Assembly (NCBI GenBank): GCA_039096225.1
Contig: JBBPEB010000007.1
Span: forward strand, 992,001 to 1,056,000
Direction of reading: 5' to 3'
Length of the DNA: 64,000 nucleotides
Source of the DNA: Blastocystis sp. Blastoise
Lineage: Eukaryota; Sar; Bigyra; Opalinata; Blastocystidae
Shown: positions 1 through 64,000 of the stretch, piece by piece
Numbering within the stretch: the stretch's first letter is position 1
Layout of the letters: each line of letters opens with the position of its first letter
Notes under the pieces: model-generated
Database searches by the model: none
Told to the model about the DNA's origin: nothing
What the model saw: only the letters and a program-made list of their open reading frames with translations
Translations under genes and position numbers: made by a program

Positions 1-1352
1 ATAGATAAAGATGAAGGTGTTGATGTAGATACTAATGTATTCGAGTGTTCAGAAGAATAATTTATTGTTTGACTTGATAAAGAAGAAGAAAGAGATGAAG
101 ATAAGATAGGATTTATAGAAGAAGAAGGAGAAAAAGAAGATAATGGAGATGAAATACTGTTTTTTGTTATTGAGGCTATAGATTGATGTATAGCTATTTC
201 ATTATTTGAAGAAACTGAATTATTTGATAAAATATTTTCATTATTTATAGTTTTAGATTGAGAAATGTATTTGTTATTTAATGATTTATTTGAATTATTC
301 ATATTGTTATTTGTTTTATTTGATTGATTCGATAAGTTTTTTGAAGCAACAGGTTTTAAAGGAGGACCAAAAGATGACCTTGAATTATACGTTGAAAAAT
401 GTTTTCTATATATATATAATCAATATATAATCAATATATAATCAATATATAATCAATATATATTCAATATAAAATAATATATATTCAATATAAAATAATA
501 TATATTCAATATAAAATAATATATATTCAATATAAAATAATATATATTCAATATAAAATAATATATATTCAATATAAAATAATATATATTCAATATAAAA
601 TAATATATATTCAATATATAATCAATATATATTCAATATATAATAATATATAATCAATAATAAAAAAACTAAAATCAATATATATATATATACAATAGTG
701 AAGAAGTTGTTGGAATAGTATGTTTTTTTGCAATTGATTTTTTTAAGTTGTTATTGTTTTCTTCTGAATCGTTAGAATCATGAATACCATCTCCCTACAA
801 TACATATAGAAGTTATATAATATACATCAAATATATATAGTATATACTATAAATATGTCACATATTATTATTATATATATATTTACCTGTGGAATAAGAA
901 GAGTATCTTCATTCCAATCGAACGTATTAGGAGCATTTTGAGATGATTGATGAGGAAGTCGAACTGAAAACAAGTAATTTGTTAATACAAATGGCATATT
1001 TGTAATTGAATCACCTAATTCATTCTATGAAAAAAATATTTATAAAAAGAAGATATAGTAATTCTTTGAGAAATGAAATAATTATGACTACACTTACCTC
1101 TTCTAGACTATCTTTTGTCTCGTTAACAAGAGGCGTTACTACGAGTTCTTCTTGTTTTAAAGAGATTTTCCCCATTTCTTCAAGTTGTTGCTCCCATTTT
1201 GATTTTAAATCATTCAGTGTGTCTTCATATTCATCCCCAATAGTTTCCTTACTTTCTTCAATCACTTCACCTATTACACTGGAATAAAAGGACCTTAAAA
1301 CGTCTTCCATTTTTCTTAATTTCTGAAAGTCAACGTTCTTATGATTGTTCAC
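1..1352 (-). CDS. Transcription factor IIA large (alpha/beta) subunit, 5' part
   Basis: This is probably the large subunit of TFIIA, which stabilises TBP on promoter DNA in the nucleus. Exons on the minus strand are 1098-1352, 887-1024, 694-794 and 405 to beyond position 1; all junction phases agree. Residues of about 16-60 resemble the TFIIA N-terminal helix bundle (FYSSVIGEVIEE, then LKSKWEQQLEEMG). Exon 2 ends with DWNEDTLLIPQ and exon 3 continues GDGIHDSNDSEE, like the conserved 'PQ-DG-acidic' stretch of TFIIA. Exon 4 is Ser/Asn-rich linker. The acidic C-terminal beta domain would lie outside the window. The second intron ends GTAAATAT and the first GTAAGT, less T-rich than most here. Family assignment rests on short motifs; an alternative is an unrelated coiled-coil nuclear protein. 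Confidence 0.65.
406..693 (-). repeat. Intronic tandem repeats (11-bp and 21-bp units)
   Basis: The third intron of the TFIIA-like gene consists almost wholly of tandem repeats. About 417-460 has four copies of an 11-bp unit (atataatcaat). About 461-610 has about seven copies of a 21-bp unit that joins aaaataatat to atattcaatat. The intron still carries a GTATAT donor and a TATATAG acceptor on the minus strand. Confidence 0.85.
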
Positions 1353-1526
1353 TATTCCTTATTAATACTTCAATAACTAATAAGCAAAAAGAAACAAAAA
1401 TGTAAAACCAAAAATTTTCATGAATTTTTTTATATAACAGCTTCTTTTTTGCCACTTTTTCATAATTTCAAAACTTTTAATACCCATTATTTGTATTAAA
1501 AGAACTTTGTATTATAATAAATAATA
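1353..1526. promoter_or_regulatory. Divergent promoter region
   Basis: These 174 bases separate two start codons that point away from each other (TFIIA-like gene on minus, unknown gene on plus). The stretch is AT-rich with runs of A and T. It must hold both promoters; I see no recognisable element beyond AT-rich tracts. Inference from layout only. Confidence 0.4.
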
Positions 1527-2351
1527 ATGTATACATCATCGAGAGTCTATCCTACTTATGAAGAAACATTTCAATCGTCAAAAGCTCCTATTTCTTCTTC
1601 ACTAGGAAATACATATCCTTCATTATCTTCTCAAAGGTACAAGGATCCTGTATTGAGTGCTTCAGCACCAACTTCAGAAGCTTGGTTTCCCCTAAAACAG
1701 ACTACAACTTATTCCACCAATAATCAAAGTTCTGCTATTGCTCCTATTCCAGGAAATCCTAATCAAACTATTCAGAGAGAGATGGGCGATAGAGTTGCTA
1801 CTCGTAATCAATATTATAAGTCTACAGTTGATTTAGATACGATAAACTCTATAGCTACAAGAAAATATGGAGTGAATTCCGATTTCAGACTTGGTTCAAC
1901 AAGTAATATATTTACCGGATTAGATGATCATGGCTTGTCGTTAACTCAATATGTTCAAAAATCAAAATCTTTTCAACCTTCGAATCAAAGTTCTGTAGCT
2001 AATGGAATAATCAATGTATCAGATACAGATGATGATGATTATATTACATTTTTAAAGAAAAAGAAATTGATTAATTCTCCAGTCCCTTCTTCAAAGAAAC
2101 CTAAAGAGAAGAAACAATATATTCCTTCAAACACATATAGAAATGATACTATTTCAAAGATCCCTAATAAAATAAATTATAACATACAATCCGATGAAGA
2201 AATAGATGATATACATGAAACCATTTCCGATCCTTATAGTGATTCCCATATCAATCCAGATTTGAAAGAAATATATCAATTGCTTGATTCATGTATTGAA
2301 AAGAGTGATACCATATGTAATTCAATCTCAAATCTTAAATTAAATGTATAG
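1527..2351 (+). CDS. Uncharacterised single-exon protein, 274 aa
   Basis: I do not recognise this protein. It is an uninterrupted 274-residue frame starting at the first ATG after the divergent spacer. The N-terminal half is Ser/Thr/Pro/Asn-rich and probably disordered. A short Asp run (DTDDDDYITFLKKKKL, about residues 168-183) is followed by a Lys-rich basic patch, which could act as a nuclear localisation signal. The last 30 residues (LKEIYQLLDSCIEKSDTICN) look helical. No signal peptide or membrane segment is visible. Codon use is A/T-ending but not the strong GCT/GGT pattern of the likely highly expressed genes, so expression is probably modest. Its 5' neighbour is the TFIIA-like gene. 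Confidence 0.7.
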   Translation: MYTSSRVYPTYEETFQSSKAPISSSLGNTYPSLSSQRYKDPVLSASAPTSEAWFPLKQTTTYSTNNQSSAIAPIPGNPNQTIQREMGDRVATRNQYYKSTVDLDTINSIATRKYGVNSDFRLGSTSNIFTGLDDHGLSLTQYVQKSKSFQPSNQSSVANGIINVSDTDDDDYITFLKKKKLINSPVPSSKKPKEKKQYIPSNTYRNDTISKIPNKINYNIQSDEEIDDIHETISDPYSDSHINPDLKEIYQLLDSCIEKSDTICNSISNLKLNV

Positions 2352-2814
2352 TCATCTATATCTGATGTTTTTTATTTGCTAAACCGTTACATACAATATG
2401 ATCACATAAATTATTTGTATTAATTAATTCTTTTTTATCTTTTTCTTTTTTTCTTCTTTTTACATCTATGTAGTCCTATTGTTTATCGATGTTATTTTTT
2501 AATTATATCCTTCTTCCATTGAATACAATTATACTTTTTTGTTTATATTATTTTATTTTAAACTTATTCATCCTGTTCACGTATTAATAGAAAAGCACAT
2601 ATTTTTAAATTATCTATTCTTAAAATATAAATGCATTTTGATTTGAAAAGAAACGATTTCGGGAAAAATTTGATTTAAAGAGAATAATAGAAAACATTCC
2701 ACGGTAAAATGAAAGCTGTTTTCAAAGCTATTTTATCTTTTATGCCGATTATTTATTGATTTATAAAATAGTTTATACAAATTTAAATATTAATTACTAA
2801 TTTAAACGCTACAG
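2352..2814. other. Intergenic, AT-rich
   Basis: This spacer lies between the unknown gene and the kinase gene, both on plus. It holds T-rich runs that may serve as the upstream gene's 3' end. I see no RNA gene or repeat. Confidence 0.6.
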
Positions 2815-5800
2815 ATGTCTTTTGAAAATTATTCTTTGACTTGTCAGTCTGGATCTGATGAGAATAGAGTTATATCTTCAAGAAAAGTATTTTTTATTAT
2901 TATACTATGTGTTTAATAAAATTAGGCAAACGTAATTCATAGTTTAACTGTCGGATTGTCACATCTTTACTCTTCATTCGATATAAAAGAGGAATTGTAT
3001 ATATATTTATATATTTAAACATGCCTCACATTTGTGTTATATAGAAAAAATGAGAGTTCAGGATCTATTCAAGTATATTTGCTTTTTTTTTTTGTTAGTA
3101 TTGTTATTTTATATTATAAAACTTTATAGATTGGAGATATCTTATTTGGAAGATATAAAATTGAAAGATTAATTGGTAAAGGAGCTTTTTCGGAAATCTA
3201 TGAAGTATCCGATCTTTTTTCTAAACAACATTTTGCAATAAAAATAATGAGTGAACAATATAATTCTATTGGATATCAAGAATGGTGTTTTTTAATGAAT
3301 TTGAATAGAAAGTTATATGAGTATTTATATCTATTTTCAATGTTTCATACAAAGATATATTTTATATATTATTGTATATTATTATTTTTCATCATTTTTT
3401 ATCTATATAGAAATGATATAACCATTATTCGTTGTTATAATTGTTTTCTTCATAATAATAGAGTTTGCTTATTATTAGAATTATATAATTATTCCATATC
3501 CTATATATTAAGTCATATGTCTATTTCCCCGCGGGAGGATCTTCCCTTTGATTCAACTATTTCTTTAGAATCATCCTCTTTTATTCAAGATAAATATCGG
3601 TCTATTTCTTTCATTCGTAGAATCGCTGTATATAGTGTTGTTTTTATGTTATTCTATTATTATATTATTAGTATATTTATTATATTCTATTTTTATTTTG
3701 TATCGTATATTTATTATGTTATTCTATTATAATCCTTTTTTAAGTATATTCAGACCTTATTATATTGACTTTAATATGTAGCTGAAAAAAATGTTTTTAT
3801 ATACATAAATACCATGTTTACTAATACTATTATCTTTTTTAGTTTTCTTTATTCAAATCACTTTCATATATTCATTCCCATGGTTATATTCATGCAGATA
3901 TTAAGCCTGAAAATGTGTTATTTGATTCAACAATGGGTATTTCTATATATATCTACATTGTAATATATATTATGCATATATATGTTTTATTATTAATTAA
4001 TTGTATATTGTTATCATTATTAATAGAAACAATATGTCTTATTGATTTTTCTAATTGTATTCCACTTTCTCATGTTGATCTTTATAATGAACCCGCTAAA
4101 AATGAAATTCAAACACCTCTTTACCGGGCACCTGAAATAGTGTGTGGAGCTAGTCCAAGTATATATATATATATTAATTAAAACAGTAGATACTTTTCGT
4201 TATTATTATTTTTTTATAAATATATAATTTATTCTATTATTTTATATATACTGTATTTTTTATTTATTAAACATTATATCTTTTCTTGTTTCTGATTTTT
4301 CTTTATAAATGCATTATATTCTTGTATATAAACATATATAAACATATATAAACATATATAAACATATATAAACATATATAAACATATATAAACATATATA
4401 AACAATATAAGCATAAGCATATATATAGGTCCAGCTATAGATATATGGTCGATGGGATGTCTTCTTTATGAATTATATACTAAGACTCCTCTTCTTCATC
4501 AATCACTACATCCTACAGATATACAGTCATTTATCGATCTTTTTGGGTCATTTCCTAACTCAGTATATCAAAAATATCCATTATATAAGCAATATATAAA
4601 CACTAATAATAATGAAAATAATCCTGAAGAACAATATGTATATTATATATAATAATATATTATTATTTTTGTCTTGAATAAATTTAATTCTTTGATGTTT
4701 ACACTATATAATATACTAAAGATTTATCTATTTCTTATTTACTTATCTGTTTATTTATTTAGTAATAATTTTTTATACTATTTACTATATTACTTTATTT
4801 ACTATATAACTTTATTTAATCTTATAATAATATAGGATATTACATCGTATTTAACTATATATGCTTCAGTATCTGATTATGATTCCACATTCTCTTCTTT
4901 TTCAGACTTATTAAGTCGTTGTCTTGATCTTAATCCTAATACTAGAATAACTGCACAACAAGTATCACGATAATCTATATCTTATTATATTTATTTTACA
5001 TTATATATCACATTTAGTATTTTAGTAATATAGTTAATATCTTTGACTTTATTATACTTCATTTGCTATATACTTGTGTCTCATCCTTATTTAATATAAT
5101 ACTTTATACTATATATTGTTTATCCTATCTATATATAGGCATTATATCATCCCTTCTTTGCTTCTCTCTATCCTTCAAAACAAGTGATTTCTCCAGCTAT
5201 TCAGCAAATGATAATAAAACAAGAAGAAGAAGAAAGGAAACAGCAAGAAACCCAAATTGGTCCACAAATAAACACATTCTATCAGTTTATTCAAGAATGC
5301 AATCAGTATATTTATATATATATATATATATTTATTTACTGTCTTGTTTTCTATTAATATTAATTACTTACTTATTGATACTTTATTATTATTTAATATA
5401 ATTATCTTATAATTATAGTGCCTTGTATAAAACTACACTAACAAATTTATTACTTTCTTTTCGAAGTTGTATTTCAGTAGATACAAATAAGTTAAAAGGA
5501 TTGCAAAGTCAGTTTTATTCCATTCAAACATCTTCTGAAATTACTTCTAACCTTCAATATAATCGAATGAAAAATACACTGAAAGATGCTGAATATACTT
5601 TAAGTCAAATCAATACATTATATACACAGTGTTATACACAAATATGTGATCCATTACAAGATCAACATAATATCACTGATAATATAAATAACTTGTCAAT
5701 TCACCTGGAAGAAATTTCATCGATATCTTTTATTTTATTTTTTTTATTATTATTTTTAATATTATATGTTATTTATCTTTTATTTATTATATTTAATTTA

Positions 5801-6723
5801 TTTATTTTTATTTTATTATTATTATTTATTTTTTTAGTATTTTTATTATTAATTTTTTTATTTATTATTTAGCATTATTTTATGGATAATACGTTTTGTA
5901 TATCTTTAATTATATACATATTCAAGACGTTTTCAATTCGATTAAGTTTATATCAGAAATCAAATCCTTCAATTGTATCTCCATCAATATCACGTCCTAT
6001 TTCTACATTAAATACTTCTTATCCTTCTTCTTCTTCTTCTAGTCCTTCTAAAGTAATAGAAACAGAATTAATCAAAGAAGAAAAACATCAGAATATAACT
6101 ACTTCTTCTTCTCTTCATTCTTCTTCTCTTTCTCCTCCTCTTTCTCCTTCTCTTTCTTTTTCTCTTTCTCCTTCTCTTTCTCCTTCTCTTTCTTCTCCTC
6201 CACCTTCTTCTTCTTCTTGTCCAAGTACTACAGTAAATACAGAAACATCTTCATCTTTTCCTCAATATATTAACTTATCGAACGCTAAAACAAATACTAT
6301 TCTTTTATCACCTTCAAGAGAAACACATACAAATATAATTATTAAAAAAGAATTATCTCCAATAAAGGACACTAGCTCTCTATTACATGTTTCAACAACA
6401 ATAAAAAGAGAATTTATTTCCAAAGAAGACTCCAAAAAACCAAAAATTGGTCCTGAACTTAATCAACTGAATTCTTTAATAAACAGTAAATTATTGTTCT
6501 TCTTCATAATTTCTAATTGTTTTATCTGTATTATATATATATATTTCTATAGCATTACCTGTATCAGAACCAGTATTACCAATAGATTTTTCAGTATATA
6601 TATACTTTATATATAAATTTATTATTATTTATATAGGATAACGACGGAAGCGACGTTGTATATTATTTAATATATGTTTTTATTATATATATTTGTTATA
6701 TATAGGATTTAGACTTCTTGTAG
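2815..6723 (+). CDS. CMGC-like protein kinase (DYRK/PRP4/CLK-like), 749 aa, 15 exons
   Basis: Exons: 2815-2886, 2926-2996, 3045-3072, 3130-3311, 3411-3627, 3843-3936, 4027-4158, 4429-4637, 4836-4961, 5139-5305, 5419-5722, 5918-6485, 6553-6593, 6637-6657, 6706-6723. All phases agree (750 codons). Kinase motifs: glycine loop GKGAFSEIYEV (73-83), Lys95 in AIKIM, catalytic loop HADIKPEN with Asp209, Mg-binding DFS (228-230) in place of DFG, activation segment TPLYRAPEIV, then DIWSMGCLLYEL and a closing AQQALYHPFF. The HAD loop and IDFSNC resemble CLK, DYRK and PRP4 kinases; the subfamily is uncertain. After the kinase fold come a coiled-coil stretch and a Ser/Pro-rich tail with SPSLS-type repeats, ending in an acidic peptide. 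Asp209, Lys95 and Asp228 are kept, so activity is plausible. The intron at 5723-5917 looks AT-AC. Confidence 0.85.
4325..4404 (+). repeat. 10-bp intronic minisatellite
   Basis: About eight copies of the unit aacatatata lie in a kinase-gene intron, shortly before its TATATAG acceptor at 4428. Confidence 0.85.
5723..5917 (+). other. Candidate U12-type AT-AC intron
   Basis: The reading frame leaves the upstream exon at a Ser codon (TCG, 5720-5722) where no GT donor exists. The next bases, ATATCTTTT, differ by one base from the U12 donor ATATCCTTT. The frame resumes in phase after TATATAC at 5911-5917, with ATCTTTAAT just upstream as a possible branch site. A GT-AG or AT-AG solution using the TTTAG at 5868-5872 would also keep the frame but adds 15 odd, partly hydrophobic residues. 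Confidence 0.55.
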
Positions 6724-8013
6724 TTGCCTGTTTCCTGAATTGTCCTGTCTTTTTTTTCAATTTTCATTTTTTTTAATATTATTTAGTCAATTTCATTATT
6801 CTTTTCAAATCGTTTCCCATTTTTTAATTTTCATCTATTCTAATGTTTTATTATAGTAAATAATAATGAAATAAAAAGTTTGTTGTTATATATGAATTCA
6901 TTTTCTTTTAATTCTTTTTTTATTTTATTGCTATTATATAAGACAATATAAACATTACATAAAAGCAATTGCTGATACAATATCAGAAGAATGAATTCCA
7001 TCACTCAATAATTATTTCAATATTAATATATTTTTTCATATTACTCATGATAAGTATAGTTGAAATGAACAAAATATTGAATTTATAATCAATTATAGCA
7101 ATCAATAAATAATGCATGTATTTTAATGACACCAACAGTCTTTAGTTCTGAACAGTAGGTTATGAAATGTAATCAGTTTTCAATGAGATATATAAACACT
7201 ATTTTTTTAATAATTTATATATAAAAATGTATCTAGCTGAAGCATAGATAATTTTCATTATGAAGAATTTTGTTGAATTTCTATTTTGGATTTTTATTTT
7301 GTTTTATTCCATTTATATTTTAGATTTTATTATTATCATTATATTATGTTAGTACAATAGATGTATATTTTGATTTTAGTATTTTTATTATTTGGATATA
7401 GCTTTTCAGTAGTCAATTAGTTTAATCATTTTTCTTTTTATTATTTATTATGCATTTTATTTTTAGAAACAACATGTAAAAATATAAATGAGTAATATCA
7501 TGTTCATAACATATATTTTAAAAAGTAGTCAATCATTATCCTATTATAAAATCGTTATTTTTGTATTAAATTTGTTTTTATTATGTATGTATGATATGGA
7601 ATTTGTATTCTTGAGCTGGTATAATAATTACATTTTTTAAAAATGCAATTGTTGCTTTTATATTAAGATAATATAGTTTCGAGAATGTGTCATATTAATA
7701 GTATTACTGAATTCATATAATTTTAAATATAAAATTTTCAACTTTATTTGTTTGTGGAAAAAATGATTATATAAAAGACTTGAAATGATGCTTTAATTGA
7801 ATTAGAAATGTCAGAATTTATTATTCGTATGATTTAAAATGTTATTATAAAATAGTAGAAACATTAACAAAATCTAATAGTTCTAGAATAGATAATTCTA
7901 TTGAATAAATCAAGTACCATGATTTATTGTTTCATAAAAAAAATTGAGAGAGAGAGAGAGAGGTGTTGAAAAATAGAAAAAACACATATATACAAAAAGA
8001 ATGTCAATAAATT
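6724..8013. other. Intergenic, convergent, AT-rich
   Basis: This 1.3-kb spacer lies between two convergent genes (kinase and DHHC). It is AT-rich without open frames of interest. The only distinct feature is a (GA)n run at about 7947-7962. I see no RNA gene. Confidence 0.6.
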
Positions 8014-8177
8014 CTATTGAAAAGATATTCCAAATCTTAATAAGAATATTCCAAAAATATAAAGTACGAATGAAGCCCCAATTAAAACAATTGTAGAATA
8101 AAAAAAGAAAAAATTATTCTTTCCTATATATATATATATTAGATATAAGCAAGAATGGTAGATGGTTATTTTTGTAG

Positions 8178-8227
<50 letters not shown>

Positions 8228-9439
8228 ATGCATTTTCCCATCCAGAAACAATGATGATCAACCTATATATATATAGAATAATTTGAAAATAAATAGATAA
8301 TAAATAAAAGAATTGAATAGGAATGATAATAGTAATATACTTGATAAACACAGGCTTGACAGTCATCGCAATGTAAACATCCCATTGGACGCACAATTTT
8401 ACATTTACCTGGAATGAAATTATATATATATATATATATATAATATTATATAAGAGAATACAAAATAATATAATAAGAAATAATGTAGTATTATATACGA
8501 CAATAGGAATAAAGTTGATTCTGATAATCAATCAGTTTACCGATAGGAGCAATGCCTATTGATATAGAGAATGAGAATAGGAATATAATAATAAAAGATA
8601 TAAATATAATAGGAATATAATATAAATATAAAATAAATATAAATAATATAATAATATAATAAAAGATAATAAATATAATATAAATATAATATAAATATAA
8701 TATAATAATATAATAAAAGATAATAAATATAATAGGAATATATATATAATATAATAATATAAATAATAATAATATAATACTATAATATAAATATAAAATA
8801 AATAAAATATACCAGGATTTGAAAAAGATGTTAATGTGAAAGAAATAAAAGTAAGAAGGAAAATACCAATAATAATATATACAGCATAATATTGTTTAAA
8901 TGCAAATGCAAAGACAAGTGGTGTTGCATTGATAACAATAATTGCTAATAAAGTGACAAAACTCATATACCATTGGGGACCTAATAAAAATACTAAGGGA
9001 AAATAATTAAATCGATCACTTCCCCAGATTAAATAGGATGAACCCAACCATCCACCTATATATTTAACAAAAATAAAAAAATAAAAGCATTAATAAAGTA
9101 AAAACATAAGGAAAACACAAAAAACAATCATTTTCTCAATCAAAGTGAATGAAAAAAATAACAAACGAATACAGGCATACCTGTTTTAGGATAGGGTAAT
9201 GATTTAAATACTCTATGTGGAGTATTATCTCTTTCTAGTGTATGATGACTATATTCTGGCTCCATTTGATTGCTATTATCTGTGCCTTTGACAACAACAA
9301 GGTCACGATCAGAAATATGTTCTGGTTTCAATGATATCTGATAAGGAGGATTGGGATGTGTCTGACAATCAGAGAGAAGATTTTCTTCAAGTGAATCTAA
9401 TTAATAAGGGCAAAGAGTAAAGACATAATTACGATCCAT
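8014..9439 (-). CDS. DHHC protein S-acyltransferase, 245 aa
   Basis: Palmitoyltransferases of this family transfer fatty acyl chains to protein cysteines at cell membranes. Minus-strand exons: 9433-9439, 9181-9396, 8813-9055, 8499-8555, 8341-8408, 8226-8262, 8014-8123; phases agree (246 codons). The zinc-binding DHHC domain is complete: YCRKCKIVRP, CLHCDDCQAC, then VDHHCFWMGKCIG (DHHC near residues 199-202). Two hydrophobic segments lie before it (about 95-145) and one after it (about 217-240). Most family members have four segments, so the C-terminus may continue through a missed intron; the frame used here stops after FGISFQ. The start is inferred: exon 1 is only 7 nt (ATGGATC) followed by a 36-nt intron, because the frame upstream of exon 2 is blocked by a stop. 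The N-terminal 80 residues are polar and variable. Confidence 0.8.
8178..8225. repeat. (TA)n microsatellite in intron
   Basis: A run of about 22 TA dinucleotides fills the 5' part of the last intron of the DHHC gene. Confidence 0.9.
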
Positions 9440-10915
9440 TTTTGAACTCAACACCAGAGTTATTAATAAAAAAATTTAGTGTTTTTTTGTCTTATTTACT
9501 CATTTCTCCTTACATTCTTGAAATGACAATTTTTTAATATTGAATTCTCATTATTCGCATATGAAAGTATATAAAAAGTGAAATATAAAAAGGCAAAACA
9601 CATTAATTACAGTTCACTTATTCGTATAAAGCAGTTATTTTAATTGAAATATCTAAGTAATAATATAGTCTAATGAAATATATAAATAATTTCAAGAATT
9701 ACAGCCTTTTGATTGACTGACTCTTTATATTGGCAGACCATTCTGTCTTATTCTATATATTCATTATAGCCAAATATCAATAACGATGAATATGATGTCT
9801 TCGAATGAAAAGATTGAATCCATCATTTTTCCACACAACGATAAAACTCTTTTCAGAATCGCTACAATTCTTTATTTCAGAGTATACTTTATAATAATAG
9901 AATTAAGAAATATTACATTTGTCAATTCGACAAAACATTAAAATGATGACAGAAATCATTAGAATAATTCGAATATTTGTATGCATGCACTTACTAAGTG
10001 AATGAAATATAAACAAGGAAGAGAAATACAGATATGATATCATGAATTGCTTGTCATGGTTTTTTCTAGTCAAGATACATACAAAATATAACAGTACTAT
10101 ATGATAAAAGTAATATGTAGTATAATTTTGATAATTAGAGGATAAAAAAACTCTCAAAGACTTCATTTTGACAACAGAAGGCTTCAAAGGACGATAGGAA
10201 TCCATAAGTGATTCAACGATAAGAGAAAGATTATGTTGTAGTGTTTATTTTTGATGATATAAGATATGTGTGGTTGTTATTGATGAAGAGAAGTGCTCTT
10301 TTTAATCTTTGTTAGTAATAAAAAAATATCTCCAGTTTCGTCTTTTAGGTACCTCTGAGAAACTTTTGTTTATTTTATTTAAAAGAGAAAGTAGTAATAG
10401 AAAATAATACTTGTCATACATCATTCTATATAATGTAAAACACTACCATATCTCCACTTTAGATGCAAAGAAAAAGAGACATGAATTTTATGACGAAGTT
10501 TGTTAGAAGAATCATCAAGAACTTGATAATATCTTTCGATAACTGAACGCGTAGTTTGATGACCAAAGGAGAAATGTGTTTCTCGTCAAGATAATATTAA
10601 TCTTAAAAAAACGGTGGGGAACTACGTGTCATTGTGGCATTTACCAATAAAGACTGGAAAAAAAAATTAGAATCATAATATAGGAGAAACAAGGGAAGAA
10701 TAAATGTCCAAGATATTGGTTATTTAATTGGTCAGCCGGTGATATTTTTCAAGGCTACGAAATATATGTCAATGTTTTGATTGGCTCCTTTTGGCTATGG
10801 GGAATGCAGAGGGAAAAGGGAAACTTGGTCACTTATATGAAATGTTCAATTTACACATAACTTATTTGTTTTCGTTAATAGTTCTTGTTCTTTTTATCAT
10901 CCTACCCGTTCCAAG
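9440..10915. other. Intergenic, divergent, with CCAAT-type motifs
   Basis: This region separates the DHHC start (minus) from alanine aminotransferase (plus). A 100-codon minus-strand frame at 9903-10205 shows no family signature and I do not call it. The 3' part has ATTGG at 10715, 10726 and 10780 and CCAAT near 10645, placing them about 135-270 bases before the aminotransferase start. Confidence 0.5.
10710..10790 (+). promoter_or_regulatory. ATTGG/CCAAT box cluster upstream of alanine aminotransferase
   Basis: Three ATTGG motifs (10715-10719, 10726-10730, 10780-10784) lie within 70 bases, 132-201 bases before the start codon. NF-Y/HAP factors bind this pentamer in many eukaryotes. Similar motifs stand before VPS13, galactokinase, the phosphate carrier and the secreted modular protein. 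Role is inferred. Confidence 0.4.
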
Positions 10916-12581
10916 ATGATGCGTATTATTAAGCCCGCTTATATGGCCAGACAAGCTAGAGCTTTCAGCCGTATTACTGTCAACAACATTAATCAAAAGA
11001 TTAGAAATTCTGAATATGCTGTTAGAGGTGAAGTCGTTATTCGTGCTGGTGAAATTGAAAATGAAATGAAGGCTGGAAAGAAGTTCCCCTTCGATAAGCT
11101 TCTTTACTGTAATGTTGGTAATCCTCAAGTATATATATCTACTTGTTTTTCTTATAATTAATTCTATGAAGTTGAATCTAGTACTTATAACTTTATATAT
11201 ATAGTCCATGAAACAAAGACCTATGACATTCCTTAGAGAAGTTCTTGCTCTTACTTCTTACCCTGATCTTATGAATCTTTGTCCTCAAAAGTTCCATTCT
11301 GATGCTATTGATAGAGCTAAGGAACTTCTTGCTGCTAACCCCGGATGTAATCTATATTTTGAATATATATTTTATATTAATTTATTATAATTTAAAAGAA
11401 TTATTTTATAATGCTGACATTTTTACTAAAAAATAATATTTATTAATATATAGGGTGGTTCTGGTGCTTATTCTCACTCCATGGGTGTTCAACAAATCTG
11501 TAAACACGTTGCTGATTTCATTACTCAACGTGATGGTTACAAGGCTGATCCTTCTATGATCTTCTTAACTAATGGTGCTTCTCAAGCTGTCCAAGATGCT
11601 CTTCATATTCTTATTGATGGACCTAAGGATGCTGTTTTAGTTCCTATTCCTCAATATCCTCTTTATTCTGCTTCCATTACTATTGATGGTGGTAAGATGG
11701 TTGGTTATTATCTTGATGAAAAGAAAGAATGGGGTCTTGATATGGATAAACTCAAGAAATCTCTTGCTGATGCTCGTGCTCAAGGTCTTAATGTCAAGGC
11801 TCTTGCTGCTGTTAACCCTGGTAATCCTACTGGTAAGTGTTTCAGCCGTGCTAATATTGAAGAAATTGTTCGTTTCTGTGCTAAGGAAGAACTTTGTATT
11901 CTTGCTGATGAAGTTTATCAAACTAACATCTACAGACCTGGTGATAAATTTGAATCTTTCAGAAAGGTTATTTATGATTTAGGTGAAGAAGCTAAGAATG
12001 TTCAACTTATTTCTTTCCATTCTACTTCCAAGGGTTACTTTGGTGAATGTGGTAGAAGAGGTGGTTACATGGAACTTCATAACTTTGATACTGCTTTTAG
12101 AGATCAACTTTATAAACTTGTTTCTATTTGTTGTTGTTCTAACGTTGATGGTCAATTCACCGTTGATGTTATGATTAATCCTCCTAAACCTGGTCAACCT
12201 TCTTATGAACTTTGGGAACAAGAAAAGAATGGTATCTTAAAGTCTCTTAAGAGAAGAGCTGATAAACTTACTCAAGGTCTCGATAAACTTGATGGTGTTA
12301 GTTGTCAATCTGTTGATGGTGCCTTATATACTTATTTCAAGTTAACTCTTCCTCCTAAGGCTATTGAAGCTGCTAAGAAGAGAGGTTGTGCTCCTGATCA
12401 CATGTATTGTATGGATCTTCTTAATGAAGCTGGTGTCGTTTGTGTTGCTGGTTCTGGTTTCGGTCAAGAAGAAGGTACTTATCACGTTCGTTCTACTATT
12501 CTTCCTCCTGAAGATGAAGTTGAACAAGTTGTTGAAAGAATGGCTAAGTTCCACAACAGCTTCCTTGCTAGATACAAGTAA
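10916..12581 (+). CDS. Alanine aminotransferase (PLP-dependent), 493 aa
   Basis: The enzyme interconverts alanine plus 2-oxoglutarate and pyruvate plus glutamate. Exons: 10916-11128, 11205-11345, 11454-12581. Signature stretches of the ALT subfamily are clear: EYAVRGEVVIRA, NVGNPQ, NPGGSGAYSHSMG, NPGNPTGKCFS, ADEVYQTNIY and SKGYFGECGRRGGYME, with the PLP-binding Lys in HSTSKGYFG at about residue 311. Length fits the family (about 480-500). The first 22 residues (MMRIIKPAYMARQARAFSR) are basic without acidic residues and extend past the conserved core, as in a mitochondrial presequence; this is inference. The second junction has no in-frame GT donor: the frame requires exit after CCC or GGA at 11342-11345, followed by TGTAATC. 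Codons are strongly biased (GCT, GGT, CTT, AAG), suggesting high expression. Confidence 0.93.
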
Positions 12582-13572
12582 ATTAAGTAAAATGTTATAT
12601 TAACATATTACATTTATTTTTGTGTTTCTCTAAGCTTTATATGTGTTAAATATTTTTTGCCTTTACTTCTTTTTTTGTGATTTGATAATAATTTTGAAGC
12701 TTTATTTTTTTTGTGTTTTGTTGTTTTTAAACTAATAATAATATTAAAGACATTTAAATTTTTATTTATTAATAAAAGATATTATACAATTTTGAAAATA
12801 GAATAACAAAACAAAAATTTAATTAACAAATTATTATATATATATAAACCAATATATACTAATATTTATAATAAAAATATATTTTCTGGGGATATATATT
12901 TATTAACAATAAGAATAGATATGGAAATATATATATAAAGAAACTGAATGTAAGAGAAAAGATGAATATATAATAAAAAGAATATTCAAAAGAAAAGAAT
13001 ATTCTACAAAAAAATATATATATAAAACAAATAACATATATAAAGAATAATAAGAAAGAGAAATAAATAAAAAATAGTTTCTGGGTCTATTCAATAAGAA
13101 TTTCTAATGAGTTATTAATCTTTATATATAATTAAAAAAGAGAACGAAGTATATAAGAAACTAGCGAGAAAAAAATCAGATCTAGAGAAATGAATATATA
13201 AAATAAATATATATAATAGAAGTAATAAGAATAAAATAATATACTTAAATGTATATTATTTAGACAGGTTATTATTTACAGATAAATAGTTATGAAGTAT
13301 ATAGATGAAAACAATTAATAGTAACTCATAAAGAGAAACTAAATAAATAAGAAAATAATAAATATAAATATATATAAATAATAAATTTATATATAAATAA
13401 TAAATATATATAAATATATATAAATAATAAATTTATATATATAAAACAAGAAAAATCGTTAAACATGAATATATATATAAGAAAATAAAATCAATAGAAT
13501 TTCTAAAAGAAAAAAAAATAGTAGTAAACTAATTAATATATGAATTAACAAATATATTTAATATTATGCAAT
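12582..13572. other. Intergenic, convergent, AT-rich
   Basis: This 1-kb spacer lies between the ends of alanine aminotransferase and VPS13. It is made of A- and T-runs and short TATAAATA repeats, strongest at about 13340-13445. No gene is seen. Confidence 0.6.
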
Positions 13573-16500
13573 TTACTGTTGATCAACGACAATACTTAAT
13601 TTACCAATAGAATAACTATTATCGAAACGATCTGTAATTTCATTGGTCTTTCGAATATGTTGTGTGTGTTTTGTAGCAAATAATTTAACAGGAGGTAAGT
13701 TTAATATATATTCTGTTTGAGATAATAATTGAATATATACATAAGCATTAAGATTACGTTTTTGAAGATATTCACTTGTATATTTATCTTCTACATTAAT
13801 AACTTTCCCTGTAACTTCCATATTATTACTACTTATACTATAAGGAGTAATATTCTTATATAAACTCTTATTGGTTATATCATCATTTCGACAATTCTCA
13901 ACTAATGTCGATAAACGAGCAATATCTTTATCTGTCTTTTGCATAATCCAAGTATATAATTGTTTTTCATCATCTTCTCCATAAACACGAATCTTATAAA
14001 TATATATACATCCATCTTCTCTCTTTAAATACTTTCCTTTCACAGTATGATGATAAGAAAGAGTTAATCGTTCAATACACATATATTTTATAGTAAATAA
14101 TTGTATAGAAGGAAGTTCACTATAAGTAAGTAATTTATCACGGGGAATTGGATCATCTATATATATATATATATAACAAGGAAATAAAAAAAAATACATT
14201 TAATATAATTTTATAATATAATATAATATAAACAAAAAAATAACAAAAAACAAAAAACAAAAAACAAATATAAATCAATCAAAAAATAAATAAATATACC
14301 TATATCATAAAGTTCAGATAGATGTTCATTAATAAAAGGAGCCAATTCTTCTTTACTGCGAATAGGTATAGAAACAATAATATCACTAATAACCTTTGCA
14401 CAAGCTACAGTAGGACAAACTACATAGACATTTTCTTTGGATTTATTAATAATAATTTCATTATAGAATGTATCTACAGATATATTAAGATTAATAGGAA
14501 TACTCCAAATAACATCACCATTTAATTTTACATAATAAACATTCAAATCGGTTATAATTAAATAATTACAGAAATAATTACAATTTATATAACAAATAAA
14601 TTTATCTTTTTTCTTTTCTTGGAATATACCTCCTCGAATCATATCACTAAATATTAATTGACCAACACTACTAAAACTATCATATATTCTTAAAATATCA
14701 TCTTGATAAATAAAACGAGGAACACGTTCACGTTCTAAACTAATCTCTTCATTGGTTAAAGTCTTAACGGTATCCAATATATTTGTAGCTTCATCAGCTA
14801 AACCAGCTAATGGTTTTGCTACAAGTCCTACTACACCTGTACCAACACCTTTAAAGAATCCAAGAGCACCTTGTTCTTTAGCACCATGTACTGGATCTAA
14901 TACAAAACCAACAGCAGCTTCTTTCAATCCATAAACAAATCCTTTCTTACCTTCAGCTCTTCCTTCATTAAATTCTTTATCACCACTAATAGAAGCCATA
15001 AAATTACCTATAGTACCTGTCATCTTACTAGCACTATTAAATACACCATAAGTAGTAGAAGAAAGAAGTTTCTTTGTACCACGACCAACACCTTTAGCAA
15101 ATTCACCTGGTCCTTTAACTATACCTTGAGCAGGTTCATAGAAGAATGCTTTGACACCACTACCTACATTATCAATTAGACTAAATGGACTACCTATAAT
15201 ATCAACAGAAGCAACGATCTTATAAACATTACGCATTATTTGAGATATATAATGAGACATAATCTTAGCAATAAATTCATCTTGAGATTGTAAAATATCC
15301 GTGAAAAAGAGAGCATTCATAGAGATCTTAGCTTCATCTAGATTTCCAAGAGCAGTAGATACAGTATCGATAACAAGAGAAAGTGGTAAGAACATAGGAT
15401 CATTAGGAAGGAATGAAGAAGAAAGAGGATGAGAAGGATCCATTTTATTTGTAAGAACTAATTGTATAGGTTGTAATTCTAATGTTTCTATAAATATTTT
15501 ACTATCAGAAGCCATTTCATCAGGAAGAATAATTGGTCTAAAGAAATAAAAAATAATAATGATATGTATAATTTTAAATATTTATTGTAAAATAAAATTA
15601 GTTTAAAATGTATATATATATATATATTAAATAAGAATAATAAATATAATAATAAAGATATATATATATACCTAACAAATAGAGGATTTAATCCAATAAC
15701 TTCAGTTCCCTTCTTACGTTCAGTTTCATATAAAGTGGAAGGAATGCTACTTAATAAGGAGAGGAGAGATACTAATATATAACTATCACTATACACACGA
15801 ATCTCCTATATAGATAATTCAATAGTAATATATTAAGATATAATAATAATAATAATATACTAAGGTTATTTAAATATAGAATAAATAATATATATATATA
15901 TATATACTTGTAGAAGTAGAGAGAGATATTCTATATAAAGAACTGATGGATGTGAAGGCATAATAAGAGATAAAGAGAAGAAACTATTATCTGTATTATT
16001 AATAGAAGGAGAACCAACAAATACATTCTTATCTACAGTGAGTAATTGATTATCTATTTGGAATTTACCAAGCTATATAATGGTAAGTATTATAAGTATA
16101 ATAATAATAATAATAAACCATATAAATATAATAAACACATAAATATAATAAATAAAATAATAAATATAATATATACCTTCATTTCTACCGTTTGTGTTTT
16201 ATTAACAAGTGAATCATAAGTAATATCAAAGTTCTTACAACATATATAAAGTAATTCCTTAGGAGTACTATCAATAAGACTAATACCAAATCCTTCCATA
16301 CTAACAGTAACATTAATATTACATATATCTTTTTCACTAGGAGGAGCAACCCAGAAAGTATCTAAATTCAAATAAGTACCAAAACCAGAAATAGACTTCT
16401 TTATATTATAAACCATATCTTCTTTAATAATATCAATAGTAGTAGAATAAAAACATTTATTTAAGTCTTTTATATCTATATCTTGACCTTCAGGAGCTTC

Positions 16501-19500
16501 TGCTTTTGTTGTTTCTTTATATACACCCCATACTTGTATTTCACATTTATTCATATCTTGTGTCTTTCCCCACGGGAATGTGAACTGTTCACCAATATGC
16601 ATAGAAAATGTTGTTACTTCTATAAAATAGTAATTGTTTATATAGTAATAATTATATATTAAGATAAAATATAACGAAGAAAAGAAATAAAAATTAAAAA
16701 AAAATAATAAAAATAAATATAAAATAAGAATAAAAAAATAATAATAATAATAATATAAAAAAAAATAAAAATAAAAATAAGAATAAAAAAAAAATAATAA
16801 TAATAATAATATAAAAATAAAAATAAAAATAAACCCCTCTATATATATACTTTGAGAGACCTTCGCGAATTCAATAGAAATTGGTCTTTCTGAATAATTA
16901 TTAAAGTTATCTAATCCATCTTGATCGATTAATTTCATACCATTCACTCTTCTTAAATATAAACCAGGATGAATCTTATAATAATCAGCAGCACTACCAC
17001 CATAAACTTCTTTTACTTGTAATTTATCTCGTTCACCAACCATACATGTAAAACCTAAATCATCTTCTTCAAAATCAACTATAAATCCATTATTCTTTTC
17101 TTCCTTTTCTATTTCTCTACATACTTTAGAAGTTAAAGTACAATCACCAATAGTTGCAGTAATATAAAGAGAATCACAATCAGCAGGTATTTGGGGTAAT
17201 TGATTAATACTATTAATAATAATACTATATCCTTTATTCTTTTCTAATTCTTCAACAGCCTTTAAAGCTTTTACACTTGGATTAAAACTATTAAAAGCAG
17301 ATTTCGTTTGTCCACTCTTCTTCATAAGATCACGTGCAGTATCAATATCAACTTCAGGACTGTCTGCTATATAATCAAATGTATTCTTAGCAACATTCAA
17401 AACATCTTCTTTAGTACTATTACGATCTTCAATAGAATTAATTAAAGCATCAGTAATAGAAGGATATCGAATCTTAGCACGATTTGAATGATCAACATAT
17501 TTATTAATATATTGAGCTGTCTTATTTTCTTTATCTCCTTCTATAGAAGAAGCAGCTTCACTTGTATTCTTTATATAATTTTCTATTTCAGTATTCATAC
17601 ATACTATATATTCACCTACTTCTTGTACTATATCTTGATTGTCTACCATACGAACAGTCTCAGCAATAAGATTATTTGTACCTGTCATAAAATTAACATA
17701 TACATAACCACCAAATTTATAATCATTTTCGGGATCATAGCAAGGAACACGGAAACGATATAAAGTATTATCTTCTAAATCTTTTAAGTTAATTGTACCT
17801 ATGTAACCAGTATATGGACTTAAAACATCATAACGAACACATAAACGGAATTCTAATATATCAGGCTTTGATTTAGTTAAGAAGATTTCTTTATTATAAT
17901 AAGCTAAAATACCATTATAAGTATCAGTGGCTGCTTTCTTTTCATCTCCTTCCATTTCTACATAACTAGTTATAGAAGTCTTATTATTAATCTTTAAATC
18001 ACTTGCATATCTATATTTTATATATAAGTATTGTTTTCCTTCATGATTATCTTTTATTTCTTGTACTCGACGAGTTATATTAGCATATAATGTTTGAAGA
18101 TCTTTATAAGTCTGTACATATTTAGCTAAATATTCATTATAACTATTTAATATATATGACTTTATATATTCTTGATTCTTATTTTGTAAAGTAATATAAT
18201 CATCTTCAAAGATTAATAACTATAAAGTTATAGTATTATTAATAATAATAAACATAATAATAATATATATATATAACAAATATATAACAAATATATAGCA
18301 AATACAATAAATATAATAATAATAAAATCAAGTATATACCTTAGAAGCTTTATCAATATCCATATAAATATTAACTTTCTTATTCTTATATCTCTTTAAA
18401 GAAATAGTTTGTTTCGATATAATTTCTTCAATATTCATCTTCTTTACATATTTATATCGTTCTACACTTTCAGGATCACCAACTTTCTTCATATAAATAA
18501 ATATATAATTAGATCCTTGAGGATCCACTTTAATATATTTCGTAGAAGTAGCAGGAGAGAGACAAAGAGAAGTAGAAAGAGGAGCACCTTCTTGTTGTAT
18601 ATATATATTAAGATCTAATGTACTATTTGATATACAATAAGGAATCTCAGATAAGGACTATGAAAATGAAATTATAGTCATATATATTCATATATACATG
18701 AAAAATTAATATAATAAAATAAAATAATATAATATAATAAAATAATATAATATAAAATAATAAAATAATAAAATAATAAAATAATAAAATAATATAATAT
18801 AATAAAATAATAAAATAAATATTATATAAATATATATATATACAAGGGGTCTAAAAACAACACAGATATAGCCTAAGTTTTGTTTAATAATAACTTTAAA
18901 ACGTTTATCATTATAACGGCAATCTTCTTTTTCTTGATGTTTATCGATATTAATTTCTAATTCTCTATCTGTATTACTAACATCTATCTTCTTATCTAAT
19001 ACTATACAATATTCACCAATTGTATTTAAATCAATTTCACTACTATATACATAAGAATCGGTATTATCAGTAGAACTATCAATATTCATGCATAAATGAT
19101 TAGCATAAGCACAGGAAGGGGGATTATAAACAGAAATAGTATTACTCACTAAGGAGAATGCAGGTAAAGAAGGATGTTGACGAAGCTATATATAGAGGAT
19201 AAGATAGTATACAATAAGTTATTATATATAATAGAATAGATAATTATATATAATAGAATAGATAATTATATATAATAGAATAAAATATCTATATATATAT
19301 ATATATACAAGTATATTATATTTGGTTTCATTCTTGACTATATATTGATTTGTAATAGTAACAAGGAAGGAATAAATAAATTGATCAGGAGCACGTGCTA
19401 TAGATACATTATATATATATTGAGAACCATTCTCTCCTTCTACCTATATATAGAGTAATATATATAATAGAAAATATATATAGATTAATAATGTATATAT

Positions 19501-19572
19501 AGATATATATACTTTAACTTGATTATCTACACCAAGAGTATCAATTGAAAAAGCATCACTCATTTTACTATC

Positions 19573-19603
<31 letters not shown>

Positions 19604-19873
19604 TAATAAATAATATATAATTTATAAAATTATATATAATATATAATAATATAGAATGAATAATATATACCTCTCATATAAAGTTGTACTTTATTCTTCT
19701 TATTAGCAGGATCAATGAATCCAAATAATCGCGGGAATATATAGTTTTCATCTTTACAATTCATATACTTAGGTACATCTGGTATTTCGCTACTTGTAAA
19801 TATACGTGTTTCTGATTCAGGTAAGTGAACAGTTGTTTTATCCGAAGAATATATACTAAAAGATGATAATAAT

Positions 19874-19928
<55 letters not shown>

Positions 19929-22900
19929 TATATATATATATCAAATTGTAATAAAACTCAATAATTAATAGTAAAATAATAATAAACATAATAATAATAA
20001 ACATAATAATAATAATATATATACGAGAGAGGGTGTTCAGTTCTGTTAACGATAAGGAATTGAGGGTATATACTAATACAATAACAGCCGGTATCGTCCT
20101 TCTTAATATCATAAGATAAATATATAGTACCAGTAATCTCTGATGAATAAGAGAAACATTTCTTACTTACTTCCAGCTATATAGATAGATGTAATGTATT
20201 AATAAATGAATATATATAATATATATTATATAGAATAATATAGAATAATATAGAATAATATAGAATAATATAGAATAATATAGAATAATATAGAATAATA
20301 TAGAATAATATATACAGGAATATAAGCTAATGTATCTTTTTCTCCATATATAGTAATAAATATTTTCTTTTCAAATATATCAACACTATTAACATATTGT
20401 TCTGCACCCATTTCAATTGTATTTGTTGTCTTATTCACATCTATATATATATATATTTTAATAATAAATAATAATTATATATATAATAACTATATATATA
20501 TATATACATTTTTCTTCCATTTCCTTATATTCATAGATGCTATAGTTAATAGGAACAGGACAACAATTACTTATCTTCATAATATCACTGAAAACGCACG
20601 TGTATAGAGTTAATGACGACTTCTCCGTCACTACTTCTGAAGTAGTAACTTCTGACTATATATATACATAATGAGAAATAAGAATTCTATAATAATATAT
20701 ATATAATATATAATATATATATATACGAAAATATAATAAGGTTTATTGATATCATAAAGATTGAAACATCTATTGATATTATTATTATATATATTACAAA
20801 GTAATATATCTCTTCTTTCCTTACTATTCTCATGCTGCATAACTTCAAGACTACCTATATATATATATAATAAATATAAACATAATAAATATAAATAAAT
20901 ATAAATATAAAAAAAAAAAAAATAAATATAATAAACATAAAATAAATATAATAAACATATCATAAATATAATAAACATAAAATAAATATAAACATATCAT
21001 AAATATAAATATAATAATAACACAATATGTATATACCATTTTCAATATAAGTGACAGGAATAAAACATGATTCATCTCGTTTTATAATACATAATTCTTG
21101 TTTACATGTATCAATATTACGTTTATCTTCAATTAAATTCAAATATAGAGGATCTTTGCATTTATTATGAATACATAAATTACTCTCTATCTTTACGATT
21201 TTTTGTCCATTTTTAGAGTCTACGTGAGTAATAATATTTCCCACTACTTGAGCATTCTTATATAGGGTAGTACATTGTTGAACTTCTATATCTACATTAA
21301 TATAGATTTCATCAAAATCACCTATTTTCACACTAATAATACGATTATTTACATATTTATCTTCCATATTATAAGCACGTAAAGGAAGAGAAGGATGAGC
21401 AGGTAAAATAGTAGTAACAGTTTCTCCTTCTTCAACTAATGTATACCCAGGTTTTAATAAATAAGGGACTTTTGTAGAAGTACCATCCGTATTATTATTA
21501 CTATTAGCATCTTTAGGTGTATTTACAGTAGGTAAAGAAACAGCAAAACTAACATGACGACCTTCTTTTTTAACCGCGGGAGTATTTGTATTAGTAGTAG
21601 TAGTAGTAGTAGTAGTAGTAGCATTATTATTATCAGTATTATTACTAATATTATTAGTATCAGAGAGAGTAGAAATTTGTGATTTCTTCATATATAACGG
21701 TTTATGAGCATGAATCTGTCGATCTAACGTATCAAATGCAATCATCCAATCTTCACGTGACTCAAGATCTCGTGCACGTGCAACTAACTTTGTGTTTTGT
21801 ACTTGTATAACGAATGTATTAGGCATACATTTATTAGGAGGAGGAAGGAGATTGACTTGATCTGAAAGTATCTGAATATCTTGAGTATAAGGAGATGGAT
21901 TCATATCATCACAAGAAACAGGATTTGTAGGTATATAAGAATATAAACGGAAATAAGGAGAATCCTTATAAAGTTCTATATAACAAGGATGAAACTTCTG
22001 ATCTATAGACTATATATATAATAAGATAGAATACTATAATAAACAAATATATATATATATAAACATAAATAAATTAAAAAAAATACTTTAATATCAAAGC
22101 AATCAATAATTCCCGTGAATATCGGTTGTTCATACATAGTTGATTTATAGATAAAATCTTCTTTTTCTTTTATATATTGATATATATTACCGTCTTGTAC
22201 TACTTTATATTGTAAAGGTAATCCATAGTTATTATATATAGAGATATAATATCCTTTCATTTGACTATTACTGCGTGTTGATTTATCTTCTAAACTCTGA
22301 GATAATAAGAGTAATTGAGTTAAGAAAGCAATAGAGATATTAATATTCATAATAACATCACTATGAATGGCTATAGTAGTATAAGAAAGAGAAGAAGGAG
22401 ATAAAGAGGAAGAACTATCACGAATCTTAGCTAAACGTTGTTTCTATATGGAAATATACGTTTATATTTTAAATATATAATTATTTTGTATTTATTATAT
22501 ATATAAAATAATGAATTAAGATAAAATATCAATTATATAATTGTAATAGTAAATATTACAAAAGATATAATATAATCATATAACAATATATATATTAATA
22601 ATAGAACAATAATAATAGTATAGAATAATAAAATCTATATAATAATAACATCTATATACAATAATATGTTTAGGTAATTGTGTATAGCTAATAAACATAT
22701 GCCAAGGTTCAAAGAGAGGTTCCCATTCACACAATGTCTTATTATAATATTCTGCATAAATAGCAACAACCATATTAATATAAGTATCTTCAGGAGACAT
22801 ACGAACTGTTAATTCTATATCTGTTAAATCAAATTCTATTACAGGAAGAGATAAATCATTAGCATCATTAACTACAGTAAACTTTACATTATGAATATCT

Positions 22901-24158
22901 ACATTAAAATTAATTGTAGTTGTAGAAATAGTTTCTATATCATTTTGAGCTTCAGTTACTTTCTCTTCAATATCATCTAAATCTTTCAAATCTTTGATTT
23001 TCTTATCAATTTTCTTTACAGGAGTTGCATCTTCTTTTGAAGGGAATAATGTATTTAAGAAAGACATAAATAAATTCATATCTAAAATACCAAATCTTAA
23101 ATACACAATATTACTCATTTTATAATTACCCTTAATAGAAGCAAAATGATCATTCAATTCAACATCAATATACATATCAAAGGGTTGAATACTATCATAT
23201 ACAGTAGGAGGAGGAATAATAAGTGTGTCATTTGTACGGCAACCACGAATATTCTTAACAGCAAGATCTACAAGACAATCATCATTAGGGAATAAATGTA
23301 CTTTTAATGAAGTATCTAAAGTAAATAAATAAACAGAAGCATCAGCAATATGTGGATCCTCAACAATATATATAGATGGCTTTTCAACAAAGAAACTGAA
23401 ATATACATCCATATTCATAGCTATACAGATATAATCAATAAGTTATATTATAAATATATTATAAATATATATAATATATATATATATATTATATATATAT
23501 TATATATATGTTATATGTTATATATATATATATATTTATATACAAGTAGGTTTTTTAGGTCCTTCAAGAGCTTCTTTCTTTTTAGTTTCTTCTTCTTTTT
23601 TCTTTGTTTCTTCTTCTTCCTTCTTTTTCTCTTCTTCTGTTTTTTCAGGTCCTGCTAAAGCTCTAGTTTTCCAATCTAATAAGTCCCAAATTAAAGTTGT
23701 AGGTAATATTCTCATACTACCCATTCTTAAGGATATATGCATATACATAACATCATCATGTTTATTCTTAGAAGTAACATAATTAGGACATATTACATTA
23801 TAATCAGATACTTTTCGATTCTTCATTTCCATTAATAATGTCATACAAGGACGATTCAAATCTCCGAATTTCATTGGCTTCTTATAACTTGGAAGAACTT
23901 GATTGGTTTGACGACTATCTGCTATTTCTATATATGATAAAGTTAAACCAATATCACGTTTCTCTGAATCTTGATGGAAATGAACATTCATCTCACCAAT
24001 ATCTAATATACTTAAGGAATCCTATATATTATTTATATTATTATTTATATTATTTGTATTCGTAGTAATATATATCATAATAATAATTAACTTATTTATA
24101 TATATATCTAATTTATAAATAAATGTAAAAAAAATAGTTAATATTTAAAAAATCAAAG

Positions 24159-24192
<34 letters not shown>

Positions 24193-27100
24193 TTGATGCT
24201 TTCCCATCTGTTCATATATTTCAATTCCTTTCATATGTTCATCATAGCCTCCATAATTATTGGATAGTTCTATACATATACCATCTAAACAGAAATCTAA
24301 ATTAATAATAGAAGCTACACCTGGAGCAGTTGGTGTTTCTTCCTCTTCATCTTCATCATCATCTTCATCATCATCTTCATCATCATTAGATTCAACATTT
24401 GTTCCATTCTTCTTTTTATTCTTATTCTTATCTTTATTACTCTCTTCTTCTTCTTCTTCTTCTTTTTCTTCTTCATCTCCTTCTATTACAACATCTAAAT
24501 TATCATCAACAATTTTACTAATACCACGACTAGCTCTTAAAGCAATTTCATTATCTAATACTATAGGACTAGTATTCATAAAATCATCATTTACCTCTTC
24601 TATAGATAATTCTTCTTCTTTTTCTCCCATATTTTCGCTTAATATAGCTAAAATCATCTGAACTTGTTTTTCACTAACAGCAAAAGCAATCTTAGTAATC
24701 TTTATAGCTACATCACATTGTATATCAACACGAACAACTAAAAGCATCTCTACACCACCCATAAGAGCTTGATAAATATAATCATATTCAGGAGAAGATT
24801 TAGGAGTTAAACGATCATCTGTATCTTTTAATCCTTTTGGAACAGCAAGAGCAGATACTAATTTCATACCTTGGAAATGAATAGATATTGTATTTAAAGG
24901 TATTAAATGATCTTTAACAATACGAGCAATATTAGTAGTACGAGGAGTAATAGCAGAAGTAATTGGATCTATATAAGTAGTATCTTCTTCTATCCATTCA
25001 TTATCACTATCAATAGCATCTTCAAATTCATCATCACTCTCAAATGAATCTACAGTCTCTTTAGTATTGGAATTCATAGTAGTAGCATTAGGATCAATAT
25101 AAGTAGAAGGAAGAGGAGGAGGCATATTATTAATAGCAATTGTACCCATTTCAAATCGTAATAATTCTTGACTATTTGAATTACGAGGAATAACAATCAT
25201 AACATTATTAAATAATATATCAATTAAAGGTATAGGTACACCTCCATTTGTCATTTCATCTTTTGAAGAAGTACTTTCATCAGGTAATATAGGGACAGTA
25301 AATCCATTACTATCAACATAAGTAGAAGGTTTGGGCTCTTCTTTAATAGGTTTTTCTTTCTTATTCATTTTCTTAGATTTCTTATTCTTCTTATTTGTAC
25401 TACTATTATCTTCTTCATCTTCATCTTCTTCATTAATTGCTTCTAAATTATTCATATTTGCTATTTGTACACCTTGAATAGAATTCATAGTAGAAGTAAC
25501 AGCAGGAACAGTAGGAGCAGGAGAAGACATAAGAGCAAGAGCATCTGCTAAAATACCTTCAGAATAATAAGCTAATAATTGATTGATATATATATATCTA
25601 AATGTTATTTCAGGAGATTCCATTAATACTTTAGCAGATATATCATATCCTATAGAATAGTCATTCATATATAAAAAAGATATAATAAAGAAATTAATAT
25701 TATTTTAATATAGTAAAAAGAAAATGTTGATTTGTTTGAATGTTAAAAATAATAATAAATAATAATATATAATAATATATAATAATATATAATAATATAT
25801 AATAATAAATAATAATATATAATAATATATAATAATATATAATAATAAATAATAATAAATAATAATATATAATAATATATAATAATAAATAATAATAATA
25901 AATAATAAATAATAAATAATAAATAATAATATATATACCAGGATATTGTGGATATTTCTTAGAATTATACATAATAACATCAAAAGTAAAGAAATCATTA
26001 TTCTTTTCATCTTTAATAACTCGAATAATATAAGGATAAAGACCTTGAGAAGGTGATTTATCTTGAATAGTAATATCACCCAATCCTCCCTTAACACACA
26101 TAGTGCCTGCAGACATATTAAACATTAAATTGAATTTATCCATAGATATTAATAATAATGGACTTGTTGTCTCCTAAAAATATAGTGTAATTAATATATA
26201 AACATATATATATTATTAGTAGATATATTCATTATTATGATGATTATATTTATTGATATATATAATAGTGATAAAAAAATATTTAATATATCCATAAATA
26301 AAAAAAATTAATATATATATACAGTATTAAGAACAAGATTGATTCTCCCAAGTTCAACATAAGCAAATATAGTCTTACGATTCCAATCCCCAAAGAATTC
26401 AGGTTCTTCTTTTGGTTTTTCATCTTTAGGTTTATTATAAGCTTCTTTAGCTTTAGCTATAAGTGAGTCTCTAGTCTTTTTAACATATCCTGATGCAGCA
26501 GAAGTAAGAGAAGAGATAGAAGAACGAGAAGCAGAAGAAGCAATTGATTCTTTATCACCTAAATCTTCATTCTTAAAGAAGAAGGAAAGAAGAGAATATA
26601 TAGTTGATGGATTCACAAATACTATATATATATAATAAAATTTAAAAAAAAGAAGAAGAAACAAAAGAAAAATGAATTAATAAATCAATATATATAATAA
26701 TAATAATAATAAATATAATAAAAATTATAATAAATATAAATATAAATAATATAATAATAATAATCAAAAAAAAAAAATAATAAATATATAATATATTAAA
26801 AAAACATATATATATATTTAAATAAAAAAATAGAATAAAGAACATACTACTCATAGCTCCAAATTTCACTTTTACGACCATATCCCCTTCAACATCATTA
26901 TATATAGGAGATAATTCTTGTACCATATATACATCTATAGTAACCATTTTATTCTCTGTAGTTTCCTTTAAATCACGAGTAGCAACTTCACAATGTTCAT
27001 CTATATCTTCAGATATATACATATATTGTTTCTTTCCATTATGAATTAATGTTTCACGATGACCATCATGTATATATATAGTATCTAAAGTCATTTTCAC

Positions 27101-27757
27101 AGTCATATCATAAGTACGTTGTTGTAAAGATACATATAAATTATTCATACCAAAACTAATTATTTCTACATATTTATCTTCTTGTTTATTATTACTAAAT
27201 AAGAATAAATTAGTAATTGCTTTATCTCTTTCATCTAAAGTACAAGAAAAACCATCTATAATAACTTCTACTTCCATTGATATATATTCTTGAAGAAGTA
27301 ATAAATCTTCTTTATTAATATTTCTATATTGTTTCTTTTGTTTTAATTTTTCTTGTTCTAAAGCTTTTTCTTTCTTCTTCTTCTCTTCATCTGTATCTCC
27401 CATATAACTATTATATGCCATCTTAGCTAAAGCTCCTGTATATCCTTCTTCTTCTTCTTCTTCTCCTTCTTTCTTCTCCTTCTCTACAGGCTCAGGATTT
27501 GCTTCATCAATATTCTCAATATCAATATCATTAGGAGCAGTATTCATTGAAGCTAAGAATAATTCTGACCAATCTAAAATATTCTTATATTTATATGTAT
27601 TTATATGTAGATTCACAACATCCATATGTAATTGTACCTATAGAATAATAAATTATTATTTAAAAGATATTTATAAATAAATGATATTCATTGTCTTTGA
27701 AATAACAATAAAGAATAATTTATAAAATAGAATAATCAATAATAATAATAATAATAA

Positions 27758-27795
<38 letters not shown>

Positions 27796-30700
27796 CTATA
27801 TACCTTCATAGCAGCAACAGCACATTGATTAGGAGCGATATTTTGTTGAAATAAAATATCAATATTAAAAGGATATATAAGTGTATATTTATCTTTTGAT
27901 TTACTTTCAGCAGCTGCATGGAAATGAGATAACTTCTTATATATATCAACTTCTATACCTTGAACACGAATTGTATAATTATCATAGATCTTTTCCACGG
28001 GAATTACCTTTGAAGTATCTCGTTGAATAGGCTTACATCCAACGGTAATATCCCCTAATTTAGCAATTATACCTATATATATATATATTGTTAGTTATTA
28101 TTAGGATATATAAAGTGTATAATTATTTAAGATATATATAATATAAAGAGAATATATAGAATAAATATATACCTCTGGCTTGTCTATGAGAAAGAGTACA
28201 ATTTTCAGGAACAATAATATTCATAGACCCAATAGTAATATCAATATCCATAGATGTATGATTCATAGCTTGCTTTATGGACTATAATATATATAGACAT
28301 AAGATATAGAATAATAATAGAATAAAAAAGAATAATAAATATTATAAATATTATAATAAATAGAATAATAAATAGAATAATAAATAGAATAATAATAAAA
28401 AATATAATAAAAAATAGAAACCTAAATATAATAATTATAATATTAATAATAATAATATGTATAATAACTATATATATACATATCCAGTAGTAGCTCCTTT
28501 AAGAGACGCAACCATACTCATTGCAGAATCTTCATAACCATATAAATTGACTTGAACTTCTTCTTCTTGAGGTATAGAGAAAAATCCACCTATATATATA
28601 TATATTCATAAAAAACGTTAAAAAACATTAAAAAAATATTAAATATATATATCATAACAAGTTGAATAATTCTAAAAAATAATAATAAATAAAAATAGAA
28701 TAAAATAAATGTATACCAACAGCCATAAGCCAAGGCATATTAGCGACAAAATATAAGGGTAATGTATTTAATTTGACTTTCAAGTCACTAGTTCCATCTA
28801 CAGCCGGCATTTCAACATGTATTTGTAAGAAAGGAACACGATCTTTAGTTAATATACTCTTATCAATAAAAACATCATAATGATTCACAATAATTTCATC
28901 ACTACCTTCTTCATCTTTCTCATCTTCTTCTGTTTCTAAAGTTAATTCAGGTTCTTCTTTATCAGCTATTTCATTTAACTTATACATATTTTCAGTATAT
29001 AATATATTCTTCCAACGTGTACCATCTGTACAAGTATCTTTTATATACATATCTTCTAAAGCTATGTCGACATTCATACCTGATAAAGTCTGAACAAATT
29101 TAAGACCGAAATTCTCAATATTTACACTGAAAAACACTTTTTCAGGAATATTGATTCCATTTGAATTTGTTTTTTCTTTTTCTTTCATACTTACAGTTAA
29201 TCCTTCCATCTTTATAATAACTAACATTTGAATATCTCCAGGACGACCGCCTTCCCACGGGGATGTGTCATCTTTTGTAATATCCATTTCTTTATAGAGT
29301 TCCATTTGTTTTTCATCATTCCATTCAAAAGATTCAGCAGTTTTATTATTATTATCACCAGTAGTAGTAGTAGTAGTAGTAGTAGAACCCCAACTAAACC
29401 AACTAGAAGAAGTTTTCTTTACAGCATCTTGTTGTTTTTTCTCTTCTACTTCTTTCTCTGCTATTTTACGGAATAATAATATATTTTCAAATAATACGTC
29501 ATCTTCTATTTGTTGCATACGTTTCATACCTTCTTTATCTTTCTTTAATGATTTATAACCAGGGTATTCCTTAAAACGTTTATATAATTCAATATATTCT
29601 GTTCGGACTTTCTTAAATTCTAAATATTCATTCCATCCACTTTGTTTATGTTTATTCTTATTATCGAAATTAACACTGTTATATACATATTGCCAATAAC
29701 CTTTAGGGTACATATATTAAGGTATATAATTGTTTTATAGAAAAAAAAAGTTATTAAATAGTATTAATATATATTTAGGCTAATAGAATAAGAAATTGTA
29801 TAATAAAATATTGAATGTAAATAAAAAACAAGAAATAATTTAATAATAAGTAAAAAATAAACATAATACTACAAAGTATAATAATAAGGATATATTTGAT
29901 TTGACATTTCCTTCAGGTTTAAATCGTTTATATTTTGCCTTAAGACTTTGCATCGAGAGAGCACTTGTAAAGCTAAGTATATCACGATATTGATTCTTTT
30001 CAATACATAATCCATATTTAGACATATTCATTGTAACTTTCATAACAGGAGAAGGAGTATTAATAATATCCCAAGCCTTATGATAATATTCTATTAATAC
30101 ATTTCTATATTGACCATTAATATCACGAGGATAATATTCAACAAATGTATCTAAATATAATTGTAATTCTTCATCTTCACTTCTACCTCGTATTCCATCT
30201 TCTTTTATATACATAAATACTTTCTTTGCATGTTTTGATAAATAATGTTCTTTATTCATCTCCATCTCTTCTAAAGCTTTATTTGTAGCTATATCAGAAT
30301 TAGGTTTACGGACTTCAAAACCACGGTTATCCATCAAGAAATTCATTCCTAAGACAACAGGAGTTAATATATATTCCTGTGGAACTAAAGAACGTTCAAA
30401 AGGAGTTAAATCTTCAAGAGTTCGTTCTTTAGTTTCATTAGAAGAGAATGTCGAAGTAATAGCTTCAGGAAGGAGATCCGGAACAGTATTCTTCCAAAGA
30501 TCAAACGGGATCTTCATATTATTACAGAAATCTTTACTATCTGAAGGCATAGATTGAGTAATATCACTATCCCAATAAAGAGCAAATCCATTAATACTTA
30601 TATGTTTACGAATAACTCCAGGAGTAGGAGTATCTTGACTACCTGCATTTGTAGGACGACCCTTATTATCTACTGTTAATACATGTAATTCATTTAAAAG

Positions 30701-31728
30701 AATACCCATACCAAATGGATGATTCTTATTAGAACTATATATATATATTTTGTTTGTTTGAATATTTATAGTGAATTATAGAAATTTTTTTTTGAATATA
30801 TATTATATAGTTATATTTTATATAGTTATATTTTATATAGTTATATTTTATATAGTTATATTTTATATAGTTATATATTATATAGTTATATATTATATAG
30901 TTATATATTATATAGTTATATATTATATAGTTATATATTATATAGTTATATATTATATAGTTATATTTTTGATAGCACAAATAAATAAAAATATAAACAA
31001 AAATATAAATAAAGCAAAAATTTAAAAAAAAAAATAAAAATATATCTACCTTGAGTCTTCTAGACGAATATGTACACGAGAAACTTTTAGTTGGAAATTA
31101 TCAATAATTTTCGCAATTAGACGTCCTATCATTGAATTATCGGATTTCTCATTAAGAGCAGCATCTCGACGTTTAGAACTGTCATTTATAGACTATATAA
31201 ATCATAGAATAATGAATCAACTCTAATTTGTCAATCCAATAGAATTATAAACATATAGAATTCGAAGAAAAAAAATTAAAAATTAGAGTATACCTGTATC
31301 TGTTTACGTTTTGAAGCTAATTCAGATGCTTCTTCAGCTTCAGGATCAAATTTAACTTCAGATTTAGGACAAGCTAAAGCGTAAACATCACTAACTTCGA
31401 CAATTGTTGGCTTACTTCCTAAACTAGTCCATGGAACCTAAACAAAGTGTAAATTATAGCAAGACATATATGCTCTTTATACCTTAAGAACAAGACTTCC
31501 CAGAAATCCAGCCTTGATCTCAACAGGTAAATTCAATGCGGATAAAGCACTTCCTTTTATTTTCTATATATAGAATCATACTTATTTAGTTGATTTGTAT
31601 ATATATACTAAGTCATGAAGTTGAATATCTCCACCTAAGAGTCCTAATTTCAAATCTTTTGCTTCAACATTCTCAATATAGTCGCCCAGAAATCGACTAA
31701 GAAGAGAACTTACAATTTCCTCAAACAT
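13573..31728 (-). CDS. VPS13: VPS13-family bridge-like lipid transfer protein, about 4,560 aa, 32 exons
   Basis: VPS13 proteins move bulk lipid between organelles at contact sites. Exons, first to last: 31609-31728, 31483-31563, 31294-31437, 31050-31192, 29894-30734, 28717-29707, 28480-28589, 28173-28281, 27804-28072, 26848-27637, 26323-26621, 25939-26173, 24193-25649, 23544-24021, 22660-23420, 22087-22443, 21037-22009, 20727-20854, 20508-20655, 20316-20440, 20025-20176, 19671-19855, 19513-19571, 19309-19443, 18844-19185, 18340-18657, 16851-18219, 16177-16619, 15908-16072, 15672-15805, 14300-15537, 13573-14156. They sum to 13,683 nt, divisible by three with no internal stop. The N-terminus is classic chorein (SSLLSRFLGDYIENVEAKDL, then LPVEIKAGFLGSLVLKVPWTS). 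A PH-like domain lies near residues 2398-2500, SHR-BD-like strands follow, a PDZ-like domain near 3626-3700, and the VPS13 C-terminal region (GSPFSLIDNVGSGVKAFFYE, GVGTGVVGLVAKPLAGLADE) near 3960-4230, then a final PH-like end. Exons 10-14 carry acidic, Lys/Glu-rich linkers. Confidence 0.93.
19868..19930. repeat. (AAT)n microsatellite in VPS13 intron
   Basis: About 18 AAT trinucleotides lie in the intron between VPS13 exons at 20025-20176 and 19671-19855. They are in the polypyrimidine-side of the intron on the coding (minus) strand, where they read as ATT. Confidence 0.85.
20226..20312. repeat. 10-bp minisatellite in VPS13 intron
   Basis: About eight copies of tagaataata lie in the intron just 3' (minus strand) of the VPS13 exon at 20316-20440. 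Confidence 0.85.
25740..25935. repeat. 10-bp AT minisatellite in VPS13 intron
   Basis: The intron 25650-25938 is almost completely made of alternating aataataaat and aataatatat units. Confidence 0.85.
29708..29893 (-). other. U12-type AT-AC intron in VPS13
   Basis: On the minus strand the intron begins ATATCCTTATT, a match to the U12 donor ATATCCTT, and ends TATGTAC. TACCTTAAT, close to the U12 branch consensus TTCCTTRAY, lies about 10 bases before the end. Removing it joins ...EGNVKSN to PKGYWQYVYNSV in phase 0, as VPS13 homologues read. No GT-AG alternative keeps the frame nearby. Confidence 0.8.
30795..30970. repeat. 15-bp minisatellite in VPS13 intron
   Basis: About eleven copies of tatagttatatttta or its variant with tatta fill the intron between VPS13 exons 4 and 5 (30735-31049). 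Confidence 0.9.
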
Positions 31729-32756
31729 TTTTGCAGATTACTTATTAGCTCTATGTAATGATACAAAAATAATTACTTTTGCGTTATTCGCCCCATATGT
31801 TCTAGGTCATTATGAGACATTTTTATATTGTGAGAAATTTGTTTTTCTCAGAGAAGGTTTGTGTTCTCCCAGGAATATAATCTAATCAATAGTGTTGTTA
31901 GAAGGCGAGAGTTTCTTTCCTTGTAGAAAACTGATTTATCATTCTTTTCATGGTTTGGAACAATTCTAAAAGAATTCTACAATTAGAGATGATTGGCCAA
32001 TATATTGATCAGCCAATGAATTGATATAAATCCTTTATAAATGTAACATCCATTGTCTTGTCTGCATTTATTCAAATTCCATGGTAATTTTAAAATGTTG
32101 TCTACAAAAATAATTTTTTCAATACTTTACTTTTTTAAATTGAATACGAATTACTTATTAATCTAGTTTATTCATATATATAATTTATTGCATATGGAAT
32201 AAGCTTGCTTATTTTGAATAAGTGAAAATTAAGTGGTAATAGAAACTAGAATATTATTAATTTTTGTGACTGATCTATTATTTTGTTAACATACATTCTC
32301 TGTATTATATACATTTACAGAATCATTTACACTCTAGTAATTCATCATAATTTACACATATATAAATTTTCAAATTCGCAATACTTTTTAAAATAATGTA
32401 AGTCTTTTCGATTTCACCAAACAAGATAAATTCATTTCAGAATCAAAAATCAATTTAGAGCTTGAAATACATAAATTTACATTAATTAACAAGATCAAGA
32501 TCCTTAATTTATATACCAAGATTATTTCTTTTATTCATTATACTGAAATTCGACTTATTTCAAAGAATATCCTCATGCTAATCAAAATTGATTAATATTT
32601 AAAAATTTGAATGTTTGAAAAATTTCCATGAGAATGATAAGCATCTAGAAATTTTCATTTTCTATTTTATTTCAATTTAAGGCTTACTAAAGCCTTATTA
32701 TAGTTCATATCATACTGCTTGAGGAATATTTTAATTGATTTAGTGTTCATTTAATC
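31729..32756. promoter_or_regulatory. Divergent intergenic region with CCAAT motifs
   Basis: This 1-kb region separates the VPS13 start (minus) and the glycosyltransferase start (plus). At 31992-32000 the sequence attggccaa combines ATTGG and CCAA in both orientations and is followed by GCCAAT at 32012-32017, about 265-290 bases upstream of VPS13. The rest is AT-rich with nothing recognisable. Confidence 0.45.
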
Positions 32757-34129
32757 ATGATCTCTTACAATTGTCATTTGACTCATTCAATGTCTTATTT
32801 ATTTTTCATAATCTTCTCTCTGTTCTGTTTCCATGCATATTCAGTGAATATTGGTGGTTCAGCTGCTATGGATATTTTATCATTTCTAAGCCATTCAAAT
32901 ATTTCTATTTCTCATATCTTTCAAAGTATATTTGTTATTTATTTGAACCTTATTGTTTTCAATGCTCCTATAATTTATTTATTTTCTTATAAATAGATTT
33001 TATTCGAACTAACATCTATGGTATAAAGCCTTCTTCAGATATGAATAAGCATGCAAATGAAATTTATGTTTCTCGAAATATGCATCTCCGATTAAATTCA
33101 AGTTATTCACGTTGTTCAGGAAAAGGATTATATGTTCAAGGTGAAATACAGCATACAAAGGCAGTTGTTCCTGATACAATTCAAAGAAATATAAATCGTT
33201 CTCAATTTGATGATGAAAATAAATTAGTTTTTGGTAGATACGATATGAATGATTTTATTAATACTCCTGCTTCAAAGAAACGAATAGAACTTTTAAAGAA
33301 TGAATGTAATATATATCCTGGTCATTATCCTTTATTAATTAATAATCCTCATTTATGTGATTCATCTACTATACAATATATTGTATATACACCTATTCGT
33401 CCAAAGAAGTTTAAAACACGAGAAATAATTCGTCAAACATGGGGTCATAATGGAGTATATCATGGTTATACTATACGTCATTTCTTTTTACTTGGAGAAG
33501 AATTTGGATTTTATCAGAATAGTTCACAGTTGATTGAAGAAAGTGAGAAATATAAGGATATTATACAATATGGTTATCATAATTCCTTTTTTAATTGTAC
33601 ACTTCAAACCTTATTAGCCATGGAATGGGTTACACAATTCTGTCCTCAAGCCAAATTATTTGTAAAAACAAATTCAGATGTTTATCTTAATCATAATAAA
33701 TTAATTCAAACAATTGATGAACGTCAACTTCTTTCTCAATATAAATATACTGCAGGATTAGTTATTCAATCAAATGTACCTGATCGAAATTATAAAAGTT
33801 TATATTATTGTCCTTCTTTCTGTAATTCTCAAGGTATATTTGATCCCTATATTCAAGGATCATTCTATATTTATTCATCAGATATATTACCTTTAATTCT
33901 TCAAAAAGCAAAAGAAGTGTCTCCTCGAACTCATTTAGAAGATATTTACTTATCTATTCTTCTAAAACAGTTAAATATACAACCCTATCCTAACTTACCA
34001 TTTGTAGAAACGACAGAACATTATCCTTCTCTTCAAGTATTATATTTCTGGAAATCACTTATTGCAATTCATCATATAGATGATCAATTACAACTTGATA
34101 TTCATAATTATATGAATATGAAGAACTAA
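32757..34129 (+). CDS. GT31-type glycosyltransferase (beta-1,3-galactosyltransferase-like), 433 aa
   Basis: Likely a Golgi type II membrane enzyme adding a hexose to glycans. Exons: 32757-32925 and 32997-34129, joined in phase (A+AT, Asn). A hydrophobic signal anchor lies near residues 11-29 (MSYLFFIIFSLFCFHAYSV). The GT31 core is visible: KTREIIRQTWG, FFLLGE, DIIQYGYHNSFFNCTLQTLL, then KTNSDVYLN at the DxD position, YCPSFCNSQGIFDPYIQGSFYIYS and THLEDIYLSILL. Most relatives have DDD where this has NSD, so metal binding rests on one Asp; this may mean altered or lost activity. A downstream ATG at 33041 gives a shorter protein, but the upstream exon supplies the anchor expected for the family. 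It stands alone between VPS13 and the long gene-poor region. Confidence 0.82.
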
Positions 34130-36466
34130 TTGAGTATGCTATTTATATAGTTTTATCATTTATATATATATATACTATATTTCACTTCTCTATTGATATT
34201 CATTAATAAATATATATATATATATATTTTATATTACTCTTTGTTATTCAATTTCTATTGTTATCACAAGGATTCTTTTATATTTATAATAATTCTCTTT
34301 TGATGATTCATTATTCTATCTTCATTATTATCTCCTAAACTATTTCGTTGCGATTTCATTTTCAATTCTTTTTTTCCTTTCTTCCTGTATATTTTATTTT
34401 CATTTTTTCTTTACTTTTCTCGTAATATACTATTTCTTATACATCATTATCATTTGGTGTTTTCTGCTTTAGACTATATTTATTAATTTCTACAATATTT
34501 TATTTATGAATTTCAATATTTTATTTATTAATTTCTTCAATTACTCTATTCATAATAAGTGTAACAATATAATTATAAATTTTATAATAATATCTACTCT
34601 TTATTATATAACTTTGTAAATATATCATATTTAATATCAATGTAAATATATATATGATTGCTTATCATGTTTTTGTATTCATTATTAATATCATGATGTT
34701 TTTTTTTGTTGTGGATGAAAAGTCAAGACAGTATTCTTGTTTTCATATCACACGTTTTTTATTTTTTTTTCTAATTTCATGTTTCTTTCTTCATTTTTTA
34801 AAATACTGTTTCATTTCTTTATTGTTTTTCAATTTAGAGATTATATATATATATATAACAATTTTTATGTTGATTATGTTTTTCTAATATTAATCATTCT
34901 TTTTGTATTCTTTTGTTTTGTTTTTCACATTCTATATTCATGATATGTTCATGATATGTTCTTTATACATAATATTTGTATCACTTTGTTCAAGCTACTT
35001 TTTATTTCTTTATTTTCCCACTTATGAACAAAAATTATCATAAGATAACTTAGCACAATGATTCTTTATTCATAAAACCCTTAAAATATGAAAAATACAA
35101 TCAATTTACTATAATGAGCATATTATTATCATCGACTTAATATCTGTGTTGTCACTATCTTCATCTTTATTACATATAACATATAAGGATTATCATTATA
35201 TACAATTTAATATAAATAATCAGTAATAATTCCATAAATAACACTATGGACATTTTGTGTTTTTTTGACCCTATTTCCCGTAAGAGAAACAACAAAATGA
35301 CTGGGATTTTTTAATCAAAAATACGTTGGCCTAAACTCGAGAAAAGAGTGTCCGCCAACTTGTCAAGTTTCTCTCTTTTTGACGAGAAAAACTTAAAAAT
35401 AACTCTACAAAATATATTGTTTATTTATATAATCATAGACATTCTAAATATTGACTATTTTACAGTGTTTTATGATTTAAAATGACTGTTTAAAACCAAA
35501 AAGACTTTAATTTTTTCTCTGAAGTCTATAATTCAGGAATGGATTACATGAGTGACAAATTTTTTAAAGTTGTGTGTTCTCTGAGTGATGTATTATCATT
35601 TCAATCATTCTCGTCAAGTCCTTTTACAATAAAAACCATTATACAGCCTAAACCAAAACACACCTAAAAATTTCTTCTTTTTTATTTCCCAAGGAAAAAA
35701 CAATAAAATGACTTGACTTTTTTATTCATCATTTTTTAGCCTAAAGACGACAACATTTCTTTCAGCCAACTACCCTAGAAAGTCAAAACAATTAAAAATT
35801 CAAAAAAGAAAAGTAAAACGGAAGCTCTTGTTTTTGTTTATTGATTATCGTCATTAAACCTGTTTTTAAAAATATGACTTTAGAATATCATTCAGGACTT
35901 GATTTATAGTTCAGGGTATCGTTTTAAGGTTTAAAATAGCTTTTTTGAGAGAATTCATAATTATGTCCTAAACCAAGAGGAGTTGTGTGTTTTTATCATC
36001 TCTGTTGTTAGATATGTGTATACACAACATACTCAGCTTCACATAATTGTTTTTCTTGCTAGTCAAGATTTTTCACTCATTTTTAAATATTTGATTTTTA
36101 GTCTCAAAAGTGGTATAGAGTCTCTATACATGCCTGTAAGAATCGTTTTTAATACTAAAAAGTCAAAAATATTAAAGAAAAGTGACAGTGAAAAAAGGAG
36201 GGAAAAAATACTTTTTTTGAGTTTCTTGATATTCCCGCAAAAATGATTTTTCTTTTAAGACCTGAATACACCCATACGCTATTGAGCCTATTAACTTAGA
36301 AAATATTTTCATTTGTTACTTATTTTCTTTATTTTTATTTTATTTTTATTAGCTGTTATTTTAAAAAATAGAAGTTGATTTTAACTTCAGATTATTCTCT
36401 TGTATGTATATTACTATTTTTTATTCTTTATCAATATTAACATTCTCCCATTCTCTAGCATGTATA
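34130..36466. other. Intergenic, AT-rich, with a diverged duplication
   Basis: The first kilobase is T-rich with no gene. A diverged pair of sequences begins at about 35268 and 35682 (atttcccgtaagagaaacaa against atttcccaaggaaaaaacaa), each followed by aaaatgact, a T-run and a nearby ggcctaaa or agcctaaa. Short frames here have no family features. Confidence 0.5.
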
Positions 36467-36825
36467 GGTTCCTGCTCGTCCATGGTTATAAGAGTCCTCT
36501 TCAGTCCATGTCAACAACGTCTATGATGTCAAACTACTTTCAAAGTATATATGTATTTATTTATTTTTATAATTATCTCTAATTTTTTTCTTTGTTATAT
36601 TTTTAAGTATTATATAATAGAGTACTTATCGTATATTCATTCTATCTATTATTAGCTTTCTTTTTGTTTTTTCTTAAATTAGAATCTAATTATTTTATTA
36701 TTTATTTTCATTATTTTTATATTTTTATTTATTATTATTTATTTATTTAGGTTGTTTTCTACTGTTTCTGTTGGTTATCTTTCCCTATGACTCAACATCA
36801 CCAAATTTATTTTTTTCTATTAGGT
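36467..36825 (+). other. Two exon-like segments at the edge of the pyrimidine tract
   Basis: Segments 36467-36545 and 36752-36824 are each preceded by an AG acceptor and followed by GTATATAT or GTATGT, the donor form used by genes here. They are more GC-rich than their surroundings. Joined in one phase they stay open (ending SCFLLFLLVIFPYDSTSPN) but no family is visible, and the surrounding frame is unclear. Could be remnants of a gene or a spliced non-coding transcript. Confidence 0.25.
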
Positions 36826-38875
36826 ATGTTTATTTATTTATTTATTTATTTATTTATTATCTAGTTCTTCTTTATTTCTTCTTCTTACACAAAATGATTC
36901 CTTCTTCTCTCTTCTTCATTTTCTTCCTTCTACACTTTTATCTCCTTATTTCTTCATCTTCTTTCTTTATTACTTCTTCCTATGCCTTGTCTCCAGCCTA
37001 TATCCTTGTCTCTCCCTTTGATTCATTATCTTCCTCAGATCTTCATTTTTCTTTTATTTTTTCTTCTATCTAAATTCCTTTATTTTTCTTTTTTTTAATT
37101 ATACCTCTCTCTTATCTTCGCTTCCCTTTTATATCACTCTTTCATTACTCTTTCTTAATCACTATTCTATTTACATTGTATTTCGTTATGTCTTTTTCTT
37201 TTATCCTGTTATCCTCTTCTCCTTATTCTATACTTCTTTTTCCTCGACATGTATTAGTGTATACCCTCCTTTTCTTCCTCTTCCTCTTCTTCTTCTTCTT
37301 CTTCTCCATATAATTCTTTGCTTTTTTCAGATCTTCATCTTCTTATTTATATTTATATCACTATTTATTATATATATAGTTCTCTTCTATTATTTGCCTT
37401 CCTCCTCTTCCTTCTTTCTATTCTTCTCATACTTCTTCTCTCCTCCTTCTGATTCCCTTTTTTTTACTGCCCTATTTTCCTTCTTTATCTTCCTTCTCTC
37501 CTCTTTCTGTATAATTCTATCTCAATCTTCCTTCTCTCCCTCTCTATTCTCGTATCCATCTTTATCCTTATTCTTTTTCCATTTATTTCTCTCTGTCCCT
37601 GTCTATTTTATCTTATATGTCTCTTTCTACCTTCTTGTTTCCTTTTATATTTCCTTCTATGTCTCCTTTTCCACTTTATATCTACTTTTTTTTCTCTCTC
37701 TCCTTCTCTCTATTATTATATATTCTTATGTTCTAGTTATCTATTTTCTATTTTTATTTCTATCCTTTCATTCTCTATATTGTTATATCTACTTCTATTT
37801 TGTCTCTTTTCTTCTATCTTAATCTTCTATTTAATCCTTTTATTTCTTTCTATATATCTATATCTTCTTGTCTCTAACTTCTTTCTTAATCTCTTTTATA
37901 TCCTTCTATTTCTCCTTCTATCTCTCCTTCTTTCTCCTTTTCTATTTTCTTCTAACCATCTTTTTTTCCTATTTTTCTCTTTCTATCCCTATTATCTCAT
38001 TCTCTATCTTCTTCTATATTCTTCTTCTTTCATCTTCTCTCCTTCTTCCTTCATCTTTCAATTTCCTTCTCTATCTTCCTTTTATCTCAGCTACTCCTTC
38101 TGTCTCAATCTTCAGTCTTTCCTTTTCTTTCTCTTTCAACATCATTCTATCTCTCTGTATTCCTATATTTCTCTTCATATTTCTCTATCCTTATCTATCT
38201 CATTCTACCTCATTTATGTGTCTCAATCTCATTCTCTATTTCCTTCTATTTTCTCTTATCTACTTATATCTTCGTATATTTCCTTATATCTACGTATATC
38301 TACTTCTCTATCTTATTATATCTCCTTCTAACTTAATTTACTTCCTCTTCTTCTTTTTCTCCTTCTATCTCCTCTTCTATCTCCTCTTTATTCTCCATCA
38401 TCTTCTATCTACTTCTCTATTTCCATCTACATCCTTCCATCTTACTACATCTCAATCCGTTTTCTCTCCTTCTATATCCTTTTATATCCTTTTATCTCTC
38501 TTTCTCTCTTATCCTATTTATTTTTCTTATTTCTATCCATTTCTATCTACTTTATCTTCTCTATCTCATTCTATTGTATCTATATCATTCTCTTATCTTT
38601 CTATCTCCTTCTATTTTTAATCTTTTCTATCTACTTCTCCTTCTCTATTTCCTTCTATTCACTTCTATATACATCTCATTCTTCAAATCATTCTATATTC
38701 TTCCCTTCTTCCTTTTAACTCTTGCTATTTGTTTTTATTTTAATCTACTTCTCTCTTCCCTCAATCGACTTTTATCTACTTCTCCTTCTCTGTTTGATTC
38801 TATCTCCTCTCTATCCATATTTTCCTTTTTATTAATATTTATCTCCTTCTCTATATCTTTCGGTATTCTTCTATC

Positions 38876-38876
<1 letters not shown>

Positions 38877-38948
<72 letters not shown>

Positions 38949-38965
38949 ATATCTATCTATTTATT
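38877..38965 (+). repeat. (CTAT)n microsatellite
   Basis: About 18 near-perfect CTAT tetranucleotides lie within the pyrimidine-rich tract, followed by a degraded TTTATTTAT end. A shorter array is at about 39607-39634. Confidence 0.95.
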
Positions 38966-39887
38966 TATCTCAATCCCCTCTCCCCTTCTATATATTTTAT
39001 TACCTTCTATGTCTCTACCCTATTTCCCGTTTTCTTTCTGTCTCTTTCTTCTCTCATATACTATTGTTCTATCTTTTCTTTTTTTATTCTTCTTTTTTTC
39101 TTCTTTGTTTTTTCTATTATACTTCTTTATCTTGCTTTGTCTCTCCTTCTCTCTATGTCATTCAAATTATAATTCTCTCTATCATTCCCTATCGTTTTCT
39201 TTGTATGTATTTTTCTTTCTAATTTTTTTCTATATAAATTTATCTTTCTTGATATTCACTTCCTGCTCCTTTTTTCTCCCTTCTTCGTCTCATCTTCTTT
39301 TCTTCGTCTTCCAATTCTATCTGTTTTCCTCCTCCTTCTCTATCCTTCTCAATTCCTCTCTACCTATCTTTATATTCTTTCTTTTTTATACACCTTCCCT
39401 ACTCCTCTATTTCTCTTTTTATCTTTATTCTTGTATCTATTTTTATCTTATTCTCTATTTCATTTGATTTCTTTTGTATATCTCTCATTCTATATAGAAT
39501 TCTATCTCTTTCTATCTAATTTCTTCTTTATGTCTCTCTTTTCTTCTTTCTTTCTATTCATCTATTAGTGTATCTATCTATTTATATCTTTGTATTTTTT
39601 TTCTCTCTATCTATCTATCTATCTATCTATCTCTTTTATTTCTTTATATCTTTCTGTTTCTCTATATATGTTTCTTGTTTATTCTTCTTTTCTTTTCTTT
39701 CTCTTCTTCTTCATTTTCTTGTATATCTTCTTCCTATTCTTTATCTTACTTTTCTTTCTTTTTTTCACCTCCTTCCTTGTCTCTTCTTCACATTCATCCT
39801 CTTGTTCTCTTATTAATCTATTTATTCTTTCTTATCATTATTCTATTTATTCTTCATCTTCTTGTTGTCATTATTCATTTCCTTCTT

Positions 39888-40400
39888 CTTATTCTTCCTT
39901 ATCTTCCTTATCTTCTTATTCTTCTTCCTATTCTTCTTCTTCTTCCTTATCTTCTTCCTATTCTTCTTTTCTTCTTCTTCCTTATCTTCTTCTTATTCTT
40001 CCTTATCTTCCTTATCTTCTTATTCTTCTTCCTATTCTTCTTCTTCTTCCTTATCTTCTTCCTATTCTTCTTTTCTTTTTCTTCTTCCTATTCTTCTTTT
40101 CTTCTTCTTCCTTATCTTCTTCTTCTTCTTCCTTATCTTCCTTATCTTCTTATTCTTCTTATTCTTCCTTATCTTCTTATTCTTCTTCCTATTCTTCTTC
40201 TTCTTCCTTATCTTCTTCCTATTCTTCTTTTCTTCTTCTTCCTTATCTTCCTTATCTTCTTCCTATTCTTCTTTTCTTCTTCTTATTCTTCCTTATCTTC
40301 TTCTTATTCTTCCTTATCTTCCTTATCTTCTTCCTTATCTTCTTCTTATTCTTCCTTATCTTCCTTATCTTCTTCCTTATCTTCCTTATCTTCTTCTTAT
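39888..40400 (+). repeat. TTCTTATTCTTCC-type minisatellite
   Basis: About 500 bases of higher-order repeats alternate ttcttattcttcc, ttatcttcc and ttcttcctattc. Units duplicate in blocks of about 150 bases, for example 39946-40040 and 40186-40270. Confidence 0.85.
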
Positions 40401-40690
40401 TCTTTATCCTCTAATCCTCTTCTCTTCTGCATTCCTTATTATTATAGATCTCTATATATCTATCTTTGTCATTTATTATAAATTATTTTTCATTTTTTTT
40501 ATTAATCTCAATAATTAAAGACCCTATCTCATTTACTTTATATTTCTTTCTCTTTTATTCTTTTTTACTTCTTTTCCCTTCTTCTAGCATCCTTTTTCAC
40601 TTATACATATATAAATATATCCTTACACATCATACTGACTCATTATTCCTACTATTTTACTTTCATTTATGTATTTTTATTCTATATTAT

Positions 40691-40759
40691 CCTTAAGCTT
40701 ATATTGGTAAGTATCTATCAGTTTATGATAGAAAACAGGTTCAATTCCTGTCTTAAGGT
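40691..40759 (+). tRNA. tRNA-like cloverleaf, possibly degenerate
   Basis: The acceptor arms CCTTAAG (40691-40697) and CTTAAGG (40752-40758) pair perfectly. A T arm ACAGG-TTCAATT-CCTGT matches the B-box form GGTTCAATTCC. A D-like arm CTTA-TATTGG-TAAG and an anticodon stem CTATC-AGTTTAT-GATAG also pair fully. The 7-base anticodon loop would read TTT at the anticodon position (Lys), but base 33 is G and not the universal T, and the connector bases 8-9 are missing. No TTTT terminator follows. It may be a pseudogene, a mitochondrial tRNA inserted into the nucleus, or an unusual tRNA. Confidence 0.5.
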
Positions 40760-42670
40760 CAATTACATAACTAATTCTTTATATATAGGTATCAATAATT
40801 ATATTATATTAATTTTTTCAAAAATTATCTATTCAAATAGATGAAGATAAATTAGATCAATTACTATTTTTTCTTTACATATGTATTTATTTCATCATTG
40901 AATGCATTGATAATATATAGATCAATCAAAAATAGCATTCAAAATAATCTTTTTAACAAAAAGAGACACAATAACATTCAATTACTTCTTAAGTGTATTA
41001 TAAAACAAAATAATCTTCTCAAAAGATTATTCAAGTCGTTTTATAATGAGTATATGTGAAAAATTAGTTTAGTTCAAAATAATAATTCTCATTTTTCAAA
41101 ATTATATTATCAAATGATTCTGCGTAATTTTTTTTTCATATAACCACTATACCCTTTTACACAAGAAAATAATCATTTAAATACATTTTTAAGTTGATAA
41201 ACAATAAATTAAGAATTTATTCTTGTTAAAAAACAAAATTCTTAGAAAATATTACTAGAATCATACAAATAATCAATGCAACTATTCAATTATACACCTT
41301 TAACGTGATTTAAGACAAGTCATAAAAATGGAGATTCTCAATATTTTATATTTTTTAACTAATTGATATTTTAATAACTTTTAAACTTCATTTAAACACT
41401 AAATATGTAATATAATATGTTTTTGTCATTTTCGAAATTAGAATATGTATTTCAAATAATTTTAGTTTTACTAAAAATCACTTAAAATGAATACACAGAG
41501 TTTGTAGACAATAAATAAATTATGAATAAAACTATATATCGATATAAGACTTTTTTTGACAAAAAAGTGATTTTTGCATTTGTTTTATAATAAACTATCA
41601 ACACGACTCCGACTATTCAACTAAAAATATATAAAATATGATTTTTGTTTGTTTATACGTATATTTGATAATAGTAAGTCCTTGAATACTAGAAAAAGTT
41701 CTTGCTGAGTAATTATAAAATACTATTTTGATTTGTTTTTGATATTATTTAAATGAAAAACACTATTTGCATGAAAAAATGCTTACTCTATGTATTTCAA
41801 GTCTATTTAAAGGTATTAGAAGACTTTAACTTGATTCCAATTATTGCTTTAATTCACTTTTAAAATGTTTTTACCACTCTCTTTGTCATATTATGATAAC
41901 AGATTAATAAAAAATCGGGACAAATACATTAAAAAGATAATATTTCATAACATTTTTCGACTCTAGACCTTTTTATCTTCATTTTCTTTATTTTATAATT
42001 TTATTGAAGATATGTGATAAAACTGATTCTTTAAATAATGATTCAGGCAATCATTCTGGATTATATAAATGACTTTTATTCTGGAAATAGAAGTTTCAGA
42101 GTCTTCTCTATAAGTCTGTATTGTAACCTATATTTATTTTTTAAAAGACTTATACTTACTGAGTGATACTAAAAATAATTTTGACAATTAAGGATAAAAA
42201 TCACTCTTCCATAGTCAAAACTGATTATAAAATGATATAATGATAAATAACTATATAATTCTTTAAAATAAAACAATTTTTGTATTACTTATGATAATTA
42301 TGATAAATTGAAAATAACAATAACAATATCCATTTTCCTCATAGAAATAAAATTTTTCTTTCTCTTTTATTCTTAACCATTCATTTTTCTTATGATGAAG
42401 ATTCTCTATATTTAGTAGATATGAGATTATTCATGTTTATTTTCATTATTTCAGCTATATCTTCTAAATTCCTATTACACCCTTTTATAACAAAACAAAA
42501 TGCTACATGACTTATCACATATTTATTTTATTATATCTTATATGATTAATATGATATATTATTAAATTTTATTTTTATTTTATTATATATGATACTATTA
42601 TGATGGTAGGTGTTTGCTGTTTCTTTATATTTTATTTTTTCTACTCTATTCATTCATTTTTCTATTGTAG
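40760..42670. other. Intergenic, AT-rich
   Basis: Nearly 2 kb of AT-rich sequence without long frames, tandem repeats or structured RNA that I can recognise. Confidence 0.55.
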
Positions 42671-43262
42671 CTGTCTCTGCTTGGTGTTTTGACACTTGCT
42701 GGTCTCCTTAAACGTTCTGGTCCTTCTTGTGTGTGGTCGTGGCTCTCTTATAGATGGGTTCTTTAGGTCTAGAATGGAAGGAATCAATGTTAAAAGAAGG
42801 TATATATCATCTATATTATCTATTACATATTATATAACTAACCCCACTTTATATTTATATAGCATTAATGTATATATTTATATTTTATTATTCTATATTA
42901 ATTTACTTTATTATATATTATTATATTATATAACTTACTCTATCTTTATATAGGTTTCCAGGGGTTCCGTTGCTGTCGTTGTTGTTAATTGGAGAGAATG
43001 GTTTATAAAAAGTATATATATATATTTAATTATATTGTTTTATTCATTATACTATTTATCATATATCTTTTATAGGATGGTTCTTTGTCTTTGATTCCTT
43101 GCCTGTCTTGTAATGATTAGAAAAGGTATATATTTTTTATTTTATTATTATTTTAAAATGTTATATATATATTATTATTAGTAATACTTAACTAATATCA
43201 TCTCTTTATATAGGTTGCTTAGGCTTAAATGCAAATTAAAGACTGAAACTGTCCTGGTTGAA
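42671..43262 (+). ncRNA. Candidate spliced non-coding transcript, four exons
   Basis: Exon-like blocks at 42671-42799, 42954-43011, 43076-43125 and 43214-about 43262 are separated by AT-rich introns that begin GTATATAT (or GTATATAT after A) and end TATATAG or TTATAG, exactly like the coding genes here. The blocks are clearly richer in G and C than their introns. All frames close quickly; the longest joined frame is 52 codons (from the ATG-like CTG at 42696) and stops inside block two. The 5' end is open: a further AG lies at 42608. A snoRNA host gene, a long non-coding RNA or a decayed gene are all possible. Confidence 0.4.
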
Positions 43263-44081
43263 ATATTATAAATTAAATATTATATATATTTTATTATATT
43301 ATTTATTATATGTTTTATTATCTTTTTTTTATATATTTATTATTATTGTTTTCTATTATTTGTTTTTATGATTATTTGATAATATTTAATTTGTTTGTTT
43401 TGTTATATCGTTTATTATTACACCACAAAAAGAATAAAAAAACCAATAAATGAAAAAATAGAGAATATTTAAAACCATTTTTATTCGCCAATTATTGTTT
43501 TAAGGTGCGTCATACTTTTGCACTGCTTTTCGATTTTATAAAATCACTGAAACTCTGACAAAAAATTTCACTGCTCACCACTGGGGAAACCAAAGCAAAA
43601 AAGTCGTTGGACCTTTTGTCAGCTACCCTTTAAAATTTTTTCACTGCTCCACCACTGGGGAAACCAAACAGAAAAATCAAATAACCTTTTGTCAGCTACA
43701 TATTTAAAAATTTTCACTGCTCACCACTGGGGAAACCAAAACAAAAAAGTCGTTGGACCTTTTGACAGAAACCTGAAAAAATGTCCATAGTGTAAACCTT
43801 TAAAACCACATTTTAACTACGAATATTTCTATATAAAATAATTTATATCCCTTTTTATTAATGTTGGTTAAGATATATTATAAAAAAAGAATGATAATCT
43901 CATAAATAGATAAAAACACAATAGAATTAGGTTGTTAGTAAAATAACCACAAATATTGGAGCTCAATGACAAATGCCTTGGTCATCCAATCAAATAGCAG
44001 AGTCTTTCTGATTTCTTTATTGGCTAAAAGAATGTCTCAAAATTACACATAGAATAATTTTATTGTTGTTCCTGAACTAGA
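43263..44081. promoter_or_regulatory. Region upstream of galactokinase
   Basis: Apart from the 73-bp repeat, this region has CCAAT at 43986-43990 and ATTGG at 44019-44023, 60-95 bases before the galactokinase start. The remainder is AT-rich. Confidence 0.4.
43566..43768 (+). repeat. 73-bp tandem repeat, three copies
   Basis: Copies begin at 43566, 43639 and 43712, exactly 73 bases apart. Each carries tttcactgctc(c)accactgg, then ggaaaccaaa and an end like gaccttttgtcagcta. The first and third copies are most alike (both have aagtcgttggacc). A partial fourth copy (cactgcttttcg) may precede at 43521. The unit is less AT-rich than its surroundings. Confidence 0.92.
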
Positions 44082-44817
44082 ATGGATTCTGAAGTTTGTC
44101 AAAAAGCTATCGCTCTCTATAAGAAGCATTTCAATGAAGAACCTGAAACTGCTGTTATGGCTCCTGGTCGTGTCAACCTCATTGGTGAACATACCGATTA
44201 TAATGATGGCTTTGTTTGTCCCTTAGCTATTCACCTTGCTACTTGCATTGTTGGTAAGAAACTTGATTCTAACAAATGTATTGTTATTTCTGGTGCTCTT
44301 GGTGAAGACATGAAAGCTGAATTCAATGGTGATGATAGTCTTGCTCCTTCTGAAAAGGTTGAATGGTATGAATATGTTAAGGTATGTTTATATATTTTTG
44401 TTTTCTCATTTTTTGTTTCTCAAATACATTTATGTATCATATTGAAAATAATTTTAATTTATTAAATATTAATATAGGGTGTTGTTGCTCAATACATTAA
44501 GGAATTCAATCTTCCTCAAGTTGGTTTCCAAGTTGCTTGTTTCTCTAATGTTCCTCTTGGTGGTGGTTTATCTAGTTCTGCTTCTCTTGAAGTTGCTATT
44601 GGTACATTCATTGAAGAAATCTTTGGACTTGAACATGATGGTAAAAAGAGAGCTCTCTTATCTCAAGAAGCTGAACATGAATATGCTCATGTACCTTGTG
44701 TATATATTATTATATTCTTTTTATTTTGTTTTTATTTTTATTTTGTTTTTATTTTTATTTTTATTTTTATTTTTATTTTTATTTTTATTTTTATTTTTAT
44801 TTTTATGTTTATTATGT

Positions 44818-44858
<41 letters not shown>

Positions 44859-45844
44859 CTATAGGTGGTATAATGGATCAATTTATTTCTTCTTGTGGTG
44901 AAAAAGATCATGCTTTACTTATTGATTGTAGATCTAAGGAAACTGAATTAGTTCCTCTTACAAATCCTGATGTCTCTATTGTTGTTACTAATTCTAATTG
45001 TAAACATTCTTTAACTGGTTCTGAATACCCTGAAAGAGTTGCTGCTTGTAAGAAAGCTGTTGAAATCATTAAAGGAAAATATCCTGAAGTTATTGCTTTA
45101 AGAGATGTTACTATTGAAATGTTAGATGAAGTCAAGGATCAACTTGATGAAGTCACTTATAGAAGAGCTCTTCATGTATATTATTATGCTATATTATTAT
45201 TATTATTATTATTATATTTATTATTATTATTATGTTTATTAATTAATAGAAAAAATAAATTATTATTGCATCCCTTTTTATAGTCTATTACTGAAGATAT
45301 TCGTACTAAGAAATGTGTTGAATGTTTAAAGAATAATGATTATGAAGGTGCTGGTCAATATTTATATCAATCTCATGAATCTCTTAAGGATAATTATGAA
45401 GTTACTACTGAAGAATTAGATATTCTCGTAGAACTTGCTAAACAAGTTCCTGGAGTATTTGGTGCTAGAATGACTGGAGGTGGTTTCGGTGGTTGTACTA
45501 TTACTTTAGTTAAGAAATCTGCTGAAGAAGCTCTTATTAATCAATTAAAGAAAGGTTATAAAGAAGCTACTGGTAAGGATTGTACTATTTTCGCTACTCG
45601 TCCTTCTCAAGGTGCTCATGTTATCTCTCTTACATCTACTCCTGCTCCTGCCGCTGTTGCTCCTAAAACTGAAGTAGCTCCTAAGTGTGAAAACTGTACT
45701 GTCTGTAAGTGTTCTTGTTGCCCTTTCAAATGGCTCTCTAAGGTTTCCAAGAATATTTTTGGCTGTAGATTTGCTCTTCCTGTTACTCTCCTTGTTGCTG
45801 CTGGTTGGACTGCTTACTATTTCATCTCCAAGAAGAAGAATTAA
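44082..45844 (+). CDS. Galactokinase with C-terminal membrane anchor, 463 aa
   Basis: A GHMP-family kinase that phosphorylates galactose at C1 in the Leloir pathway. Exons: 44082-44381, 44478-44697, 44865-45175, 45284-45844. The galactokinase signature is intact (PGRVNLIGEHTDYNDGF, residues 28-44), as are the ATP loop PLGGGLSSSASLEVA, the HVPCGIMDQF stretch with its catalytic Asp, and motif three (RMTGGGFGGCTITLV). Exon 2 uses a GTGTAT donor because the Cys codon of PCGIMDQ is split. The normal enzyme ends near residue 390; here an Ala/Pro linker, a Cys cluster (CENCTVCKCSCC, about 412-423) and a hydrophobic segment (FALPVTLLVAAGWTAYYFI, about 440-458) followed by SKKKN are added. That looks like a tail anchor. 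Strong GCT/GGT/CTT codon bias suggests high expression. Confidence 0.93.
44731..44864 (+). repeat. (TTTTTA)n and (TA)n in galactokinase intron
   Basis: The second galactokinase intron holds about 14 copies of a TTTTTA/TTTTTG hexamer followed by about 18 TA dinucleotides just before the acceptor. Confidence 0.9.
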
Positions 45845-46436
45845 ACAAGAACCGTTTTTTTACCGTAATTATTCGTAACATTTCTTTATTTTTTTTTTTA
45901 ATTCGTTTTGTTTGACTTCTCCTTTGCTTTAATAGCTCTGTTTTAATACAATTAAACATAAATCAGTTCTAAATAAACACATTTTTGTTTCAAAAAGAAA
46001 AATTCTTCATAAACACATGTTTTCATAGGGGAGCCAACTTCTGTTTTTCTATTAGCGAATGATTATTCATTTTTTATATATTAACCAATAAAATCTTCTT
46101 AAAGTTCTACAAAAATATTAATGAGGGATTTTATTGGATAACGATAAGTGTGGAAATAATCTCAATTAATGATTCTCCATTTTTCGTGAATATTTTTAAA
46201 AAATATCTTAAAAAACAAAATTTTTCAAATGAATGAATATTACAGAAAACAACGCCTCTTTCCCAAAAGGAGCATCCACTGGACTGCACCAAATTTGAAC
46301 CAAAAATTCTATGATTTTCAAGAGTTTTTATTCAGAAATCTGATACCTGTACAGAAAACGAAAAACCAGAACCACACACACTCTCTCTTGCGCATTCTTC
46401 TCAGAATTATTTTTTCCTTTTTACTTCAAGTAGAGT
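45845..46436. promoter_or_regulatory. Region between galactokinase and phosphate carrier
   Basis: T-rich galactokinase 3' flank, then CCAAT at 46085-46089 and ATTGG at 46133-46137, 300-350 bases before the carrier start. A frame from 46229 overlaps the carrier's first exon in another frame and looks accidental. Confidence 0.4.
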
Positions 46437-47463
46437 ATGAACCCTCAAAATTGTTCTGCTTTAATGTATATATATGAGCTCCTTATTATAATTATATGAA
46501 AATAGGGCTACTAGTGCCGCTCCTGAACATAATGCTAGATATTATGGTCTCTGTTGTATTGGTGGTATCCTTGCCTGTGGTACTACTCATACCAGTATGC
46601 TCTTTTAAAACATATTGACCAACAATGACTATTGTTTCCTTTATATAGGTATTACTCCTCTTGATTTAGTAAAATGTACTATGCAAACCAACCCTGGCAA
46701 GTATTCTTCTCTCCTTGATGGTTTGAAGAAGAGTGTTAAGACTGGTATCAATCGTAACGGTATCTACAAGGGTTGGCAACCAACTTTTATTGGTTATTCC
46801 ATTCAAGGTTGTTTCAAGTTTGGTTTCTATGAAATCTTCAAAGATTTATACACTAAGCTTGCTGGTGAAGAAAGAGCTAAACATTATAAGAATACTTTAT
46901 ATTTATCTGCTTCTGCTTCTGCTGAATTCTTCGCTGATATGGGTTTATGTCCTATGGAAACTGTAAAGGTCCGTATTCAAACTTCTCCTGCTGAAGTCAA
47001 CTATCCTACTAAACTTGGTCCTGCTCTTAAGGGTATTACTAGTACTGAAGGTTTTGGTGGACTTTACAAAGGTCTTGTTCCTCTTTGGTGTAGACAAATT
47101 CCTTACACTATGGTTAAGTTTGCTCTTTTCGAAAACGTTGTTGCTCTTTTCTATAAATATGCTTTCACTAAACCTCGTGAATCTTATTCTAAGGCTACTC
47201 AACTTTGTGTTACTTTCATGTCTGGTTATATTGCTGGTATTTTCTGTGCTATTGTCTCTCATCCTGCTGATTCCGTTATGTCTAAGCTTTGTACTACTGA
47301 AGGTGGTAAGATTGGACCTATTATTAAAGAATTAGGTTGGAAGGGTATGTGGAATGGTCTTGCTACTCGTATTCTTATGATTGGTACACTTACTGGTCTT
47401 CAATGGTGGATTTATGATACCTGGAAAGTCTTCTGTGGATTTGGTTCTTCTGGTGGTCACTAA
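46437..47463 (+). CDS. Mitochondrial phosphate carrier (SLC25A3 type), 310 aa
   Basis: Imports inorganic phosphate with a proton into the mitochondrial matrix for ATP synthesis. Exons: 46437-46465, 46506-46594, 46649-47463; phases agree (311 codons). Three carrier repeats are present with motifs PLDLVKCTMQ, PMETVKVRIQ and PADSVMSKL. The stretches GWQPTFIGYSIQGCFKFGFYE, SASASAEFFAD, RQIPYTMVKFALFE and GYIAGIFCAIVSHPADSV, each read here from the exons, are diagnostic for the phosphate carrier over other SLC25 members. The 9-residue first exon (MNPQNCSAL) followed by ATSAAPEHNARYYG gives only a short N-terminal arm, without an obvious cleavable presequence, as is common in carriers. Strong codon bias suggests high expression. 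Convergent with the LYR gene. Confidence 0.95.
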
Positions 47464-47675
47464 ACGCATTAATTTTTGTCTTTATTAACCTGTATATCGT
47501 AACTAATATAATTAAATCAGTTTTTGAAACTATATATTGTGTTTTGTTTATGTTTTTTTTTTCAATATTATTATTATTATTAGATTTCTTTTAACAACAA
47601 ATAAAAGAACTAAATTTTATTTTTAAAAGAAACAAATGACCCATGTATATACAATTTTCTTCTTTTTTAAACAAT

Positions 47676-48104
47676 TTACATAATATTGCTATGTGTCGGC
47701 TTCATATTTAATTTTTTTAAGAATGCTTCATTTCTTTGTTGTAAATCAACACCTACAAATCCCCAGTGACTCAATTTTGCCTTATCTTCAGAAACACTAT
47801 GGCCTTCAACAAGTTCACCTTTTTCATTTACAATATATGTAGTGCTTTCAGTTTTAGTAGAAGGGACTCTAGGAGTAATCATACGAAGAAACCCAAGTCT
47901 TGATTTTCCTTTTTCCATTAATGATGCAATTTCTGCTTCATCTGTTTTATTCATATTCTGATGAAATGTCTCTCGTATCTCTTTTAAGGCTTGTGGTTGT
48001 TGTTCTATTGGCTAATGTATAATTATAATAGAATTAAATAATGTACATACAAGTCTTTTACTCACTTGAATTAGTTCCTTATATAAATGACGCACAGCAG
48101 ACAT
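47676..48104 (-). CDS. LYR-motif mitochondrial protein (LYRM7/MZM1-like), 124 aa
   Basis: Minus-strand exons 48066-48104 and 47676-48011, joined in phase 0 across a GTGAGT...TTAG intron. The first exon gives MSAVRHLYKELIQ, with a LYK form of the LYR tripeptide. The second gives ALKEIRETFHQNMNKTDEAE and IASLMEKGKSRLGFLRMITPR, an arrangement of helices matching LYRM7/MZM1, the chaperone that guards the Rieske protein before insertion into complex III. Family knowledge suggests matrix location; I infer the specific subtype from helix spacing, and other LYR adaptors are possible. If right, a bc1 complex is present. Its start lies 196 bases from the start of the RING gene. Confidence 0.7.
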
Positions 48105-48300
48105 ATTTTTATGATTTATATGTATATATAAAGGAATAATGCCTGAAAATAATATTTTGAAAAGAAAATTCTTATATAAAAAGAACTCTTTTCTAAATGA
48201 AAACCTTTTTTATTTCTTTTATTTATCATTGATATATTTTCTTATTTTATTTTATTTTTCTATATTGAGTTGAATACGTTGTTACATATTTATTAAAAAT
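48105..48300. promoter_or_regulatory. Divergent promoter region (LYR / RING genes)
   Basis: The 196-base AT-rich spacer between two opposite start codons must serve both genes. No distinct element is seen. Confidence 0.4.
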
Positions 48301-49290
48301 ATGTCTCAACAACAACAAATTATCAATCAATCTCCATTCTTTTCTGTTAAAAAATCTCAAATAATTGATAGTTCACAACCAACTGAAACAACATGTGGTA
48401 TTTATAATAATATTTTTTGATAAATAAATACTTTTAGCAATTTGCCTCCAAGATGTAGTTGATAGAGGAAAATTAAATTGTTGTGATCATATTTTTTGTT
48501 TTTCTTGTATTATGGAATGGGCAAAGGTATAATAATTTTTATTAATTTCTCTTGATTATCTAGGTAACAAATTTATGTCCTTTATGTAAACAACGATTTA
48601 ATGATATAGATCATATTGAAAAAATAAAAGTATATAGGCATGAATTCGTTATCATTCTAATGCTTATTCATTTTATAGAATATTCAATCTTCAATTGTGG
48701 AGGAACATGTTCAAGTTGAAGATCGTAATCAAGGTGATGGTGAAGAGGAAGAAGAATCTTATCTTGATTCAGATGATTTAGATGCGTATTATTATTATTT
48801 ATATATCTTAAAAATTAATATTATATATATTTATTTGAATATCTATTAGGATGGAAAATGATTATATTTTAGATGATTTTGTCGTTGCTGATGATGCACC
48901 TGTTCTATTTGAAACACAAAGTATATTTATATTTTTAATTTTTTAAATACTTTTTTAAAAATATTATATATATATATTATATATATATTATATATCTTAC
49001 AATATAGCTCAAACTTTAGAAAGAATAGATTCATTATTGGTGTCACATGATAGTACGGTGCGTCATAGTGAACCTAGATATCAACATACAACAAGTAATG
49101 CGTCATCTCTACGACAGACGCGTCATCGGCGAAGGCTACTACAGTATATTTGTGATTCTTTTATTCTATATTTGTTTTTCATTTCTTTATATATATATAT
49201 ATTCTTTGCTTATTACTATGAAGAAATAAGAATTATTCTATATATATAGAAGAAATAGAAGTTCTTCTTCTCATCGACCTCGAAGGAGAC

Positions 49291-49331
<41 letters not shown>

Positions 49332-49496
49332 CTATAGTTATTCATCATGTTATTGATACTAGTTCATCCAGTGATTCTGATGATATTATTGAGTATATAT
49401 ATATATCATAATTAAATATTATTGGATATACTATTCATATATATATATATATTCAATTTTTATATTTATTCAACCTATAATAAAGGAATATATCTG

Positions 49497-49539
<43 letters not shown>

Positions 49540-52500
49540 TACGGAGTAGTTCTCCTCCTTCTTCTTCTCTTCCTTCTGCTGCTACTGTATCAACATCTAT
49601 ATATAATAATTCTACTCTAAAAAGTCCTGAAGAAGACATTATTTCTCATTCAGATTTATCTTTATTTCGACATCCTACTACTAGTTCTACTTCTCTAATA
49701 AATAATATGACTGTCACATCACCATCTCGATATACGTCACTTTATTCTAAAAGTATCAATACTAACTGTAATAATAAATTATCAGAGAAACAATCTCAAC
49801 TTTCAAAATATTCTCCTTCTATCCCAAATATAAATAATTCGACACATATTCAAAATAAACAACAAATAAATCCTTCTTTATCTCCTATACCATCACAAGA
49901 TAATCACCATGACTCATCATCTCTTCAGTCTCCTTCTTCTTGTTTTTCATCTTATATTCCTTCTTCTCCTTCTTCTTCTGCTATTCTTTCTAATTCTTTC
50001 TCTTCTCCTCCTCTTCATAATGCTTCTTTATTTTATATTCCTCCATCACCTTCTTCTTTACCTTCTTCTCATTCTATTCATAATACTATATCTCTCTATA
50101 ATTCTATTCCTAAATCGATCTCTTCTCAACCTATTGATATTGATATAGACTTAACGAATGAAACACAAGAAGTGATTTCTAATTCAAAACCAACACTTCA
50201 TTCTTCATCAGTATCTACTAATAATATACCATCATTATATACACCCAATATACAATCTATACCTATAGATTCATCTATTCATAATATATCATCATTATAT
50301 ACACCCAATATACAATCAATACCTATGGATTCATCTATTCATACTATACCATCATTATATACACCTAAGAAAGATCATGATTTATGTATTCCTTCTTCTG
50401 TACCTCTAAAGAGACAAGAATGCTTTCTTTCTCATGATAGTCAAGATGAAGGAATTATAGAAGATTCAATAGTATCTTCTGATATATCATTGATATGTAA
50501 TAATACAACTGATCCAACCATAAATAATACAAGAGAAAACAGTATTTATAAACTTCCTCATGTCTCTACAACATATTTAAAACATTGTAAGAATGAAGAT
50601 GCAAATCTAAATACTGACAATCTATCTACTCTATGTTCCAATAAACAGATACTAGAGAATGATAAAGAAAAGATACTCACTACTCAGTCTATAGATATTC
50701 ATTCTATTCCTTCAAAATATATAATTAATAATAAACAAAATACTCTATCCTCTCCTCAGAATACATTTAATAAAACTTATAACAAAACTCTAAGCAATAC
50801 ATCTACATTAAAGAATCAAAAACATGTACAGAATCCTTCTCGATTACTAAAGAAACCTTGTCCTTCTATCATCCCTTCTCTCCATAATCAATCGGATTCT
50901 ACTATAAATACTATACTACCTATATCTACAAATACTACTTTAAACAAAACAAATAATAATATAGAAAATAAAAATACTCTAGGATATTCTCCTATTTCTC
51001 CTTCTTATTCTAGTATCTCTACTTCATCCTCTTCTATAAATGCTACTCCTTCTCTATCTACAAATATATTTACAAATATATCTACAAATATATCTTCAAA
51101 TATATCTTCAAATATATCTTCAAATATATCTTCAAATATATCTTCAAATATATCTTCAAATCCTATAACACAATCATCTCTTCCTTCTTCTACTTTACAA
51201 ACTATTAGTAAGCTTCCTACTACATTATTAAATATATCTGATTTCTCTCCTTTTAAATATCAACAAAACAATCTATATACAACTAAAGCATGTCAACCAA
51301 GTCTTATGTCTCCCTTTGTTTCTAAAGAACAACTTGTTTCTACTTCTCCTTTGTTGACATCATTAAATATTTCTTCTTCTTCTTCTTCTCTTCCATTATC
51401 ACTATCTCTTCATCTTACTCCTAATACAAGTGAAGAAACAAACAAGGATTGTATTCACAATGAGAATGATGATATATATATTCCCCTTCAATCACCTCTA
51501 GTATCTCCTCTATCTCCTATATACCCTTTAAAACGTAAATTATTTGATGATGATTCTAACGATACTTATAATTCTAAAGATATTATTCTATCTGAAACAA
51601 CCTCTAAGAAAAGGAAATCGAGTCTTTCATGCTATCAAGACATTCAAAATAGTAATAATAATCAGTATGATATGAATCTATCTATTTCAAAAGAAAATGA
51701 ACAAAATAAAAGTGAAATGAGTAATAAAAATGTCATTTCATCTTCAGATACTAAATCTCCTTCGAAAACAAATAATTCGAATTCTATAGAGAATCAGAAA
51801 TGTGAGAATAGTATTATTAGTAATAATAGTTTTATAAATAAAACGGAAACATTAGTAGAGGAAAAAGTATTATCTGATATTCCTATTGGTCATTCTTATT
51901 CAAATTCTACAATACATAGGATTAATAAGGGAAATAATAATGAAAGTGATTTAGATTATAAGGAGAATTTGATGAATAATAATAATAATGTTGATAAAAA
52001 TGTAGATAATAAAGAGTATAATAATCACAATTCCTTTTCCCAAGAATCGTCAAAAATAATAAAAAAGAATAATTCTATTTCTCTAGATATTTCATGTGAT
52101 AAAATAAATAATATCAATTCTAACATTTTGTCTTCATCTCCATCTCTCTCTCCATCTATTTCTCTTCCTTCTATATCATTATCAATACCTTATGAAAAAA
52201 AATCAAAATATTTTTCAAATTCTATTCCTTCAAAAGATCAAGTAAATAAACATCATAATTATGCAGATAGTCATTCATCATTATCTTCAAATATAAATTC
52301 GAATTCACAATCGATAAATATACAAAAATCACCCATTTTCATTAAAAATCAATCAACAAAGTTAAAAAGAACAGTATCGACTCCTTCAAAAAGTAGATTT
52401 GAAGAAGAAGAAATATCACCTGTTATTGTTCTACGAAAGAGAAAATCAACTTCTGATGTATTTTCTCAAATATCAAAGAATAAAACACTTGCTATTAATT

Positions 52501-53092
52501 ACTCAAACGGTAATAAAAATGATTGTAAAGATATTCAAAATAATCAAATGAAAAAACAAATAAATAAAAGTAATATATCACTAGTTGACTCAGTATCTTC
52601 ACCTAGTCCTCCTCTATCCTCTTTATCTCTTGCAGATTCATTATTGTTTAATATGTCTCAACATGGAAAAGGAAATAAAAAATTGTCTAATGACACTATT
52701 CGTAAACAGTCTTCAACTAGTCAAACTATTTCTAGAAATAATTCTAATTCTTCATGTGAAAAAGATAATAACAAAAAGAGTGATACAAAAAGTGAGAAAG
52801 AGAAAAATTCAAATTTATCAATCAGTAATGATAATAATAATGTATCTTCATTGGATGATCAGTCACCATTAAGTCAATTTGAATCAACACTAAATAAATA
52901 TAAATTCTTAAACGTATCTATATATATTATTAATGATATTTATTATTTTATTTTAAATAAGAATAATACTTTTCTGTAATACAATCCAATAATTACATTA
53001 CTCTATAGTCAACTCAAACAATTATTCCTGAAAGTCCTTTATCTACATCAAAAAGTCGTAGCATATGTAATTCCATAAATCCATTTCCATAA
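48301..53092 (+). CDS. RING-finger protein with long Ser/Asn-rich tail (PHRF1/Topors-like), 1,372 aa
   Basis: Probably a nuclear E3 ubiquitin ligase. Exons: 48301-48397, 48438-48526, 48564-48629, 48679-48785, 48850-48920, 49008-49143, 49253-49290, 49338-49392, 49538-52913, 53009-53092; all phases agree. The C3HC4 RING spans about residues 32-75 (TCAICLQDVVDRG, CCDHIFCFSCIMEWAK, NLCPLCKQRF). An acidic stretch and YILDDFVVADD follow, then a basic RNRSSSSHRPRRR patch and an acidic SSSSDSDDIIEDLRSSSP segment, an order seen in PHRF1-like proteins. The remaining 1,100 residues, in one large exon, are Ser/Asn/Thr-rich, with a SLYTPNIQSIP repeat (50225-50365) and about six TNIS/SNIS repeats (51060-51160). 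A LKRK-type basic motif recurs (PLKRKLFDDD). The long tail has no recognisable fold. Confidence 0.8.
51057..51162 (+). repeat. 12-bp coding minisatellite (SNIS repeats)
   Basis: About seven in-frame copies of aatatatcttca or variants encode the S/T-N-I-S/F repeats within the RING protein. Confidence 0.9.
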
Positions 53093-53590
53093 TTGATATG
53101 AACAACACTATTTTTAAATATTTTTTAAAATTTTTCTTTACTTTTCGTCTTTTTTAAACATATATTTGTTTCTAGGCAATATAATTTGTATTTATTATGT
53201 ACGTTTATTTATATATAGAATCTTCTTCTTCTTATATGCTATTTTATTTATAAGTTCTAACAATGTTTCTCTGATAAACCTTGGAAAAAGGAGAAGTAGA
53301 TATTCTTCTATATTGGGAAGTGTTTTAAATATTATTTTTAAGTTTTTTTGAATCATATGAATATTCTATTATGTTTTGTCTCTTCTGATAGTTATATACG
53401 CTTTCTTTAAATATAAGATATTATAGAAAGAAAAACTTTCATAACATTTTAACCCTCAAAACAAAAGTAACAATAGTTCTCGATTTTTTTTGACGAAGAA
53501 AAAGAGAATTTTCTATTTATATCTTACTCTTGTGTTTTTTTTGTCTTTCTCCACGACAGGGTAGACTAAAGAAAAAATAAATATATTGTG
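53093..53590. other. Intergenic, T-rich
   Basis: T-rich spacer between the RING gene and the ROK gene. A 61-codon frame at 53166-53351 has no features of a gene. Confidence 0.6.
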
Positions 53591-54577
53591 ATGAATAAAA
53601 AGGCTGCTATTGGCTTATTTTTAGGAGGATGTTTTAGTTCATGGATACTTAAGCGAATTTATAATCGTTTGTTTGTCGAGAATGAGCCTGTACATATTTA
53701 TGGTCATTCATTCTATATTGGAATTACTGTCTGTGCAACAAAAGTCCGAGCTGGAGTTGTTCGTGATGATTTTGTGATTATTTCTCGAAAGACTATTCCT
53801 ATATGTAGTAGAAATTCTGAAGCTGTGATTACAATTATACTTACTTTGATTGATGAAGTGATTACAATGTCTGGATTATCTAGAAGCTCAATAGAATCTA
53901 TTGGAATTGGAATTCCTGGATATATTAGTCATCGAACAGGAATTATACTCCAAGCATCTCATTTCCCTGAATGGAAAAATATACCTATTACTGATATTAT
54001 ATATGAACATACACATATAAAAACATATGCAGATAATGATAGTAACGTTCTTACTTTATATGAATATGTTCATGGAAATAAGGATATACATAAAGATATA
54101 TTTGTATTAAGTATATATATATGATTATTAGGGTATTTATGTGATATACTGTTTTCTTATATATTTTTTATTTATATAATTATTTATGTATATTTTTATT
54201 TATTTCATAGTCTATATATATAATTTTTATGTATATTTTTATTCTATATCTATAGTGTTATGAATATATTATATATATATAGATGTGAGTAGTGGTGTTG
54301 GTGGTGGATATATATGTGATAATCATCTAATGAGAGGATTTCGAGGGGGAGTCGCTGAAATTGGACATAATGTATATATATATATATAGAATAACTTTTT
54401 AAAATTTTGAGTCAATATTTTATTTTTATTTATTACAGATATTATTTAATATTCGTTATTAGTTATATAAGTATATCGATATAAATATTATTAATTAATC
54501 TTCTTTCTCTATAGATCTATCGACCAAATGGATATAAATGCTTATGCGGACAAAGGGGATGTGTTGAAACTATATAT

Positions 54578-54619
<42 letters not shown>

Positions 54620-55574
54620 TTTATCAAAATGGAACTATTATGAATTTAAATATATATATAAATAAAAGTATACAATATATATATACATGTAAATAGTATG
54701 CTTCTATTCTTGCGCTTGTTGCACGTGCAAAGAGAGAACTAGAGAAACTGAAGACAGTTCGATCTGCATATAATAATCAAATTGATACTTCTTCTGAATT
54801 GAAACGAAATTATTCTCAAAAATCAATTTTAACTAGTTCATTAGAAAATGTTTCTCCTGTATATATAATATATATATATATTATTATTAAACATCTATAA
54901 CATATAGTTTTCATATCAATATATATATATTTATTATATCATTTACTATCAGTATTATATATATATATATATTTATATATAATTCTTCTTCTCTATAGTT
55001 AACAGCTGATTCTGTTGTAACGGCCGCAGAAGCAGGTGATCCGATTGGATTAAAGTGCTTTATTGCTTCTTGTGTCTCTATCTCTATTTGCTGCATTAAT
55101 ATATATAAATCATTTGATCCTGAAGTATATTTATATGCTTATTATATAATAATACTAATAATACTAATTAAAAAAAATATATATATTTAAATTTTAAATG
55201 AAAATATGAATGTATAAAAAAAGAACAAATAATAATAATACTATATATAGATTATTATTCTTAATGGAAGTTTAGCGAATGCTGGGATACTACTTTATGA
55301 TTATATTAATATATATATTGATTTATTCCATGGAAATATGAATGTTTATGAAGATATTCCTATTAAAGAATATGATAGTACCTATTATCAAAATATTGTG
55401 AATAAGATTAATGATTATAATATTACTCGAGATCCAGAGAATTATACGGAAAGAATTAAAATAAAAGAAACTGATAATACGATTATTGTTGGTAAAACTT
55501 GGGTCATTCCTGGAAGTGGTGGTGATGAAGCAGGCATCATTGGAGGAGCTGCTTTAGCTATGAACATACTGTAG
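53591..55574 (+). CDS. ROK-family sugar kinase homologue with N-terminal anchor, 425 aa
   Basis: ROK proteins are glucokinase or N-acyl-hexosamine kinases, rare in eukaryotes outside GNE-type enzymes. Exons: 53591-54110, 54283-54371, 54515-54571, 54697-54858, 54999-55124, 55251-55574; frame continuous (426 codons). Features: hydrophobic N-terminus (AAIGLFLGGCFSSWIL, about 5-20); SIGIGIPGYI; the catalytic stretch YADNDSNVLTLYEY; the ROK hinge SSGVGGGYICDNHLMRGFRGG, AEIGHN, then the zinc motif CLCGQRGCVET; and IIILNGSLANAGILLYD with IPGSGGDEAGIIGGAALA at the end. The first phosphate loop, usually DIGGTK, reads ITVCATKV, so Asp and both Gly are lost, suggesting weak or no ATP binding. Residues 235-275 form a family-atypical insert. 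The third intron lacks a GT donor. Confidence 0.85.
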
Positions 55575-56077
55575 TTGACGCATTTATTCGCATTGTTATA
55601 CTTGTTTTGTTTCATTTAATTATGAAAATTTTAATCAATATATATTTTAAAACAATTTTTACAAGTAAACGTTGCGATGTAAAATATATTTCATAATGAA
55701 TTTTCATATAAATAATTGTAATCACAACATTATTTCTCTGTTTCATATAAAAACAATGGTCAATAATATCTTGAATTCATTCAGACTAAACTAATGATAA
55801 ATAAAAGAATAACTTAACATTAAAACATGAATATCAACAAAAAATTAAAAAAAAACAATAAATACTGAAATATTCTTGAATAGTCTTAATGTCTTTTCAC
55901 TTCCGGTGTCGTTTTTAGTTCTCTAGAAATAATACCAAATAAAAATATAGTTGGGGAGATTTCAGCTCATTTTTTTTATTTATTCAATACACTTGCAACT
56001 AGAAAAATTCAACGTTTTTGTTTTTTTCAAAAATAGTATAAAGCAATTATTTCCTCATATTTACTGTTTATAATAAA
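55575..56077. other. Intergenic, AT-rich
   Basis: AT-rich spacer between the ROK gene and eS10. No distinct element is seen. Confidence 0.6.
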
Positions 56078-56873
56078 ATGCTTGTTCCTAAAAGAAATCG
56101 TGTTTTAATTTATTCTTATCTTTTTCAAGAAGGTTGTATTGTCATTAAAGATAATGTAGCTTGCAATAGATCTTTTGGTAAAGACGAAAAGGGCCAAGAT
56201 CAAGTTGTTCCTAACATTGAAGTTATCAAAGTATTACAATCTCTTTGGTCTAGAGAATATGTAAAAAAAACTTATTCTTGGTATATTTCTATGAATCAAC
56301 GATATTTTTTATATAATAAAAGCTAATATATATGTGAGATTCGCTTGACTTTATTCGTTAAAACATTATTTAATTTCTAGCCATTATAAAATATATACTT
56401 TTAGGTGTCATTTCTATTATTTCCTTACCGATGCTGGTATTGAATACTTAAGAAATTATCTTCATCTTACTGCTGATGTCGTTCCTGCCACACTTAAAAA
56501 GCAAGCTCCTGTGTATGTAATTTATTTTTTAGTAACATTCTTTTTATTTGTTTTCTAATAATTGAATATATATATGTTTCATTATACTAGTTTTATATGT
56601 ATAATTCTATATAGTCGTGCTGAAAATGAAGATAGACCTCGTATATCCTATAAATGAAATTATTGATATATTTTATTTATTTTATATACTCAAATATAAT
56701 GATTAAAATATATATGTAAATAATATATATATCTTTTTTATAGGTCGTTTCAATGGTGAAAGAAAGACTTTCGTATGTTTATAGGCTATTTAAAAATAAT
56801 TTTATACATATTATTATAGCGTCGTAACTTCCGTGGTCCTAAGACTGAAGCTGCTGCTCCTGTTCAAGCTTAA
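56078..56873 (+). CDS. Cytosolic ribosomal protein eS10, 139 aa
   Basis: Component of the small ribosomal subunit. Exons: 56078-56280, 56405-56512, 56615-56640, 56744-56772, 56820-56873, all phase-consistent (140 codons). [39 protein letters not shown], then [20 protein letters not shown] and VVPATLKKQ follow the S10/plectin domain through residue 105. The tail, [19 protein letters not shown] and [10 protein letters not shown], is basic like the family's. The N-terminal domain is more divergent than in animals or fungi, with an unusual insert [14 protein letters not shown]. Two exons are tiny (26 and 29 nt). Highly expressed codon pattern in the 3' exons. Confidence 0.92.
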
Positions 56874-57314
56874 TTTTCTTGATACATTTCAACAACTTTT
56901 TTTTTGATTATATAATTTAGAGGAAACCTTTTTACATACTTTTTGTTACGTTCTCATTTTATTTCTTTTCATATTTATAAGAGATTCAAGTGTCTAAAGT
57001 ATAATTATTTTCAAATTGCGAAATACATTTATAAAAAAGTGAGTCTTTATTATTAGTAGAATAGTTAGACTATGATAAGAAATTAAAGTAGTTTTTGTTG
57101 TTTGATTATAGTTTATAATGAGATTAATGACAAAAAGCATTAAATTACATACAAAAATGTTCCAAAAAACAGTCAACTCTATTAAATGTGAAATTCCCTA
57201 CAAAAAAACATTTATCCCAAGGTTTTCCACCACAAATCAGAGAAGGTTCTCCACATTTATTTCGTTTTTCCACATAAATTCTATAGATTACATTCCTTTA
57301 AACTACTAATTATA
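56874..57314. other. Intergenic upstream of Tim17
   Basis: AT-rich. A 63-codon frame (57118-57309) ends six bases before the Tim17 start in another frame; it may act as an upstream frame if transcribed, but I see no coding signature. Confidence 0.45.
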
Positions 57315-58162
57315 ATGGATAGAACACCTTGCCCTTGGAGATTATTAGATGATACTGGTGGTGCTTTTATGATGGGTGCTATTGGTGGTGCTATGTGGCA
57401 TCTTTACAAAGGAGCTCGTAATTCACCCAAAGGGACAAGAATATCAGGAGCTATTTCTGCTATAAAAACTCGTGCTCCAGTCTTAGGTGGTAGTTTTGCT
57501 GTATGGGGTCTTTTATATTCAGCATGTGATTGTAGTTTAGCTGCTATCAGAAGAAAGGAAGATCCTTTCAATTCTATTCTTTCTGGTGGTTTATCTGGTG
57601 GTTTATTAGCATTAAGAGGTATATCTAGAGTTCAATACATTGCTTTTTTTTTCCTTTTCTACTCTACTCTCTTTTATTAAAGAAGAATTCGAAAAATTAA
57701 TATTAACTCTATTTTTGATTACTTATAGGAGGTCTTAAAGCTTTTTCTACAAACTTTTTGGTTGGTTGTGGTATGTTAGCACTTATTGAAGGTGCTAATA
57801 TGTGGTTAACGAAAAGTGTACAAACTAAAGTTGAAAATATGCAAGAAGAAGCTTTTGGTAAAAATGGTATATTTTTTTATTATATATGTTTTTTTCTTTC
57901 ATTCTAATTAATTTTTCTTTTTTTTTTTTTTTTTTGAAAAACTAAATTTATTTTGATAGTTAATATATATATTATAATATTTATAGTTCTTGCTCTTACT
58001 CCTCCTCATACTAACACAAAAGAATTTATGAGTATATATTTTTTTATTTACTTTATGACTATTGAATATTATCCTATTATTATTCAATTCATTTCTTTAT
58101 ATATAGCTGCAAATGTGGAAAAACAATTTGTTGATGAATCCTTTAAATCACAATTTCATTAA
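57315..58162 (+). CDS. TIM17: Mitochondrial inner-membrane translocase subunit Tim17, 180 aa
   Basis: Part of the TIM23 complex that imports presequence proteins. Exons: 57315-57618, 57729-57866, 57987-58031, 58107-58162; frame continuous. Diagnostic Tim17 stretches: [69 protein letters not shown] and MLALIEGAN, with four glycine-rich membrane helices in residues 17-140. The two Cys normally conserved for disulphide formation are partly retained (Cys6 and CDC near residue 75). The C-terminal 40 residues ([14 protein letters not shown] to KSQFH) are polar, longer than in small homologues. PRAT fold with a Tim17, not Tim22 or Tim23, character because of the short N-terminus starting PCPWR. Confidence 0.93.
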
Positions 58163-59430
58163 ATAGGGGAATTTTATTTTTTTTTGCTTATATATAGGAT
58201 CATTTATATTTTATATTTTTTTCTCTTATATATATATACTATTTATGTATAACAATTTCAAGGGGTTTTTCATTTTTAAATATTATTCTGTAATTATTTG
58301 CTTTTTGTTAGCTATTTAATGAAATCATATTTTTTAAATATTTTTAAAAATAATACTGATATTAATGTAATTTAATGGTGCCCTTTACAGTTTTCAAACA
58401 GTCAATTATATTAGAGTTAAAAGTTACACGTTAAACCATAAAATTTATGAATGAAATATGATTATATGATATATAAGCATTTTTACAAACACTCTACAAA
58501 TTTGAGTTTTATTTTTTTTTGTGGAAATTAAAAATATAAATATGATAGTGGAATTCAATTAAAAAGCCAAGAAATAACAATTATGATATTACACACAAAT
58601 ATGTCTTTAAAAAATAATAATTTCAAAAAGCTCTAAACAAAGGTTTCATTTTTCTATTTGGATATATTTATCAAACGTATGTTATCAGCAACATCGTACT
58701 TATTCTTGCTATAACTAATTAAAAGCAAGTTTTATTAATTTCACATTAAAAAGAATTCAATTTTTTGGAAAAAGAATAAGCAAATAGCAAAAACTGGGAA
58801 AATACCAGAACTCCCCCAGAAAGCTGGATTAATCTGGAATAAGAATTAGTATTCTAAAAAAAGATCTTTTAAAAAATATATCAGGAGAAACATCGAATGA
58901 GTTCGATAACAATCATGCGCCAAAAAAAGATAACAGGGCCTTTTTAGCGAGAAAGGCGTAGACTAGCAGAAACTCTAATACACCAAATAAAAGGTGTGTG
59001 TCATCACTAAGAAAAGAAATGATTGGAATAATACTTTTTTTGTTTATCAAATAGAAAAAGTAGATCTTTTAAAAACCAAGAATGATTTGATTATTCAATT
59101 GCGTATTCATCCGAGAGATTCCGTGGAAATAAAAGAAAAAGATCCAAAAATTAACGTTAAAAACACTGTACTTGTGAGTATGGTTTTTATTTAAAAAATA
59201 GCCAATCATATATGATAAATATATTTACATCTATATTTGTCAAAACTGATAATGTTTTGTTTGATTGGTTTTGCAATTTTTGTGTTTACAACTGTTGAAG
59301 GTATTTGATTATTTCTTAAATAATCCGTCTTTTTCGTTTTTTTTCAAGATTTTTTCCAGAATAGCGATATGGAACCATAAGCAATGAAATAATGAGTGAT
59401 AACATCGCATATTTTTTTTTGAATAATAAG
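58163..59430. promoter_or_regulatory. Intergenic with CCAAT motifs before the secreted protein gene
   Basis: AT-rich 1.3 kb. GCCAATCA at 59201-59208 and GATTGG at 59263-59268 lie 160-230 bases before the secreted-protein start. A more GC-rich block at about 58900-58985 (with gcgccaaaa and ggcgtagac) shows no gene I recognise. Confidence 0.4.
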
Positions 59431-62400
59431 ATGAAGAATATTATTGTCCTCACTTTATTCATACTTGGTATGTACTAAAATCTATATATATTTATCGTAT
59501 ATAGCTATTGCTAATGCTATAACTTGTACCAGCCCTAAGTCCGCTTATTCTATTAAGAGAACTTATGCTGGAGATGCTTTCCAAGAGTATATCTATATTT
59601 ATGAGGGTTCTGCTACTGGTACCCTTGTATTTCAGAAGAATGGTATTAATATGGCTAATTCAATCCAAACATACGAAGTTTGCCTTAAGAGTGGTCAACA
59701 TACCTTTGTTGCCACTGATGGGTATATATATATATATATATATTCATGACATTTGTTTAAAGAAAAACCGTGTTTTCTGCTTTAGATTATTTCTATTTGT
59801 TACATATATAGTGGTAGTAATGGTTGGGGTAATGGTTCTCGTTTTGAACTTGTCAATGGTAGAACTAATGTTATTCTTGAAGGTACCTTAGATTTTGGTA
59901 GTAGAAGAGAATGGACTATGTACCGTATGTTTTTGTTTAAAAAAAATTATTATTTTTTCCATTATTTTATTAATTTAAAAAAACTAATTTATAGAATTGA
60001 TAGTTTTTTTAGTTGCTTATTATATATATCTATAGTTGGTGATATTGTTCCTGAGGTATCTTTTTGGAAATATAGTGCTGTTCCTCAAGGTGATAATTCT
60101 TGGACTACTTCTAGTGTTTCTACTACTTGGCAAAGCTATGTAAATGGTAACTTCCCTGCTAGTAGTTCTATGACTAGATATTTCACCATGGATGCTTATC
60201 TCCCTAGTAATCTTCCTGAAAGTATTGCTATTTATGAAATTGGTGTTAAATCTGGTGAAGGTATTATTATCTATGTAAATGGTGTTGAAATTTATCGTTT
60301 TAATTTACCTACTGGTGTTATTACTTCTAATACTGCTGCTGTTGCTACTGAAACTGCTCTTTACAGAAGAGTTACTGGTCTTTTCAAGGATATATCTAGT
60401 AATACTAAAGTTACTATTTCTGTTGAAATTCATGGTACTGATCTTACTCCTAAAGCTGAAGATTTTGTTGCTTATATGTATCTTGTTGATGGTCGTATGT
60501 ATTTAGTGTTTTATATATATATAAATACTGTTTTTTTAAATATTATTTTAAATATAAATAATAATTATATGTATAATATGTTATATATTAACAAATAAAT
60601 GCTTGCATTCATTATTATATATTATTTATATATAGCTCAAGTTACTCGTACTCATGATGGTTCTATTAATTCTAATCATATGAATGATTGGGACAGTCAA
60701 AGAGCTATTTATGCTTTTGATGATGATATTAATACTGAATGGTTCTACAATGCCTTACCTGCTTGGATTGATTATAACTTTGATAATTCTAGAAAGGAAA
60801 CTATTAATCGTTATTCAATTACTTGTGGTGTTGTTCAAACCCCTCGTCGTCCTAGTTCTTGGAAAGTAGAAGGTACTAATGATGATGAAACTTATGTCCT
60901 TCTTGATTACAGAACTAATATGAATTTCCCTGAACGTGGATTTACTATGACTTTTGATCTTAATACTAATAAAATTGCTTATAAGACTTATCGTTTTACT
61001 GTTTGTATGTTTATATATTTATTTATAATCAATAGTGTTTTTTATAGTATCATATTATTATTTTTTTATTATTATTTTTTATAATTAAAAAACAGCTATG
61101 ATTAATATTTTATATAGTAACTTCCTTAAATAATTATAGTCAAGGTGAAATTGCTGAAATTCAATATTATGGTGCTAATAAGGCTTCTGTTGCTCCTGTT
61201 CTTAGTTATAGTTCTTCTAACTTAGTTCTTATTGCTAATATGGATACTATAAATGAATACCCTGCTGTTACTGGTTACACTAGTTTCACTATGACTCCTG
61301 ATATTTCTGAAGGTCTTTTCTTTGATAATTCAACTGGTTTAATTACTGGTACTCCTAGTGCTTCTATTCCTACTCAATCTTATGTTATTACTGCTATTTA
61401 TTCTTTAACTGGTGAAACTCAAACTGCTACTGTTTCTATTACTGTTAGTGAGTGTGTTGCTCCTAATGTAAGAATTGATTTACAAAAATATACTGCTTCT
61501 AATGTTTTATATGGTTATGATGAATATTTTGATTTATATAATAATCAAAATCAATTAATTGCTACTCATAAGGGTCAAATGTATTATCATGATAATGCTT
61601 ATTATGCAGCTACTCAGACTTGGAAGTATTGTTTACCTGGTGCTCTTTATAAGATTAAAGCTTATGGTTTTAGTTCTGATGGTTGGTCTGGTAATTCTCG
61701 TTTAACTACTACTATTTATAATGGTTATACTTCTTATCATGATCATACTTTTACTTTATATCAAAAACAATCTGACGAGTTCCTTATTAATGCTAAATTT
61801 GAAACTCCTGTTTCTACTTTTGGTTTATTTAATCAAACTGCTAATCCTCTTGAAAATTGGTATCTTCCTACTGTTATTAGTGACGATTGGACTCCTATTG
61901 TTGATAATACTCCTGTAGGTGCTTCTAATGGTGTTTGGTATATTCGTCAAACTTATACTATTTCTGATCTTGCTAATATTAATTCTTGGGAATATCAATT
62001 TACTATGAGAGCTGGTATTATTGTTTATCTTGATGGTGAAGAAATCTATAGAAATAATCTTGATGCTGATGCTGTTATTGCTTTTGATTCTGCTGCTACT
62101 TCAGGTGTTGCTTCTACTGAAGCTTATGTATGGGGTGCTGTAACTGGTACTATGGCTAAAATGACTGTTGGTACTCATGTTTTTGCTATTGCTTATGTCA
62201 ATAAAGCAGGTTATACTGCTATTGAAGCTGATTTCATTGGCAAACTTCATTTATTAGCTTCTTCTAATAAATCTAGTAGAACTAATTATATTGGTGTCTG
62301 GGTAACTAATGAAGCTAATGCTGATGATGCTGCTCAATCTCATGTTTTTGATCATGATCATACTTCTCATTGGATTTCTACTGGTAGTACTTCTTCTCCT

Positions 62401-64000
62401 GTTGAAGTTAGAGGTAGATTTAGTGCTAACAGATTAGAAACTATTAATAAATATTGTATTACTAAAGCTAGATATGGTAGTAATGCTGATCCTATGTCTT
62501 TTAAGATAGTTGCTTCTAAATTTGTTACCTCTGTTTGGACTACTCTTGATGAACATAATGATATTGAATGGAATAATTATTCTGAAACTCGTTGTTTTAT
62601 TATGCCTTTCCAAACTACTGCTTATTATCAATATAAGATTCAAATTACAAAGACTCCTTCTTTAAGTGGTGGTAAGATGACTGCTGCTATTGCTGAATGG
62701 GAATGGTTTACTGTTGATTATACTAATTTTGTTGTACCTGAATTCGCTTATACTACTTCTTCTTATGTTGCTTATAAAGATATTTCTATGTCTAATAATA
62801 ATCCTACTACTGAATATTTCAGAGATTTCACTATTACACCTGCTCTTCCTGCTGGTATTTCTCTTTCTGCTTCTACTGGTAAGATTGGTGGTATTCCAAC
62901 TGCTGTTGCTCCTCAAACTACTTATACTATAACTGCTGTAAATGTTCAAAATGTTACTGTTTCTACTTCTGTTGTTCTTACTGTTGCTGAGTGTGTTTCT
63001 CCTCTTACTCCTCTTGTTCTTTCTTTTACTGGTATGAGTACTGGTAATACTCAAGAAGTTGGTTTTGCTCTTCTTGATGTTAGTGGTAACTATATCGTTC
63101 AAGTTCCTAGATTCTCTAATTGGCAAGGTGATATGACTTATTCTTTCTGTACTACTTCTTCTAAACATTATCTTGTTCTCTATGATCAAAAGAATGATGG
63201 TTGGAGTAATCAAAAAGTTGCTGTTTCTTTTGGTGGTGTTGCTGCTGGTTCTTATAGTTGTGGTAATGGTGAAGCTCCTAAGACTATTACTATTGCTCCT
63301 GGTTCTGGTCTTGAAATGGGTGCTGCTACTTGGAAATATACTTCTCCTTCTGAAGCTCCTGCTGCTGAATGGAAACTTGCTTCTTTTGATGATGCTGCTT
63401 GGTCTCAAGCTGTTAGTGGTTCTTTTACTGATTTAACTGCTACTACTGCTTATTATAGATATAAAATGACTATTACTAATCTTGGTGATTATAACTACTT
63501 TGAATTTACACTTAAACTTAAGGCTGGTTGTATTGCTTATATTAATAATAAAGAAATTTATAGATATAATCTTCCTGATACTGTAGATCATACTACTGCT
63601 GCTTCTGCTGCTTTTGATAATACTGTTTCTGTCATGAATAGTGGTTCTATTAATGAATATTTAATTGAAGGTATTAATATTATTGCTGTTGAAGTTCATA
63701 GATATGGTGAAACTCATGAAACTAATTTTGATGCTAGTTTATTATTATATTCTGCAACTACTAAACGTATGAATAATGCTGCTGTTAGTTCTGTTTATCA
63801 AGGTTATGATAGTGATGCTTGGCATGAAACTTATGAATATGCTTTTGATGGTAAGAGTTCAACTAAGTATAATTCTAATAATTGTGGTACAGATAATGCT
63901 TTTACTTATACTTATGATAATGGTGCTAGACAATATATTAGTAGATTTTTATTCTACAGAGCTAATATGGGAAATCGTATTCCTACTGTTTTCAGATTAA
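59431..64000 (+). CDS. Large secreted modular protein with F5/8C-like and He_PIG Ig-like domains, 5' part (1,359 aa in window)
   Basis: Exons: 59431-59467, 59505-59721, 59812-59924, 60036-60494, 60636-61004, 61118 to the window end, all in phase. The signal peptide is MKNIIVLTLFILAIANA. A four-domain unit then repeats: module A (18-122, with GSNGWGNGSRFEL), module B (123-275, a jelly-roll-like stretch with IYVNGVEIYRFNLP), module C (276-413, F5/8-type C, ending LNNYSQGEIAEIQYYG), module D (414-508, He_PIG-like, FDNSTGLITGTPS). The second unit spans about 510-1020 (SSDGWSGNSRL; VYLDGEEIYRNNLD; SHWISTGS; SASTGKIGGIPT). The third starts near 1022 (NDGWSNQK; AYINNKEIYRYNLP) and is cut off in module C. 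Each D module ends with a Cys linker (SECVAPN, AECVSPL). Likely a cell-surface or extracellular carbohydrate-binding protein; strong GCT/GGT/ACT codon bias. Confidence 0.85.

Follow-up and report, generated by a model that had tools for sequence, protein, structure and literature searches.

A probable U12-type AT-AC intron in a VPS13 gene of Blastocystis sp. Blastoise and candidate components of its minor spliceosome

The VPS13 gene of Blastocystis sp. Blastoise is interrupted by an intron with AT and AC ends that we take, with a probability of about 95% and judging from sequence, to belong genuinely to the AT-AC subtype of U12-type introns and to be excised by the minor spliceosome. It spans 186 bases of the minus strand, at 29893..29708 of the window, i.e., of the whole 64,000-nucleotide stretch that was analysed (contig JBBPEB010000007.1, positions 992,001 to 1,056,000). 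Its removal would begin with the pairing of AUAAAGGGC, at the 5' end of U11, with AUAUCCUU, and with that of the U12 stretch GAGUAAGGAA with UACCUUAAU, from which the branch A would be bulged out. The U4atac/U6atac.U5 tri-snRNP would then join and U6atac would take the place of U11 at the 5' splice site; this exchange is the least secure step of the scheme because the stretch of U6atac expected to pair there is altered in this genome.

Signals of the VPS13 intron

Read across both junctions on the minus strand, the sequence runs ..CCT GAA GGA AAT GTC AAA TCA AAT / ATATCCTTATTATTATAC ... TATACCTTAATATATGTAC / CCT AAA GGT TAT TGG CAA, the slashes marking the ends of an intron that lies in phase 0. 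The U11 candidate has a 5' end complementary to the 5' splice site, ATATCCTTA (29885..29893), which fits RTATCCTTT, the U12-type consensus given in an excerpt of PMC2846911, at eight of nine bases. The branch-site motif, TACCTTAAT (29716..29724), departs from TTCCTTRAY by one mismatch; its presumed branch A (29717) lies nine bases short of the final intron base, and the 3' splice site AC occupies 29708..29709. The second base of the branch motif differs from that of TTCCTTAAT, and the calculated pairing with U12 falls accordingly from -7.4 to -4.9 kcal/mol. Alone, TACCTTAAT is found at 397 places of the genome against 939 for a reversed control; as it is not rare by itself in a genome so rich in AT, it is the combination of signals that carries the evidence. 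A preliminary description of this DNA had named this 5' splice site, a branch motif about ten bases from the end and a terminal AC, all of which are borne out by the minus-strand reading, and its statement that the frame of VPS13 is restored in phase 0 holds as well, the join passing straight through the homology to VPS13. The AT-AC termini and the in-frame join rest on sequence reading, gene model and homology.

The gene model and other readings of the locus

The VPS13 gene model (13573..31728, minus strand) comprises 34 exons encoding 4530 amino acids, with the Pfam domain VPS13_N at the N-terminus. It was obtained as a single gene when our own exon-chaining script was permitted a U12 class, and contains 32 GT-AG introns, whose details are approximate, and the AT-AC intron, fifth of the 33. 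The exon on its 5' side (29894..30734) has the 3' end ..KRFKPEGNVKSN, its last bases being ..YKRFKPEGNVKSN, and that on its 3' side (28717..29707) begins with PKGYWQYVYNSV. No other U12-type intron appears among the 95 introns listed for both strands of the window, a list drawn from models with at least 150 coding bases and probably including some spurious members. The script is home-made, gives the U12 class hand-set bonuses and limits intron length; a first GT-AG-only run gave 28 introns, of which 23 went into its splice-site matrices and five with poor 5' sites were excluded. With GT-AG introns only, VPS13 was split in two exactly at the AT-AC intron when splice sites were not scored, and was kept whole through an intron at 29862..29701 when they were.

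The latter intron (GTTTATTT..CCCTAAAG) is one of several GT-AG alternatives. The preliminary description had stated that no GT-AG choice works, which is overstated and strictly wrong, since 17 GT-AG pairs near the site are in frame and free of stops. The real intron could then be of the major class, the U12-like signals being coincidental in AT-rich sequence. Indeed, 29862..29701 is the best of these pairs and the one picked by the scored model when the U12 class is disallowed, and its splice-site score of 4.7 is close to the 10th percentile of the GT-AG introns modelled on the minus strand (n = 50; median 12.6, 10th percentile 4.6). However, it would add the 11 residues ISLLLYFVVLC to VPS13 and remove PKG at a conserved place, and its 5' splice site reads GTTTAT, whereas the major-class 5' splice sites modelled in the window are mostly GTATAT, a uniformity that is partly built in because the matrix comes from introns hand-picked for good 5' sites and favours GTATAT. 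Homology, which is the independent test, goes the same way, in a comparison that took in only this best-scoring pair out of the 17: the match to VPS13_N drops by 19 bits, from 353.3 to 334.1, when the GT-AG join replaces that of the U12 intron, and the U12 join scores higher against each of the five VPS13-like relatives compared, of seven found (e.g., 253 against 242 bits, and 72.0 against 59.3 bits). In the script, hand-set bonuses included, the U12 choice gains 7.7 score units over the GT-AG pair. Sequence spanning the U12 join was also aligned by phmmer to the solved VPS13 chains 9yrm and 9yg4 (four chains matched), the alignment of 6cbc stopping just short of the join, and the paralogue WA158_001181 carries NPKLWWKFVYNSL where the VPS13 join has NPKGYWQYVYNSV. 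We therefore regard a GT-AG intron at this place as very unlikely.

It has also to be considered that the AT-AC intron is real and spliced by the major spliceosome, for which genes of U1, U2, U4, U5 and U6 snRNAs were all found in the genome; according to an excerpt of PMC3584512, AT-AC termini occur outside U12-type introns too. On the other side stand the hallmarks of the U12 type, namely ATATCCTT and, nine bases from the end, the branch motif CCTTAAT, as well as the minor snRNA genes and the other introns of like build in the genome, which together leave removal by the major spliceosome only a slender chance. That VPS13 is broken at the site, by pseudogene formation or an assembly error, with the intron arising as an artefact of the join, might seem to be favoured by a protein search limited to similar lengths, which returned nothing from the VPS13 gene at 13573-31728; the coding sequence is nevertheless open over the 4530 residues of the model, and 16 other introns of like build were called elsewhere in the genome, so that a broken gene is barely credible. 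The annotation of this gene may be missing or split. The second VPS13 of the genome, WA158_001181, is 33% identical to it over the compared stretch.

Minor spliceosome components

The preliminary description proposed that a minor spliceosome has been retained and that the genome be searched for U11, U12, U4atac and U6atac and for the U11/U12-specific proteins 65K, 35K and 48K. A genome-wide search with Rfam models recovered genes for all four snRNAs, and a 65K homologue is present, which supports such a retention. The U11 candidate (62.9 bits, cut-off 39) and U6atac (63.8 bits, cut-off 33) score above their Rfam cut-offs, and the calculated duplex of U11 with AUAUCCUUU is -4.4 kcal/mol here and -4.5 kcal/mol for the consensus. 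The U12 candidate retains AUGAGUAAGGAAA and reaches 46.8 bits (E 6.1e-7), under its cut-off of 53, but is backed by the upstream element described below. Similarly, the U4atac candidate remains under the cut-off of 53 with 29.7 bits (E 0.045) and was accepted despite this score on account of the same element and of its pairing with U6atac; cofolding of the two predicts 13 continuous pairs at the 5' end of U4atac and the stem AUGCUGAC/GUUAGCAU.

Among the proteins, the 65K homologue (RNPC3, RBM40) has RNA-binding protein 40 as its best solved relative (E 9.7e-13); its gene is present in two near-identical copies, on contigs C31 and C14. The candidate for U11-48K contains two CHHC fingers and scores 40.3 bits against a cut-off of 21.1, its best solved relative being GTSF1. 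The top single CHHC finger of the genome (40.5 bits) sits in another protein model, which we take to be TRM13-like. The candidate for U11-59K (PDCD7) scores 25.3 bits in the genome search and 20.1 bits in an hmmscan of the model, both under the cut-off of 27.

A shared upstream element of small RNA genes

Three of the four minor snRNA genes are preceded by AACTTCTAATCA, and U11 has the variant TACTTCTAATCA, which starts 61 bases upstream. The element occurs at 25 places in the genome, against six for the reversed pattern, and Rfam matches identify a neighbouring gene for an snRNA, U3 or SRP RNA at 15 of these: U1, U2, U3 and U5 (two of each, one U3 being reached from both sides), U4, U6, SRP RNA, U6atac, U12 and U4atac. 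The Rfam match begins 59-62 bases after the element does for U1, U2, U3, U4, U5, U11, U12 and U4atac, and 65-66 bases after it for U6, U6atac and SRP RNA; in our reading, the two spacings would fit a division between Pol II and Pol III genes. A further five places gave no convincing match to an RNA family in Rfam. The element should be useful for locating more snRNA genes.

The other five places are near-identical transposon-like copies whose open frame spans as many as 426 amino acids and in which the element stands 95 bases before the ATG. The frame presumably encodes a transposase of the Tc1/mariner type, and to us the copies look like a transposon that carries a promoter element of snRNA type.

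A divergent U6atac

The only U6atac gene found in the genome (contig C21, 544821-544937, minus strand; Rfam match, covered by two of the loci analysed) shares GAGAGAAGGUUAGCA, the U run and the greater part of the 3' stem with the family RF00619, but reads AGCCGAGAGA in place of the AAAGGAGAGA of the Rfam consensus. In its wider context the consensus is UGAAAGGAGAGAAGG and the gene UGAGCCGAGAGAAGG, so that the RNA would be expected to contain GAGCCGAGAGAAGG; the element AAAGGA that pairs with the 5' splice site is absent and AGCCGA stands in its place. This substitution weakens the expected pairing: the 5' end of the consensus U6atac pairs with AUAUCCUUU at -5.7 kcal/mol, a value reached by 35% of its shuffles, and this U6atac at -1.3 kcal/mol, with 97.5% of its shuffles pairing as well or better. 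Despite the change, the 5' splice sites and U11 keep their canonical forms. The gene looks otherwise functional from its shared upstream element, U run and predicted pairing with U4atac.

A second, canonical U6atac was not found in a genome-wide search for AAAGGAGAGAAGGTTAGCA with up to three mismatches, which gave three places, as did the reversed control; one of them is the known U6atac gene, and we read the other two as chance. A new helix between U12 and U6atac that would replace the lost pairing was considered and rejected: its best energy of -10.1 kcal/mol is reached in 45% of trials with a shuffled U6atac segment and in 58% of those with double shuffling, and when the search is confined to both 5' ends, 10% of shuffles reach the best duplex. 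A register of U6atac shifted further downstream gives -4.1 kcal/mol and explains nothing special, since its bases are also in the consensus U6atac. Exact-pattern scans for other U6atac in viral and prokaryotic contigs yielded 19 and 117 stretches, about chance by a rough estimate, and were left unused.

We offer as a tentative and somewhat doubtful possibility that the minor spliceosome of this organism works with a U6atac that has abandoned its canonical base-pairing to the 5' splice site. Selection of that site would then rest on U11, which still matches introns that keep ATATCCTT, and the hand-over to U6atac would rest on proteins, on the GAGAGA box or on a shifted register. By the title of their 1998 paper, Incorvaia and Padgett are said to have found base-pairing between U6atac and the 5' splice site to be required in vivo, and the change seen here, if real, would call a step so described into question. 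Among the matches listed from the open-licence literature on U6atac with Blastocystis or Physarum, no treatment of such a change was recognised.

Further AT-AC introns in the genome

Other introns of this type were sought with the pattern TATCCTT followed 61-121 bases on by TNCCTTRAY, and 30 matching loci were analysed. Neither this pattern (63 places genome-wide, 66 for its reversed form) nor TTCCTTAAT..AC (257 against 437) is commoner than its reversed control, and a genome-wide count of U12-type introns from patterns therefore fails. Within 14 of the 30 loci, the script called 16 more AT-AC introns of the U12 type, a rough count given that the caller is our own, with hand-set bonuses and a limit on intron length. 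Ten of the 16 are in phase 0, and the branch A lies 7-12 bases from the end in the 15 that could be measured. Three are in loci where permitting the U12 class gains less than 4 score units. On the side of the proteins, joins fall within the matched Pfam domains HECT, copine, NAGLU (three joins) and COPB2-like (COPA/B second propeller). The NAGLU gene, for alpha-N-acetylglucosaminidase, thus has three called AT-AC introns, one of which begins with ATATCCATT.

An A precedes TATCCTT in 27 of the 30 loci, or in 23 of 26 once four judged to be copies of one coding repeat are excluded; the binomial probability of the latter, 1.1e-7, assumes 37.5% A and is rough because ATAT runs are common in the genome. 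When 20 arbitrary places with TTCCTTAAT..AC were modelled under a looser rule for the 5' site, only two came out as introns, one weakly, so that the majority of these words do not mark introns. The 55 other loci analysed, some of them overlapping, gave no AT-AC intron of the U12 type.

Minor splicing in Blastocystis and its relatives

U12-type introns and a minor spliceosome are already known in Blastocystis, having been published for subtype ST1, and the VPS13 intron is thus ordinary for its lineage. Excerpts of Gentekaki et al. (2017; PMC5608401) report 346 U12-type introns in 319 genes of ST1, together with four minor snRNAs and seven U11/U12 proteins, and also mention U12-type introns and components in ST7. 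As excerpted, Larue and Roy (2023; PMC10639083) counted 253 minor introns in ST1, 77% of them AT-AC and 49% in phase 0. The present genome shares with ST1 the genus, the AT-AC ends and the minor snRNAs. By contrast, the median length of minor introns in ST1 is 39 bases (same excerpt of PMC10639083), as compared with 186 bases for that of VPS13 and 68-149 bases for the 16 others, sizes that the search pattern itself favoured. The genome is also larger (33.3 Mb against 16.5 Mb in ST1) and poorer in GC (22-31% in the window against 54.6%), and GT-AG introns are modelled at 33-417 bases in the window, where the script permitted 25-420, against a mode of 30 bases in ST1. Blastocystis belongs to the Blastocystidae, within the Opalinata. 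Among its stramenopile relatives, oomycetes of the genus Phytophthora likewise have U12-type introns and minor snRNAs, but very few such introns are reported in the excerpt of PMC2846911, which gives three predicted for Phytophthora sojae, one of them GT-AG.

These data indicate that U12-type splicing extends to a large, AT-rich Blastocystis genome, where restricting gene models to GT-AG introns breaks up or distorts genes, VPS13 among them. VPS13 was not mentioned in the literature matches listed, and a search of the open-licence literature found no publication naming the strain Blastoise. What could be new is the change in U6atac and the uniform promoter element of the snRNA genes.

Elsewhere in the window, a long pyrimidine-rich stretch at 36690-40518 is asymmetric between the strands and open in several frames, and is not gene-like; the GC skew is -0.69 and the AT skew -0.505 at 36001-40000.
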